Below are positions 1-64,000 of a stretch of 64,000 nucleotides of DNA, one piece after another. The translations under genes and the position numbers were made by a program. Under the pieces are notes generated by a model. The model was not told where the DNA came from. It did no database searches and worked only from the letters and a program-made list of their open reading frames with translations. Source of the stretch: Sphaerisporangium album (GTDB lineage: Bacteria > Actinomycetota > Actinomycetes > Streptosporangiales > Streptosporangiaceae); NCBI RefSeq assembly GCF_003323745.1, contig NZ_QOIL01000012.1, positions 62,001 to 126,000 on the forward strand, read 5' to 3'. Positions within the stretch are counted from its first letter, which is position 1. Each line of letters starts with the position of its first letter.

Positions 1-1247
1 GTTTTGGCCCTTACCACTCCCGCCCCGGCCTTCGCCTCGCCCTTGGCGTAACGATGGCCGAGGGTTCCGGTGAATCCGGCGATGGGCAGGCCGCTTATCG
101 CCGCCCGCAGGTGGGGGTTGGCGGGGGACGCCGCCAGCGAGACCAGGCGGGCGAGCGCGGCCGGGGTGATCCGGTTGCGGGTGGAGAGGCCGCTTCCGTC
201 GTTGACGACGACCCCGGCGTCGGCGCCCAGCCGCTTCAGCGTGGCCCGCACGGCCTGGGAGGCGCCCGCGAAGCCGCCGGGCCGGCCTTCCTTGATCGCC
301 ACCAGGTGGGCCAGCGCCTCGGCGAGGTCGTTGTCGCTCTCGGTCAGCATGTGCTCGACCAGCTCGTACACCGCCGGGGACTCCACCCGGGCGACCTCCT
401 TGGCGCCCGCCGCGGCCTTCGCCCGCTTGATCGACTTACCGACTCTGACGCCGTACCGCTGGAGCTGGGCCGCGAAGGCCTCGGCGGCCGTCCGCGGCGG
501 GTCGGCGTACCGGGGCGAGTTCTCGTTGCGCGGGTCCTGGCGGCCCTCGTCGATGGTCAGGGCCGTGACCGGGGCCACGCTGCCCTCGGGGATGTACCCG
601 GGCTTCCAGCCGGGCGCCGTGCGCGGGCCGGAGAACAGGGAGTCGTCATAGGTGAGCGAGACCGCGGTGACACCGGCCGCCTTGAGCGCCTGCGCCGTGC
701 GGGACGCCAGGGTGGCCAGGGACGCGAACCGGGGGTACCCGGGCCCGCGGGCCGACCTCGGGCTCGCCAGCGTCGGATCGCCCCCGCCGACCAGCGTCAA
801 CGTGCCCGGCCTGCCCTGGAGCACGCGGGTCGCGATCTTGGTGTCGGGGCCGAGCTCGGTGAGCGCGGCGACGGCCGTCACGACCTTGGTGGTGGAGGCC
901 GGCGTGATGCCGATGTCGGCCCTGCTGGCGAACAGCGTGGCTCCCCCGGAGACGTCGACGACCACGGCCCCCACGTTGCCGCCCAGCGCGGAGTCACCCA
1001 TCGCGCGGGTGAGCTGGGCGGCCAAAGTACCCTTTCCCGGGAGAGATCCTTCAGGGGCCGGTGGCAGGACGGGACCCGAGGTGACGATGGCGACGGGAGC
1101 CCGCGTCGGCGTGGCGGCCTTGACCGGCGGGCTCGCGGTGGCACCGCTCAGCCCTCCGGACGCGAGGACGTACGCGCCCACGGCGCAGACGAACGCCTGC
1201 AGCAGGGCGAGAGTCGCCACCGCCGCCGCGCGCTCGTGTCGTACCAC
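1..1247 (-). CDS. dacB: D-alanyl-D-alanine carboxypeptidase/endopeptidase (PBP4 family), 3' end cut by window
   Basis: Peptidase S13 (PBP4/DacB) family penicillin-binding protein, which trims or cleaves peptidoglycan cross-links outside the membrane. From the GTG at 1247 (G-rich Shine-Dalgarno just upstream) the protein opens with a hydrophobic segment at about residues 8-30, then a Pro/Ala-rich linker. The active-site SxxK is S118-T-T-K121 and an S-D-N triad lies near residue 300. The visible sequence stops at the Lys-Thr of the KTG motif (last codons AAA and AC-), so all three catalytic motifs are implied and only the C-terminal tail is missing. It is divergent from ppa, as in many actinobacteria. 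The family call is firm; only the C-terminus is unseen. Confidence 0.93.
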   Translation of the reverse strand, partial: MVRHERAAAVATLALLQAFVCAVGAYVLASGGLSGATASPPVKAATPTRAPVAIVTSGPVLPPAPEGSLPGKGTLAAQLTRAMGDSALGGNVGAVVVDVSGGATLFASRADIGITPASTTKVVTAVAALTELGPDTKIATRVLQGRPGTLTLVGGGDPTLASPRSARGPGYPRFASLATLASRTAQALKAAGVTAVSLTYDDSLFSGPRTAPGWKPGYIPEGSVAPVTALTIDEGRQDPRNENSPRYADPPRTAAEAFAAQLQRYGVRVGKSIKRAKAAAGAKEVARVESPAVYELVEHMLTESDNDLAEALAHLVAIKEGRPGGFAGASQAVRATLKRLGADAGVVVNDGSGLSTRNRITPAALARLVSLAASPANPHLRAAISGLPIAGFTGTLGHRYAKGEAKAGAGVVRAK

Positions 1248-1345
1248 CTCGCCGGCCCCCTTCTCACATGCGTCATCCTGGAAATACGTCTACGAGACAT
1301 TAACGCCCGTCCGGAGTGCCCGGACGGCTGAGCGGAGGAACCGCA

Positions 1346-1876
1346 GTGGAGTTCGACGTTGTCGTTGAGATTCCGAAAGGACAACGCAACAAGTACGAGG
1401 TTGATCACAAGACGGGCAGGATCCGCCTGGACCGCCTGCTTTTCACCTCCACGCAGTACCCCGCCGACTACGGCTTCATCGAGAACACCCTGGGCGAGGA
1501 CGGCGACCCGCTCGACGCCCTCGTGCTCCTGCAGGAGCCGACGTTCCCCGGCTGCCTCATCAGCTGCCGCGCGGTCGGCATGTTCCGGATGAAGGACGAG
1601 AAGGGCGGGGACGACAAGGTCCTGTGCGTGCCGGCCACGGATCCCCGCATGGAACACATCCGTGACATTCATCACGTCCCCGAGTTCGACCGGCTGGAGA
1701 TCCAGCACTTCTTCGAGGTCTACAAGGACCTGGAGCCCGGCAAGTCGGTCGAGGGGGCGAACTGGGTCGGCCGGGTGGAGGCCGAGCTGGAGATCCAGCG
1801 GTCGGCCAAGCGTCACCTCGATCACGAGGAGCACGCCGCCCCGGAGAACCCGCTGATCAACGGGGAGGAGCACTGA
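1346..1876 (+). CDS. ppa: Inorganic pyrophosphatase
   Basis: Family I soluble inorganic pyrophosphatase (176 aa) that hydrolyses PPi to two phosphates in the cytoplasm and so pulls biosynthetic reactions forward. The start is GTG at 1346, six bases after a GGAGGAA Shine-Dalgarno at 1334-1340; an in-frame ATG at 1316 has no such signal. Visible family motifs are EIPKG near the N-terminus, YPADYGFI, and the Mg-binding stretch [11 protein letters not shown] around residues 50-60. Length is typical for bacterial enzymes. The last 55 bases overlap the 3' end of the convergent NlpC/P60 gene. Confidence 0.97.
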
Positions 1877-2463
1877 CGCCGCCCACCCGCGAAGAAGACC
1901 GGCGGCCGGGGGCGCAGGCCCCGTGACGGCCGTGGTCTGACCACGCCCACCATGTGCGGGCGCCAGATGGACGCGACGCGCACCACGTCCCCGGTGCTGG
2001 GGGCGTGGACCATCTGGCCCGCGCCGATGTAGATCCCGACATGGCGGATCGTGCCCGGGTCGCGCGTCCGGCGTCCGAAGAACAGCAGGTCGCCGCGGCG
2101 CAGCGAGCTGAGCGCGATCTTCGGCCCCGACGTCCACTGCGTGCCCGTCCAGTGGGGAAGGGCGATCCCCGCCCGCTGCCAGGCGCGCATGGTCAGCCCC
2201 GAGCAGTCGTACGCGCGGGGGCCGGCGGCGGCCCAGACATAGGGCTTGCCGAGCTGGGTCAGCGCCCAGTTGGCCGCCAGGTCGCCGAGCCTGGCTGCGG
2301 CGCCGGGGGGCCCCGCCCACGCCCCCGCCCACCGGCCACCGCCCGTCGCGCCCAGGCCGGGCGTCCAGTGGTTGCCTCCGGCGGGCCGGGGACCGGCCAG
2401 GGCCGAGGAAGCGTACCCGAGGCCCATGACCAGGGCGCAGGCGAACACGATCACACGCCGCAT
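1822..2463 (-). CDS. Secreted NlpC/P60 peptidoglycan hydrolase
   Basis: Cysteine endopeptidase of the NlpC/P60 family, expected to cut peptide stems of peptidoglycan outside the cell. The start chosen is ATG 2463, which follows a GGAGG Shine-Dalgarno by about three bases; an upstream GTG at 2481 is less likely. Residues 1-23 form a signal peptide ending in an Ala-Leu-Ala type site. The catalytic domain shows C87 in YDCSGL, H141 in TIRHVGIY and a third polar residue near H153. A Gly/Pro linker separates the signal peptide from the domain, and there are no LysM or SH3 binding repeats. The C-terminal tail is read antisense through the end of ppa (55 bp). Confidence 0.88.
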
Positions 2464-2520
2464 AGCCTCCAGGTTTCCCACCGGTCACACGGCGCACACC
2501 CGCGCCGTCACTATCCGTGA

Positions 2521-3210
2521 TCAGCCGAGGCGGAACAGGCGGGATATCCACGGACGAACCCCCGCCAACGTGGGCAGCGGTCCGCGCGGATACGTGAACA
2601 CCGGTACCTCGTGCCCGTACGCGGCGCGCAGCTCGCCCGCCTTGCACCAGTCGGCGATCGTCCGGCCGACCGCCCAGGCGGCGCCGAGGGCCGGGCGCGC
2701 CTCCGCGTGCCGTTCCCAGATGCGCAGCAGCGTCACGGTGGCCTGCGCCGCCGCGTACCCGTCGTCGGGGTAGGCGGTGCCGGCCAGGTACGGCGCCGTC
2801 ACCTGGCTGGCGAACCGCGTGTCGAGCACCCACGTCCAGTTCGCGACCACGAGCCCGAGCGCGGCTCCCGGGATCGCGCCCGCCGCGTCGTACATGAGCC
2901 GCTGCCTCGGGCCCGTGAGGCGGCGGCCGGACCACAGCCAGGCGATGTCCTCGGGAGCCCGTCCGGCGGCGAGCCAGGACAGCACCGCGAGGCCGCGCGA
3001 GGTCTGCAGGCGGCACAGCTCCCGCACGTCGCGCAGCAGGCGGGGGCCCGGGTCCAGCCAGACCGGCCAGTCGGCGCGCAGGACGCGGGGCACCAGGGCG
3101 GCCAGTTCGGGCGTCACCGGCTGCGGGAAGACGCGGCGGCCGAGGTGGGGGTCGTCACGGGCGGTGAACACCGGGGCGACGGGACCGCTACCGGCCGGCT
3201 CGTGCCCCAT
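2521..3210 (-). CDS. Hypothetical protein, 229 aa
   Basis: I do not recognise the family. The protein is rich in Ala, Arg and Trp, has no signal peptide, and has one mildly hydrophobic stretch (residues about 110-130) that is too polar to be a clear membrane anchor. Its ATG at 3210 lies inside the last codons of the upstream sigma-factor gene (23-bp overlap), so the two are probably co-transcribed and translationally coupled. Strong GC bias at third positions supports coding. A link to the neighbouring sigma factor is inference from position only. Confidence 0.6.
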   Translation of the reverse strand: MGHEPAGSGPVAPVFTARDDPHLGRRVFPQPVTPELAALVPRVLRADWPVWLDPGPRLLRDVRELCRLQTSRGLAVLSWLAAGRAPEDIAWLWSGRRLTGPRQRLMYDAAGAIPGAALGLVVANWTWVLDTRFASQVTAPYLAGTAYPDDGYAAAQATVTLLRIWERHAEARPALGAAWAVGRTIADWCKAGELRAAYGHEVPVFTYPRGPLPTLAGVRPWISRLFRLG

Positions 3211-4837
3211 GACCCTCGCGTCCCTGGCGATCGCTACGCCACTGATCGCCTCCCCAGTGATCGCGGCCCCGGTGCCCCTCGTGCCGGGGACCCCGGGTCG
3301 TGCCCGGCTCGGACGGCGGCGGGGCCGAGGGGGGCGGGGCCGAGGGGGGCGGGGCCGAGGGGGGCGGGGCCGAGGGGGGCGGGGGCGCGGGGGGCGGGAC
3401 GGACGGGTCCGCCGGCGGCGGGACGGAGGGCGCGGGCGTGGTGGCCGTGTGGGAGGGCCTGTGCTGGTGGCTGCTCGTCGGGGCGGGACGGACGGGCGGG
3501 CGGGGCCTGGGCGGCCGGGGGTGGCCCATCCACGGTGGGGCGGTCGGCGGGACCACCGTGGGCGCCGACGCGGGAGGGCGCGAGGGCGGCGCGGTGAGCG
3601 GCGGGGGCGGGAAGGGGATCGTGGACACCGACGGGCGGGGCGCGGGCGGCGGGACGGGCGCCGGACGCGAGGGGACGGGGGCCGGACGCGGTGACACGCC
3701 GCCCGCCGGGCGCACGGACACCCGCGCGTCCGGCCGCACCACGCCCACCGGAACCGCGGCCCCGGGTAACTCCGTACGCCCCCGCGCTTCCTCCTCGGCC
3801 TTCGGCCCCAAGGGCTTCGCCGATCCGGCGCGCCCCGGCACCACCCCCGCCGGGGGCGCGACGCCCGAGGCGGACGAGGACGGCGGGAACGCCCCGTACA
3901 CCGCCTGGGCCAGCCGGTCGTCCCGGTCGTTCAGCGCGCTGACCAGCACTAGGGCGGCGAGGGCCATCGCGACCGCCGCCACAGCGCCCGCAAGAACCTG
4001 AGGCCGCCACCGAGACCCTTTGATCTCCTGTAAAGGAAACCCGTCCGCGTCGAGCAGCCCGGTGCGGCGCGCGACGAACTGGCGGTACGGGACGAGCTCG
4101 GGGTCGATGAAGCAGCTCATCACCCGGACACGGAGGGTCTGGGGCAGCACGGGACGGGGAAGCAGGTCGAAGACCTTCGTCGCCGACACCTGACGCTCGC
4201 GGTAGGGGCCGCAGACGGGGCAGTGGCCGGCGTGCTCGATCAGCCGCTCGCGGGTCTCGTCGTCCAGGACCTCGGTGAAATCGGCGAGAATGCCCCTCCT
4301 GTCCGGGCACTCCTGCGCAGGGTCGCGGGCGAGGACCTCGGTGGCGACGAGGTCCTGGAGACGGGAACAGGCGTCCCGGTGGAGCTCCCCGGCGCGGGCC
4401 GGCGTGGTGCCGAGTACGTGGGGAAGCTCCTCCTCGGGGATCGCGTGGCGGGTGAGAAGCTCCAGCACCTCGCGTTCGTCGTCCGGCAGCGCGGCGACGG
4501 CGTTGATCGCCACGCGCCGCAGATCGCCGTCGGACCGCTCGTCGGACGCGCCGGCCTCCGGATCGTCCTGGGCAGCCGGCGGCACCGAGCGCCGGCGCAG
4601 GGACTCCCCCCGGGCCAGGGCGTAGAGCCAGGCACGCAACCGCCCCGGATCGGCCAGGGCCTCGATGTGCGCCTCGGCCGCGATCAGGGTGTCGCGCAGC
4701 GCGACCTGCGCGCCGTCGGGGCTCCCGAGCATGAGCGAGGCGTACGCGTGGAGGCCTTCGGCGTAGTCGTCGTAGAGGGCAGCGAGGGCACCAGGATCGC
4801 GGGCGCGGAGTGCCTCGACCAGGACGCTGTCATTCAT
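3188..4837 (-). CDS. ECF-like sigma factor fused to zinc-binding anti-sigma-like domain, membrane segment and Pro-rich tail
   Basis: 549-aa fusion. Residues 1-80 resemble sigma-70 region 2 and 110-165 region 4 of ECF sigma factors. Residues 202-209 carry the H-x3-C-x2-C signature (H202, C206, C209) of zinc-binding anti-sigma domains. One transmembrane helix follows at about 281-300. The remaining ~245 residues are Pro/Ala/Ser-rich, with four exact 15-bp repeats encoding Pro-Ser-Ala units near the end, and should lie outside the membrane. The layout suggests a sigma factor tethered by its own sensor, which would need proteolytic release. No good Shine-Dalgarno precedes ATG 4837. The Pro-rich part could instead be a wall-spanning stalk. 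The sigma call is fairly sure, the tethering model is inference. Confidence 0.78.
   Translation of the reverse strand: MNDSVLVEALRARDPGALAALYDDYAEGLHAYASLMLGSPDGAQVALRDTLIAAEAHIEALADPGRLRAWLYALARGESLRRRSVPPAAQDDPEAGASDERSDGDLRRVAINAVAALPDDEREVLELLTRHAIPEEELPHVLGTTPARAGELHRDACSRLQDLVATEVLARDPAQECPDRRGILADFTEVLDDETRERLIEHAGHCPVCGPYRERQVSATKVFDLLPRPVLPQTLRVRVMSCFIDPELVPYRQFVARRTGLLDADGFPLQEIKGSRWRPQVLAGAVAAVAMALAALVLVSALNDRDDRLAQAVYGAFPPSSSASGVAPPAGVVPGRAGSAKPLGPKAEEEARGRTELPGAAVPVGVVRPDARVSVRPAGGVSPRPAPVPSRPAPVPPPAPRPSVSTIPFPPPPLTAPPSRPPASAPTVVPPTAPPWMGHPRPPRPRPPVRPAPTSSHQHRPSHTATTPAPSVPPPADPSVPPPAPPPPSAPPPSAPPPSAPPPSAPPPSEPGTTRGPRHEGHRGRDHWGGDQWRSDRQGREGHGARAGR
3324..3383. repeat. Four exact 15-bp tandem repeats inside the sigma-fusion gene
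   Basis: The unit gccgaggggggcggg is repeated four times head to tail (3324-3338, 3339-3353, 3354-3368, 3369-3383). On the minus strand it encodes a Pro-Pro-Pro-Ser-Ala pentapeptide, in frame, near the C-terminus of the sigma-factor fusion. Copy-number change would lengthen or shorten the Pro-rich tail in steps of five residues without breaking the frame. Confidence 0.9.
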
Positions 4838-5217
4838 GTGACCGACAGTAAAGGATTCGTAACTGCCTGCCCCACCGTTTCGCGGACAATGACCTGCGTT
4901 GTATTAATACCGTAATGAAATCCAGCAAGATTGTTCGCGGCGCCGCGCATGGCATATGGCCATCAAATTCGACATATCACTAGATAGCCGAGCCAGGCGG
5001 ACGCACAGGTGAGAGGCGCCCCGATCTCACGGCGCCGCCGCACAAGACGCCACCGGGAGGACCGTCGGCGGAAACTCATTTCATATATGAGTTCCGTTCA
5101 CGCCCAGCGGGCTCGACAAATAACGCCCTCCGGCGGAAGCCGTCCCCCACGATGGCCGTCCCGGCGTCCACACCACGGCGTGCGGGCGACGGGCCGTCCG
5201 GCGGTCAGGCCAAGGTG
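4838..5217. promoter_or_regulatory. Gene-free spacer with AT-rich palindromes upstream of the sigma-fusion gene
   Basis: No convincing gene. Two features stand out from the GC-rich background: a perfect 10-bp palindrome GTATTAATAC at 4901-4910, about 65 bp upstream of the sigma-fusion start, and an inverted repeat AACTCAT / ATGAGTT at 5073-5079 and 5087-5093 with an AT-rich middle. The first is placed like an operator for the sigma gene; the second could be an operator or a weak hairpin. Neither matches a motif I can name. Confidence 0.35.
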
Positions 5218-5268
5218 TGCGGTGGTTCAGGCTGTGCGGTGGTTCAGGCTGTGCGGTGGTTCAGGCGA
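5218..5268. repeat. Three 17-bp tandem repeats spanning a stop codon
   Basis: The unit tgcggtggttcaggctg occurs three times in a row (5218-5234, 5235-5251, 5252-5268, the last ending cga). The third copy contains the TGA stop of the minus-strand saccharopine-dehydrogenase-like gene, so the other two copies repeat that stop just downstream. It looks like slipped-strand duplication of the gene's 3' end. Confidence 0.9.
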
Positions 5269-6367
5269 CGGCGTGCAGGCCCGCCTGGGCACAGCCGCGC
5301 ACGAGGGCTTCGAGACCGAAGCCCTCCGCCGGGCCCACGGCCCCCTGCGCGTCCACCCCGGAGGTGCCGGCGGTGATCGCCCCCCACGCCAGCAGGCGCG
5401 CGGTGAAGTCGTACGGGTCCCCGCCGTGCAGCTCGATCGCCGTGAGCCGCTCGCCGTCGCGGTCGAACGCCTCGGCGACGACCTGGATGCTGATCCCCTC
5501 GCCGGACGGCTCGGGGGACGCGTCCCGCCCCGCCGTGTGGATCACGCGGTCGGCGACGGCCTCGGTGACCCGCTTGGCGCCCGGGATCGCCGCGATGAAG
5601 GGCGTCGCCCTGGCAAGCGCCCCGGCCGCCTTGGTGAGCGCGCCGAACCAGCCCAGGTAGACGTTCACCTCGCGCAGCCCGGCGTGCGTCCTCGGCAGCG
5701 CGAAATGCTCCGAGGCCCCCACGGAAAGCGCGGGCCTGCGCCGGCCGTTCACGGAGAAAATACGCGTTCGCCCGTGTTCACGAAGAATGCGGCCTTCGCG
5801 AAAGCCGTACATCGGCTCCAGCACCATTCCCAGCGCGGACGCCCGCGTCCCCGCGCTCGCCCGCCGGAGCATATCGCCCTGCATGAAATACCCGACGTCC
5901 ACGCGGACCGCCGCGGAACCGGCCTTGCGCAGCGCCAGATCCGCCGCCAGATTCCCCGGCACGTAGTCATATCCGAAGGCGGTCAGCAGCGTGGCCCCCG
6001 AGGCCGCCGCCGCCGGGCCGTACCGCTGGAAGATGCGCCTGATGAACGTCGGCTCGCCGGTCGAGTCCAGGTAGACGCCCCCGGCCTCGATCGCCGCCTC
6101 GACGGCGGGCTCCCCCCAGCGGGCGAACGGCCCCACCGTGGAGATCAGCACGCCGCCCGGCTCGACGATCCGCCGGAGCGTCGCGGGCCGGCTCACGTCG
6201 GCGACGGCCGTCGGCAGCTCCACCGGCAGCGAGGAGGCGAGCGCCTCCAGCCTGGCCGGGTCGCGTCCCGCCAGAACCGGGCGGGCGCCGCAGGCCAGAA
6301 GAGCTTCGGTGGTGAGCCGGCCCGTGAAGCCGGTGGCACCGAAGAGGACTATCCGGGGGGAAGTCAT
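5261..6367 (-). CDS. Saccharopine dehydrogenase-like NAD(P)-binding protein
   Basis: Member of the Sacchrp_dh_NADP superfamily (368 aa), which includes trans-acting enoyl reductases of polyketide lipid synthesis and uncharacterised membrane-associated dehydrogenases. From ATG 6367 the N-terminus reads IVLFGATGFTGRL, a Rossmann nucleotide-binding glycine loop, followed by a second conserved patch around ISTVGPFARWGEP that is typical of the family. The protein is complete. The substrate is unknown; lysine synthesis by the saccharopine route is unlikely in an actinobacterium. It stands alone, separated by about 100 bp from the lipoprotein gene upstream. Its stop codon sits in a 17-bp tandem repeat. 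Confidence 0.8.
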   Translation of the reverse strand: MTSPRIVLFGATGFTGRLTTEALLACGARPVLAGRDPARLEALASSLPVELPTAVADVSRPATLRRIVEPGGVLISTVGPFARWGEPAVEAAIEAGGVYLDSTGEPTFIRRIFQRYGPAAAASGATLLTAFGYDYVPGNLAADLALRKAGSAAVRVDVGYFMQGDMLRRASAGTRASALGMVLEPMYGFREGRILREHGRTRIFSVNGRRRPALSVGASEHFALPRTHAGLREVNVYLGWFGALTKAAGALARATPFIAAIPGAKRVTEAVADRVIHTAGRDASPEPSGEGISIQVVAEAFDRDGERLTAIELHGGDPYDFTARLLAWGAITAGTSGVDAQGAVGPAEGFGLEALVRGCAQAGLHAVA

Positions 6368-6465
6368 GTAAGTACCGTAACCCGCGGGTGATTTCAAGAT
6401 CCATAGTGGGGCGGGCCGGTCGCCTTCGTGGGCGGGTCCGGATGCGGACGCGGATAGCCCGGCGC

Positions 6466-7284
6466 TCACGGCCGGCTGTCGACGGGCATCGCTTGATACC
6501 CGCGGTCTCTGGTGAACGGTGGGGTCTTCGGCTTGACCGTGCTCGGCGGCATCGCCCCGCTCATGGCCAGTTCCTCGTACGGCCGCGCGCTCGACCCCCA
6601 CGTGCGCGCGGCGATGTCCGTGCGCGCCACCGGACCGCCGCTGCTCAGGCTGTCCACGGTGAGCACGAACCGGCGCGGCGAGCCCGCGCGCACGTCGTCC
6701 ACGTACGTGCTGGCGCCGCCGATCAGCTTGCCGTCCTTGTCGCGCAGCAACGCGGTGATCACGAGGCTGGTCGCGGCCTTCTGGTACGGGTTGCCGACCG
6801 CGCCGGTCACCAGGTAGGAGCCGTTGCCGAGCTTCTCGGTGATGGGCGCCGTGATCGGGAACGGCACGAACGCCGACGGGATCCGCCCGGCCTGCCGCCA
6901 GCGGGCGGGGCGGAAGGACACCTTGACGTCGACGGGCGCGGCGGCGGCCGTGGCCTGGCCGGTGAACTTGAGCGACCCGGCCGGAGGCACGGCGTCCAGG
7001 GGCTGCTCCATGCGCACCACCTCCTTGCCGGAAGCGTCCTTGCCGACCACGGTGGCGGCGACGTTCTCGCCGAAGTGCCACCGGTTCGGGTTGCTGATGA
7101 CGCCCGCCCAGGTCACCACGTAGCCGCCGGTCCCCTGGGCGACCGACGAGGTCTGCTCCTTCATCACGAGCGGTTTGAGCGCCTGCTCGCGCCGCGGCTC
7201 GTCGCCGCCGCACCCGGCGAGCGAGGCGGCCGCCATCCCGAGAGCGAGTCCTAGTGCTGTCGTGTTTCGACTACGCTGGGTCAC
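6466..7284 (-). CDS. Secreted lipoprotein of unknown function
   Basis: 272 aa with a lipoprotein signal peptide: a hydrophobic core at residues 9-22 and lipobox L-A-G-C with the acylated Cys at 25. The mature part has two beta-rich regions that describe how a value changes between native and extra terms (patterns such as GVISNPNRWHF and GAVGNPYQKAA), reminiscent of FxLYD/DUF3426-like immunoglobulin-type folds, but this is only a resemblance. No catalytic motif is visible. Expected location is the outer face of the cytoplasmic membrane. Confidence 0.7.
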   Translation of the reverse strand: MTQRSRNTTALGLALGMAAASLAGCGGDEPRREQALKPLVMKEQTSSVAQGTGGYVVTWAGVISNPNRWHFGENVAATVVGKDASGKEVVRMEQPLDAVPPAGSLKFTGQATAAAAPVDVKVSFRPARWRQAGRIPSAFVPFPITAPITEKLGNGSYLVTGAVGNPYQKAATSLVITALLRDKDGKLIGGASTYVDDVRAGSPRRFVLTVDSLSSGGPVARTDIAARTWGSSARPYEELAMSGAMPPSTVKPKTPPFTRDRGYQAMPVDSRP

Positions 7285-7400
7285 AAGGCCGTCATAGCCC
7301 GGTTAGTCGGGGGTGATTCCTCCGACACGCGCAACCCGTACGAAGTCTTTAACGGCGGCACACCCGCGCCGCGCCTCCGCGCCCTCCCGCAGGCCGGGGC

Positions 7401-9011
7401 TCAGCGCTCGCGCGCCACCCGCGCCTCGTCCCAGACCGGCTCCGGCGGCTCGTACACCCGGCCGTCGGCGCCGAACACCAGATACCGGTCGAAGTCGGCG
7501 GCGAACCAGCGGTCGTGGGTGACCGCGAGCACCGTCCCGGCGAACTGGTTCAGTCCGTCCTGCAACGCCTCGGCGCTGGCCAGGTCGAGGTTGTCGGTCG
7601 GCTCGTCCAGCAACAGCAGCGTCGCGCCCGACAGCTCCAGCAGCAAGATTTGCAGCCGCGCCTGCTGGCCGCCGGAAAGCGTCTCGAACCGCTGCTCGGC
7701 GATGGCGCCCGCCAGCTCGTAGCGGGCCAGCGCCTTCATCGCCTCGTTCTTCAGCCGGGCGTGCTCGGTCATGACGATCTCGCAGGGTGACCTGCCCTGG
7801 AGCTCCGGCCGGGCGTGCGTCTGCGCGAAGTGCCCCGGCACGACCCGGGCGCCCAGCCGCGCCACACCCGTGTGCCGGATCTGCTCGCCCGCGACCAGCC
7901 GCAGGAAGTGGGACTTGCCCGAGCCGTTGGACCCGAGCACCGCCACCCGCTCGCCGTACCAGACCTCCAGGTCGAACGGCTTCATCAGGCCCGTGAGCTC
8001 CAGGTTCTCGCAGATCACGGCCCGCTTGCCCGTACGGCCGCCGCGCAGGCGCATCGAGATCGACTGGTCCTTCGGCGCCTCCTCGGGCGGCCCGGCCTCC
8101 TCGAACTTGCGCAGGCGCGTCTGGGCGGCATGGTAGGCCGCGGCCATGCCGTCGTTGTACTTGGCCTTCTGCTTGAGCATCACGACCAGGCGCTTGATCT
8201 TGTCGTGCTCCTCGTCCCAGCGGCGGCGCAGCTCGTCCAGGCGGGCGTTGCGGTCGCGGCGGGCCTCGGCGTACGTCGCGAAGCCGCCGCCGTGCACCCA
8301 GACGTTGCCGGACTCGACCGTGACGATGCGGTCGGCCGCGTTGGCGAGGAGCTGCCGGTCGTGCGAGACGAGCAGTACGGTCTTCGGCGTCTCCCTGAGC
8401 GCCTGTTCCAGCCACTGCTTGCCGGGCACGTCGAGGTAGTTGTCCGGCTCGTCGAGCAGCAGCGTCTGGTCCGGCCCGCGCAGCAGCGCCTCCAGCACCA
8501 GCCGCTTCTGCTCGCCGCCCGACAGGGTGTTGACCTCGCGGTACTTGACCCGGTCGTACGGCGCGCCGAGCGCGGCCATCGTGCAGGTGTCCCAGAGAAC
8601 CTCGATCTCGTAGCCGCCCGCGTCGGTGTAGTCGGTGATGGCCTGCGCGTAGCGCATCTGCGTCTTCTCGTCGTCGCGCTCCATCATCGCCAGCTCGCTC
8701 GCGTCGAGCCTGCGCGCGGCCTCGCGGACGCGGTCCGGGGCCACCGACAGCAGCAGCTCGTGCACCGTGCGGCCGTCGCGGATGCTGCCGATGAACTGAC
8801 GCATCACCCCGAGCCCGCCGGAGGAGGCCACGCTGCCCTCGACCGGCTTCACGTCGCCCGCGATCAGCCGCATCAGCGTGGTCTTACCCGCGCCGTTGGG
8901 CCCGACCAGCGCGGCCTTCAGGCCCTCGCCGACCCGAAAGGAAACCTCGTTCAGCAGCGGACGCCCGTCGGGCAGCACATACGTAAGTCGGCCTACCTCG
9001 ACATGGCCCAC
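7401..9011 (-). CDS. ABC-F family ATP-binding protein
   Basis: 536-aa protein with two ABC ATPase domains and no membrane segments, the ABC-F layout of ribosome-acting proteins that modulate translation or protect against ribosomal antibiotics. Walker A motifs are GPNGAGKTT in domain 1 and GSNGSGKSH in domain 2. Signatures are LSGGEQKRL and LSGGQQARL, and Walker B ends in LLLDEPDNYLD and LLLDEPTDNLD. The inter-domain linker is charged, Arg/Lys-rich and helical, as expected. The start is GTG 9011, after a GGGAGGG Shine-Dalgarno. Whether it gives drug resistance or has a housekeeping role cannot be told from sequence alone. Confidence 0.93.
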   Translation of the reverse strand: MGHVEVGRLTYVLPDGRPLLNEVSFRVGEGLKAALVGPNGAGKTTLMRLIAGDVKPVEGSVASSGGLGVMRQFIGSIRDGRTVHELLLSVAPDRVREAARRLDASELAMMERDDEKTQMRYAQAITDYTDAGGYEIEVLWDTCTMAALGAPYDRVKYREVNTLSGGEQKRLVLEALLRGPDQTLLLDEPDNYLDVPGKQWLEQALRETPKTVLLVSHDRQLLANAADRIVTVESGNVWVHGGGFATYAEARRDRNARLDELRRRWDEEHDKIKRLVVMLKQKAKYNDGMAAAYHAAQTRLRKFEEAGPPEEAPKDQSISMRLRGGRTGKRAVICENLELTGLMKPFDLEVWYGERVAVLGSNGSGKSHFLRLVAGEQIRHTGVARLGARVVPGHFAQTHARPELQGRSPCEIVMTEHARLKNEAMKALARYELAGAIAEQRFETLSGGQQARLQILLLELSGATLLLLDEPTDNLDLASAEALQDGLNQFAGTVLAVTHDRWFAADFDRYLVFGADGRVYEPPEPVWDEARVARER

Positions 9012-9154
9012 GACGATCCCTCCCAGCCTTCCCGCGGAGGGTACCCAGTGGGGGCGTTTCCCCGCATCCGGATATCGGCCGTGGCCAGGCACGCACGGTG
9101 ACCCGGTCCCAGGCCGCCGCCCGTGCTCCCAAGGTACCGGCGGGCCGCTCCCGG

Positions 9155-9772
9155 CTAGGGCCTTGGGCGGAGGCCGTCGAAGACGATGGCCAGGGCCTTG
9201 GCCCGCACCTCGCCGTCGGACGCGGCCCGCTCGGCGGCACGCGAGACGCCGGCCATCAGCGCCAGCAGCTCGGCGACCCCGACGTCCTCGCGCACGGCCC
9301 CGGCCCGCTGCGCGCGGGCGAGCAGCTCGGCGACGGCGGCCCGCACCCGCTTCCCGTACTCGGCGGTCGCGGCCGTGACGTCGACCCCCGCCTCGTGGAG
9401 CACGTCGGTGAAGGCGTTCTTCGTGCGCCCCTGCTCGACGACGCGGGCGAAGAACGCGAAGAACACGGCGCCCGGGTCGGCCGCGCCGGCCTGCGCTTCG
9501 GCGTCCTCGGCGAGCCTGCGCAGGCGGTCGACCAGAACGGCCGTCAGCAGCGCCTCCTTGGTGGGGAAGTGCCGGAACACCGTCCCGATGCCGACCCCGG
9601 CCTCGCGGGCGACCTCCTCGGTGGAGGCGCCGGTGCCCTTGGCCGCGAAGACCGCGTCGGCGGCCGCAAGGACGCGGGCGCGGTTGCGCCGGGCGTCGGC
9701 GCGCAACGGCCGCTCGGCCCCTGCCCCGGCCTCGGACGGGGCGCCGGGCCCGTCTGACGCGTCCGGAGTCAC
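9155..9772 (-). CDS. TetR family transcriptional regulator
   Basis: 205-aa repressor with an N-terminal TetR helix-turn-helix at about residues 28-74, including the recognition-helix pattern GVGIGTVFRHFPTKEAL. The C-terminal domain is helical and ligand-binding, with the 'adopted SbtR-like' style seen in many actinobacterial TetRs. The start is GTG 9772. The nearest likely targets are its own gene and the downstream ABC-F gene on the same strand, about 140 bp away. No operator was recognised. Confidence 0.9.
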   Translation of the reverse strand: MTPDASDGPGAPSEAGAGAERPLRADARRNRARVLAAADAVFAAKGTGASTEEVAREAGVGIGTVFRHFPTKEALLTAVLVDRLRRLAEDAEAQAGAADPGAVFFAFFARVVEQGRTKNAFTDVLHEAGVDVTAATAEYGKRVRAAVAELLARAQRAGAVREDVGVAELLALMAGVSRAAERAASDGEVRAKALAIVFDGLRPRP

Positions 9773-9883
9773 GGACCGATCCTATCGGCGGCGTCGCGGC
9801 CGATGCGGGGCCGCGAGCCCCGCGGCCCCGCGAGTGACCATAAAGTGGGTCCCCTACCTGCGGATTGCTTTGGAGTGGCGACG

Positions 9884-10138
9884 GTGGAAGACGATGACTA
9901 CGTCTCTGTGGGCGAGGCCTTGTCGGGGCTCACTGTCTCGCCGCTCCCCGAGGGCTGGACGGCCCTGGGCGCGATCATCCTGGTCAAGTGCTTCGACGAC
10001 GAGGGCCGCTCGTCCTGGGCCTTCCGGCGCACGGACGGGCTGAACGACGAGGAGCTGCTCGGCGCGCTGATGGTGCGCACCGACCTGCTGCGCCGCGAGC
10101 TGTTCGAGGCCTACACCGACGACGAGGAAGAGGGCTGA
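9884..10138 (+). CDS. Small conserved-looking acidic protein, 84 aa
   Basis: Begins at GTG 9884, eight bases after GGAG. It is acidic at both ends, with a short hydrophobic beta segment in the middle (AIILVKCFDDEG) followed by a helical region with alternating charges (ELLGALMVRTDLLRRELFEAY). I know no function. The C-terminal Asp/Glu run overlaps the 3' end of convergent metE by 28 bp. The start signal and codon bias support a real gene. Confidence 0.65.
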   Translation: MEDDDYVSVGEALSGLTVSPLPEGWTALGAIILVKCFDDEGRSSWAFRRTDGLNDEELLGALMVRTDLLRRELFEAYTDDEEEG

Positions 10139-12474
10139 GCGAGCGTCTCGCGCAGCCGGCGCGCGGCCGTCACCACGTTGGCCAGCGCCGCCTCCACCTG
10201 CGCGTACGTGCGGGTCTTCAGCCCGCAGTCCGGGTTGACCCACACCCGCTCGGCGGGCAGCGCGCGCAGCACGGCGTCCAGCAGGTCGCCGACCTCCTCG
10301 GGGCCGGGCACGCGCGGTGAGTGGATGTCGTACACGCCCGGCCCGAGGCCCCGCGCGAAGTCCCGCACCATGGGCTCGCCGAGGATGCGCCCGCGCGACC
10401 TCGCCGACTCGACGCTGGTGACGTCCGCGTCCAGCGCGTCGATCGCGGCGAGGATCTGATCGGCGTCCGAATAGCACAAGTGTGTGTGGATCTGCGTGCG
10501 GTCGTCCACTCCCGAGGTCGCCCTCCGGTACGCGGCCACGGCCCAGTGCAGATAGGCGCCCTGCCCGGCGCGGCGCAGCGGCATCAGCTCGCGCAGCGCC
10601 GGCTCGTCGACCTGCACGATGGAGATCCCGGCGGCCTCCAGGTCGGCGATCTCGGCACGCACCGCGTCGGCGACCTGGAACGCCACCTCGCGCAGCGGCA
10701 GGTCGTCCCGGACGAACGACCACGCGACGATGGTCACAGGGCCGGTGAGGATGCCCTTCACCGGCCTGCCGGTCAGCGACCGCGCGTACTCGGCCCAGCG
10801 CACGGTGATCGGCGCGGGCCTGCCGACGTCGCCGTGCAGGATCGGCGGGCGCGTGCAGCGCGAGCCGTACGACTGCACCCACCCGTGGCGGGTCACGGCG
10901 AAGCCGTCGAGGTGCTCGGCGAAGTACTGCACCATGTCGTTGCGCTCCGGCTCGCCGTGCACGAGCACGTCCAGGCCGAGCCGCTCCTGGAGGCGGACGG
11001 CCCGCTCGATCTCGGCGCGGACGCGCTCCTCGTAGGCCCCCTCGTCCAGCTCGCCCGCCGCGAACGCCGCGCGGGCGGCGCGTAGCTCGCCGGTCTGCGG
11101 GAACGAGCCGATCGTGGTGACGGGGAGCGGGGGCAGTCCCAGGTGCTCCGCCTGCGCGGCGGCCCGCACCGCGTACGGCGAGCGGCTCTCCCACACCGGG
11201 GGCGTGACGGCGGGGGCGGGGTGTGCCTCAGCCGGAGGGACGGGCCCGGCCAGTACCTCCCCGCTCCCCCCGGTCCTCCTCGTCCCGCCGCTCTCCTCGG
11301 GCTCTCCGGGCTCCTCGGGGGCGCCGCTCTCCCCAGGCTCGCCACCGGCGACGGGCGGGGCCGTCGCGAGCAGGGCGGCCAGCTCGACGACCTCGGTGAC
11401 CTTCTCGTCGGCGAACGCCATGCGCGCCACCAGCGCGGGGTCCAGTCCGGTCTCGGGCTCCAGACTGTGCGGGACGTGCTGCAGGGAGCACGAGGTGGAG
11501 ACGACGACCCGCTCCACGCGCTCGCGCAGGACGCGCAGCCGGTCGAGGGCACGGTCGCGGTCGGTGCGCCAGACGTCCCGCCCGGACACCACCCCGGCGA
11601 CGACGGTCTTGCCCGCCAGGGCGTCCCCGAGGGCCTCGACGGGCGTACGGCCGCGCACGAGGTCCACGCCGACGGCCTCGACCGGCGTGCCCGCGAGGAC
11701 CGGCAGCGCCTCCCCCAGGTCGCCGAAGTACGAGGCGACGAACAGCCCGGGCCGGTCCGCGCGCGAGCCCAGCCGCTCGTACGCCTGCCGGACCGCGTCC
11801 AGCTCCGCGCCGGTGCGGTCGGCGACCAGGGCCGGCTCGTCGAGCTGCACCCAGGCGGCGCCCTCGGCGGCGAGCGCGGCGAGCAGCCGCTCGTAGGCGT
11901 CCAGCACGTCGCCCAGCCGGTCCAGCGGGGCGAACCGCTCCGGGGCTCCCGGCGCGGGCTGGGACAGCAGCAGGAAGGTCACCGGGCCGACCACCACGGG
12001 CCGCGTCTCGAACCCGAGCGCCCGCGCCTCGCGCAGCTCCGCGACGGGCTTGCCCGGATCCGGAGTGAACACGGTGTCCGGCCCGATTTCCGGGACGATG
12101 TAGTGATAATTCGTGTCAAACCACTTGGTCATCCGCAATGGGGGCACGTCGCGCGTGCCGCGCGCCATCGCGAAGTACGTGTCCAGCGCCGACGCGCCGC
12201 GGTGGCGCCCGGGAACGGCGCCGAGCATCACCGCCGTGTCGAGCACCTGGTCGTAGTACGAGAACGTGTTGCACGGCGCTGCGGCGAGACCGAGGGCGTC
12301 CAGGCGGCGCCAGGTCCGCTCGCGGATGCGCGCGCCGGCCGCCCGCAGCTCCTCGGCGGTCGAGCCGCCGTCCCAATACCGCTCCAGCGCCCGTTTCAGC
12401 TCCCGGTCCGGCCCGATCCTCGGGTAGCCGAGGATCGTCGAGGCGGGGAACGGCGTGGTGGGTACGGCGGGCAT
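10111..12474 (-). CDS. metE: Cobalamin-independent methionine synthase
   Basis: 5-methyltetrahydropteroyltriglutamate-homocysteine methyltransferase (787 aa), the last step of methionine synthesis without B12. From ATG 12474 (GAAGGAG Shine-Dalgarno) the N-terminal domain starts with STILGYPRIGPDRELKRALE. The C-terminal domain has the zinc ligands in HGEPERNDMVQYF, the Cys in THLCYS and the final Cys in NPDCGLKTR. The linker between the two barrels is lengthened by a Gly/Glu/Pro-rich insertion encoded around 11230-11350. The divergent LysR gene is the natural candidate regulator. No B12 riboswitch is visible upstream. The stop overlaps a small convergent gene by 28 bp. Confidence 0.96.
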   Translation of the reverse strand: MPAVPTTPFPASTILGYPRIGPDRELKRALERYWDGGSTAEELRAAGARIRERTWRRLDALGLAAAPCNTFSYYDQVLDTAVMLGAVPGRHRGASALDTYFAMARGTRDVPPLRMTKWFDTNYHYIVPEIGPDTVFTPDPGKPVAELREARALGFETRPVVVGPVTFLLLSQPAPGAPERFAPLDRLGDVLDAYERLLAALAAEGAAWVQLDEPALVADRTGAELDAVRQAYERLGSRADRPGLFVASYFGDLGEALPVLAGTPVEAVGVDLVRGRTPVEALGDALAGKTVVAGVVSGRDVWRTDRDRALDRLRVLRERVERVVVSTSCSLQHVPHSLEPETGLDPALVARMAFADEKVTEVVELAALLATAPPVAGGEPGESGAPEEPGEPEESGGTRRTGGSGEVLAGPVPPAEAHPAPAVTPPVWESRSPYAVRAAAQAEHLGLPPLPVTTIGSFPQTGELRAARAAFAAGELDEGAYEERVRAEIERAVRLQERLGLDVLVHGEPERNDMVQYFAEHLDGFAVTRHGWVQSYGSRCTRPPILHGDVGRPAPITVRWAEYARSLTGRPVKGILTGPVTIVAWSFVRDDLPLREVAFQVADAVRAEIADLEAAGISIVQVDEPALRELMPLRRAGQGAYLHWAVAAYRRATSGVDDRTQIHTHLCYSDADQILAAIDALDADVTSVESARSRGRILGEPMVRDFARGLGPGVYDIHSPRVPGPEEVGDLLDAVLRALPAERVWVNPDCGLKTRTYAQVEAALANVVTAARRLRETLAQPSSSSSV

Positions 12475-12549
12475 GCGGGCTCCTTCACAGGCGGACGAGT
12501 GGCCTGCCCATGGACGGCCGGCATGCGGGCACCTCACGGGCGGACGGGT
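12470..12549. repeat. Imperfect 30-bp direct repeat duplicating the metE start region
   Basis: The block at 12470-12500, which contains the metE start codon and its Shine-Dalgarno, is repeated with a few changes at 12520-12549, about 50 bp upstream of metE. Both copies begin ggcatgcgggc and contain ggcggacg. The upstream copy therefore offers a second ATG with a weaker ribosome site in a different frame from metE. Confidence 0.7.
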
Positions 12550-12650
12550 CGGCCCCACCCTGCCCGCAGACGGGACACAAGGACGCGATCTATTGGTTTA
12601 GCTTATGGATGGAGGCGCCGCTCACCGCGCCGAGAGGGCCATACTTGAGC

Positions 12651-13598
12651 ATGGATCACGGCCCGCACCCGCGCGACCTGCGCTGCTTCGTGAGCGTCGC
12701 CCGCCACCACGGCTTCTCGCCCGCGGCGGCCGAGCTCCGCATGTCGCAGCCGGCGGTCAGCCAGGCCATCGCCCGTCTCGAACGCGTCATCGGCGTCCGC
12801 CTCTTCGCCCGCACCAGCCGCGAGGTCCGCCTCCTCCCGGCCGGCGAGGCCCTCCTGCCGTACGCCGAGACCGCGCTGGACACGCTCGCCGCGCTCTCCT
12901 CCGAGGCCGCGCGGCTGGCCGTTCCCGAGCGACCGTCCATTCGATTCGCTTATCCACCACTTGTGGGAGCCCTCGCCGCACGCGCGGCCCGGCGGCTCGC
13001 CCGCCGCGTACCGCCGATCGGCGTGGACCTCAGCCCGATGGGACGACGGGCCGCGACGGCGCTGCTGGAGCGCGGCGAGGTGCCGGCGGCGATCCTCGCC
13101 TCGCCCTTCCCCCTGCGGATGACGACGGGCACCCGGTTCCACGTGACGGTCGGCCACCTCGCCGTCCCCGCCGGAGACCCGCTCGCCGCCCCCGCCCGGG
13201 CCCCCCTCGCCGCCCCGGCCGAAGACCCGGCCGCGGCCCGGGCGCCGCTGCGGCCCGAGCAGCTCGCCCGGCACAAGATCCTCATGCCCCGCCACCGCCC
13301 GCCCGGCGGCATGTGGGAACGGCTGGCCGCCCGGCTGCGCGGCCCCCACCAGCTCCACATCGTTGCCGACGAGATCGACGACTTCGCCGCCGCCCTCGAC
13401 CTCGTGGCCGCAGGCGCCGGCCTGCTGCCCGTACCCCGCCTGCTCACCACGACCATCCGCCGGGACGACATTCGCTTCGTCCCCTTCGACGCGGGCGACC
13501 TGCGCATCACCTACGGCCTCGTGTGGTCCCGCGACCGCATGCCCCCCGAACTCATGCCCCTGGTCCAGGCCGTCCAGGAGGTGCTGTGGACCCGGTGA
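12651..13598 (+). CDS. LysR family transcriptional regulator
   Basis: 315-aa LysR-type regulator. The N-terminal winged helix spans about residues 7-66, with RDLRCFVSVARHHGFSPAAA and SQPAVSQAIARLE as the hallmark HTH. The rest is the periplasmic-binding-protein-like effector domain, with a Pro/Ala-rich loop in its middle. ATG 12651 is preferred because the conserved HTH begins right after it; an in-frame ATG at 12609 is possible. It is divergent from metE, which suggests a MetR-like role in methionine control, though the MetR box TGAA-N5-TTCA was not seen in the shared promoter region. Confidence 0.88.
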   Translation: MDHGPHPRDLRCFVSVARHHGFSPAAAELRMSQPAVSQAIARLERVIGVRLFARTSREVRLLPAGEALLPYAETALDTLAALSSEAARLAVPERPSIRFAYPPLVGALAARAARRLARRVPPIGVDLSPMGRRAATALLERGEVPAAILASPFPLRMTTGTRFHVTVGHLAVPAGDPLAAPARAPLAAPAEDPAAARAPLRPEQLARHKILMPRHRPPGGMWERLAARLRGPHQLHIVADEIDDFAAALDLVAAGAGLLPVPRLLTTTIRRDDIRFVPFDAGDLRITYGLVWSRDRMPPELMPLVQAVQEVLWTR

Positions 13599-13673
13599 GC
13601 GCTCAAGGGACCGCCTGGTGCGACCCCTCCGCCACGCTGTCCGCCGGCGGCCGCGCCACCGGCAAGATCGTCC

Positions 13674-16578
<2,905 letters not shown>

Positions 16579-16980
16579 GTGCGCGACGCAATGACTCGTC
16601 ACCGCGCGGACAATCCGCTCCTATCCCTGGCCGGGACCGCGGCGCGGCTCACGACCGCCGTACTGGTGATCGGGCTGGCGGGCGCCGTCGTGTCGTCACC
16701 GGCGGCGGCGGCCGGCGTGCCCGAGACCCGCCACACCGTCCGGGCGGGCACCGACCCGGGCGATCCCTACCTGGCCAGGATGGGAAACGGCAAGCACAAC
16801 TCGTTGTACCTTCAGGTGTCGAGCCCGACCTACATGTTCGGCGTACAGCACAAGTCCAACGCGTCCGTCCAGGGAAGCGCCCCCTCCCAGAGCGCTTTCT
16901 GCAAGAGGAAGCGCGTCTGCTATATCCGGGAGAGCCAGACGATATTTCACGGCCACGGCCGCGGGAAGAGGCGGCACTGA
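16579..16980 (+). CDS. Small secreted basic protein
   Basis: 133 aa (from GTG 16579) or 129 aa (from ATG 16591, four codons later); neither start has an ideally spaced Shine-Dalgarno. A clear Sec signal peptide (hydrophobic core TTAVLVIGLAGAVV, then SSPAAAAG) ends near residue 45. The mature ~85-residue part is basic, with two cysteines flanking FCKRKRVC that could form one disulfide, and a His/Arg/Lys-rich tail. I recognise no family. An extracellular location is supported by the signal peptide only. Confidence 0.6.
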   Translation: MRDAMTRHRADNPLLSLAGTAARLTTAVLVIGLAGAVVSSPAAAAGVPETRHTVRAGTDPGDPYLARMGNGKHNSLYLQVSSPTYMFGVQHKSNASVQGSAPSQSAFCKRKRVCYIRESQTIFHGHGRGKRRH

Positions 16981-17108
16981 TCTCCGCCGGTCGGCGATGA
17001 CGCCGCCCCGCACCACGCCGGTCCGCGCGCGGGCTCGTCCGGGGCGGGGGTCACCGGTCCAGGACACACCCCCGATGGCCGGCCTTGACGTGGCCGATTC
17101 CCGGCGGC

Positions 17109-17636
17109 TCAGCCCTCCGCCAGCTCCAGCAGCCGCGTGACGGTGTTCCAGTTGCGCATCGTGGCCGGGGCGCTCGACCGCTTCTCCACCAGAGGCGGCA
17201 GCTTGGGGCGGCGCAGGCCGTCGGGGAAGTACATGTAGAGCTCCCGCCTGCCGACGGCCATCTCCTCCGGCGCGTACTCCGCCGGGTCGATGCCCTCCAG
17301 GACCGCCCTGTCGGGAGCCTCGGCCAGGAACACCACGACGAACTTCACCGGGTCCCGGACCTCCAGCGGGTTCTCCTCGACCACCGCGCGCAGCTCCGGC
17401 ACCGTCCGGACGATCACCGCGGGGGACAGGCCCAGTTCTTCGGAGATCCGCCGCTCCACCTCGGCCGCGACCTGCTCCGCGGACCTGCCGTGGGCCGTGA
17501 GCAGGGCGTTCCCGCTCTGCAGATGCGTGCGGACCCCGGTGTACCCCAGCCCTTCCAGCACGGCGCGTAGATCGGCCATGGCGACCCTCGTGCGGGGGTT
17601 GATGTTGATTCCGCGCAGCAGCGCGACGTAGCGCAT
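17109..17636 (-). CDS. DUF1697 family protein
   Basis: 175-aa member of the DUF1697 family, recognised by the start MRYVALLRGININ, then MADLRAVLEGLGYTGVRTHLQSGN and a C-terminal RNWNTVTRLLEL block, all family hallmarks. Cytoplasmic, of unknown biochemical function. The full family length is present. It stands alone and points away from the TetR-ABC operon downstream. Confidence 0.92.
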   Translation of the reverse strand: MRYVALLRGININPRTRVAMADLRAVLEGLGYTGVRTHLQSGNALLTAHGRSAEQVAAEVERRISEELGLSPAVIVRTVPELRAVVEENPLEVRDPVKFVVVFLAEAPDRAVLEGIDPAEYAPEEMAVGRRELYMYFPDGLRRPKLPPLVEKRSSAPATMRNWNTVTRLLELAEG

Positions 17637-17695
17637 CGGATCACCTGTCCCATCGGCGATTACCAGGCGACGCTACCGCCCGTACCTGTCAGGGG

Positions 17696-17851
17696 ATGTC
17701 GGCTTTCGCGCCCTGGACGGGCACCAGTGGGTCGTTCCTCCACCTGGGCTTCACCGCCACGGGTCTGGACGGGGAGCGGCCGGACGGGCACGCGTACACG
17801 CCCTCCCGCGTCAAGAAAGCGTATGGATTCATGACGCGGAATGGACAGTGA
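17696..17851 (+). CDS. Doubtful 51-codon open frame, possible gene remnant
   Basis: The frame runs from ATG 17696 to TGA 17851 and is bounded by good codon bias, but has no usable Shine-Dalgarno (AGGGG touches the ATG). The sequence ends YTPSRVKKAYGFMTRNGQ and has no recognisable domain. It may be the 3' remnant of a longer gene whose 5' part is gone. It lies just upstream of the TetR gene and might instead be non-coding promoter DNA. Confidence 0.25.
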   Translation: MSAFAPWTGTSGSFLHLGFTATGLDGERPDGHAYTPSRVKKAYGFMTRNGQ

Positions 17852-17918
17852 CTACACACGCGTATAGCGTCCTTGTCCGCGCGAGTAGTGGGCTACACGC
17901 CCGGACAGGAACAGGAAA

Positions 17919-18623
17919 GTGGCGATGATCCAACCGGACCCTGAGGACCTCACCGCCCGTGCCCGCATCCGAGACGCGGCATTGCTGCAGTTCGGCGAGC
18001 ACGGGTTCGAGCGGGCGACGATCCGCGAGATCGCCAAGGCCGCCGGGGTGTCCTCGGGGCTGGTACGCCACCACTTCGGCTCCAAGCAGGAGCTACGCGA
18101 CGCCTGCGACGAGTTCATGTACCGGACGGTCCGCAAACTCAACGACCAGGCCCGCGCCGGTCTCATCAAGGGCGCGTTCGGCGACATGACCTACGTGGCC
18201 GCCGCACGCGCCGTGTTGCTCCCCTACCAGAAGTACCTGGCACGAGCTCTGGCCGACGGAACCGCCGCGGCGCTGTTCGACCAGATGGCCGACATGACCG
18301 AAGAGTGGCTCGCGATGGCCGACGAGAAACGCGCCGACCCCCCGGCGGCCGGCCTCAAGACCCGGGCGACGGTACTCACCGCGATGGCGCTGGCCGTCCC
18401 GGTCCTGCACCAGCACGTCTCCCGCGGCATCGGCGCCGACCTGTTCACGCCGGAGGGCGACCGTGAGGTCGCCTACGCCCTCCTCGACCTCTACTCGCAC
18501 GCGCTGATGACTCCGGACGATGCCGCCACCGCGCGCGCCGCCCTCGACACCGTCTGGAGCAAACCACCCCCAGCGGATCGCGACGCCGTGATCCGCTCAT
18601 TCGAGGAGCAAAACGATGACTGA
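17919..18623 (+). CDS. TetR family regulator of the adjacent ABC exporter
   Basis: 234 aa from GTG 17919 (ATG 17925, two codons later, is an equally good start; two AGGA sites fit one each). The N-terminal TetR HTH ([20 protein letters not shown], then [11 protein letters not shown]) lies around residues 28-72, followed by a helical effector domain. It overlaps the ABC ATPase gene by 8 bp, so regulator and transporter form one operon. The usual model is local repression relieved by an exported drug-like ligand; that is inference from context. Confidence 0.9.
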
Positions 18624-19527
18624 CGCCATCTCGGTGACAGGGCTCGTCAAGACGTTCGGCGCCACCCGGGCGCTGGACGGCCTCGATCTCTCTGTGCGCA
18701 CCGGGGAGGTCCACGGCTTCCTGGGCCCGAACGGCGCGGGAAAGAGCACCACCATCCGCATCCTGCTCGGCATGATGCGCGCGGACTCGGGCGCCGCGCG
18801 GCTGCTCGGCGGCGACCCCTGGGCCGACGCGACCACGCTGCACAAGCAGCTCGCGTACGTGCCCGGCGACGTCACGCTGTGGCCGAACCTGTCCGGCGGC
18901 GAGGTGATCGACATGCTCGGGCGGATGCGGGGCGGGCTGGACAAGCGGCGCCGCGCCGACCTGCTGGAACGCTTCGACCTCGACCCCCGCAAGAAGGGAC
19001 GCGCCTACTCCAAGGGCAACCGGCAGAAGGTCGCCCTGGTCGCCGCGCTCGCCTCCGACGTGCGGCTGCTGCTGCTCGACGAGCCGACATCCGGCCTGGA
19101 CCCGCTGATGGAAGAGGTGTTCCGCGAGGCCGTCCGCGAGGAGCAGCGCCGCGGCGACCGCACCGTGCTGCTGTCCAGCCACATCCTCTCCGAGGTCGAG
19201 GCGTTGTGCGACCGGCTGACGATCATCCGTGACGGCCGCGCCGTCGAGAGCGGCACGCTCGCCGACCTGCGCCACCTGAGCCGCACCACCATCCAGGCCG
19301 AGCTGGCCGCCCCCGCGGACGGCCTGGCCCAGCTGCCCGGCGTCCACGACCTCCACGTGGAGGGGGGCCGGGTGCGCTTCGACGTCGACGCCGACGCCCT
19401 GGACCCGGCGCTGCGCCACCTCACCGCCGTCGGCGTGCGCAGCCTCGTCAGCAGGCCGCCGACGCTGGAGGAGCTGTTCCTCCAGCACTACGACCGCACC
19501 CAGCGGACCGCCGAGGTGCCGCGATGA
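18616..19527 (+). CDS. ABC exporter ATP-binding protein
   Basis: 303-aa single ATPase domain of a drug-export type ABC transporter. Walker A is GPNGAGKST (about residues 38-46), the signature is the variant SKGNRQKVA instead of LSGGQ, and Walker B is [13 protein letters not shown]. The SKGNRQK signature is common in ABC-2 exporters of the tetronasin/antibiotic type. Start ATG 18616 follows CGAGGAG. It overlaps the TetR gene by 8 bp upstream and the permease gene by 4 bp downstream (ATGA), so the three are translated together. Confidence 0.93.
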
Positions 19528-21131
19528 ACACCCTGACCGGCACGGTCCGGCTGGCCCGGCTGATCCTGCGCCGCGACCGCGTCCTGCTCCCGCTGTGGGT
19601 GCTGCTCCTCGGCCTCATCCCCCTGTCCTACGTCGCCTCCTTCAACGAGCTCTTCCCCACGGAGGCCGGGCGGCACGGCTACTTCGCGGCCAGCGAGCAC
19701 AACGCCGCCTTCGTCGCGCTGTACGGCCGCCTGTTCGGCTCCAGCCTGGGCGAGCTGGTCGCCTGGCGCGCCGGCTTCCTCCCCGTCGCGGTCGGCCTGC
19801 TCAGCATCCTCACCGTCGTCAGGCACACCCGGACCGAGGAGGAGAGCGGCCGCCGCGAGCTGCTCGGCTCGACCGTCACCGGCCGGCACGCCGGCCTGGC
19901 GGCGGCGCTCGTCACGACCTTCGCCGCCACGCTGGCGCTCGGGGCGATCCTGGCCGTGGGCATGATCGCCCAGGGCCTCCCCGCCGCCGGCTCGTGGGCC
20001 TTCGGCATGGAGCTGACCGCCTCGGGGTGGGTGTTCGCGGCGGTCGGCGGCGTGGCCGCGCAGCTCACCAGCAGCGCGGGCGGCGCGCGGGGCATCGCGA
20101 TCATCACGCTGGGCGCCGCCTACGTGCTGCGGGTCGTCGGCGACATCAGCGGCATCGGCGACGGCACGCTGGCCTGGCTGACGTGGCTGACACCGTTCGG
20201 GTGGGTCCAGCGGATGGTGCCCTACGGCGGCGACCACTGGTGGCCCGCCCTGCTCGCCGCCCTCGTCAGCGCGGTGCTCGCCGCGACGGCCGTCCTCCTC
20301 TCCGCGCGCCGCGACGTCGGCGCCGGCCTCCTGCCGCCCCGGCTCGGCCCCGCCTCGGCGACCCCCGGCCTGCGCTCGCCCCTGGCACTGGCCTGGCGGC
20401 TGCACCGCGGCCTGCTGGCCGGCTGGCTCGCCGGGTTCGCCGTCCTCGGAGTCGTGCTCGGCTACCTCGCCGCGGGCGTCGGCGACCTGGTGCGCGACAA
20501 CCGGCAGCTCAACCAGGTGTTCGCCAACCTCGGCGGCGCGTCCGGGCTGATCGACAGCTACATCGCCTCGATCATGGGGCTTTTCGGGCTGATCGCAGGC
20601 GGTTACGCCATCCAGGCGACGCTGCGCGCGCGGGTCGAGGAGACGAACGGGCACGCCGAGCCGGTGCTCGGCACGGGGGTCGGCCGCGTCGCCTGGCTGG
20701 GCGGCCACCTGACCTTCTCGCTGCTCGGCCCGGCCGCCGTCCTGGCCGTCGCCGGAGCCGCCGTCGGGCTGACCCACGGCCTGAACACCGGGGACGTCGG
20801 CCGCGAACTGCCGAGAGCGGTGGCGGGCGCGCTCGTGCAACTGCCCGCGGTGTGGATCCTGTCCGCGGTCACGATCGTGATGTTCGGCCTGCTGCCGCGC
20901 CTCGCGGCCGTGAGCTGGGGCGCGCTGGTGATCTGCCTGCTGTTCGGCCTGGTCGGCAGCGCTCTCGGGCTGGACGACCGGGTTCTGGAGGTCTCGCCCT
21001 TCACCCACCTGCCGAAGATCCCCGGAGGCCAGGTCACCGTGGCCCCGCTGATCTGGCTGACGGCCATCGCCGCGGCCTTGACCGCGGCCGGCCTCACCGC
21101 CTTCCGCCGCAGGGACGTCCCGGTCACCTGA
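19524..21131 (+). CDS. ABC exporter permease, two-part (tetronasin-type)
   Basis: 535-aa integral membrane protein with about twelve hydrophobic segments in two similar halves, the layout of large actinobacterial ABC-2 permeases once annotated as exporters of polyketide antibiotics. The first helix is at about residues 20-40 ([20 protein letters not shown]). Helices cluster again around residues 290-420 after a cytoplasmic linker near residue 270. It pairs with the ATPase encoded just upstream (4-bp ATGA overlap). The substrate is unknown. Confidence 0.9.
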
Positions 21132-21251
21132 CGTCTCCGACGGGTCCGGCCCTTTCTGAGGCCGGACCCGTCCGCGTGCCCGGCCTCGGCGTTTCGCGCC
21201 GCTCGGGGCGGCAAAGGGTCAGGGCGAGGGGTGTGACGGGAGGGGTTCCGC

Positions 21252-21512
21252 ATGGAGGAGCAGGACACGGGGGCAGTTCCCGCGCCGCCAGGCCGCCCGG
21301 CGCCGGCGGTCACGGTGACGCCCTGCCGCGACGGGCCGCTGCTGGTGAGGGGACCGTTCACCATCGTCACTCAGGACGGCCGCACCATCGACCCCGGCCG
21401 GTCGACCGTGGCGCTGTGCCGGTGCGGGCGTTCGGCCGTCAAACCGTTCTGCGATGGTTCGCACAAGGTCGTGGGCTTCCGCGCCCCCAGCGAGCCCGAG
21501 ACCCCGGCCTGA
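21252..21512 (+). CDS. CDGSH iron-sulfur domain protein
   Basis: 86-aa protein with a perfect CDGSH motif, CRCGRSAVKPFCDGSH (C-x-C-x2-S-x3-P-x-C-D-G-S-H), which binds a redox-active 2Fe-2S cluster through three Cys and one His. A GGGAGGGG Shine-Dalgarno precedes ATG 21252. The N-terminus is Pro/Ala-rich, without a membrane anchor, so it is soluble. The last 142 bp are overlapped antisense by the glycosyltransferase gene. The neighbouring iron-containing redox enzyme suggests a shared redox task. Confidence 0.93.
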   Translation: MEEQDTGAVPAPPGRPAPAVTVTPCRDGPLLVRGPFTIVTQDGRTIDPGRSTVALCRCGRSAVKPFCDGSHKVVGFRAPSEPETPA

Positions 21513-22462
21513 CGCCGTCGCCTGAGCCGGCGGGCCGAGTGCGCGGACACACGGATCGTGCGTCCGGTGTAGCGGACGCCGCCGCGGGCGCGCCAGTACA
21601 GCGCCGCCCAGACGCACACGCCGCGTTCGAGGACCCAGACCGGGGCGAACAGCGAGCAGGACGCGGGGAAGACCCGGCGTCCCCCGGCCCGGCGCCGCCC
21701 CGCTTCCGCCAGGCCGACCGCCAGCCCGGCGCAGGCGAGAACCGGCCACGGACGCCGCCGCGCGAGCTGGGCGGCCAGACCTGGCACCACGGCGAGGAAG
21801 ACGGCCAGGCGCGCGGGCTGCGCCAGGTCGTCGTACGCCTGGCGGACGCGCTGCGCCCAGAAGCGCCGCGCGTCGGGCGGCAGGCGGCGGACGTAGAGGT
21901 CGTGCGCGCGGCGCTCGCGACCGCCGTGCGCGCGGACGGTGCGGATGAGCTCCAGGTTCTCGAACATCACATCGCCGTCATAGCCGCCCATGGCCTCGAA
22001 GAACGACCTGCGCACGCCGAGCGTCCCGGGGTGGTCGGCGCCGATGGCCCGGTTGACGAGGGTGCGGGCGGTGTCCCAGCGGGCGTGCCAGGGAAGGGGC
22101 CTGAAGTGGTTCTGCGGCCGGACCAGCTCGGCGTCCGCGAGGAGGTCCCTGAGGCGGGCCAGGCCCACGGCGTCGTAGCGGACGTCGTCGTCAGCGATCA
22201 CCACGTACTCCGACCTCGCCCGGCGGATGCCGGTGATCACCCCGGCGACCTTGCCGTTCGCCGCCATGACCTCGGGATCGGGCGGCAGGTGGAGGGCGAT
22301 CCCACGCCAGGCGCGGGCGTGCCGGTCGAACAGCCCCGGCGGCGAGCCGTCGACCACGATGACGCGCGCCCACCGCGCCAGCCGGCGCAGGTAGGCGGTC
22401 AGCTCCTCCAGGCCGTGATCCCTCTCCCAGCGGAGAGGCAGCACGTAGTCGAGGTCGATCAT
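21371..22462 (-). CDS. Family 2 glycosyltransferase with membrane segments
   Basis: 363 aa. A GT-A fold is indicated by the N-terminal VIVVDGS strand and the D-x-D region VIADDDVRYD (metal and nucleotide-sugar binding), followed by a ENLELIRTVRAHGG acceptor-side region. Two hydrophobic segments (AVFLAVVPGLAAQL and VLACAGLAVGLAEA) lie C-terminal of the catalytic part and probably anchor it to the membrane. Start ATG 22462 overlaps the stop of the iron-redox gene (ATGA). The C-terminal ~47 codons run antisense through the CDGSH gene, and this tail is Arg/Pro-rich and may carry no function. Donor and acceptor are unknown. Confidence 0.82.
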   Translation of the reverse strand: MIDLDYVLPLRWERDHGLEELTAYLRRLARWARVIVVDGSPPGLFDRHARAWRGIALHLPPDPEVMAANGKVAGVITGIRRARSEYVVIADDDVRYDAVGLARLRDLLADAELVRPQNHFRPLPWHARWDTARTLVNRAIGADHPGTLGVRRSFFEAMGGYDGDVMFENLELIRTVRAHGGRERRAHDLYVRRLPPDARRFWAQRVRQAYDDLAQPARLAVFLAVVPGLAAQLARRRPWPVLACAGLAVGLAEAGRRRAGGRRVFPASCSLFAPVWVLERGVCVWAALYWRARGGVRYTGRTIRVSAHSARRLRRRRQAGVSGSLGARKPTTLCEPSQNGLTAERPHRHSATVDRPGSMVRPS

Positions 22463-23451
22463 CCGGCGCCGGCCCGCAGGGACGTCCGCCCCGAGCCCCA
22501 GAGGCGCATCACGTGCTCGGCGAAGAGCCGGTCCAGCGTCACCGCGCAGGCCGCCCCGTACAGGACGTCGCCGGCGAGGTCCGGGTGCGCGACCGCGAAG
22601 GCGCCGCACATGTCGTTCACGGCGATCTGCTCGTGGACGGCGTCGGCCTGCACGTGCTCGTCGTAGAAGCGCCGCGCCGCCGCGTCCCCGCCCAGCCTGC
22701 GCAGGCCCTGGCTGTAGCGGTGGTTGGGCAGCGATGACGTCAGCTCGAGGGCCGCCAGGTGACCGAGCAGCGCCCCGCGGTGCCGCCGGTGGAGGCCGAA
22801 CATCGACATGGCGTTGCCGACGGCCAGGGTGATCGCGGGCACCCGGTCGGCGTAGGCGCCGTAGGAGTCGTCAAGGCCGAGCGAGCGCATGGTGGCGCGG
22901 AACAGCTCGGAGTGCATCCGGCACACGCGGCCGCCGCCGTACTCGTCCGCCTGGATCTCCACGAGCGCCGCCTTGGCGGGCCCGCGCAGCCGGGGGATCG
23001 CCCAGGTGTGGGGGTCGGCCTCCTTCAGGTGGTAGAGCGAGCGGTGGACGACGAACTCGCGGAACTGGTCCAGGTCGGCGGTCCTGTGGAGGAAGATCGC
23101 GATGGACGCGCCCTCGTCCTGGGAGGAGATGAGCTCGACCAGGGCCTGCGGCGTGTCCTCCACCGGCACGGCGGGCGGCGGGGGGATGACGTCGGCGAGG
23201 TGCGCCGCGAAGCGCTCCTCCAGCCGCGCCCGCAGCCCCAGCAGCGAGGCGTTCCACTCCCAAAGGTCGTCGACGTCCTCGAAGCCCTGGTAATGCAGCT
23301 CGTAGCAGGCGAACAAGGCGAGCTGGAGATCGTCGTCGGCCAGGGGGGATTCCGGCGAGAACGGCGGGGCCTCGTCCAGTGCGTGAGGCGCCGTCACCAG
23401 CTCCGCGAAGAGCCAGGTGGTGATCGGACCTCTCGGAGACGGCAACCACAC
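22459..23451 (-). CDS. Iron-containing redox enzyme (haem-oxygenase-like fold)
   Basis: 330 aa, similar to the iron-containing redox enzyme family with a haem-oxygenase-like di-iron (HDO-type) fold. Recognised by the pattern LVEIQADEYGGGR at about residue 180, upstream Glu/His-rich helices (FACYELHYQGFE; FREFVVHRSLYHLKEAD), and the later HEQIAVNDMCGAFA helix. Members of this superfamily oxidise small substrates with dioxygen, but the substrate here is unknown. Start GTG 23451. It is the first gene of a pair with the glycosyltransferase (4-bp overlap). A CDGSH protein next door is a plausible electron-transfer partner (inference). Confidence 0.8.
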   Translation of the reverse strand: MWLPSPRGPITTWLFAELVTAPHALDEAPPFSPESPLADDDLQLALFACYELHYQGFEDVDDLWEWNASLLGLRARLEERFAAHLADVIPPPPAVPVEDTPQALVELISSQDEGASIAIFLHRTADLDQFREFVVHRSLYHLKEADPHTWAIPRLRGPAKAALVEIQADEYGGGRVCRMHSELFRATMRSLGLDDSYGAYADRVPAITLAVGNAMSMFGLHRRHRGALLGHLAALELTSSLPNHRYSQGLRRLGGDAAARRFYDEHVQADAVHEQIAVNDMCGAFAVAHPDLAGDVLYGAACAVTLDRLFAEHVMRLWGSGRTSLRAGAG

Positions 23452-23564
23452 CAGCCGAACAGCCTTTCTGTGGTGATTTGTCGTGCTCTATCTGTTTCTT
23501 CTCTACCCCTCAGGTCTGCGGGCATGCCCTGACCGGCCCGGTGAACCGGTTCCCGGTGGTCCCC

Positions 23565-24320
23565 TCAGCCCAGCACCACGCTGACGAGCTGCCCGATGCC
23601 CCCTGCCAGCACCACGGAGATGACGGACAGTCCGATCGAGATCAGGCAGCCGCTTCCGCCCTCCACCCGCTTTTCCGGCACCGGCACCTCGCCGAGGCCG
23701 CGCCACAGGGGTCTCGGTTCCAGGACGAAGTACAAGATCGCCCCAATCTGCCCGACCGTGAACATCCAGAACCACGCCCATCGGTTGGCCAGGCGAGGTG
23801 GGGGGCCCAGCAACATGACGACGAACGCGACCACCCAGGCGGTGGCCAGCCACCAGAGCTTCTCGCCCCCTAAGAACGTGAAGGGCCAGTCGGGGAAGAT
23901 GCCTCCTCCGGAGTCGCGCCCGGAGTCGACCGTCAGGGACGGCCTGACAGGCGCACGGCCGACGTCCGCCCTGAGCAGATCGACCGTGTAGGCGACACCC
24001 CGAGTGTCGGTGATATCACCTGGCACCTCATGCCAGACCAGCGGCGACTCCGACCACTTCAGGGTCATCAGGTCATGCGGATCCTCCATTTGCACGACGT
24101 CATGAGAATCGTTTATCAGGGTGCCGACGCCGCCCGCCCGGTAGCTCACGCGATCGACCTCCCCGGCCGCCACGGCCGCACGGAACTGCTCGACCGTGCG
24201 CGCGGAGGGCACGCGGCTCGCGCAGGTGAGCAGGGCGCCCGCGAGCAGAAGAAGGAGAAGTGACAGCCGGAGGACGAAAGGGACCCAGCGCAGGACGTGC
24301 CTAACCAGCCCGGTATCCAC
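23565..24320 (-). CDS. Membrane protein of unknown function
   Basis: 251 aa with an N-terminal transmembrane helix (about residues 15-33, Leu-rich), an extracytoplasmic domain of ~115 residues that starts PSARTVEQFRAAVAAGEVDRV, and three further helices near residues 155-173, 183-199 and 228-250. Start GTG 24320 follows a GGAATGAGAG Shine-Dalgarno. The early domain resembles sensor or substrate-facing loops seen in other actinobacterial membrane proteins, but I cannot name the family. Confidence 0.65.
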   Translation of the reverse strand: MDTGLVRHVLRWVPFVLRLSLLLLLLAGALLTCASRVPSARTVEQFRAAVAAGEVDRVSYRAGGVGTLINDSHDVVQMEDPHDLMTLKWSESPLVWHEVPGDITDTRGVAYTVDLLRADVGRAPVRPSLTVDSGRDSGGGIFPDWPFTFLGGEKLWWLATAWVVAFVVMLLGPPPRLANRWAWFWMFTVGQIGAILYFVLEPRPLWRGLGEVPVPEKRVEGGSGCLISIGLSVISVVLAGGIGQLVSVVLG

Positions 24321-24525
24321 CTCTCATTCCTACCGTATTACCAAAGACGGTGGTTATCCTTTTCGCTCGCGATTCCCGGCGGCGTGCCGCCTGAGAGTAT
24401 TTCGGCGTTACGTGCAGTCGCCGAGGTGAACTCCTCCGTGAGGCGCGATACTCGAGAAAATGCCGGTCGCTCCTCATAAAGTGACCACCGGGGGCGAACG
24501 GCCCGGCCCGGCGGCCCGGGCCGAG

Positions 24526-25473
24526 TCAGCGTTTGCGGGCGAGGGTGACGCCGTCGCGTACGGGCAGCATGACCGACTCGACCCGCTCGTCCCGCACGAT
24601 GAGGTCGTTCAGGCGGCGCATCTCGATGTGGTGTTCCTCCTGGAACGCCGGGTCGAACACCCGCCCGCCGAGGAACACGTTGTCCAGGACGACGAGCCCG
24701 CCGGGGCGCAGGCGCCGCACGATCTCCTCGTAGTACGCCGGGTAGTTCACCTTGTCGGCGTCGATGAAGGCGATGTCGATGGACGGCTCGTCCGGCAGCG
24801 CGCGCAACGTGTCGATCGCCGGGCCGATCTCCAGGTCGATGCGGTCGGCGACCCCGGCGCGCTCCCAGTACTCCCTGGCGATGGCGGTCCACTCGTCGCT
24901 CACGTCGCAGGCGAGCAGGCGGCCGCCCTCGGCGAGTCCCCGGGCGATGCAGATCGACGAGTAGCCGGTGAACACGCCCACCTCGACGGCGCGGCGCGCG
25001 CCGACCAACCGGACCAGCATGGTCAGCAGGGCGCCCTCGTCGTGCGAGACCTGCATGCCTGACGCGTCGCCGGTGGCCTCCCGGGTCCTGACGACCAGCT
25101 CCTGGAGCACGTCGTCGGCCGGGGTGCAGTGGGTGAGCAGGTAGTCGCTCGCGACGGGGGCGACGATGTCCATGCAATCGCCCGCGGCGGGTTCCGTCCA
25201 CTCGACCTTGAGCTCGTCCTGCGTGGCGAAGCCCAGCAGGTGGCGGGTGACGACGTCCCGGACGGTCGCCAGCCCTTCTGCGTCCGCCGCCGTGATGATC
25301 ATGTCGAGCCGGCCCCGGGAGGGCGTGAGCACACAGGTGCCCTGGCCGAACGTGAGGGTTCCCCGGCCGTCGCCGGCGAGCTCTGCGGTGACCCTGTTCC
25401 CCATGTGGGAGACGAGCTGCTTGATATAGCGGGACGGGCGGGCGGTTGCGACATGTGCCGTCGTGTAAGGCAT
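24526..25473 (-). CDS. DUF2218 domain fused to CCoAOMT-type O-methyltransferase
   Basis: 315 aa in two parts. Residues 1-95 match DUF2218 (start TARPSRYIKQLVSHMGNRV, then TFGQGTCVLTP), a small domain usually found as a separate protein near iron/siderophore genes. Residues ~100-315 are an O-methyltransferase family 3 (caffeoyl-CoA type) SAM enzyme: the glycine-rich SAM loop is VEVGVFTGYSS, the acidic strand LLACDVSDEW, and the metal-binding region IAFIDADKVNYPAYYEE followed by GGLVVLDNV. ATG 25473 is preceded by GAAGGA. The fusion suggests that DUF2218 supplies or binds something for the methylation; the acceptor is unknown. Confidence 0.87.
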   Translation of the reverse strand: MPYTTAHVATARPSRYIKQLVSHMGNRVTAELAGDGRGTLTFGQGTCVLTPSRGRLDMIITAADAEGLATVRDVVTRHLLGFATQDELKVEWTEPAAGDCMDIVAPVASDYLLTHCTPADDVLQELVVRTREATGDASGMQVSHDEGALLTMLVRLVGARRAVEVGVFTGYSSICIARGLAEGGRLLACDVSDEWTAIAREYWERAGVADRIDLEIGPAIDTLRALPDEPSIDIAFIDADKVNYPAYYEEIVRRLRPGGLVVLDNVFLGGRVFDPAFQEEHHIEMRRLNDLIVRDERVESVMLPVRDGVTLARKR

Positions 25474-25754
25474 GAAGGTCCTTCGGCTAGGCGCTACGAC
25501 TCCAGACGAACCGGGCTACGGGCACGCCGAGGCCTGCCACGTGTCCAAAATAGTCAACCCTTCAAAAAGCGCCCTGTGAGGGCACCCGCCCCGACCCGCC
25601 CGGCGACGGTCTCGTCACCGCACGGCGTCCAGGCCCCCACCGCGCGGCATCCGCACGCCACCCGCCGAGGGCCCTCCCACACGCCCACGCTAGGCCCGCG
25701 TCGTTTCGGCGGCCGTCGAAACGACCGCCGAGAACGACGCCCGCATGCCCCGGG

Positions 25755-29181
<3,427 letters not shown>

Positions 29182-29335
29182 CCGGCTGGAACGTCGGGGG
29201 TTCGAGCTCTCCCGGCCGCACAGCGCCGAGCCCGCCCGGCGGCGCCGCCGGGTGGCATGAGACGCGCTGACCGCGGTTCAGAGCTGATGCCTCCCGCGGA
29301 AGGCGGGCCATGGTGAACCGCGAGGGGGAACTCGG

Positions 29336-30037
29336 ATGGGCTTGCAGGTCGAGAGTCGCTCGTCCGATTCCCCGTACATCGAGCGGGTGTGGCGGAGCAG
29401 CAGCGATGACGTCGGCCGGATGACGTCGATCGCCACAGCGCATTGGGACCTGGTCTTCTGGGAGCACCGCGGCCGGGTCAACGTAGCCGTTCAGGGGCCG
29501 GAGTCGAAGGCGAGTCCGGCCCCCGTCCCCGAGGACGCCACCTTCTTCGGGATCATCTTCTCCCTCGGCACCTCGATGCCCCATCTTCCGGCCAGTCTGC
29601 TCGTCGACGCTTCCGTGGAGATCCCCGACGCGACGCGCCGATCGTTCCATCTGAAGGGCTCCGCCTGGCGCCTTCCCGATTACGACAACGCCGGGGCGTT
29701 CGTACGGCGGATGGTCCGTGAGGGTGTCCTGGTCCACGACCCGATCGTCGCCGCGGTGCTTCGGGGCGCGTCGCCGGACGTGTCCGAACGCACCATCCAG
29801 CGGCGCTTCGTGACCGCGACCGGACTCACCCGCGGCGCCGTCCGGCAGATCGACCGTGCGCGGCAGGCGGCGGTCCTGATCCAGGAGGGCGTACCGGCCC
29901 ACGACGTGGTCCACCGGCTGGGCTACTTCGATCAGCCGCACCTGGCGCGGTCGCTGACCCGCTATATCGGGCGGACCGCCACGCAACTGAGCGATCGAAA
30001 CCCGCCGGAGCCGCTGTCACTGCTGTACAAGACCTGA
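29336..30037 (+). CDS. AraC family transcriptional regulator
   Basis: 233 aa from ATG 29336 after GAGGGGGAA. An N-terminal sensing region (~150 aa, with SPYIERVWRSSSDD and TAHWDLVFWEHRGR typical of the AraC subgroup with an unknown ligand) precedes a C-terminal AraC double HTH: RTIQRRFVTATGLTRGAV and VVHRLGYFDQPHLARSLTRY. No obvious target is adjacent; it follows argG by about 150 bp on the same strand, which need not mean co-regulation. Confidence 0.88.
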   Translation: MGLQVESRSSDSPYIERVWRSSSDDVGRMTSIATAHWDLVFWEHRGRVNVAVQGPESKASPAPVPEDATFFGIIFSLGTSMPHLPASLLVDASVEIPDATRRSFHLKGSAWRLPDYDNAGAFVRRMVREGVLVHDPIVAAVLRGASPDVSERTIQRRFVTATGLTRGAVRQIDRARQAAVLIQEGVPAHDVVHRLGYFDQPHLARSLTRYIGRTATQLSDRNPPEPLSLLYKT

Positions 30038-30518
30038 GCGCTGGTTCCTCCTGACCGTCCGGTCGCGGTTGCCGCCCCTGCCACAGGACTGGTCGGCTTA
30101 CTGGTCGGCGCAGGGAAAGCCATGGCGAGCCCGCGACGGTTCCGCATGGGTACGGACGGTTCTCGGATCGACGTCACAAGTCAGTTTCCTTGCCTGTGAT
30201 TTTCCGTCCTGGTGGCACCGCGGTGAAACCACCGGGGAAAGACCCGTCCAGGCTTACGTCGGCGGTGCGAATCCGCGGTGTGAAGGCTCGCAGCGGCCGG
30301 CTGGGGTACAGTGCCGCATTTCTCTGGTGAATGCGGATGATCCCATTTATGCAGTGAGGTGCCAGGAATAATCTTTTGCCGCTGGCTGGGAGATTTCGTC
30401 TTATGCCGCGATTAGTCTGGGTGATGTCGGCGCCGCAGCGGCGTGTCCCGGGACCCGAACCGACGCTCGTCATCCCCGTCAACCGGGGTTCGGTCCTCAC
30501 CTCAGGGAGTGATCTCTG
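30038..30518. promoter_or_regulatory. 480-bp spacer upstream of the secreted Cys-rich peptide gene
   Basis: No gene is supported. From about 30215 to 30310 several short stems lie close together (GGTGG/CCACC; CGGG/CCCG; GCGG/CCGC around gcgaat), which could give a structured leader, but the order does not match the cobalamin or c-di-AMP riboswitch cores that I checked. A less GC-rich stretch at 30330-30400 may hold the promoter. Confidence 0.25.
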
Positions 30519-30740
30519 ATGCTCAAGCGTTCGCTCTTCGCCGTCGCGCTGGCGGCCTCCACGCTCCTGGTCACCGGAACCGTCACCGGAACCGGGCATG
30601 CCTCCGCGCCGAGCGTCTGCTCATCGGCCCAGCCCAATCCCGGCCTGTGCAAGTGGCGGGATGACGGCTGCTACTACTGCTACAGCTACAAGACCGCGAC
30701 GTGGGAGCAGCAGTATTGCAACGGCGGTTCGGGCGAGTAG
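30519..30740 (+). CDS. Small secreted Cys-rich peptide
   Basis: 73-aa precursor from ATG 30519 with GGGAG seven bases upstream. A Sec signal peptide (residues 1-29, ending GHASA) leaves a mature peptide of about 44 residues with five cysteines, a Trp/Tyr-rich centre (KWRDDGCYYCYSYKTATWE) and a short Gly-rich tail. An odd cysteine number suggests dimerisation, cofactor binding or a free thiol. No family is recognised. It has no modifying enzymes or immunity gene nearby. Confidence 0.7.
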   Translation: MLKRSLFAVALAASTLLVTGTVTGTGHASAPSVCSSAQPNPGLCKWRDDGCYYCYSYKTATWEQQYCNGGSGE

Positions 30741-30919
30741 CCACATCGGCTTCTAGCCCGATGGACAACGGCAGATACGGCGTCCACGGTGAGCGCCCAC
30801 TGCGGCTGCCTGGTCTCCACGGCCGGCGCCCCGGCCTCGGCGGCGGCGACGCCCCCGAGCCGGGTGTCGGTGAGCCGCGCCGCCGTCGTCGCCCCCGCTC
30901 CACCGCCGTCACGCCGGTT

Positions 30920-32404
30920 TCATCGGCCCGGTCCCTCCAGCTCACCGGCGCTGTCCGCTCGGGCCGGTAGGAGCAGGGCGGTGACGACCACCGCCACGGA
31001 CATCACCGCGCCGATGATGAAGGCCAGCCGCATGCCGCCAAGGTTGGCGACCGCCTCCGTGGCTCCTGCGGATCTCAGGACATCGGCTCGCGCGCTCATC
31101 ACGGTGATCACGAGTGCGGTGCCGATGGCCGCGGAGACCTGCTGCAGCGTGCTCAGGATCGAGCTGCCGTGGGAGTAGAGCCGCGAGGGAACCGCTCCGA
31201 GCCCGATGGTGAACACCGGGGTGAAGGTCGCGGCCAGGCTCACCATCAGCAGCGCGTGCAGACCCAGGAGCTGCCAGAACGGCATGGTCATCGTGACCTG
31301 GGTGAAGCCGGCGAGCGCGAGCATGATCCCGACCGCGCCAGGGATGACCAGAACCCGGCCGCCGAACCGATCGAACTGGCGGCCGATGGTCGGACCGAGC
31401 AGCCCCATCGCGAGGCCGCCCGGCATCACGAGGAGTCCGGTCTGCAGGGCGCTCAGCTCGCGGACGTTCTGCAGGTACAACGGCAGCAGGATCATCGAGC
31501 CGAGCATCGCCATGAAGGCCACCGACATCAGGATCAACGCGACCGTGTAGGTGCGGTGGCGAAGGGTGCGCAGGTCCATCAGCGGCACGCCGCGCTTCTG
31601 CAGCGACAGCTGGCGGAAGACGAAGACGGCGATGGCCACCAGCCCGGCCACCACGATCACGACGGCAACGCGGACGTCGCCGCCCTCGAACCGGCTGAGC
31701 CCGTAGACCAAGCCGCCGAAGCCCGCGGCGGCGGTCACCACGCTCAACCAGTCGATGGTGCTGAACTGGGGCTCTCCGACGTTCTTGAGCTGCTTCAGGC
31801 CGCGCCAAGTGATGACGGCGGCGATGGGAAGCACCACGGCGAACAACAGCCGCCAAGACCCGAAATGGAGGATCACCCCCGAGACCGTCGGCCCCATCGC
31901 GGGCGCGACCGAGATGGCCAGAGTGACGTTGCCCATCACCCGGCCCCGGTCCGCCTCGGGCACCACCTGCATCAGCGTGGTCATCAGCAGTGGCATCATC
32001 ACAGCCGTCCCGGACGCCTGGATGATGCGGGCGCCCAGCAGCACCTCGAACGACGGCGCGACGATGGCCAGCGCCGTGCCGAGCAGGAACAAACCCATCG
32101 CGGTGGCGTACGAGCGGCGGGTGGACACCCGCTGCAGGAACCACCCGGTGATCGGGATGACAGCGGCCATGGTCAGCATGAAGGCGGTCGAGAGCCACTG
32201 CGCCGTCTGCTCGGTGATGGCCAGCGCGCCCATCAGCCGCGGGATCGCATTGATCATGATCGTCTCGTTGAGGATGACCACGAACGTGGCGAGCACCAGC
32301 AGTCGGATCACGGCCGGGGTGCGACCTGGGACCGCGGTCGCGGGCTTGGCAGGTGAGTCGAGCTGTGGAATGGACACGGCACCTCGATCGGGGTTATCGG
32401 ACAT
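30920..32404 (-). CDS. MFS drug exporter, DHA2 (EmrB/QacA) type
   Basis: 494 aa from ATG 32404 (alternative upstream ATGs at about 32470 would add a poorly conserved N-terminus). Fourteen predicted transmembrane helices. The first (ATFVVILNETIMINAIP) has the DHA2 motif D1-like N-E-T-I-M-I-N-A-I-P, and the loop RIIQASGTAVMMPLLMTTLMQ and motif GPTVSGVI fit the EmrB group. It is a proton-driven exporter of drugs or metabolites. It lies 205 bp downstream of the rifampicin monooxygenase gene on the same strand, so the two may work together in rifamycin resistance (inference). Confidence 0.9.
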   Translation of the reverse strand: MSDNPDRGAVSIPQLDSPAKPATAVPGRTPAVIRLLVLATFVVILNETIMINAIPRLMGALAITEQTAQWLSTAFMLTMAAVIPITGWFLQRVSTRRSYATAMGLFLLGTALAIVAPSFEVLLGARIIQASGTAVMMPLLMTTLMQVVPEADRGRVMGNVTLAISVAPAMGPTVSGVILHFGSWRLLFAVVLPIAAVITWRGLKQLKNVGEPQFSTIDWLSVVTAAAGFGGLVYGLSRFEGGDVRVAVVIVVAGLVAIAVFVFRQLSLQKRGVPLMDLRTLRHRTYTVALILMSVAFMAMLGSMILLPLYLQNVRELSALQTGLLVMPGGLAMGLLGPTIGRQFDRFGGRVLVIPGAVGIMLALAGFTQVTMTMPFWQLLGLHALLMVSLAATFTPVFTIGLGAVPSRLYSHGSSILSTLQQVSAAIGTALVITVMSARADVLRSAGATEAVANLGGMRLAFIIGAVMSVAVVVTALLLPARADSAGELEGPGR

Positions 32405-32609
32405 GACGTCGTGATTGCCGGCGTTCCGGCCACGGGACGCAGAAGAAGTCGCGGGCATGCTCATACTGACTGGCACCACCGACAAAACTCATCGCCTGTG
32501 CCCAGCCTTCCGGTAGGTGATGCGAAATGTCACCCGGTTTTCCCCGGCGGCGGACAAAGACCTCCAGGTCACGCGAGGGAGCACCCGTATCGCTCCATGG
32601 CCTGCGAAC

Positions 32610-34274
<1,665 letters not shown>

Positions 34275-34338
34275 TCAAACGCACCGGCGTCGGAACTCGT
34301 CCGGTGCCACGACCACCGTTGGTCGGCTGCCGCTCATC

Positions 34339-35229
34339 TCATGCGACGAGCACCCGGTTGGCGACGCTGCCGATGCCCTCCACGGTCACCGTGACCACGT
34401 CGCCGTCCCGGATCAGTAGCGGGGGCTTGCGTGCGAAGCCCACACCTGGCGGAGTGCCCGTGAGGATCAGGTCCCCCGGTTCGAGCGTCATGTACCGAGA
34501 GGCGTAGGAGATGATCTCCGCCACGGAGAAGATCATCTCGGCCGTCGAGCAGTCCTGGACGACCTGGTCGTTGAGCCGGGTGGTGATGCGGAGTGCCTGA
34601 GGGTCTTCGACATCCTGGGCGAGCACCACGACCGGCCCGACCGGGCAGAAACCGTTGGCGGACTTGCCGCGGAACCATTGACCATCGGAGAACTGGGCGT
34701 CCCGCGCCGACAGGTCGTTCGCCGGGACATAACCGAGGACATGGTCGAGAGCCTCGTCCGCGTCCACATTGCTCGCCCGGCGCCCGATCACGACGGCCAG
34801 CTCACCCTCGTAGTCGAGCTCGCCGGAGAGGTCGCTTGGTACCTCGACGACAGCGCCGTCGGCTCGCAGCGTGTTGGGGAACTTGGCGAACAGGAGCGGC
34901 TTGGCGGGGGCCTGCACTCCTGACTCGTCCGCGTGGTCGCGGTAGTTGAGGCCGACGCACAGGATTTTCGAGGGGTTCGCGACCGGAGCGAGCAGTTCGA
35001 GGTCATCGACCGGAACCTTCGCGTCACCGACCTCATCGCGGTCCGCGCACCACGCACCGGTGTGCAGCGCCTCCCGCAGGACGTCGGCGGCGGGATGGTC
35101 GGACTCGGTCGCGAGCACCGTCGCGTGGCCCTGCGAGATCCGGACGAGCACGACGCGGCCGTAGAGGCGGGCGCGCGCCAGGCCTCCTACCGTGGGCGGG
35201 GTCGAGGCGCCCGGGGTCACCGAAGTCAC
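34339..35229 (-). CDS. Fumarylacetoacetate hydrolase family protein
   Basis: 296 aa; last gene of the catabolic operon. FAH-family enzymes hydrolyse or decarboxylate oxo-acids with a divalent metal. The metal-binding site is seen in LDYEGELAVVIG, and other hallmarks are KILCVGLNYRDHADE, NDLSARDAQ and LTGTPPGVGF. Start GTG 35229 overlaps the BKACE stop (GTGA). In this context it probably acts on a late ring-cleavage or beta-keto product, but acylpyruvate hydrolysis or decarboxylation is equally possible. Confidence 0.85.
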   Translation of the reverse strand: MTSVTPGASTPPTVGGLARARLYGRVVLVRISQGHATVLATESDHPAADVLREALHTGAWCADRDEVGDAKVPVDDLELLAPVANPSKILCVGLNYRDHADESGVQAPAKPLLFAKFPNTLRADGAVVEVPSDLSGELDYEGELAVVIGRRASNVDADEALDHVLGYVPANDLSARDAQFSDGQWFRGKSANGFCPVGPVVVLAQDVEDPQALRITTRLNDQVVQDCSTAEMIFSVAEIISYASRYMTLEPGDLILTGTPPGVGFARKPPLLIRDGDVVTVTVEGIGSVANRVLVA

Positions 35230-36104
35230 CGGCTCACCCCGGCGATACGCCGAGCCTCGTCGACGTTCGCGATCGGGCGGCCGATCTGCTGGGCCATCTT
35301 GACCACGACCTCCACCAACTCGGCGTTGCTGCGCGAGGCCCCACCGCCGGGCAGGTAGGGGTTGTCCTCCCAGCCGACGCGGACGTGGCCGCCCAGCGCG
35401 ATGGCCAGCGGCAGCAGCTTCCACTGCGCGACCGGGTCCATCACACTGATGTTCCAGTTCGTGTTCGGCGGGAGGTGCTTGACCATGTACATGAGCGCGT
35501 CCGGGGTCGGAGGCGTCCACGCGCCGCCCTGCCAGCCGAAGAACAAGGTCGCCCACGCCTTCTCCTTCAGCAGGCCCTGCCGTCGGACGAACTCAAGGTT
35601 CCAGAACGCTCCGGTGTAGAAGCACTCGATCTCCGGCTTCACACCGTTCGCCTCCGCCGCGGTGACGAACTCGATGAGCTCGTCCCGCGGATGCAGGGAG
35701 TACATCTCGTTGGCGGGGTAGGCCGGGTCGGGCTGGAAGTACTCGTCGTGCACGTTGAAGGCGTAAGACATCATGTCGGGCTTGAGTGACATCAGCTCGA
35801 CCTTCTCCGGAAGCCGGGCACTGGCGATGCCGAACTGCATGATCGGATCGGTGCCCACGGTCCGGATCTTGTCAGTGAGATTCTTCCAGCCCTCAAAATC
35901 GATCTTGGACAACTTCTTGCCGTCGTCCTGGATGGCGTCCTCCAAGTAGTGAACACCGTGGTGGTGGCACAAGGTCGCACCCGCGTTCACCGAGTCGATG
36001 TACTCCTGGCCGACCTTGTCGGTGTCCTCGATGGCCGGCATGCCCTGGTAGCCGGGATAGGACATCGTGCTGTCGACCGTGACGGTGATGACGAGCGGAT
36101 CCAT
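35226..36104 (-). CDS. BKACE family (beta-keto acid cleavage) enzyme
   Basis: 292 aa, related to 3-keto-5-aminohexanoate cleavage enzyme. BKACE enzymes condense a beta-keto acid with acetyl-CoA and cut it into acetoacetate and a CoA ester, using Zn. The zinc site HHH is at residues 47-49, and a GGHVRVGWEDNPYLP block corresponds to the C-terminal Glu region. A strong AAGGAG Shine-Dalgarno precedes ATG 36104. Unlike most members, the N-terminus has VTVDSTMSYPG in place of the usual VTGA start, so substrate may differ. Overlaps the FAH-family gene by 4 bp. Confidence 0.87.
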   Translation of the reverse strand: MDPLVITVTVDSTMSYPGYQGMPAIEDTDKVGQEYIDSVNAGATLCHHHGVHYLEDAIQDDGKKLSKIDFEGWKNLTDKIRTVGTDPIMQFGIASARLPEKVELMSLKPDMMSYAFNVHDEYFQPDPAYPANEMYSLHPRDELIEFVTAAEANGVKPEIECFYTGAFWNLEFVRRQGLLKEKAWATLFFGWQGGAWTPPTPDALMYMVKHLPPNTNWNISVMDPVAQWKLLPLAIALGGHVRVGWEDNPYLPGGGASRSNAELVEVVVKMAQQIGRPIANVDEARRIAGVSR

Positions 36105-36249
36105 GGGGTCTCCTTGTCGTTTTGTCTGCATGTTGGGGTGTTGCTCGGGAGTGACGGACGGCTGCGTCGTGGCGCGTTGACGCAAGCGGCCACGCGTTGC
36201 GCCACGCCCTGGGCGGCGGAGGAGCCTCCGGCGCCTGGGGTCGGACTGC

Positions 36250-37272
36250 TCAGACCGTGACGGGCAAGCCCGTGGCCACCGACTCGTAGGCGAGCTCGAT
36301 GATTCGCACCGCGTACGCGCCGTCCTCGGGCGCGACGGCGGTCGGCTCGTCGTTCGCGATCGATCGGGCGAAGCTCTCGATCCCGGCTGCGATCGAGTTG
36401 TACTTCCAGGTTCCTGGCTCGTAGGTCGTGCCGGGCAGCGGCGATCCGGCATGGTCGCGCTTGCCGCGGAAAAGCGTGGCCGGAGGGTTCTGGTGCTGGT
36501 CGACGACGATGAGCCCTTCGGTTCCGTGCACCTCGAGGCGCTCGTTCCACGGCCCCCCGGAGGTGAAGGTGGACTCGATGGAGAACAGTGCGCCCGATCG
36601 CATTCGGCCGCACACGACCGACCAGTCCTCGACCTGGCTGGCGTCGACGAGCCGCTCGGAGAGAGCCCGCAACGAGGCGACCTCGCCGAACATCCACTTC
36701 AGCAGGTAGAAGGAGTGTGCGCCGGCGTCGATGATGGTGCCGCCGCCTGAGCCGTCCTGGCGTCCCTTCCACAGTTGCGCGTTGCCGAGCCGCTCGAACT
36801 CATTGCCGCTGATCAGGGTGCGGACGAGTGTCACGTCCCCCACCTCGCCGCTGTTGATCGCGTCGAGAGCCGCCTGATAGGCGGGGATGAACCGCGTGTT
36901 CTCGTTGACGGTGAACTTGAGACCCTTGCCGACCGCGAGGGCGACGAGTTCGCGCGCATCCGCGGCATCGACGGTCATGGGCTTCTCGATCAGAACGTGT
37001 TTGCCCGCTTCCAGGAACTCGCGCGCGACCTTGTAGTGCACGTTGTGGGGAAGCACGAGGTCGACGGCCTGGACCCGCTCGTCCTCGAGTAGCCGGCGGT
37101 AGTCGGTGCATGACTCCGCGCCGAGTGACCGCCCCGTCCGCGCGGCGACGGCCTGGTCGAGGTCGCAGACGACCACGGCCTCCAGGCCGTCCGCCCGTTG
37201 ATAGGCGAGGTGGTGGGCGAGCTGGTAGATCTCCCCAAGGCCAACGACGCCGAAGCGTACCGATCCGGTCAC
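36250..37272 (-). CDS. Gfo/Idh/MocA family NAD(P) oxidoreductase
   Basis: 340 aa. N-terminal Rossmann domain (VGLGEIYQLAHHLAY), the EKP motif in HVLIEKPMTVDAADA, and the C-terminal dehydrogenase domain with NENTRFIPAYQAALD and IDAGAHSFYLLKWMFGE (a catalytic His in the DAGAH region). These enzymes oxidise or reduce hydroxyl groups of sugars, inositols or related compounds. Start GTG 37272 overlaps the isomerase stop (GTGA). 145 bp separate it from BKACE. A cyclitol- or sugar-like intermediate is therefore likely, as for the isomerase next to it. Confidence 0.88.
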   Translation of the reverse strand: MTGSVRFGVVGLGEIYQLAHHLAYQRADGLEAVVVCDLDQAVAARTGRSLGAESCTDYRRLLEDERVQAVDLVLPHNVHYKVAREFLEAGKHVLIEKPMTVDAADARELVALAVGKGLKFTVNENTRFIPAYQAALDAINSGEVGDVTLVRTLISGNEFERLGNAQLWKGRQDGSGGGTIIDAGAHSFYLLKWMFGEVASLRALSERLVDASQVEDWSVVCGRMRSGALFSIESTFTSGGPWNERLEVHGTEGLIVVDQHQNPPATLFRGKRDHAGSPLPGTTYEPGTWKYNSIAAGIESFARSIANDEPTAVAPEDGAYAVRIIELAYESVATGLPVTV

Positions 37273-38147
37273 TGGTCAACGCCCCCTTCGAGGCGTTCGC
37301 GAATGACACGCCGGTTGTGGGTGAGCGATTCCATCACCCGTGACTCGTGCCGGAAGACAGCCACCGATGCGACGCCGCCGAACCCGACCTCCCGTAGAGC
37401 GCCGAACACCTCGTCCCAGTCGATGTCGCCCTGGCCGATGTCGAGGTGCTGGTGGTTGCGCACCCCAGGACTCCCGGGATTGAGGAAGGTACGTCCAGGC
37501 AGCAGGGTGTCCGCCAGATGGATGTGGTCCATGGTGTCGCCCGCGTAGGTGATGATGTCGCGATTGACGGCTTTGAGCTGACCGCGTTCGTCCTCTACAC
37601 CTGTGAGGTAGTAGGTGTGCGGCACGCAGTGCAGGTAGGTGACGTGATCGCTCTGCAGGCCCCGGATGAAGTTGACGGCCTCGATGCCGGACTCCACCCA
37701 GTCGCCCGGATGCGGCTCCAGCGCGATCGTGATGCCCTCCGACTCCGCCAGCGGCAGCACCTCCTCCAGGGAGCGACGCATCGCGGCCTCGCCGGCCTGT
37801 GGGGCGCTTGGGTGTCCGGTGAACTCGGAGTTGATCCGGTCGCAGCCCAGGTCGACGGCCAGCTGGATGGTCTGTTTCCAGTAGCCGACCGCCGCCCGCC
37901 GGATGTTCTCCTCCGAGCTTCCCCAGGCTTGCTCGATGAAGATGGACGCCACCTCGACGCCGTGGGTCTTCGACGCCTCCGCGATCTCGGCGATCGTCGC
38001 CTTCGCCGCCCGCCTGCCCCCGTAGCTCGGCATCACGTCGGGCCGTGGCGAGAGCTCCAGGTAATCGAAGCCTGCCGTCCGTACGGTCGAGAACACTGTG
38101 TCGATCGGCTGTGGACGCAGCATCCATGTGTCGGTCGCGATCTTCAT
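37269..38147 (-). CDS. Sugar phosphate isomerase/epimerase-like TIM barrel
   Basis: 292 aa, AP_endonuc_2/IolE-IolI-like TIM barrel. Metal-binding side chains appear in IALEPHPGDW, in YYLTGVE and HIHLADTLLPG and near GQGDIDWDEVF, all typical of the family. Start ATG 38147 has a GAGGAGCGAG ribosome site. Such enzymes often pair with Gfo/Idh dehydrogenases in sugar and inositol catabolism. 73 bp follow the alcohol dehydrogenase gene. Confidence 0.85.
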   Translation of the reverse strand: MKIATDTWMLRPQPIDTVFSTVRTAGFDYLELSPRPDVMPSYGGRRAAKATIAEIAEASKTHGVEVASIFIEQAWGSSEENIRRAAVGYWKQTIQLAVDLGCDRINSEFTGHPSAPQAGEAAMRRSLEEVLPLAESEGITIALEPHPGDWVESGIEAVNFIRGLQSDHVTYLHCVPHTYYLTGVEDERGQLKAVNRDIITYAGDTMDHIHLADTLLPGRTFLNPGSPGVRNHQHLDIGQGDIDWDEVFGALREVGFGGVASVAVFRHESRVMESLTHNRRVIRERLEGGVDQ

Positions 38148-38220
38148 CTCGCTCCTCACTGCTTGTCGTGCCTGTCTACGAAGGCTTGTCTGTCTCAGGG
38201 GTTTCACACGGCGCCGCTGG

Positions 38221-39333
38221 TCACCGGCCGGCCCCGCGACGCGCGTCGTCCTGCCGGTCGCCCTGGTGCCGGCGCAACGCCTCGTGCGTGATGAGGACCC
38301 GCCCGTGCGCTCGACCGCTTCGCAGGCGAGCGAGTGCTTCATTGGCGCACTCGAGGGGGTACTCCCGGTCCAGCGACGGAGTGACGACACCCTCGGCGAG
38401 CAGCCGCAGTGCGTCGTGCTGATCGCTTCGATCACCGTTGCGCGAGCCGACGATCTCCAGCTCACGCTGGGCGAGGGTCGTCGAGCTGATACCGGGAAAG
38501 TCTGGTTCCTCGCCGACCACGACGATCCGACCCCGACGGCGCACGTACTGCGCGGCGTCGGCCATCGTCGTCGACGATCCCACCAGGTCGATCACCAGAT
38601 CCACGCCGTCGCCGGCGCTGGTGTCGTCGGCTAGGGACTCGGCCCAGGCACGAAGAGCCGGCACGCGGTCCGTCGCGGACGCCGGCGCGGTATGGCCGGC
38701 CCCGTTGCGGATCGCGAGGGCCAGGTTGTCCTCGCTCACGTCGACCGCCGCGGTGGACACGCCGTCGCCGGCCAAGAGCTGGACAAGGATCTGGCCGATA
38801 CCGCCTGCGCCGATCACGACCGCGGTCCTCACCGGTGCCACTGTGCCGCGGCGGTAGGCGTGCACGGCCGTGACGACCGCGCAGCTGGACAGCCCGGCGA
38901 TCCTGGGATCGAGCCCCGCGGGAACTTTCAGGAGGTTCCGAGCAGGTGCGCTGAAGTACTCCGCGAAGCCTCCCGGCAGCGTCACGCCAAGGATTCCTCG
39001 CAAGTGCAGTGCCTGTGCGTCGGCGCCGGCCCGGGTGAAGCGGCAGTCCCTGTCCGCGACGAACAGATGTGGCACGACCACCTCGCCGACCTCGACCTCT
39101 GACACCGCCAGGCCACGTTCGACCACGATGCCCGCGGGTTCGTGGCCCATGATGTGCGGCAGTTCGGGCACATAGGCCAAGCCGTCTTGGATGTGCAGGT
39201 CTGTTCGGCATACGCCGCTGGACAGCGTCCGGACCAGAACCTCATCAGGTCCGATCCGAGGCATGGGTACCTCGCGGATCTCCAGCGGCTGACCGATCCC
39301 GGTCAGGAGCGCGGCGCGCATGGTGGCACTCAC
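38221..39333 (-). CDS. Zinc-dependent alcohol dehydrogenase (MDR family)
   Basis: 370 aa from GTG 39333 (an ATG four codons later is possible). The catalytic-zinc region GVCRTDLH and the GHEPAG block are intact. The Rossmann loop is VVIGAGGIGQILVQL. The structural zinc loop, which normally holds four cysteines, here reads VADRDCRFTRAGADAQALHL with only one Cys, so this zinc is probably absent. The GTGA overlap with the HDAC-like gene couples translation. Likely oxidises a hydroxyl or amino-alcohol produced by the amidohydrolase. Confidence 0.88.
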   Translation of the reverse strand: MSATMRAALLTGIGQPLEIREVPMPRIGPDEVLVRTLSSGVCRTDLHIQDGLAYVPELPHIMGHEPAGIVVERGLAVSEVEVGEVVVPHLFVADRDCRFTRAGADAQALHLRGILGVTLPGGFAEYFSAPARNLLKVPAGLDPRIAGLSSCAVVTAVHAYRRGTVAPVRTAVVIGAGGIGQILVQLLAGDGVSTAAVDVSEDNLALAIRNGAGHTAPASATDRVPALRAWAESLADDTSAGDGVDLVIDLVGSSTTMADAAQYVRRRGRIVVVGEEPDFPGISSTTLAQRELEIVGSRNGDRSDQHDALRLLAEGVVTPSLDREYPLECANEALARLRSGRAHGRVLITHEALRRHQGDRQDDARRGAGR

Positions 39334-40391
39334 CGCCACTGCTCCGCCCACCCCTCGAAGAAACGGGTCGCCGCTTCGGCGGTCGACTCGTAGTACCCGT
39401 AGCACCCCTCGGTGGTCACGAGTGTCGGCAGGCGCAGCCCGGCGATACGGCGACCGAGGACGCCGAAGTCCTCCAACTCCAGGCGGAGCAGGCCGAACCC
39501 CTGTTCCCGGTGGGCGTCGTAGCCCAGGGCGAGGACGAGGTACCTGGGTTCGAAGCGACCGATCGCGTCCAACGCGGTCTCAAGCGCGGGTGCGTAGGCG
39601 GCGAACCCCGCGCCGGTGGGCAGCGGGAGGTTGAGATTGGCATGGGGCGCGTTGGGGCCTCCGGTCTCCTCCGGGAACCCGGCGACGTGGGGCCAGCCCT
39701 CGGCATGGATCGAGATCGTCAGGACCGACGGGTCGTCGTAGAACACGGCCTGGGTGCCGTTGCCGTGGTCCTGGTCGATGTCGAGCACGGCGACCCGGCC
39801 GCTGCGGGAAAGCTCGCGTGCCGCGATGGCGGCGTTCGCGAACAGGCAGAGACCACCGCCCACGGAGGGCAGGGCGTGGTGACCCGGGGGACGGCTTGGC
39901 ACGAGCACCAACGCCGGCGACGGCTGGTCGGCGTGCTCCGCGGTTCGCCCGGTGACGGTGTCAGCGAGCCAGCGAGCCCCTTGCCGGGAGGCCGCCGCGC
40001 TGCGCAGCGCTCCCTCGCACACCGCGGGTGTGGCGCGCGTGACCTCGTCGAAGAAGTACTGCGTGTGCCGGCCCTCGAAGGTACGCGGCTCGGAGACCCT
40101 CAGCTCGGGGAGCGCGACAACGTTCAGGGGGAACTTCGTGGCCCCCTCCGGTCGCCGGCTGCCCCCCCTGACGAAGTCGACGTAGTCGCGGCTGTGCACG
40201 CTCAGTGCCGCCGCACCGTCGTCCTGCTCCGGTACGAGCCGCCTCGCGGTCGGGAACGATCGCCGGAAGGCCGCCAACGTGGCCGTGACCGAGGTCGGAT
40301 ACACGACGTCAGGGAACTCCTGATGTTCGACATAGGGTGCGGTCATCTCGGCGATCATCGTGGTCGGGTCGTTCTTCGGTGTGGTGTTCAC
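39330..40391 (-). CDS. Histone deacetylase/acetylpolyamine amidohydrolase-like enzyme
   Basis: 353 aa, arginase/deacetylase superfamily. In bacteria the group includes acetylpolyamine amidohydrolases and acetoin-utilisation proteins. Zinc site and catalytic residues: RPPGHHA, DIDQDHGNGTQAVFY (Asp/His ligands), GYDAHREQGFG, and the Tyr-bearing EGCYGYYES loop near the C-terminus (about where EGGY occurs in family members). Start GTG 40391 overlaps the permease stop by 4 bp. Location behind a polyamine-type importer suggests N-acyl substrate deacylation in the cytoplasm. Confidence 0.87.
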   Translation of the reverse strand: MNTTPKNDPTTMIAEMTAPYVEHQEFPDVVYPTSVTATLAAFRRSFPTARRLVPEQDDGAAALSVHSRDYVDFVRGGSRRPEGATKFPLNVVALPELRVSEPRTFEGRHTQYFFDEVTRATPAVCEGALRSAAASRQGARWLADTVTGRTAEHADQPSPALVLVPSRPPGHHALPSVGGGLCLFANAAIAARELSRSGRVAVLDIDQDHGNGTQAVFYDDPSVLTISIHAEGWPHVAGFPEETGGPNAPHANLNLPLPTGAGFAAYAPALETALDAIGRFEPRYLVLALGYDAHREQGFGLLRLELEDFGVLGRRIAGLRLPTLVTTEGCYGYYESTAEAATRFFEGWAEQWR

Positions 40392-42214
40392 GAGTCCCCC
40401 AGTCGGCTCAGCGCCACCCGTACGGTGCGCACGAGCCAAGCCGTTACGAATCGGAGGAGTACCGCGGCTGCTCCTGCTCCAAGCAGGACGACGGCGACCA
40501 CGGCTGTCCTCGGGCTCACTTCGAGTTTGATGTCCTGGAACATTCGCAGTGGCAACGTCACCGCCGTCGGCCCGGACATGAAGGTGGCGACGACGACGTC
40601 GTCGAACGCGGCGAGGAAGGAGAACACGAAGCCGCTGACCAGTGCCGGGCGTAGCGCGGGTAGCAGGACGTGCCGGAGCACTGAAAGCGACCCCGCGCCC
40701 AGGCTGCGCGCGGCGTTCTCCAGTCGCACGTCGAGGTTGCGCAGCGCCGCCGCCGTGATGGATACCGAGAAGGGCAGGCCCAGGACCACGTAGGGCAGGA
40801 TCAGGCCCAGACGCGTGCCGACGAGGTTGTGCGGCGCCACGAGCACGAAGAATCCGAGGCTGTAGATCATCGGAGGGACGATCAACGGCATCGCGACCAG
40901 GATCGCGATCGGCAGCCGCGGCCGCCGCGGGCCTCGTACGAGACCGAAGGCCCCGAAGCCGCCGATGACGACGCTGACCACGGCGGCGGTGGAGGCGAGG
41001 CCCAGGCTGAGGAACGTGGAGTCGATCCACGCCTCATCGGTGAAATAGTCGGCGAACCACCGGGTGGAGTACTCCTCGGGCGGGAACGTCAGGTACGTCG
41101 CGTCGCTGAGGGACCAGATGGCCACTACGACCAGTGGCGTGACGAGCAGCACCGCGCCCAGGATCCAACTGCCCAGCAGGATGGGCAGGCGTAGCCGCCC
41201 GACGATGTCGAGACCGGTGTCCAGGATCCGCGCACGCAGGGTGCGCAGTTCCTCGTGCCGTTCGGTAGGGCCCGCGGTGCCGCGAGGAGGACGCCGACCA
41301 GGCCGTGCGGTGGTGGTCGCCGGCGTCGGCTCGGTGCCCCCGACGGAGAGTGAGGGCGCGAGGTGGCGGAAGAGGATGGCGAACAGCACCAGCACGATCA
41401 GCAGGAGCAGTGCGGCCTGCGCCGCGGCCCCGGCGGGATCGACGAGGTTCGAGAACTGCACGAGGATGGACTGTGCGATGAGCGTGTCACCGGGCCCCCC
41501 GAGCAACGCGGGCGTCACGTAGAAGCCGAGAGTGCTGATGAAGACGAGGGCGGCGGCCGCCATGACCGCTGATGACGTGGCAGGTCGGTACACATGCCAG
41601 TGCGCGACGGCGGGCGAGGCCCCCAGGCTCTGCGCGGCGCGCACCGGAGCGCGGTCGATGCCGCTCATCACGCTGTAGATCGGCAGCAGCGCCAGCGGCA
41701 GCAGGATCTGTACGGTCCCGATCAGCATGCCGGTCTGGTTGAACACCAGGTCGGGGGGAGTCTCGACACCGAGCAGTGCGAGCGCCTGGGCGACGAGCCC
41801 GTTCGGTGCAAGGATCGCGATCCACGCGTAGGAGCGGATCAGGATGCTCGTGAAGTACGGCACCAGAACCACGACCAGCAGCACGCCACGCACACGCTTG
41901 GGCATACGCGTGAGCGCGTATGCCATGCCGTACCCGAGCGCGACACAGATCCCGGTCGAGAGCGCGGCGACGACCAGGGTGCGGCGTATCGCGCGCCAGA
42001 AGACCGGCGAGCTCACCTGCTCGCGGTAGTTCTCCAGTGTGAATCCCTGCGCGCTGCGGAAGCTGTCGACCAGCAGCGAGCACAGCGGGACCACGAACAG
42101 CAGGATCAGGACCGCGAGGAGCGGCACGAGGGTGAGCCACCGGTGGTCTGGCCGGCGCCGTGGGCGGGTGGCCAGACCATCGGTGAACCGCTCTGGGGAG
42201 CTGTCGACCGACAT
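40388..42214 (-). CDS. Fused ABC importer permease (PotB-PotC type)
   Basis: 608 aa that joins two binding-protein-dependent permease domains in one chain. The first half (TM helices from about residue 27) has the cytoplasmic EAA loop AAQSLGASPAVAHWHVYRP. After a ~50-residue Pro/Arg-rich linker, the second half has AARSLGAGSLSVLRHVLLP. About twelve TM helices in total. Usually PotB and PotC are separate proteins. Start ATG 42214 follows GGAG. It serves with the ATPase and binding protein upstream. Confidence 0.9.
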   Translation of the reverse strand: MSVDSSPERFTDGLATRPRRRPDHRWLTLVPLLAVLILLFVVPLCSLLVDSFRSAQGFTLENYREQVSSPVFWRAIRRTLVVAALSTGICVALGYGMAYALTRMPKRVRGVLLVVVLVPYFTSILIRSYAWIAILAPNGLVAQALALLGVETPPDLVFNQTGMLIGTVQILLPLALLPIYSVMSGIDRAPVRAAQSLGASPAVAHWHVYRPATSSAVMAAAALVFISTLGFYVTPALLGGPGDTLIAQSILVQFSNLVDPAGAAAQAALLLLIVLVLFAILFRHLAPSLSVGGTEPTPATTTARPGRRPPRGTAGPTERHEELRTLRARILDTGLDIVGRLRLPILLGSWILGAVLLVTPLVVVAIWSLSDATYLTFPPEEYSTRWFADYFTDEAWIDSTFLSLGLASTAAVVSVVIGGFGAFGLVRGPRRPRLPIAILVAMPLIVPPMIYSLGFFVLVAPHNLVGTRLGLILPYVVLGLPFSVSITAAALRNLDVRLENAARSLGAGSLSVLRHVLLPALRPALVSGFVFSFLAAFDDVVVATFMSGPTAVTLPLRMFQDIKLEVSPRTAVVAVVLLGAGAAAVLLRFVTAWLVRTVRVALSRLGDS

Positions 42215-42259
42215 GGATCTCCTAGATCGAGGTCGTCTTGATCGCAGACAGGTCGTGGG

Positions 42260-43369
42260 CTACTTCGAAGCCCACGCTTGCCAGCGCTCGATGGCGACTT
42301 CCTCGTTGGTCTTGTCCGTCCCCGCGGCGTTGGCGGTCCACCAGTCGTAGTTCTGGGTCACGGCGGACGCGACGTTCTCCGGCGAGGTCGGCAGCAAGGC
42401 CGCACGGTCGCCAGAGAGCAGGTCGAACGCCGCCGAGTTCGCCGGCGAGTAGGTGATCGCGTTCGCGAAGTCCGCCTGGGGCCGGGGCTCCATCATGAAG
42501 GCCAGGAGCTTCTGCGCGTTCTCAGCGTTCTTGGCGCCCTTGAGGATCGCCCAGTTGTCGTACTGGAGGATCGACTGGTTCCACGTGCCGGCCACCGGCG
42601 CGCCCTTGTCGTGGGCACCGGCGACGCGGCCGTTCCATGCGCTGGTGACCGTCACCTGACCACCGGTGAGCAGTTGGATGGGCTCGGCGCCGGTCTCCCA
42701 GAACTTCACCAGATTCGGCTTGAGCCGGTCCAGGCTCGCGAACACCCGGTCGTAGTCGATCGGGTAGAGGTCTTTCGGTGCCACGCCATCGGCCATTGCC
42801 GCGATCTCGAACGTCGCACCGCCGGCTCCCCATGAGCCCGGTGCGAGGGTTCGCTTCCCGGGGAACTTGCCGACGTTCCAGAAGTCCGCCCACGAGTTCA
42901 GCGCCTTGTCGCCGAGCTTGTCGGTGCTCCAGGCCGGAACGACGGAGATGTAGTAGGCCGGGACCGCGTCATCGGCGGCCTTCACCGGGGCGATCTTTTC
43001 GCGGTCACCGTCCTTCCAGAGCGTGTAGTCGATCGGCTGGAGCGCTGAGCTGCTGCGGAACCGTTGGAGCACCGCGCCGTTGATGTTCACCAGATCGAAG
43101 GCCGGGGCGCCGGCCTTGACGCCCGTGAGCACGACGGCGGCATCGAACTCACCCGAGCTGAGCACGACATCGATTCCCGTCTTCTTCTCGAACGGGTCGA
43201 AGAAGGCCTTCTTCATCGCCTTGCCCAGGTCACCGCCAGGATCGGGGACGACGACCGTACCGGCGGAAGAGGTCCCTTTCGAGTCGTCGCCGCTCCCGCA
43301 GGCGACAGTGGTGAGCAACGTGCTCACCGCCACCACCGTCCCCAGCACGGTCTTCCGAGAAAACTTCAT
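42260..43369 (-). CDS. ABC importer substrate-binding lipoprotein (PotD/F-like)
   Basis: 369 aa with a lipobox V-A-C at Cys24 and a periplasmic-binding-protein fold of the spermidine/putrescine class (patterns FEKKTGIDVVLSSGEF, FWNVGKFPGKRTL, SAWNGRVAGAH and a C-terminal NAQKLLAFMMEPRPQ). Start ATG 43369 has AAAGG about nine bases upstream. The ligand is unknown. Asp/Glu-rich pocket patches would fit an amine, but I cannot see the binding residues reliably. Confidence 0.9.
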   Translation of the reverse strand: MKFSRKTVLGTVVAVSTLLTTVACGSGDDSKGTSSAGTVVVPDPGGDLGKAMKKAFFDPFEKKTGIDVVLSSGEFDAAVVLTGVKAGAPAFDLVNINGAVLQRFRSSSALQPIDYTLWKDGDREKIAPVKAADDAVPAYYISVVPAWSTDKLGDKALNSWADFWNVGKFPGKRTLAPGSWGAGGATFEIAAMADGVAPKDLYPIDYDRVFASLDRLKPNLVKFWETGAEPIQLLTGGQVTVTSAWNGRVAGAHDKGAPVAGTWNQSILQYDNWAILKGAKNAENAQKLLAFMMEPRPQADFANAITYSPANSAAFDLLSGDRAALLPTSPENVASAVTQNYDWWTANAAGTDKTNEEVAIERWQAWASK

Positions 43370-43451
43370 CAGCCGAACCTTTCTGTCATGCGGATCTCTG
43401 ACGCGGATTGGATTCCTGGTCGGCGACCTGGGCTGAGGTGCCGCCGCGACG

Positions 43452-44609
43452 TCACGACGATGGGGACGAACCCCGGCCCGCGACGTGGTAGCCGCGTGCC
43501 GCCCGGGCGTCCCAATGAACGGCGACCTGGTCACCGACGGCCCATCGGGTCTCTCGGAGGTTCTTGAGCGAGAGGCGCGCGTTCAGGTTCCCGATCGCCG
43601 TCTCGACGACATGCAAGGCAGTCGCGCCCTCGTACAGCACTTCACTCACCGTGCCGAGCACGGCCGTCCCGTCGGCGCATTCCACGGGGAGCAGCGAGAC
43701 CTGCTCCGGGCGCACCCCGACATCGACATTGCGGTCGGGCTTGAGCGACGCCGCGTTCTCCACTTCTCGGCGGTGACCCAGCCGGTCGCCGTCGAGAACG
43801 ACGCGGACCCGGCCGTCGGCGTCGAGAACGGCGCGGCCACGAAAGAAGTTGGTCTCCCCGACGAAGTCGGCCACGAAGGCACTCGCCGGCCTCTCGTACA
43901 AGTCGATAGGAGTACCGAGTTGCTCGACGGCGCCGTCGTTCATCACCGCGACGCGGTCGGCCATCGTGAGCGCCTCGCCCTGGTCGTGGGTCACGTAGAT
44001 GACGGTCGCGCCGAGATTTCGCTGGAGGCGCTTGATCTCGATTCGCATGTGCTCGCGCAGGCGTTTGTCGAGCGCGCCAAGCGGCTCGTCCATGAGGAGC
44101 AGCGCCGGCCGGAACACGATGGCGCGGGCAAGCGCGACCCGCTGCTGCTGGCCACCGGACAGCTGGTCGGGGAACCGGGTCGCGTACCCCTCCAGCTTGA
44201 CCAGCTCAAGGGCGTGCTGAATGTGGCTGCGCTGTTCCCGCGACGACATCCGTCGCATACGCAGCGGGAATCCCACGTTCTGGGCAACGGTCATGTGCTT
44301 GAACAGCGCGTAGTGCTGGAACACGACGCCGATCCCACGCTTGTGCGGCGCCAACCGCGCGACGTCCCGGCCGTTGATCCGGATCGCACCACTCGTGGGC
44401 GTCTCGAAGCCGGTCAGCATGTTGAGCAGCGTCGTCTTTCCCGCGCCGGAGGGACCCAGGATCGCCAAGAACTCACCGCGACGGATGCTCAGCGATACAC
44501 CACATACCGCCTCGACGGTTCCGTACCTCTTCGACAGGCCGTCCAACTCAACCTCACCGCCCGTCGCGACCTGGTCGACGACCTGGACGCCCTCCGATAC
44601 CTCGGACAT
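43452..44609 (-). CDS. ABC importer ATP-binding protein (PotA-like)
   Basis: 385 aa; first gene of the operon. Walker [10 protein letters not shown] (residues ~52-60), signature [15 protein letters not shown], Walker [13 protein letters not shown], and a C-terminal TOBE-type regulatory domain (residues ~290-370). It drives the fused permease. Start ATG 44609 has a good CCGAGGAG ribosome site. The divergent IclR gene and two palindromes control the promoter in front. Confidence 0.93.
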
Positions 44610-44627
44610 CCTCTACTCCTCGGTAAA

Positions 44628-44644
44628 GTTGCAATCAATGCAAC
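44628..44644. promoter_or_regulatory. Palindrome 1 of the catabolic operon / iclR intergenic region
   Basis: Perfect inverted repeat GTTGCA-atcaa-TGCAAC (6-5-6), 19 bp in front of the potA-like start codon. Its half-site TTGC/GCAA recurs in the second palindrome near iclR. Its position fits an IclR-type operator controlling the operon. Confidence 0.6.
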
Positions 44645-44781
44645 GCGTATGGCTGCCGAACATAGGGAGCACTGGAAGGCGTGTCAAGGGGGTCACCTGC
44701 GACGAAGCACAACGCACCTGGCCACTAAGGCCGGTTCGCCCAGAGATCCGAACGCGCCCTAGCCCCGAGCGAGGCATGATA

Positions 44782-44800
44782 TGTTGCCCGGAGCGCAACA
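44782..44800. promoter_or_regulatory. Palindrome 2, upstream of iclR
   Basis: Perfect inverted repeat TGTTGC-ccggagc-GCAACA (6-7-6), about 90 bp upstream of the iclR start. It shares the GTTGC/GCAAC half-site with palindrome 1, so the same regulator probably binds both, giving autoregulation and operon control. Confidence 0.6.
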
Positions 44801-44889
44801 CCTCTCAGCGCGTGGCACGTCCACGCCATGTTGAGAAGATTCCGAGAACACGGTCAGTCCAGGATCTTGGTAAGGAGAGAATCATCTCT

Positions 44890-45654
44890 ATGCCAGACAA
44901 GCGATCAGAGGACAACAGCGACCTCGGGAGCATGTCGCACATCAGGCGCGGCCTCATGGTTCTCGAGCAACTGGCCACCAGGTCCGCTACGGCGGCCGAG
45001 GTGGGTCGGCTGGTCAACGTGAACCGCAGCAGCGCCCTGCGAATCCTCGGCGACCTCGTGGACGCCGGCTATGTCGCCCGCGACGACGCCACCAAGGAGT
45101 TCACCCTCCGCCCGGAGCGGTTCTACGGGCTGATCGTCAACCACCCCGCCCACGAGCAGCTGATCGAGAAGGTCGGGCCTCTGCTCAAGCGGTTGACCGG
45201 CGAGACCGGCGAGGCGTCGCTTTTCGCCGCCCCCGCCAACGACAACATGGTCTACGTCCAGTACCAACCCTCACCGGAGGTGCTCACACTTCGCGAGCGG
45301 GTCGGCACTGTGCGGCCCATCCACTGCTCCGCAGTCGGCAGGGCCTACCTGTCGACGCTTGACGGCAACGCCCTCGACGAGGTCCTCGGCACCCTGAACT
45401 ACTCAGGTGGTACCGAGCATGCCCCCAAGGGGCCGCTGGAACTGCGCCAACGGGTCGAGAAAGCCCGCAGTGTCGGCTTCGCGCTCGATATCGACGAGAC
45501 CCTCGTCGGCGCTTCCTGTGTCGCGGCACCCCTGAATCACAATGGCAGGTGCATCGGTTCGATCGCCCTGTCCGGACCGACCTCCCGCATGCCACAGAAC
45601 CGTCTCGTCGAAATCGGAGCCTTCCTCCTCCACGAACTCACGCACACGTTGTGA
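44890..45654 (+). CDS. IclR family regulator of the catabolic operon
   Basis: 254 aa from ATG 44890 (AAGGAGAG about 11 bases upstream). N-terminal winged HTH (HIRRGLMVLEQLATRSATAA; NVNRSSALRILGDLVDAGYV), then the IclR effector domain (HCSAVGRAYLSTL; VGFALDIDETLVGASCVAAPL, with the conserved Cys). It diverges from the nine-gene operon; two palindromes sit between. The ligand is probably an intermediate of the pathway. Confidence 0.92.
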   Translation: MPDKRSEDNSDLGSMSHIRRGLMVLEQLATRSATAAEVGRLVNVNRSSALRILGDLVDAGYVARDDATKEFTLRPERFYGLIVNHPAHEQLIEKVGPLLKRLTGETGEASLFAAPANDNMVYVQYQPSPEVLTLRERVGTVRPIHCSAVGRAYLSTLDGNALDEVLGTLNYSGGTEHAPKGPLELRQRVEKARSVGFALDIDETLVGASCVAAPLNHNGRCIGSIALSGPTSRMPQNRLVEIGAFLLHELTHTL

Positions 45655-45899
45655 TCCGCATCCGAACTGCCCGTAAGCGCCTGAGGTGGATGCGGCTCTT
45701 TCTGAGGGACCGGTCGACCTGGAATGTCGAGGTCCGGCCGCAGTCGGGATCGTCCTTTGACGACCTCTCAACGCCCTGGTCGCCCCTGGTGAACTGACTT
45801 GCTTCGCCCGGTTGGTGGAGGGACGGATCCGCGGACTTCCGGCAACCGGTGAAACCGGGTCGAGGGTGCCGTGAAACCGGCGCCATCGAGAGTGAAGAC

Positions 45900-46100
45900 A
45901 TGAGCATCACTGAACTCGGACGTACCGGGGGCGGCCCGGCCCCCGACGGGGGCGCCGATCTGGCCGTACGTGCGGAAGGGCTTGTGAAGACGTTCGGCGA
46001 ACACCGTGCCGTCGACGGGATCGACCTGAACGTACGCCCCGGTGAGATCTTCGGCGTCCTCGGCCCGAACGGCGCCGGCAAGCCGACTGTCAATCTATGA
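45900..46100 (+). pseudogene. 5' fragment of a DrrA-type ABC ATPase gene, split by integration
   Basis: Reads from ATG 45900 through the N-terminal ABC domain ([20 protein letters not shown]) to Walker A GPNGAGK, where native sequence ends at 46082. The frame then runs five codons into the mobile element and stops at 46100. The rest of the gene is at 56815-57657. Joining the two halves at the shared CGGCAAG restores GPNGAGKTTTLRML in frame. A 66-aa product can be made here but has no complete nucleotide-binding site. Confidence 0.93.
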
Positions 46101-46107
46101 CCCCTAA
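46076..46107. other. attL of the integrated element
   Basis: The 7-bp core CGGCAAG at 46076-46082 marks the left junction with the DrrA gene. GCCGAC (46082-46087 region) and the arm GACCCCTAA (46099-46107) belong to the element side. The crossover dinucleotide is inferred as AA at 46080-46081, inside the Walker A lysine codon AAG. Confidence 0.85.
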
Positions 46108-46141
46108 ACGAGCGGGCTTCCCCTTCGCATGGGTGCCCCCT

Positions 46142-46296
46142 GCCTGGCCGTCCCGTATGCCGTCATCCCGCCTCGTAGAGGGAGCGGGCCGGGGGCTAGG
46201 GCACAAGATGCAGCGCCCCGCTGGACGAACGATCTTGTGCCCTAGCCCCCGGTCTGCTTGGCTCTGCCCGGGTGACGGCGTGCGGGACGGCCAGGC
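46142..46296. repeat. 155-nt nested inverted repeat next to attL
   Basis: Outer arms 46142-46169 and 46270-46296 pair over 27 bp with three positions that would be G-U in RNA. Inner arms 46189-46209 and 46232-46252 are a perfect 21-bp inverted repeat. The 22-nt apex contains a third small stem, CAGCG-ccc-CGCTG. Wide asymmetric loops separate the stems. Such long imperfect hairpins are typical of single-strand origins of rolling-circle replicons, which would fit the Rep gene; a structured RNA or strong terminator is the alternative. Confidence 0.8.
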
Positions 46297-46371
46297 TTCC
46301 ACAGCAACCCGCTACGGCCTTTCGGCAACGCGCCTTGCCGCTCCCGGAGCCGGATTCCCCCGCCGGAGGCG

Positions 46372-46857
46372 TCAGACACCGTGTAGCTCCTTGACCATAT
46401 GGACACTTGGCATATCCATGATTATCTCGCGCTCGGTCACTGTGTAGCCGTGCTTGGCGTAGAGGTCTACCGCAGGATGCTGGTCTTCTCCCGTGAGGAG
46501 CCGGATACGTTGATAGCTCAGATCCGCAGCCTTCTCTTCGAGGAGAAGCAGTATGGCCTTGCCGTATCCCCGGCCCTGGAACTCGGGATACACGCGCATC
46601 CGTAGCAGCTCGCATATCTCGGTTGTCACGCGGCGAATGCCGCCCATGGCGATGACCTGCCCTGCCACCTCTCCCACTAACAATGCTCCCCCAGCCGCCC
46701 GACTGTATGTCCTTTCGATGTCGTCGAAGTCTTCACCGTCGTAGTAATCATCAGAGGGGTCGATGCCTGCCGCTCGCAATCCGTAGGCGTTGAGCTGGAG
46801 AATCTGCTCCATGTCATGCGGTCGGTACTCACGAATATTCAAAGCAACTTGGTACAT
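46372..46857 (-). CDS. GNAT family N-acetyltransferase
   Basis: 161 aa from ATG 46857, overlapping by one base the stop of the HTH-TPR gene (TGATG). The acetyl-CoA loop is RVYPEFQGRGYGKAILLLLE (Q/R-x-x-G-x-G/A). Other GNAT strands are clear (ALLVGEVAGQVIAMGGIRRV; HGYTVTEREIIMDM). The substrate is unknown. Translational coupling to the regulator gene suggests both act together, for instance as a cargo stress or resistance unit. Confidence 0.85.
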   Translation of the reverse strand: MYQVALNIREYRPHDMEQILQLNAYGLRAAGIDPSDDYYDGEDFDDIERTYSRAAGGALLVGEVAGQVIAMGGIRRVTTEICELLRMRVYPEFQGRGYGKAILLLLEEKAADLSYQRIRLLTGEDQHPAVDLYAKHGYTVTEREIIMDMPSVHMVKELHGV

Positions 46858-48695
46858 CAATCTGTTTCTCCGCCTGGTGGAAGCGCAAGGGATTGCTGGA
46901 GGGATTTAACTTCAGGGGCCTGTCGATATCGAGGGGGAATTGCGGCCCGTATCTCAAGGGCGCGCGTAATGATGATCGGCGATCGACGTTCTGAAGGGAG
47001 TTCCGAGATCAGATCCGCCGTGTATCGCGCCGCCTCACCGGGACGACCCTCGCGGGCAAGGCAGAGAGCATGGTCAATGCGGATGAGACTCGGGTCGATG
47101 AATTCGCTCGGGTTATAGAGCTGGAGAGCGAGCGATTGGGCCTCATAAGCCGCTGAATAATCACCTGTATTTGTAAGAGTGTTACTACGATAAAAATGCA
47201 ATTGAGCGGCCGTGTATCCGTAGGAGTGCTGCTCGGTGATCTGGCTGTGGAGCTGATCGAATGCCGCCTCGGCTGATGAGATAGCCGCGTATGCCGCTGC
47301 CCTGTCTCCGATCTGGGCTAGTGCGCGTGCTTGGACTGCGGGCGCCCAAAGGGCTGCGACGCATGGCGTTTTCGCTACCAGACCTATTGCTTGTTGGGCG
47401 AGGCGGATACTTCCATGCGGATCACCCCAATAGAGAGCACTTACCGCATGGCGAACGAGAACCCACGCCTGCAACGCTCGATCTTCGCTCTCCTGCGCGG
47501 CCTGGGTAGCGGTATAAAACCAGGCTCTCGCCTGCCGATGTTTGCCCAGATTGATAAGCGTTGTGGAGAGTAGCCCGGCCATTCTTGCGGCGGAGTGGAA
47601 TAGGCCACGGCGTTGTCTCGTTAATAGTGGGCGTTCGAGGAGTCCGTGAAGCTCTGCTAGGTCTCCGCCAATGTTGAATAGAAATGCTACGGGGGGAGTG
47701 GTGCGGTATGTATATCCATAGCTGTCTGCCACGCTCCGCCAATGGTCGTCGGTTCCATCAGTGATGCTTGTATTAGCGAGAGTGCGATTTAACTCCTGGT
47801 GAAGGATTGAAACTGCGTCTACTATCTTTTGGGGGTCGGGCGAGAAACTGGTACTCGGTTCTGTGAATAGGTTTGTGATGCCGCCTATTTTGCGTCCAGC
47901 CGAGGAGTCCTTTACATCGGATTTCGGTGAGGGAATTATGTTGGGGGAGATGAAGCCGAGCGTATCGAGTGGCTGGTTGAGATAGCGTTCGATTACGGCG
48001 CGATTATCTTTGTGTGGCCAAGGGGTTTGGGCGGTTTCCCAGCGTCGGTATTGTCGGGTGCTGATTGAGATGCGGCGGCGAAGTTCGCCGTCTTGGTACA
48101 TGCGTTCTGCTACTAGGCTGAGTTCGAGCGCCATGCCCTCTTGTGAGAGGTTGCGGGCAATGCGGGCCTCCCGTAATGGGTAGGTTTTCGCACCGCCTGA
48201 TATAAGGATGTTGCGGGCGCCCGACTTGGTCGTTGATTCGCTTTGTTTTGTGGCGACGTCTCGTGATGTCATAGACGATGACTGTGGACGGTCGTCATCG
48301 TCACAGCTATCTGCCTGCTCGATTTGGGCTTGTGCGACCCGGTCATAGAGTGCGAATTCGTCGTCGGCGAGCAGGGCGCGCACACTGGTCTGGTAGATGC
48401 GCGCCATTATTTGCAAGTTGTAAGGAGTTGGCCGGCGTCCCCCCGTTGGCCAGACTTCAAATTGGTAGATTCGACCCTTGGCCATTGTCGGCTCGCCGGG
48501 ATCAATTTCGTTCCAGCGGTTGGCCACTTCCTCATGTGTGAGGTTGTGTGCCCAGCGATAGGCGCGGCGGGGGGTGCTGTCAGGGTAATCGGCCATCCAA
48601 ACCTGGGCAATTTGATCCCAGGTGAAACCGCGCTGTCGGAGCTGACTTGTGCGTTCTGCGCGCTGCCGCCGGGTTGGTCCTGGGTTCTGGCTCAT
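46857..48695 (-). CDS. HTH/TPR-type regulator, 612 aa
   Basis: N-terminal 90 residues show an atypical HTH (RGFTWDQIAQVWMADYPDST, then RRAYRWAHNLTHEEVANRW) common in actinobacterial 'XRE-like plus TPR' proteins. A second XRE-like HTH lies near residue 175-225 (LREARIARNLSQEGMALEL; TRQYRRWETAQTPWP). From about residue 290 to the end there are TPR-like helices (ALQAWVLVRHAVSALYW; AAYAAISSAEAAF; AYEAQSLALQLYN). The gene is visibly less GC-rich than the chromosome (AT-rich third positions), which marks it as foreign. Product probably senses a ligand through its TPRs. Confidence 0.75.
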   Translation of the reverse strand: MSQNPGPTRRQRAERTSQLRQRGFTWDQIAQVWMADYPDSTPRRAYRWAHNLTHEEVANRWNEIDPGEPTMAKGRIYQFEVWPTGGRRPTPYNLQIMARIYQTSVRALLADDEFALYDRVAQAQIEQADSCDDDDRPQSSSMTSRDVATKQSESTTKSGARNILISGGAKTYPLREARIARNLSQEGMALELSLVAERMYQDGELRRRISISTRQYRRWETAQTPWPHKDNRAVIERYLNQPLDTLGFISPNIIPSPKSDVKDSSAGRKIGGITNLFTEPSTSFSPDPQKIVDAVSILHQELNRTLANTSITDGTDDHWRSVADSYGYTYRTTPPVAFLFNIGGDLAELHGLLERPLLTRQRRGLFHSAARMAGLLSTTLINLGKHRQARAWFYTATQAAQESEDRALQAWVLVRHAVSALYWGDPHGSIRLAQQAIGLVAKTPCVAALWAPAVQARALAQIGDRAAAYAAISSAEAAFDQLHSQITEQHSYGYTAAQLHFYRSNTLTNTGDYSAAYEAQSLALQLYNPSEFIDPSLIRIDHALCLAREGRPGEAARYTADLISELPSERRSPIIITRALEIRAAIPPRYRQAPEVKSLQQSLALPPGGETD

Positions 48696-49030
48696 GGGTG
48701 GCCCTGCCCGTGGGGTCGAGTGATGTGGTGACGGAGGTTGCCGTCTCTGACTGTACGTGTTCCCGAAGTGGGGGGGACTGGTGACTTTCGGGGGACCCGC
48801 GCCCTGTTGGTCCTGCTCAGGCGCCCTAGTCGCATGGTAACCAATGCGGTGGCCGTTTTTGGGCTCGATCCCCGTAATGCTTTGACTGCCGGTGGTGCGA
48901 TGGGCGGGAGGAGGGGCGGGGTCGCACTACACGTGACCGGGTGCGTGACCGGCAGATCCAGTAATGACGGGACCCGCAGGCGCTGACGACGCCGTACGGG
49001 TCCCTGAACCGCACATCGGAGGTGCGATCT
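48696..49030. promoter_or_regulatory. Divergent promoter region between HTH-TPR regulator and ATPase-like gene
   Basis: 335 bp with no supported gene. It must hold the promoters of the two diverging genes. A GGAGGTG ribosome site at 49018-49024 belongs to the plus-strand gene. No repeat or operator was recognised with confidence. Confidence 0.3.
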
Positions 49031-49618
49031 ATGGGTGATCCTAGGACATTGGAGGTACGCCGCAAGTCGGTCATTGCGGGACGACTGTTAGGAGTCGTAC
49101 AACTGCTCGCAAATCCGGAGAGCGTTGCTTTGGCGCGCGGCTTCGTGCGGCGGAAGCTCGGAGCTGATCACCCGGTGGCCGATGAGGCGACGCTGTTAGT
49201 GTCGGAGCTGTTCACGAATTCGGTCCTATATTCGGATTCCCGGCACGGTGGAAGCGTCATGGTCGCGCTCGCTGATTGCTGGGAGTTCATTCACATAGAT
49301 GTTGTGGACGCGGGAGGAAGCTCCTTCCCGCATATCAAGCGGGAAACTACCACCGAGCTGGAAAGCGTGGCCGAGGGTGGGCGCGGACTCTCGCTCGTTG
49401 ACCAACTGTCCACCAGATGGGGCATTGTCAACGATGCCGAAGGGCGGACGGTATGGTTCGAACTGATGTATCGGCGGGCCGATGTGGTCAACGAGAGTAA
49501 TGCGATTCAGGCGACGGCTAGACGAGCTGCTTGCACGGTCGCGGAGAGCCTGGCACTAGAAGAGGCGTCGCATCCTCTCAAGCCTGACGGTCAGATGCGC
49601 TGGCTGGGGCGGTTCTAA
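49031..49618 (+). CDS. HATPase_c-type (anti-sigma/serine kinase-like) ATP-binding protein
   Basis: 195 aa from ATG 49031 after GGAGGT. GHKL-type ATPase similar to RsbW/SpoIIAB-like regulators widespread in actinobacteria: N box region DEATLLVSELFTNSVLYSDS, G1 box HIDVVDAGGSSFP and G2 box GGRGLSLVDQLSTRWG. It lies divergent from the HTH-TPR regulator, a pairing typical in Streptosporangiales and Streptomyces, where ATPase and HTH protein form a regulatory pair. Target unknown. Confidence 0.85.
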   Translation: MGDPRTLEVRRKSVIAGRLLGVVQLLANPESVALARGFVRRKLGADHPVADEATLLVSELFTNSVLYSDSRHGGSVMVALADCWEFIHIDVVDAGGSSFPHIKRETTTELESVAEGGRGLSLVDQLSTRWGIVNDAEGRTVWFELMYRRADVVNESNAIQATARRAACTVAESLALEEASHPLKPDGQMRWLGRF

Positions 49619-49624
49619 TTTTGT

Positions 49625-49696
49625 GGGGACGAATAGGCGGAAGCGTCAAGCTCTGCGCCTTGCCGGATTCTCGGAGGTTCGAGTCCTCCCGTCCCC
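49625..49696 (+). tRNA. tRNA-like sequence (probable pseudo-tRNA or tRNA mimic)
   Basis: 72 nt from acceptor to acceptor, the length of a canonical tRNA before the discriminator base. Acceptor stem GGGGACG / CGTCCCC pairs perfectly (7 bp). The T-arm is textbook: GGAGG-TTCGAGT-CCTCC. The middle is degenerate: an anticodon-like stem CAAG/CTTG around a loop ctctgcgc, mispaired D-arm region too short. No CCA is encoded. A functional tRNA would be unusual; a pseudo-tRNA from an earlier integration, or a tRNA-like RNA, is more probable. Confidence 0.5.
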
Positions 49697-49698
49697 GC

Positions 49699-49714
49699 GC
49701 AGTCCTCGGACTGC
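49699..49714 (+). terminator. Short hairpin behind the tRNA-like sequence
   Basis: Perfect inverted repeat GCAGTCC-tc-GGACTGC begins three bases after the tRNA-like sequence. There is no T-tract behind it, so terminator or processing signal is a guess. In the following spacer (49715-49975) a second inverted repeat, GTCCCCGG at 49883-49890 and CCGGGGAC at 49904-49911, is the only other structure seen. Confidence 0.4.
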
Positions 49715-49975
49715 ATGCTATCGCGGTCCATTGTTTGTACTGCGCCAAAGGGCCGCGAAGGTATCGGGGATCTCGGGGAATGTGATGTCGAGTGCGTGTG
49801 GCCTCTACTGGGGCGCCGGGAAATGGAGCCGCCTATCAGTGCGTAGTGGATGACATGGTCAATGATGTGTTCACCTGTGGTGGTCCCCGGCCGCCTGACC
49901 TTGCCGGGGACTATCCATTTAACGTACTCGGAAGGGTGATGAGGAAAAGTGGGCATCACAGGAGAGATCAAGTAC

Positions 49976-50113
49976 ATGTGTGCGAACAACAGTCATCACA
50001 ACTGTGCGGGGAAGGAGTGTACGTGCCCGTGTCACACGTCCCAGAACGGCAGTAGTCCTGAGGCGGACGGGGAGGTCCGGGTTCTTGAGCCGCTGTTGAT
50101 GGTCTGCGCTTGA
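49976..50113 (+). CDS. 45-aa Cys/His-rich peptide with SQNGSSP motif
   Basis: Begins at ATG 49976 with GGAGAG about nine bases upstream. Residues 2-20 are rich in Cys and His (MCANNSHHNC, then CTCPCH), able to bind metal. Then comes SQNGSSP (residues 22-28), identical to a motif in the unrelated 44-aa peptide encoded downstream. The C-terminus is hydrophobic and ends in Cys-Ala. No signal peptide. It lies upstream of the isoaspartyl methyltransferase-like gene on the same strand. The shared Asn-Gly motif makes it a candidate methyltransferase substrate (inference). Confidence 0.65.
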   Translation: MCANNSHHNCAGKECTCPCHTSQNGSSPEADGEVRVLEPLLMVCA

Positions 50114-50396
50114 TCGTGACGCCGGGCTTCTCATGCGGGAAGCCCGGCGCGTCCTGCCCATGAGCTGGGCGGCGGCGCGGTGACCACTCCGACCCGTGCC
50201 GTCGCCCACCCCTGGAACTGGCATGCAGGGGACATGGCGTGAGTCGATTTTCGTTTGCGACAAATACCATCACTGGTGTCCATTTTCGGGCTCCGGCTTG
50301 TTGTTTGAAGGTCTACCCGGCTCGGCTTAACGGAGCTACGATGGCCGAGCAAGCTCCAACGAAAAATGATCGACTAAAGGGAAGGAGAGGCAGTCA

Positions 50397-50531
50397 ATGG
50401 GTCAGCATGAGGGCGACAAGCCTTCGGACAAGCCGGTGGAGAAGCCGAAGCCGACGCCTGCGAGTCAGAACGGATCGAGCCCTAAGCCTCCGGGTCAGCA
50501 TGGAGGAAAAGGGGACAAGGGCGGCAAGTGA
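50397..50531 (+). CDS. 44-aa Lys/Pro-rich peptide with SQNGSSP motif, coupled to the methyltransferase
   Basis: ATG 50397 has GGAAGGAGAG upstream. The peptide is a mix of Lys, Pro, Gly, with SQNGSSP at residues 23-29 and a GGKGDKGGK tail; very polar and probably unfolded. Its TGA overlaps the GTG start of the methyltransferase gene (GTGA), so both are translated together. The codons of the shared heptapeptide differ between the two tiny genes, so it is not a recent DNA copy. A second open frame with its own GGAG site starts at 50341 in another phase and may be spurious. Confidence 0.7.
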   Translation: MGQHEGDKPSDKPVEKPKPTPASQNGSSPKPPGQHGGKGDKGGK

Positions 50532-51643
50532 ACATTGGTGAGCGTATTGCCGCCCTCACCGGTCAGTTAGCGGATCTAGATGGCAGGTGGCGGGAGGCGA
50601 TGCATGCCGTTCCCCGTCACCTGTTCATCCCGGACAGGGCATGGTGCCATCCCGAAGACGGATCTATGGGATATCTGATCGATCGAACGGCGGACCCAGA
50701 GGTGTGGCTGTCTGCTGTGTATTCCGATGCCGCGATTATCACGCAGATCGATGAGGGAACGGTCGATGTGGCGGCGGGGCAAGGTGAGTACACCTCCTCG
50801 TCGTCGGCTCCGGGTATCGTCGCGGCAGGCCTAAGCCTTCTCAACCCCTACGAGGGGGATGAGGTTCTGGAGATCGGCACGGGGACGGGATGGACGGCGG
50901 GACTGCTGGCGCATTGTCTCGGCGACGACAATGTGACGAGTATCGAAATCGATCAGGCCGTATTCGGTAGAGCCGTCGAGAATTTGAAGGCTTCCGGGCA
51001 TGTGCCAAGACTGATTCTTGGCGACGGCGCGAAAGGATGCTCTGAGAGAGCGCCGTATGACCGGGTGCACGTCACTTGCGGAGTGAGCGAGGTGCCCTAT
51101 GCCTGGGTGGAGCAGACCCGGGCCGGTGGGCTTCTCGTTGTTCCGTGGATGCCGTATTGGGAGGGCGGGCACTTGGCCCGGTTGACCGTGGTCGGGGACG
51201 GCACCGCTGTGGGGAGGTTTCATCGGGGCGTTGTCTTCATGCCGATGCGTTCACAGCGGTGGAGGGACGTCTCGTTAGAAGGGTCGTTCCGCGATTCGGC
51301 TACCGCTCTTGATCCGCGTCGTGTGGTGTGGTCTTCAACGGGGGCTGATGTCGCTGTGGCGGGACTGCTGCCGGATGTGCAAGGCGCGCACGCCGGGGAG
51401 GAAGGCGGCGGGTTCCGGTTGTGGCTGTCGTCTGGCGACTCAGAGGCGCAGGTGCACTATGCGCCCGGCTTCAGGCGGGTTTCAGTCTTCCAGCGGGGGC
51501 CTCGTGACCTGTGGGATGAGGTGGAGGCGGCTTACTTGCGGTGGGTTTCGTGGGGTGAGCCGGAGCGTGACCGGTTCGGGATGACCATCACGCCAGAAGG
51601 GCAACGCGTCTGGCTTGACTCCCCGGATAACCCGATCGGGTAG
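50528..51643 (+). CDS. Protein-L-isoaspartate O-methyltransferase-like enzyme
   Basis: 371 aa. The N-terminal ~220 residues are PCMT/PIMT-like: SAM motif I is VLEIGTGTGWTAGLL (residues ~113-127), the acceptor-side SSSAPGIVAAGLSLL matches the PIMT 'S-x-P-x-x-V-A' loop, and YDRVHVTCGVSEVPYAW is the post-motif region. A ~150-residue C-terminal extension is of the kind seen in methyltransferases of peptide maturation systems (for example ATP-grasp peptide TgmC-like). No ATP-grasp or other maturase is nearby. It overlaps the 44-aa peptide gene by 4 bp. Confidence 0.85.
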   Translation: MNIGERIAALTGQLADLDGRWREAMHAVPRHLFIPDRAWCHPEDGSMGYLIDRTADPEVWLSAVYSDAAIITQIDEGTVDVAAGQGEYTSSSSAPGIVAAGLSLLNPYEGDEVLEIGTGTGWTAGLLAHCLGDDNVTSIEIDQAVFGRAVENLKASGHVPRLILGDGAKGCSERAPYDRVHVTCGVSEVPYAWVEQTRAGGLLVVPWMPYWEGGHLARLTVVGDGTAVGRFHRGVVFMPMRSQRWRDVSLEGSFRDSATALDPRRVVWSSTGADVAVAGLLPDVQGAHAGEEGGGFRLWLSSGDSEAQVHYAPGFRRVSVFQRGPRDLWDEVEAAYLRWVSWGEPERDRFGMTITPEGQRVWLDSPDNPIG

Positions 51644-51688
51644 GTGGGCGCCCTTCTTGCGCTGTGCGATCGGGTGCCACTTGTGGAT

Positions 51689-51720
51689 GGCCCTCACCGG
51701 GAGCGTTCCGGTTGAGGGCC
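51689..51720 (+). terminator. Strong hairpin behind the methyltransferase gene
   Basis: GGCCCTCA pairs with TGAGGGCC, extended inside by CCGG/CCGG with one extra base, and followed by ttctgc. It lies 45 bp after the stop codon of the methyltransferase and should end its transcript. Confidence 0.7.
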
Positions 51721-52102
51721 TTCTGCATGCTTGCGTGTAGGTCGGCGTGGGCCGTGGAAGACAGGTCTGGGTACCTGCGGTTCTTTCGGCAAAGACGAAC
51801 TTGGGCGGGGAGAGTTCCGGCAGTGTACGGACTCATGCGCCCCCCTCAGTGCCTAGGAGAGCGGTGGGGCCGGCGAAATGGCCGTAGGCCACCCGTAGGG
51901 CGACCGTGAGGGAGTTTGGCCGGCGCCACTGCGGCGGATGGTCGATCTTGGACTGTTCCGCGGCTTGATGCTGAATGATCTTGGTTGGTTCTGGGGTGTG
52001 CTGGTGTGTGCCGGGGCCGTCGCCTGAGGACGGCGCGCCCCCGGGACCGGCCTCCAGGCCGCATGCCCGGGGAGCGCTGGCCGCCCGCAGGGCGGCGGCC
52101 CC
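51721..52102. other. Gene-free spacer with GC-rich repeats
   Basis: About 380 bp between the two terminators without a supportable gene. It holds several short GC-rich inverted repeats (for example GCCGCCCGCAGGGCGGC near 52079-52097), but nothing that can be named. It may carry rep-related or origin sequence. Confidence 0.3.
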
Positions 52103-52124
52103 GGGCGGCGCGTCAGCGCCGCCC
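52103..52124 (-). terminator. Terminator of the GntR-type gene
   Basis: Perfect 9-bp stem GGGCGGCGC / GCGCCGCCC with the 4-nt loop gtca, located 28 bp after the stop codon of the minus-strand regulator gene. Confidence 0.75.
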
Positions 52125-52152
52125 CTTGAACCAGTAAAGAAACTTTGAGCCG

Positions 52153-53040
52153 CTATATGACCAGGGCTATGCCTTCTTCGGCCAGTTCCTCGGGGGTGAA
52201 CAGGCCGTTGGGGTCGTCGGCTATTTCTGCGCCGTGGGCGATCTCGTATCGGTTGGCCGCTGCTTTGACTTCGGTGACTTCTAGCGGGTGGCCTTGGTCG
52301 TCGGTCATGGTGCGGCGGATGATCAGGATGGCTTCGGCGTAGTCCATGCCGAGTGTGGTTCGTTCGTCTTCGTAGGCGATGCGGGCGGTGGTGAGGGTCA
52401 CCCATCGGACCGGGCCTCGGTCGCGTTGAAGCTGCTCGTAGAAGAACTTGATCCGCTTGCGGTACTGGTGGTAGCGCTTCTGATCGTCCCAGTCCGGTAC
52501 AAGGTCGGCGTTGGTGTAGCTGTTGATCTCGAAGCGGGGTGAGTAGCCCTGGCTCCATGTGGCGTGCCGGTGGATGACCGGGTGCCCGTTGCGCACGCCT
52601 AGCATGATCGCGATGTCGCGGTTGGCTGCGATCTTGCCGTCGTCGTAGGGCAGAGAGCCGCCCTCGCGCTTGGCGTCGCGGTGGAAGGTCTCCCAGCCGA
52701 CTTTGCCGAACGGCCGGATCTCTGGGTGGTAGGCGGGGCAGGCAAGGTCGGGCCTGTCCTGGTTGGTGATCAGGATCACCTCACGCTCGGGGGCGGGCCG
52801 GACGAACGACCCTCGGCCACGCATGACGTAGATCAGCCCTTCGGTCACAAGGGTGTCGATGGCCTTGCGGACGGTGGGCCGGGACACCCCGTGCTTGCGA
52901 GTCAGTTCCGGCTCGCTCGGCAACGGGCCGCCGGGTGGGTATCGGCCGTCCAGGATGGCGGCGCGTAGCTCGGCGGCGATCACGCGCCACCGGACGTCTT
53001 TGTCCTCGGCCCGGTCTTCGGTCCTGTCGTCGGTCTCCAT
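52153..53040 (-). CDS. GntR family regulator with UTRA domain (KorSA-like)
   Basis: 295 aa. GntR winged HTH at residues ~16-82 (IAAELRAAILDGRYPPGGPL; TRKHGVSRPTVRKAIDTL) followed by a UTRA ligand domain (residues ~110-285). GntR/UTRA repressors such as KorSA control replication of pSAM2-type elements. It diverges from rep; two direct copies of TGTACTACAGGT lie in the shared region and are good operator candidates. Start ATG 53040 after GAGGGAGAGG. Confidence 0.88.
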   Translation of the reverse strand: METDDRTEDRAEDKDVRWRVIAAELRAAILDGRYPPGGPLPSEPELTRKHGVSRPTVRKAIDTLVTEGLIYVMRGRGSFVRPAPEREVILITNQDRPDLACPAYHPEIRPFGKVGWETFHRDAKREGGSLPYDDGKIAANRDIAIMLGVRNGHPVIHRHATWSQGYSPRFEINSYTNADLVPDWDDQKRYHQYRKRIKFFYEQLQRDRGPVRWVTLTTARIAYEDERTTLGMDYAEAILIIRRTMTDDQGHPLEVTEVKAAANRYEIAHGAEIADDPNGLFTPEELAEEGIALVI

Positions 53041-53075
53041 GGGAACCTCTCCCTCGCGCCATCCGTCCTACTACT

Positions 53076-53126
53076 TGTACTACAGGTTGCATAGACTGTC
53101 GATGTCGGGCAGCATGTACTACAGGT
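53076..53126. promoter_or_regulatory. Pair of 12-bp repeats between the GntR-type gene and rep
   Basis: TGTACTACAGGT occurs at 53076-53087 and again at 53115-53126, 39 bp apart (near four helical turns). The second copy lies in a perfect inverted repeat ACTAC-ag-GTAGT, 30 bp before the rep start. The arrangement fits cooperative repressor binding over both divergent promoters. Confidence 0.65.
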
Positions 53127-53157
53127 AGTGGTGACTGGCGGTGGGAGGTGGTTGGTC

Positions 53158-54687
53158 ATGAGCAAGGGAGAACAGATCAGCGACAACACGGAGCGACAGG
53201 GACGGCAGGGGGTACCGGAGTGGATGGCCGAACTGGTGTCGGTGGTCAACGATCCGGGGTTTGAGCGGTGGCGGTCGATGGTGGCCGCGACGGGCGGGTG
53301 CTCGAATCCGATCCATCTGGCCGGGGAGTCGATGGTGCTGGATTCGGCAACCGGTGAGGTGCTGCACACCTACGACACGTCGGCCGAACCTTCGGGGTAT
53401 CTGCTGGTCGCCTGCGGCAACCGGCGCTCGTCGGTCTGCCCGTCGTGTTCGGAGATCTACCGGGCCGACACCTTCCAGCTCATCCGGGCGGGCCTGTCGG
53501 GGGGTAAGGGCGTGCCCGGCAGTGTGAGCGCGCATCCTCGGGTGTTCGCCACGCTCACCGCCCCGTCGTTCGGGCCGGTGCATACCCGGCGGGAGAAGAA
53601 CGGGCGGGTGCGGGCCTGCCGTCCACGTGCCCGCGACAAGGTGTGTGAGCACGGCCGCCCGGTCGGCTGCCACCAGGCGCACGACCCGCGTGACGAGCGG
53701 CTGGGGCAACCGCTGTGCCCGGAGTGTTACGACTATGCCGGGGCGGTGCTGTGGCAGGCGCACGCGGGGGTGCTGTGGCACCGGTTCACTCTGGCCATGC
53801 GTCAGGAACTCGCCGCGCTCGCGGGCATGAGCCGACGCGCGTTCAACAGCCGGGTCCGGGTGTCGTTCGCGAAGGTTGCCGAATACCAGCGGCGGGGCCT
53901 GGTGCACTTTCACGCGGTGATCCGGCTGGACGGTCCGGACGGGGCGAGCGAGCCTCCGCCGGACTGGGCTGATGTGCGGCTGCTGGTCGCGGCGATCCCG
54001 GCGGCGGCTTCTCGGGTGGAGGTGGACACCCCGGAAAGCGCCCTGGGGGTGCGGCGGCTGGTGTGGGGTGATCAGCTCGATATCCGGCCGATCATCTTGG
54101 GCACGACGTTGGAGGGGGTGAACGAGACGGCGGTGGCGGGTTACATCGCCAAGTACGCGACCAAGGGCGCGGAAGCGTCGGGGACGGTGGACTACCGGCT
54201 GTCCTGCGGGCCGTGTAAGGGGTCGGGTCGTACCGGGAGGCTGCGCGGGGTGTGCGGGCGGTGCGCCGGGACGGGGCTGAAGCCGGGGCTTCACCTGGAT
54301 CTGTTGCCGGTGACCGAGCATGCCCGGCGGATGATCGCCGTGTGCTGGGAGCTGGGGGCGCGGCGGGAGTTCGCCGATCTGCGGCTGCGGCCGTGGGCGC
54401 ACATGCTCGGGTTCCGGGGGCACTTCTCCACCAAGAGCCGCCATTACTCGACCACGCTGGGGGATCTTCGGGGGGCGCGCGGCGATCATCGGGCGCAGGA
54501 GGCGCGGGCTCGGCTGGGGCTGCCTGCTCCGGGGGATGACACGACGCTGGTGATGGGGCATTGGCGGTTCGCCGGGTCGGGGTACACGCCGGGTGAGGCG
54601 ATCTTGGCCGAATCTATTCGGCAACGGGTGGCTACTGCTCGGGCGATCGAAAGTGAGCGGGCGGGGCGGGATGGGGAGGCTCGTTGA
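53158..54687 (+). CDS. Replication initiator (RepSA-like, rolling-circle type)
   Basis: 509 aa from ATG 53158, with GGAGGTGG upstream. Family signature of pSAM2-like Rep: an N-terminal Cys-rich region (VACGNRRSSVCPSCSEIYRA), the metal-binding HUH-like motif in GLVHFHAVIRLDG (near residue 250), the tyrosine-containing VAGYIAKYATKGAEASG (near residue 330), and a DnaJ-like zinc ribbon CGPCKGSG/CGRCAGTG. The protein would nick and start replication of the excised circular element. It is divergent from the GntR gene. Confidence 0.88.
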   Translation: MSKGEQISDNTERQGRQGVPEWMAELVSVVNDPGFERWRSMVAATGGCSNPIHLAGESMVLDSATGEVLHTYDTSAEPSGYLLVACGNRRSSVCPSCSEIYRADTFQLIRAGLSGGKGVPGSVSAHPRVFATLTAPSFGPVHTRREKNGRVRACRPRARDKVCEHGRPVGCHQAHDPRDERLGQPLCPECYDYAGAVLWQAHAGVLWHRFTLAMRQELAALAGMSRRAFNSRVRVSFAKVAEYQRRGLVHFHAVIRLDGPDGASEPPPDWADVRLLVAAIPAAASRVEVDTPESALGVRRLVWGDQLDIRPIILGTTLEGVNETAVAGYIAKYATKGAEASGTVDYRLSCGPCKGSGRTGRLRGVCGRCAGTGLKPGLHLDLLPVTEHARRMIAVCWELGARREFADLRLRPWAHMLGFRGHFSTKSRHYSTTLGDLRGARGDHRAQEARARLGLPAPGDDTTLVMGHWRFAGSGYTPGEAILAESIRQRVATARAIESERAGRDGEAR

Positions 54688-55130
54688 TCGCTGACTTCTT
54701 ACCGGGGATGGATGATGAGAGCCTTGGCTGCGAGACGGCGGGGCTGCTGCACGGTGAGGGTCGCGAGGACAAAGACAGCGCCGAAGGCTCCGATACAGGG
54801 GTTAAAGGCGCTGTGGCCTGTGGTTATGCTCCGACGCCGGCCACGACGGCCCCCCGGGTGGGTGGGCGGGCCGACGAGCGCAAGGGGCAGGCTCGGCTGT
54901 CTGGTGGGGATCGTGGGCAGGGGGGCCGATCTGGGGCCGGACAGCAGGGGAAGCGTAAGCGGCGCGCCCGTGCAACCCCCGGGGTCGGCCCGGCGGCGGA
55001 GTTGCTGGAGGCGGTGCGTAACCAGGCGCGGCGGGATGCTGCGGCGGCGTCTGCGGTTGATCGGGAGGAACGCAACCGGGCGTTGACGGCGTTGGTGCGT
55101 CACACGCGGCATGCCAGAGGGGCCGGATAG
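54684..55130 (+). CDS. Hypothetical basic protein coupled to rep
   Basis: 148 aa from TTG 54684, which overlaps the rep stop (TTGA) and sits five bases after GGGAGG; an ATG at 54708 is the alternative. The N-terminal part is acidic and Gly-rich, the centre Gly/Arg-rich and low complexity, and the last ~50 residues are helical and basic (ELLEAVRNQARRDAAAAS). The xis gene of pSAM2 lies in this position, but this protein does not look like Xis. It may be a small accessory or directionality factor (inference). Confidence 0.55.
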   Translation: MIADFLPGMDDESLGCETAGLLHGEGREDKDSAEGSDTGVKGAVACGYAPTPATTAPRVGGRADERKGQARLSGGDRGQGGRSGAGQQGKRKRRARATPGVGPAAELLEAVRNQARRDAAAASAVDREERNRALTALVRHTRHARGAG

Positions 55131-55143
55131 GTCATCTCTGGCC

Positions 55144-55176
55144 ACAGCCCCGGATCATGCACGGGTCCGGGGCTGT
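55144..55176. terminator. Bidirectional terminator between convergent element genes
   Basis: Perfect 11-bp inverted repeat ACAGCCCCGGA / TCCGGGGCTGT with an 11-nt loop between the stops of the plus-strand hypothetical gene (55130) and the minus-strand integrase (55195). Confidence 0.8.
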
Positions 55177-55194
55177 CGTCTGCCTGATGCCGGT

Positions 55195-56757
55195 CTACCG
55201 GCCGATGATCGAAATGGAGTCGGCGGGGTACTTGTCCGGCGTCCACCGTCCCTTACGGGGAAGCGGATGAATGATCACCTGGTCCACGTAGCGGCGCGCA
55301 ATGGTCGCGCGTGCCTCGGCCATAGAGGGCTCGATGTCCAGCCAGGTCGCGATCAGGTCCTCTTTGCTGGTGGTGACGGCCTGCTCCTTGGCGAACTCCT
55401 GGCCAAGTTCCCGCTTGAATCCGTCGATCTCCACGCGTAGATCACGCATGACCTTGCCCGCGTCGGCCACCGTCCATCCGCTGTCGGGGTCCTTGGCCGC
55501 GTCCCGCGCCTCGATGATCCGCTGTTCCCGAGAGCTGATCTCCTGCTTCAGGCGGGCGATCTCGGCCGGTGAGGTGGCCGCGACAGCGGTAGCGGCGTAC
55601 TCCTCCTCGATGCGGGTGAGCACGTAGGTGCTGATCAGGTCGTCTACCCAGTCCTTGTTACGACCGATCTTGCCGCATCCCCCGATGCCCTTGGCGCACA
55701 CGTACATGTCGGCGCGGGTACCGCCCGGCTTCTTGACCCGTAGCTTGGCCGCGCACAACCCGCACATCACCAGACCGGAGTTCGGGTACTTGCGCATGCC
55801 CTGCCCCGGCTTGGCCAACGCCGGGTCCGAATGCCGCCGCAACCCCCGGGCTGCCTGATTCTTCTCACGCGGGGTCTTCGGGAACCGCGTGATCAGCTTC
55901 TCCCACTTGGCCGGATCGATCACCGGCGGCCAATTCCCGGCCCCCACGATCTCATACCCATGCGCGACCAACCCGGCGCGCTTGGGCGCAAGGATCGTCG
56001 TCTTGACCTCATCCCGGGTCACCCACGGGGTGCCGTTCAACCGGGTGAACCCCTCGGCGTTCCAGTGGTCCATGATCGCGGTCCACCCCAGACCGTCAAG
56101 CGCCATGTCCGCGCCCGTGTCGAGATACCCCTGTGCCCGCTCGTCCACGTGGGTCATGTAGCCGATGCCCTTGTCCGGGTCGGGCGGCAGATAGCCCAGA
56201 ATCGGGCTCCCGCCGTGCGGCAGACCGTTCTCCCGGCGCTCCTCGTGCTTGCGCTCGACACGTTCCCCGATGCGCTCGGACTCGGCCGCGTCGGCGGCGG
56301 CAAGGATGCGGCCGAGCATCCGCCCGTCTGCGGTGGTCAAGTCGATGTCACCCGACTTCACCGATACCAGACGAACCCCGGTCCGCTCCACAAGCGAGAT
56401 GATCCGCTCATACTCGGCGGGCCTGCGGGTGAGCCGCGCATTGGTCACGTACCCGATCAGGTGAAGATGACCGGCCTCGGCATCGGCTATCAACTGCTCA
56501 AAGTCCGGCCGACGCTTCTTGCTGCGGGTCGACGCGCCGATGTCGTTGTCACAGTAGCGGCGTACCTCGGTCGCGCCCTTCTCGATGACCTTCGCTGTGG
56601 CGTCCATGTCCTGACGCTTGACCCCCAGCTCAAGCCCTTCGTCATCATCGGAGATCCGTAGATAGATGCCCGCGACCATGGGAGGAACGACAGGCGGCGG
56701 GGCCTGCCCCTCCTCCAACGGCCATACCTTGATGCCTCCGCCGATGATCTCGCTCAC
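55195..56757 (-). CDS. int: Large serine integrase
   Basis: 520 aa from GTG 56757. The N-terminal resolvase domain has the nucleophile S36 and R34 in IYLRISDDDEG, with GVKRQDMDATAKVIEKGA typical of the family and helix E region AADAAESERIGERVERKHEE. Then a recombinase domain (GWTAIMDHWNAEGFTRLNG), a zinc ribbon (VMCGLCAAKLRV; CAKGIGGCGKIGR) and a C-terminal coiled-coil region (IARLKQEISSREQRIIEARD). It is about the length of other actinobacterial large serine recombinases, starts within 60 bp of attR and should insert at the DrrA Walker A site. Confidence 0.92.
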   Translation of the reverse strand: MSEIIGGGIKVWPLEEGQAPPPVVPPMVAGIYLRISDDDEGLELGVKRQDMDATAKVIEKGATEVRRYCDNDIGASTRSKKRRPDFEQLIADAEAGHLHLIGYVTNARLTRRPAEYERIISLVERTGVRLVSVKSGDIDLTTADGRMLGRILAAADAAESERIGERVERKHEERRENGLPHGGSPILGYLPPDPDKGIGYMTHVDERAQGYLDTGADMALDGLGWTAIMDHWNAEGFTRLNGTPWVTRDEVKTTILAPKRAGLVAHGYEIVGAGNWPPVIDPAKWEKLITRFPKTPREKNQAARGLRRHSDPALAKPGQGMRKYPNSGLVMCGLCAAKLRVKKPGGTRADMYVCAKGIGGCGKIGRNKDWVDDLISTYVLTRIEEEYAATAVAATSPAEIARLKQEISSREQRIIEARDAAKDPDSGWTVADAGKVMRDLRVEIDGFKRELGQEFAKEQAVTTSKEDLIATWLDIEPSMAEARATIARRYVDQVIIHPLPRKGRWTPDKYPADSISIIGR

Positions 56758-56785
56758 CTGGTCGCCCCTTCCTCCCGAACTGCCC

Positions 56786-56814
56786 TTAGGGGTCCTAGTC
56801 TAGTTGTCGGCAAG
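56786..56814. other. attR of the integrated element
   Basis: The arm TTAGGGGTC (56786-56794) is 13 bp before the core CGGCAAG (56808-56814), after which DrrA sequence resumes. Reuniting the element side of attR and attL gives attP: TTAGGGGTC, 13 bp, CGGCAAG, 16 bp, GACCCCTAA, with a perfect inner dyad GTCGGC-AA-GCCGAC around the presumed crossover AA. Confidence 0.85.
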
Positions 56815-57657
56815 ACCACCACGCTACGGATGCTGGCCACCCTGTTGAAGATCGACGCGGGCCGTGCCGAGATCTTCGGGGTCGACGTGGCCGGCAACCC
56901 GCACGTGATCCGCCAGCTCGTCGGCGTCACCGGACAGTACGCGTCGGTCGACGAGAACCTGACCGCCCGCGAGAACCTGTGGCTTTTCAGTCGCCTGCAG
57001 GGCATCGCCGCGCCGCGCGCCCGGCGCATCGCCACCGAGCTGCTGGGCCAGTTCGGCCTGGAGGAGGCCGCCGGCAAACCGATCGCGCAGTTCTCGGGCG
57101 GCATGCGCCGGCGCCTCGACCTGGCGGCCAGCCTGATCACCAGGCCACCGCTGATCTTCCTGGACGAGCCGACCACCGGTCTCGATCCGCGCACGCGCGG
57201 CCAGATGTGGGACACCATCCGCGGTCTGGTCGCCAACGGCTGCACGGTGCTGCTGACCACGCAATATCTGGACGAGGCCGACCAGCTCGCCGATCGCGTC
57301 GCCGTTATCGACCACGGCCGCAAGGTCGCCGAGGGCACCCCCGACGAGTTGAAGACCGCGGTCGGCAACTCCGCCCTCCAGTTGCTGCTCGCCGACCCGG
57401 GCGACGCACCCGCCGCCGTGGAGGTCGTGCGGCGCGTCCTCGGCTCCGACCCGATCGTCAGTCCGGAGCGAGGCCGCCTCAACGTCGCCCTCGACCAGGC
57501 CGACCTGGCCGCGGACGTACTGATCGCGCTTCGCACCGCCGGAGTGTCGATCTCCTCGGTGAGCGTGGCCAAGCCCAGCCTGGACGAGGTGTTCCTCGCC
57601 CTCACCGGCCGCGAAACCGGCAGGGACGACGAAACCGGCACGGAGGAGAACCGATGA
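56815..57657 (+). pseudogene. 3' fragment of the split DrrA-type ABC ATPase gene
   Basis: Continues the DrrA frame after Walker A from 56815: TTTLRMLATLLKIDAG, then SGGMRRRLDLAASL signature, FLDEPTTGLDP Walker B and the C-terminal DrrA region (SISSVSVAKPSLDEVFLALTG). With 45900-46082 it would give a ~342-aa ATPase of the daunorubicin-resistance type. Alone it could start at ATG 56830 but lacks the P-loop. Stop overlaps the permease start (ATGA). Confidence 0.92.
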
Positions 57658-58490
57658 GCACCATGATCGCACCCGCCCGCGAGGCGGTCCGGGCCGCCGA
57701 CCGCGTGGCGGCCGCCCGGCAGCGCGTCTCCATTGGGGAGACGCTCGGCCAGACCCTGATGATGGCGTGGCGGGCGCTCAAGAAGATGCGCCGCAACCCG
57801 GAGCAGTTCTTCGACGTGGCGCTGCAGCCGATCCTGTTCACCGCGATGTTCGCCTTCATCTTCGGCGGCGCCATCGCCGGCGACGTGGAGAGCTACCTCC
57901 CCCAGATGATCCCCGGCATCCTCGCCCAGACCGTGCTGACGACGTGCATGGCCACGGGCACGCAACTCCGCGAGGACATGGAGAAGGGTGTCTTCGACCG
58001 GTTCAAGTCGTTGCCGATCGCCCGCATCGCGCCGCTCGCCGGCCCGATGGTGGCCGACCTGCTGCGCTACACGATCGCGGCCACTCTGACCTTCACCATG
58101 GGTCTGGTGCTGGGCTACCGTCCGGGCGGCGGAGCGGGCGGCGTGCTCGCCGCGATCCTGCTGGCGATCTTCACGGGCTGGTCGCTGGCGTGGGTCTTCA
58201 CCTGGGTCGGCACGATCGCCCGGAGCGCCCAGGCGGTGCAGGGCATCTCCATGATGATCTTGTTCCCGCTGACGTTCCTGTCGAACGCGTTCGTCCCCGT
58301 CGAGACCCTGCCCGACTGGCTCGCCGCGTTCGTAAGGATCAACCCGGTCTCACACCTGGTCACGGCCGCCCGCGACCTCGCCAACAGCGCCCTCGTCAGC
58401 GGAGAGGTGGCCTGGACGCTCCTGGCGTGCCTGACCGTTATCGCGATCTTCGCGCCGCTGTCGGTACGCAGCTACAAGCGGCACATGTGA
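57654..58490 (+). CDS. ABC-2 type permease, DrrB-like
   Basis: 278 aa from ATG 57654, after GGAGGAGAA, with six membrane helices (first at about residue 58). The ABC-2 signature region is VFTWVGTIARSAQAVQGIS, and the cytoplasmic N-terminus includes AWRALKKMRRNPEQFFDV. It pairs with the split ATPase as a DrrAB-type exporter. While the element is integrated the ATPase partner is broken, so the pump should not work. The 3' end overlaps the convergent BTAD gene by 141 bp. Confidence 0.92.
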   Translation: MSTMIAPAREAVRAADRVAAARQRVSIGETLGQTLMMAWRALKKMRRNPEQFFDVALQPILFTAMFAFIFGGAIAGDVESYLPQMIPGILAQTVLTTCMATGTQLREDMEKGVFDRFKSLPIARIAPLAGPMVADLLRYTIAATLTFTMGLVLGYRPGGGAGGVLAAILLAIFTGWSLAWVFTWVGTIARSAQAVQGISMMILFPLTFLSNAFVPVETLPDWLAAFVRINPVSHLVTAARDLANSALVSGEVAWTLLACLTVIAIFAPLSVRSYKRHM

Positions 58491-61400
58491 CCTCCGTCCG
58501 TCACGGCCGGAGACCTGCTCGACGAGACTCCGCGCCTCGTCGAGCAGGTCGGAGCCGCGTCGATCGCCGTACTCGGCCCGCACGGCGGCGATCATCCCGG
58601 GCGCGGCCCGCTCCGCGTACGGTTCGATCCCCTCGAAGGTCATGCTGGGCATGATGCTGTTGTACGCGAACCGCTCGGCCAGCACCAGCAACCGGATCGA
58701 GTCGCGGGAAGCCATGGCACCCCGCAGCAACCCCCAGGCGCCGAGCGCGAAGAGCATGGAGCCGCACAGCGGGTAGTCGAGGACGGGGTTGTGGATGTCC
58801 AGCAGGTCGTAGCCCCGGACGGCGGAGAACAACTCCTCGCCGTACCGGACGTCCTCCGGCGGGGCGTGGTACGCGTACGCCGTCAAAGAGACCGAAATCG
58901 CGACGATCATCCATGGCGTGAACTCTGCGCGTGAGAACCCGGGCAGGCGCAGATCGCGTGCCCGCTGGACGGCCAGGCGGTACTCCGCGAGCGCGGCGGC
59001 CGTCTCGCCACGGGCGAGGGCGAGCTCGGCCGCGCACAACGAGACGATGGCCATCCCCCCGAGCACCGCCTCGCTCTCGTTGATCCGGCTGATCTCGGCG
59101 AGCTCGGCCTCCGCGGTGTCGAGGTCGCCGTCGGCGAGCGCGGAGGTCAGCAGCACCGCGCGTAGCTGGGTCTCGTCGTCGGTCGCGCCGACCCGGCTCA
59201 GCACCGGGATGGCGGTCCGCGCGTGTCCGACCGCACGCCGGCGGTCGCCGAGCCGCATGACCAGGTGGGCCAGCAAGGCGCGCATGATCGCGGCGAACCA
59301 TGGCCCCTCATCCTCGCCGATCATCGTCAGGGTCCGCTCGGCGGCCTCGATCGCCCCCGTCACCTCACCCGCGTTCTCCAGGACGTGGACGCTCATCTGC
59401 GTCGCCGCCAGGGCGACGTCAGGGTCGGTGCTCCGGCACAACTCCGCCAGCCGGCGGTGTACCTCGGCGCCGTCGGCCGCGTCGCACGCGAGCATCACCG
59501 TGGCCATCGCCGCCAGGCGGGGATTCGTGGTGTCACCGGTGGGCAGCGTACGGAGGAGATCGCGCAACGGGTCGCCGCTGCGATCGGTGACGATGGCGTG
59601 GTTCATCAGAGCGATCACCAAGGCGGCCCTGGTCACCTCGACGAGGTGCGGCGGCGGCATCCAGCCGCTGATCACCTGGGCGATCGCCTCCCAGTGAACG
59701 AGGATCCGGACGTGGTCGCCGCGGATCGACCACAGCGCGCCGAGGCCGGCCAGCAACTGGACCGTCGTAACGGGATCGGACTCGCCGAGAGCCTGCCGGA
59801 ACAGATCGGCGAGGTTGCCCTCCTCGACGCGCAACGCGTCCACCGCCGCGAACTGCGCCGGGCTGAACAGCTTGAAGGCGTGTTCGAGGGTGTACGCCGT
59901 CGCCCATGCCCGCTGCGCCGCCCGAGCGGGCGTCTCCTCGCCGGCCTCCTTCAACCGCATCCGCCCGAACTCCCTGACGGTCTCCAGCATCCGGTAGCGG
60001 AGGCCGTACGTCGTCTCGCGGACGCTCAGCATCGACTGCTCGGTCAGCGCGTCCACGACGTGCAGGGCGTCCGGCCCCAGTACGTGCTCGGCCGCTGCCA
60101 GCGTGAAACCGTCGCCGAACAGCGACAACCACCGCAACGCCTGTCGTTCTGGCTCGCCCAGCAGATTCCACGACCAGTCGATGACCGCGAGCAGCGTCTG
60201 GTGCCGATCGGGGGCCGTACGATTCCCGCCGCGCAGCAGGGCGAACCGGTCCGCCAGGCGCCGCGCGATCTCCTCCACCGACATCACCCGCACCTTGGCC
60301 GCGGCCAGCTCGATCGCGAGCGGCAGACCGTCGAGGCGGGCGACCACCTCCTCGACCACTCCCTCGACGATCCGCGCACCCGGGCGAGCGGCCGTGGCGC
60401 GCTGGCGGAACAACTCCACCGCGTCGCCCGTGGGCAGCTCGCCGAGCAGGTAGACGCGTTCGGCCGGGATCGACAAGGGGGCGCGCGAGGTGATGAGCAC
60501 GCGCAGGTCGCGGGTCGTCACGGTCAGGAACGCCACCAGATCGGCGACGGCCTCGATCACGTGCTCGCAGTTGTCCAGGATCAGCAGTGCCGGAGCCTGG
60601 TCGAGATGCTGGGCGATCCGGGCGCGAACGTCGGAACGCTGCTCGGCGGTCAGGGTACGACGCCCGCTGACCGAGTCCCGGACCCCGAGCGCCGAACCCA
60701 CCTCGCCCACCACGCCCTCCGGCGAGGAGACGCCGACGAGCTCGACGAAGTGGGCGATGGGCTGAGCGGCGTTCCTGCCGACCACATGAGCCAGCCGCGT
60801 CTTGCCCAGCCCGCCAGGGCCGATGATGGAGATCACCCGATTGGTCCGCAGCAAGGCGTGCACCGCCCGGAGGTCGCCGTCGCGACCGAGCAGCGAGGAA
60901 CCGTCGAACAGGATGCCCTCACGCACCGGCCGATCGGCGACGAGGAGTTCGGCGTACACGCGGGCAAGCTCAGGCCCCGGTCCGGTACCGAGCCGCGCGG
61001 CCAGACCCGCGCGATACCGCTCGTAGCGCTCCAGAGCGGCGGCGGCACCTCGTACGGCGGCCTCGCTGCGCAGCAGGCAGGCGAGCAGTTCCTCGTCGTG
61101 CGGCCGGTCGGCCGCGGCCTCCTCCAGCAACGGCAGCGCGCCCTCGTGAGCGCCGCTCCGGCCCCGCGCGATCGCCGCCACCCGTCGCGCCTCGGCCACC
61201 CACCCTGCGGCGACGCCCCTCAGCTCAGCGAGCGGCCCCGTGGCACCATCCAGGTCAGCGAGAGGACCCCTGGCGCCATTCAACTCGACGAGAGGACCGC
61301 TGGCGTCATCCAAGCCGCCGGCCACAAGACTCATGGCCTCTTCAGCGCGGCGAACCGCGAGCGCCATGTCATCTTCTCCCAGCGCGGCCCGTGCCTGCTC

Positions 61401-61703
61401 CACCAGCGCGCCGACCAGCAGCGCGTCCACCTGACCGGCGGGCAGCCCGAGCCGATAACCACGCGGCATCCGCACCACGACGTCGGCGGAGGTCGCGGCC
61501 CTGGTCCGCGAGACGACCACCTGCAACGCCTTCGTCGGGTTGGCCGGCGCCTCGTCGGGCCACAACTCCTCGACCAGGCGCTCGTCACCGACCCCCGCAC
61601 GCCCGTGCAGCGCGAGCACGGCCAGCAGGGTTTGCGCGCGATCGCCGACCACGCGCGCACCCTGCCAGCGAACGCCGTCGAGCAGGACCAATGCGGGGGA
61701 CAC
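58350..61703 (-). CDS. BTAD/NB-ARC/TPR regulator (AfsR/SARP-like)
   Basis: 1117 aa. N-terminal winged-helix of OmpR/SARP type (residues ~1-80) and bacterial transcriptional activation domain (~85-255), then the P-loop GPGGLGKTR at about residue 293, the LLILDNCEHV Walker B region at about 373 and HTH/TPR-like helices from about residue 600. Members regulate secondary metabolism. The BTAD contains an odd insertion of three 10-residue repeats (SGPLVELNGA, RGPLADLDGA, TGPLAELRGV). Start GTG 61703. The last 47 codons are read antisense through the end of drrB and look low in structure. Confidence 0.88.
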   Translation of the reverse strand: MSPALVLLDGVRWQGARVVGDRAQTLLAVLALHGRAGVGDERLVEELWPDEAPANPTKALQVVVSRTRAATSADVVVRMPRGYRLGLPAGQVDALLVGALVEQARAALGEDDMALAVRRAEEAMSLVAGGLDDASGPLVELNGARGPLADLDGATGPLAELRGVAAGWVAEARRVAAIARGRSGAHEGALPLLEEAAADRPHDEELLACLLRSEAAVRGAAAALERYERYRAGLAARLGTGPGPELARVYAELLVADRPVREGILFDGSSLLGRDGDLRAVHALLRTNRVISIIGPGGLGKTRLAHVVGRNAAQPIAHFVELVGVSSPEGVVGEVGSALGVRDSVSGRRTLTAEQRSDVRARIAQHLDQAPALLILDNCEHVIEAVADLVAFLTVTTRDLRVLITSRAPLSIPAERVYLLGELPTGDAVELFRQRATAARPGARIVEGVVEEVVARLDGLPLAIELAAAKVRVMSVEEIARRLADRFALLRGGNRTAPDRHQTLLAVIDWSWNLLGEPERQALRWLSLFGDGFTLAAAEHVLGPDALHVVDALTEQSMLSVRETTYGLRYRMLETVREFGRMRLKEAGEETPARAAQRAWATAYTLEHAFKLFSPAQFAAVDALRVEEGNLADLFRQALGESDPVTTVQLLAGLGALWSIRGDHVRILVHWEAIAQVISGWMPPPHLVEVTRAALVIALMNHAIVTDRSGDPLRDLLRTLPTGDTTNPRLAAMATVMLACDAADGAEVHRRLAELCRSTDPDVALAATQMSVHVLENAGEVTGAIEAAERTLTMIGEDEGPWFAAIMRALLAHLVMRLGDRRRAVGHARTAIPVLSRVGATDDETQLRAVLLTSALADGDLDTAEAELAEISRINESEAVLGGMAIVSLCAAELALARGETAAALAEYRLAVQRARDLRLPGFSRAEFTPWMIVAISVSLTAYAYHAPPEDVRYGEELFSAVRGYDLLDIHNPVLDYPLCGSMLFALGAWGLLRGAMASRDSIRLLVLAERFAYNSIMPSMTFEGIEPYAERAAPGMIAAVRAEYGDRRGSDLLDEARSLVEQVSGRDGRRSHVPLVAAYRQRREDRDNGQARQERPGHLSADEGAVGEVAGGRDQV

Positions 61704-61746
61704 ACCTTCAGCTTACGGACGAGTCGCATTCGAGGAGCGTGACCGC

Positions 61747-62064
61747 GTGTGTCTCTACGAGCGGATCGAGGCCCACACGATCGAGATCAAGCCCCTCGGC
61801 GGTGCGGCCCTCGCCGGCTACACCAGCCCCGGCCGCGACCACACCGTGCGGTTCTTCTTTCCGCGTACGGGCCCAGGCCCGGCTGCGGCTGCCGAGCCTG
61901 CGGAACGACGCCTGGATGGCCGAGACGCTGCTGCAGCCCGCCTCCCGGCGCCCGTGGGCCCTCGAAGCCGTCCGGAACACTGTAGGGAGACGGGTCAGGC
62001 GGCGGCCCGTTCACTGACGGGCCGGCGTCGGAGGCGCGAACTCTGGAGGGCCGGGGGCACGTAA
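61747..62064 (+). pseudogene. Possible remnant of a small gene
   Basis: From GTG 61747 the frame starts well (CLYERIEAHTIEIKPLGGAA, then GRDHTVRFFFP), but then turns into low-complexity Arg/Ala. Shifting frame near 61855 restores helical, plausible sequence (SLRNDAWMAETLLQPAS), which suggests a frameshifted remnant. It overlaps the end of the aldo/keto reductase gene on the other strand. It might be chance. Confidence 0.25.
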
Positions 62065-63026
62065 GCCTGGTCGAGCGTGCCGACGTCGGTGCCGGGCGGG
62101 ACGATCTCGTCGATCCGGCCGAGGATCTCGTCGGTGAGTGTGACCTCGACACCGGCGAGAAGGTCGTCGAGGTGGCTCATCGTGCGTGGCCCGACGATCG
62201 CGCTGGTCACGCCAGGATGAGCGATCACGAACGCCATCGCGAGGTGGGTCAGCGGCAAGCCCGCCTCTTCGGCGAGCGAAATGAACTGCTCGACGACGTC
62301 GAGGCGGCGCTCGTCGTTGAGGTGTTTGAGAAGGCCCGCGCGGCGAAGTTCGTTCTGCCGACCCTTGCGGACGCGCCCGGTGAGCAGTCCCTGCCCGAGC
62401 GGGCCCCACACCAACGTGCCCATCCCAAAGCGTTGCGTGATCGGCAGCACCTCGCGTTCGACGCCGCGGTCGAGCAGCGAGTAAGGCGGCTGCTCGGTGC
62501 GGAACCTTTCCAGGCCGCGCCGCTCTGCGACCCACTGGGCGTCGATGATGTCGGACGCGGGCATCGTGGACGACCCGATCGCACGGACCTTTCCGCTGTG
62601 GATCAGGTCGGAGAGCGCGGAGAGCGTTTCCTCGATGTCAGTGGTGGGGTCCGGCCGATGAATTTGGTAAAGGTCGAGGTGGTCGGTCCGCAGACGGCGC
62701 AGCGAGTTCTCGACCGCGGTCATGATCCAGCGCCGCGAGGCGCCTTGCTGATTGGGGTCCTCACCCATCGGGCGGCTCACCTTGGTCGCGATGACGACGT
62801 TCTCACGCCGCCCCTTGAGCGCTTTGCCGACGACCTCTTCGGAGTCGCCGTAGGCGTCGGCGGTGTCGATGAAGTTGATCCCCGCGTCCAGCGCTTTGTG
62901 GATGACACGGGCCGAGTCGTCGGGGTCGGGGTTGCCGATTGACGTGGCGAACATCAATGTGCCGAGCGCGTAGGGGCTGACCTTGATACCGGTCCGGCCG
63001 AGCGTGCGGTACCGCATGCGATCCAT
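61995..63026 (-). CDS. Aldo/keto reductase
   Basis: 343 aa, AKR family TIM barrel. The catalytic tetrad is D54, Y59, K82, H123, in FIDTADAYG, IATKVSRP and LDLYQIHRPDP. The NADPH site lies in the C-terminal SAIVGPRTMSHLDD region. Start ATG 63026 with AAGAAAGG just upstream; ATG 63017 is the alternative. It is divergent from an MmyB-type regulator, a common pairing in actinobacteria where the regulator controls the reductase. Substrate unknown. Confidence 0.92.
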   Translation of the reverse strand: MDRMRYRTLGRTGIKVSPYALGTLMFATSIGNPDPDDSARVIHKALDAGINFIDTADAYGDSEEVVGKALKGRRENVVIATKVSRPMGEDPNQQGASRRWIMTAVENSLRRLRTDHLDLYQIHRPDPTTDIEETLSALSDLIHSGKVRAIGSSTMPASDIIDAQWVAERRGLERFRTEQPPYSLLDRGVEREVLPITQRFGMGTLVWGPLGQGLLTGRVRKGRQNELRRAGLLKHLNDERRLDVVEQFISLAEEAGLPLTHLAMAFVIAHPGVTSAIVGPRTMSHLDDLLAGVEVTLTDEILGRIDEIVPPGTDVGTLDQAYVPPALQSSRLRRRPVSERAAA

Positions 63027-63278
63027 ACCTTTCTTCGGAGGGTTATCCGGATCATTCGAAAGCCCGGCACACCAGGGATTCCGGATGCGACTGTCATGTA
63101 GGTACCGCGTGGGGCACGTGGCCCCTCCCTGTGATCGTCTCGTCGCACCCGCGGGGTGCCGCCGGTCCGCCGGGGCGGCTTCCAGCGTGCGGCGGTGCGA
63201 GCGCCGGCGGGAGAGACGCCCTTATCCCGGGACCGGTCGTCCCTGGCTGCGTCCGGCGTCCCGGGGCATGGTAGAAGC

Positions 63279-64000
63279 GTGGACAGATCCGAGCTGGCCG
63301 ACTTCCTGCGCCACTGCCGCACCCGCCTTGCCCCCGCCGCCGTGGGGCTACCGCACGGCCCCCGGCGCCGCACCCCGGGGCTGCGCCGCGAAGAGGTGGC
63401 ACAACTGGCGGGCATGTCCACCGACCACTACACGCGGCTGGAGCAGGCCAGGGGCTCGCGCCCGTCCCGCCAGATGCTCGCCGCCGTCGCCCGCGCGCTG
63501 CGGCTGGCGGGCGACGAGCGGGACCACCTCTTCCATCTGGCCGGCGAAGAGCCCCCACGGGACCGGCCGGCCACGGAGCACGTCCGCCCCGGCCTCCTCC
63601 TCGTCCTCGACCGGCTCACCGACACTCCCGCCCAGGTGGTGAACGACCGCGGCGACATCCTCGCGCAGAACGCGATGGCCAAGGCGCTCAACGGCGACGC
63701 ATCCGCCCGCCCCGAGGCGGAGCGCAACGTCGTCTGGCGCTACTTCACGGACCCGTCCGCGCGCGAGATCTTCCCGGCCGAGGACCGTGACGGCGGCGCT
63801 CGCGCGGCGGTGGCGGATCTACGCGCCACACTCGCCCGCCGCGCGGATGACGCGCGGCTGGCGGGGCTCGTCCGCAGGCTCCGCGCCAGGAGCGAGGAGT
63901 TCGCGGCGCTGTGGGACGCCCACAACGTCGCCGTACGCCGTTCCGACGTCAAACGCTTCCTGCACCCCGTCGTCGGCCTCCTGGAGCTGGACTGCGAGGT
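63279..64000 (+). CDS. MmyB-like HTH transcriptional regulator, 3' end cut by window
   Basis: Open from GTG 63279 to the edge, 240 codons visible. N-terminal XRE-type HTH (LRREEVAQLAGMSTDHYTRL, then EQARGSRPSRQMLAAVARAL) and the MmyB ligand-binding domain (LLVLDRLTDTPAQVVNDRG, then ILAQNAMAKAL; RNVVWRYFTDPSAREIF). MmyB proteins bind fatty acids or related ligands. Divergent from the aldo/keto reductase gene, which it probably regulates. C-terminus not seen. Confidence 0.88.
   Translation, partial: MDRSELADFLRHCRTRLAPAAVGLPHGPRRRTPGLRREEVAQLAGMSTDHYTRLEQARGSRPSRQMLAAVARALRLAGDERDHLFHLAGEEPPRDRPATEHVRPGLLLVLDRLTDTPAQVVNDRGDILAQNAMAKALNGDASARPEAERNVVWRYFTDPSAREIFPAEDRDGGARAAVADLRATLARRADDARLAGLVRRLRARSEEFAALWDAHNVAVRRSDVKRFLHPVVGLLELDCE

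Follow-up and report, generated by a model that had tools for sequence, protein, structure and literature searches.

Imiditides are a kind of RiPP said to have been described in 2023 in J. Am. Chem. Soc. Type I pamtides are encoded by two-gene clusters, in which a Gly/Pro/Asp-rich precursor of about 45 aa is paired with a PIMT homologue (PMC10787088); in the part of PMC13001092 that was available, 1,414 such precursors are reported. The Asp of an imiditide is methylated to give an aspartimide, which opens to Asp or isoAsp; PIMT homologues of RiPP pathways can act on Asp besides isoAsp and are described as carrying a WXXXGXP motif (PMC13001092). The SpaA/SpaM pair that was tested came from Streptomyces sparsogenes DSM 40356, and isoAsp at Asn83 of a graspetide has been reported and taken as spontaneous (PMC10787088). 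The main texts of PMC13001092 and PMC10787088, as far as available and apart from their supplements, do not name Asn as a modified core residue.

The window, the whole stretch of 64,000 nucleotides from Sphaerisporangium album that was analysed, holds two tiny genes, here called peptide 1 and peptide 2, followed by a methyltransferase. The reading considered probable, if with appreciable room for doubt, is that peptide 2 and the methyltransferase form a unit resembling the imiditides (type I pamtides), the cargo of a RepSA/serine-recombinase element, in which Asn25-Gly26 deamidates of itself and is then recycled by the enzyme; peptide 1 would be an unrelated non-substrate.

The probable peptide 2-methyltransferase unit and its relatives

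49022 to 49618, plus strand: HATPase_c_2 (anti-sigma-type) protein; a relative also precedes the precursor in the same-genus locus L139
50210 to 50396, plus strand: 5' region conserved with locus L001, whose alignment (50210 to 51670, 73%) starts at the end of the peptide 1 cassette
50397 to 50531, plus strand: peptide 2, precursor-like, 44 aa, with a leader-like MGQHEGDKPSDKPVEKPKP, then core ASQNGSSP and a basic tail
50469 to 50474, plus strand: codons AAC GGA of Asn25-Gly26, aligned with the conserved core Asp of relatives (window group 11 Asp, 1 Asn)
50528 to 51643, plus strand: PIMT homologue, PAMT-like, 371 aa, with a PCMT match at residues 88 to 243 and an extra C-terminal domain after it
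51542 to 51562, plus strand: WXXXGXP motif (WVSWGEP, residue 339), the motif of RiPP-associated PIMT homologues

Peptide 2 is preceded by an RBS-like GAAGG, and its stop codon and the GTG start of the methyltransferase overlap within GTGA, as claimed in an earlier sequence-only reading of the window. By hand count it contains 9 Gly, 8 Pro, 8 Lys and 3 Asp, and its leader aligns as orthologous in L139 and in L001/L110. The methyltransferase matches Pfam PCMT with 100 bits; its best NCBIfam model is TIGR04188 (methyltr_grsp), far ahead of the PIMT models at 304.4 bits, which is below the curated cut-off of 380. Residues 244-371 lie beyond the PCMT match. The best-matching solved structures are PIMTs, and no RiPP-associated PIMT structure is named in the 50 structure matches listed or in the 10 PDB sequence matches.

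Like the imiditides and type I pamtides (NmaA-NmaM, SpaA-SpaM), the unit consists of two genes, with a short, linear Gly/Pro/Lys-rich precursor directly before a PIMT homologue that has a WXXXGXP C-terminal domain and no ATP-grasp beside it; unlike them, it has Asn-Gly in place of the conserved core Asp and lies on an integrated element. Peptide 2 has the length and Gly/Pro/Lys-rich composition of an imiditide precursor, but only three Asp; as the class-defining core Asp was looked for and Asn25 was found in its column, the pair is placed as an imiditide variant. Judged by sequence comparison, peptide 2 and the methyltransferase belong to the imiditide family by descent.

Other described systems are less similar. 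The graspimiditides (PIMT-modified graspetides, TIGR04188 systems) share the best NCBIfam model of the enzyme, but the window has no ATP-grasp match and the ATP-grasp unit of this genome lies elsewhere (L081). Protein-repair PIMTs (Pcm/PCMT1) share the catalytic domain and fold, but the window enzyme has the extra WXXXGXP C-terminal domain and a precursor gene upstream. In the cysimiditides, or type II pamtides (FcaA, TceA, NalA), a PIMT homologue is likewise the sole enzyme, and in the window the Cys-rich peptide 1 is found near the methyltransferase; however, peptide 1 (MCANNSHHNCAGKECTCPCHTSQNGSSP...) lacks the pair of CXXCXGXG motifs flanking an Asp, and no such enzyme stands next to its paralogue.

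ATP-grasp and lanthipeptide enzymes had been called missing, and this holds: tblastn with the ATP-grasp of L081 against the whole window gave no match at E ≤ 1e-3, and no lanthipeptide or lasso enzyme is present among the six neighbouring proteins scanned (46.3-56.8 kb). ATP-grasp matches were found in four related loci (L081, L212, L219 and L239), none with a called precursor, and in 0 of 61 loci with flanks up to 5 kb; the query was one protein, which distant ATP-grasps may escape, and loci from L110 onward were covered for about 0.7-1.5 kb upstream. The suggested maturase-free module stands for peptide 2 and the methyltransferase, as a kind already known from the imiditides and type I pamtides in the available parts of PMC10787088 and PMC13001092; the two-gene unit itself is no longer surprising, and the Asn core is the new part. 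L081, on contig C34 of the same genome (G000), is a graspetide-type unit, in which a precursor-like ORF, an ATP-grasp gene and a gene for a PIMT homologue follow one another.

The methyltransferase has a match at E ≤ 1e-40 in 193 of 297 family genomes, its own included. Loci were taken from one scan of named genomes (79) with 100 further stretches added; a near-complete enzyme is present in 202, of which 195 are distinct, window included. The suggested search for short ORFs before PIMT-like genes gave a short hydrophilic ORF called at the enzyme start in 141 of the 195 (54 without a call); the caller is loose, and at least nine of the 141 calls are doubtful (L085, L045, L052, L070, L197 and L221 unconvincing by eye; L048, L065 and L233 doubtful). 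L049, from Streptomyces sparsogenes, has the same two-gene layout as the window unit; strains ATCC 25498 and DSM 40356 of this species are presumably the same, which bears on this locus. In L139 an HATPase_c_2 gene is followed, after 213 bases, by precursor MGKHDGDKPSDKPVEKPKPNSDGARPDRPGQHEKPGKK (TTG start), which overlaps its methyltransferase (69%). The window keeps this order with a longer gap of 778 bases between the HATPase gene and the precursor, in which a tRNA-like sequence and the cassette of peptide 1 are found. An HATPase or XRE protein as general partner of the unit was rejected, these being neighbours at only 14 and 30 of the 195 loci, many of which have little flank.

The fold of 50225-50396 is no better than that of shuffles (z 0.26), and a conserved RNA in the 5' region was dismissed, with no Rfam family reaching its gathering score in the window and only weak, sub-threshold matches in 49560-50400. 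The tRNA-like sequence (49625-49698) has a 7-bp stem like that of an acceptor arm and a stem-loop resembling a T arm; it received no ARAGORN call, and its Rfam matches to tRNA-like families are sub-threshold only.

Asp and Asn at the core column

Fifty-four of the 141 called rows were aligned with MAFFT in four groups, picked after the motif had been seen as including or resembling Asn-bearing ones; among these, 45 have Asp at the core column and 8 have Asn, and one is unclear (L063, aligned there with Gln, but with a DG that would come into the column after a slight shift). By group, the window group has 11 Asp and 1 Asn, the L135 group 9 and 4, the PIPP group 16 and 2, and the Q group 9 and 1 plus L063. 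The sequence-only reading had made its case depend on Asn-Gly being conserved across homologous loci; taken literally it is not, most aligned relatives having Asp there. L172 (SNG) was rejected as an Asn-core row, as the Asp typical of its group is still present (NKDQN versus NDDEN); L028 (SDTNG), being unclear, was not counted, and L242 (KNGH) stands outside the 54-row count but is a tip of the tree. The precursor-like stretch of L242 contains KNGHKP in a frame apparently continuing into the methyltransferase gene, and precursor and enzyme may be fused there. The PIPP group has a second acidic cluster, DDKGDG, which leaves doubt over its modified residue.

Gly follows the core Asn in 8 of 8 rows and the core Asp in 28 of 45 (window group 10/11, L135 5/9, PIPP 4/16, Q 9/9); multiplied over four events, the group frequencies come to about 0.13, and the constant NG therefore has no significance of its own. 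A stronger hint than the Gly preference, if weakened by the choice of rows, is that the core Asp is clearly replaced by Asn alone. Fitch parsimony on the enzyme tree (aligned rows with L242, without L063) gives four changes with Asp at the root, which amounts to four separate Asp-to-Asn events in small groups: the window (1), L135/L153/L158/L137 (4), L215/L235/L242 (3) and L031 (1). Node support is firm for the L135 group (1.0) and for L215/L235/L242 (0.999), and weak for the window (0.66) and for L031 with L076 (0.18). NG is invariant in the L135 group, where the preceding residue varies (K or W), and L215 and L235 show synonymous codon differences around NG. A search for enzyme residues special to Asn-core members gave I71 (26% in others) and P282 (58% in others), neither convincing.

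The rival explanation that survives best, though considered unlikely, is that of a decaying imiditide pair in which a single base change turned the core Asp into Asn and modification of the peptide has ceased. The closest enzyme by identity is that of L111 (71-72%), and no intact precursor is visible there or at L112, L114, L116, L119 and L123, all relatives of the window clade; tail-like precursor remnants without a start codon occur at L119 and L123, and the comparison suggests frequent loss of the peptide gene among close relatives (L111, L112, L116, L123). From these loci the unit appears to decay easily, and that of the window could be decaying too; however, the reading frame of peptide 2 is intact and comes with an RBS-like site and the stop/start overlap, the clade of four and L215/L235/L242 have retained NG, and Asn is the sole replacement of Asp in the aligned rows, one unclear row aside.

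It is less probable still that one of the other Asp residues left in peptide 2 is modified, either D40 in KGDKGGK or D7 or D11 of the leader, with Asn-Gly being incidental. D7 and D11 are conserved with L139 and L110, but NmaA is still modified after loss of its first 20 residues, though at reduced levels from the removal of 15 onward (PMC13001092, available part), which argues against a leader Asp; D40 has no counterpart in L139/L110, and 11 of the 12 window-group members have Asp at the core column.

The carrier element and peptide 1

46083 to 56814, no strand assigned: integrated element carrying the unit, 10.7 kb, with the 7-bp direct repeat CGGCAAG at 46076-46082 and 56808-56814
49915 to 50207, plus strand: peptide 1 cassette, 83% identical to G000:C29:56610-56903 of the same genome
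52153 to 53040, minus strand: GntR/UTRA regulator (profile match)
53128 to 54687, plus strand: RepSA-type replication initiator, 565 bits to Pfam RepSA (cut-off 34) and 541 bits (cut-off 700) in another profile search
55195 to 56757, minus strand: serine recombinase with a Resolvase domain; its Recombinase and zinc-ribbon matches are weak and below cut-off

The proposal that the unit is carried by a mobile element was correct: the RepSA/serine-recombinase element, which also holds a TPR regulator and a GNAT protein, lies inside an ABC-transporter ATPase gene, and its past insertion is evident, as the gene is whole in 5 of 5 same-genus loci (at ≥90% identity, 11 genomes searched) with flanks overlapping by 7 bp. 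The ATPase gene is presumably cut in its Walker A region. The expected parts of an AICE of the RepSA type are a RepSA-type initiator, an integrase and an FtsK/SpoIIIE-type transfer protein. The first two are present in the element; the FtsK/SpoIIIE-type protein (PF01580) has 11 matches in the genome, none of them in the element (C4:108083-118814) and the only one on C4 at 258130, so the element is not a complete conjugative AICE. Just inside the 7-bp repeats are 9-bp inverted arms (46099-46107 and 56786-56794).

As had been described, both tiny genes encode SQNGSSP, at residues 22-28 from ATG 49976 and 23-29 from ATG 50397, with different codons; peptide 1 may alternatively start at GTG 49949, giving 54 aa. 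In composition-keeping shuffles of the two peptides (peptide 1 in its 54-aa form) the longest common string reached 7 in 0 of 200,000 and 6 in 11 of 200,000, and the match is unlikely by chance for this pair taken alone. Among 495 ORFs of at least 40 aa in the window, an exact 7-mer is common to 163 non-overlapping pairs, 56 of them with at least five distinct residues and 11 within 1 kb; as the pair was picked from so many, the match is notable for the two peptides and not for the window.

The cassette holds the Cys/His-rich ORF (49976-50113) and a GC-rich hairpin (50120-50149), which is stable (z -2.36) and has no call in a terminator scan. Where peptide 1 reads SQNGSSPEADG its C29 paralogue reads AKQNRGNELAG, and no methyltransferase is present in the 3.1-kb locus of the paralogue; the nearest match to the enzyme on the same contig lies at a distance of about 22 kb. 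Indels between the two are multiples of three inside the ORF, with a one-base indel just before it, so peptide 1 is probably a real gene. Peptide 1 has matches at E ≤ 0.1 in 21 of 297 family genomes, the only strong ones being the two of its own genome (1.3e-27 and 2.5e-16) and the rest at 0.0038 or above; none was found in the plasmids or phages searched. With the cassette as query, ten other same-genus genomes gave one weak match (47 query bases, E 2.3e-4), and contig C27 of its own genome gave two short matches (73 and 49 bases) around the cassette, without the ORF. These matches (C27:11803-12443) and an FtsK-type gene (C27:5748-6269) are about 5.5 kb apart and perhaps belong to another integrative element sharing the segment.

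That both peptides are substrates or carriers of the methyltransferase, recognised through SQNGSSP, is considered very improbable. An exact heptapeptide in different codons less than 300 bp apart, in a peptide 1 that is probably a real gene, would fit such a role; the one clear relative of peptide 1, however, lacks both the heptapeptide and a methyltransferase beside it, no strong relative turned up outside this genome in the 297 family genomes or in the plasmids and phages searched, the cassette end (50207) abuts the start of the unit's homology to L001 (50210), and no peptide 1-like gene is present in the 213 bases between the HATPase gene and the precursor of L139, the closest relative with an Asp core. 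Peptide 1 is thus probably an inserted, unrelated neighbour outside the unit, and the shared SQNGSSP is best seen as coincidence; of the two proposed substrates, peptide 2 is the one that looks like a unit with the methyltransferase, with its Asn-Gly at the core. The weakest explanation, a housekeeping isoaspartate-repair PIMT preceded by a chance reading frame, can be practically dismissed, since the PCMT domain and PIMT-like best structures are outweighed by the C-terminal extension with WXXXGXP, the lead of TIGR04188 over the PIMT models and a precursor ORF that aligns across clades.

Proposed mechanism and meaning

In the preferred reading, an imiditide-like unit with a self-deamidating core, the charged precursor would be bound through the C-terminal domain of the methyltransferase. 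Asn-Gly deamidates via a succinimide; Asn25-Gly26 would lose ammonia spontaneously, giving the succinimide and then Asp/isoAsp, and the enzyme would methylate Asp/isoAsp at position 25, driving its return to the aspartimide. This action is modelled on the handling of genetically encoded Asp by the relatives. More tentatively, and open to considerable doubt, these units may represent a sub-kind of imiditide in which a core Asn-Gly activates itself by deamidation, a built-in delay, before a PIMT homologue methylates it and keeps the aspartimide; this sub-kind would have arisen at least four times and, in the window, have been spread by an integrative element.

The Asp-core relative L139 is a natural matched control for the window pair, and two small genes suffice for a direct test. 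If Asn-Gly cores are true substrates, the class rule that one conserved Asp is methylated would be drawn too narrowly, and precursors with an Asn-Gly core would escape genome mining in which a conserved Asp is required. The canonical task of PIMT, which concerns Asn deamidation, and its RiPP task would then be joined in one natural substrate; the slow chemical first step could act as a timer.
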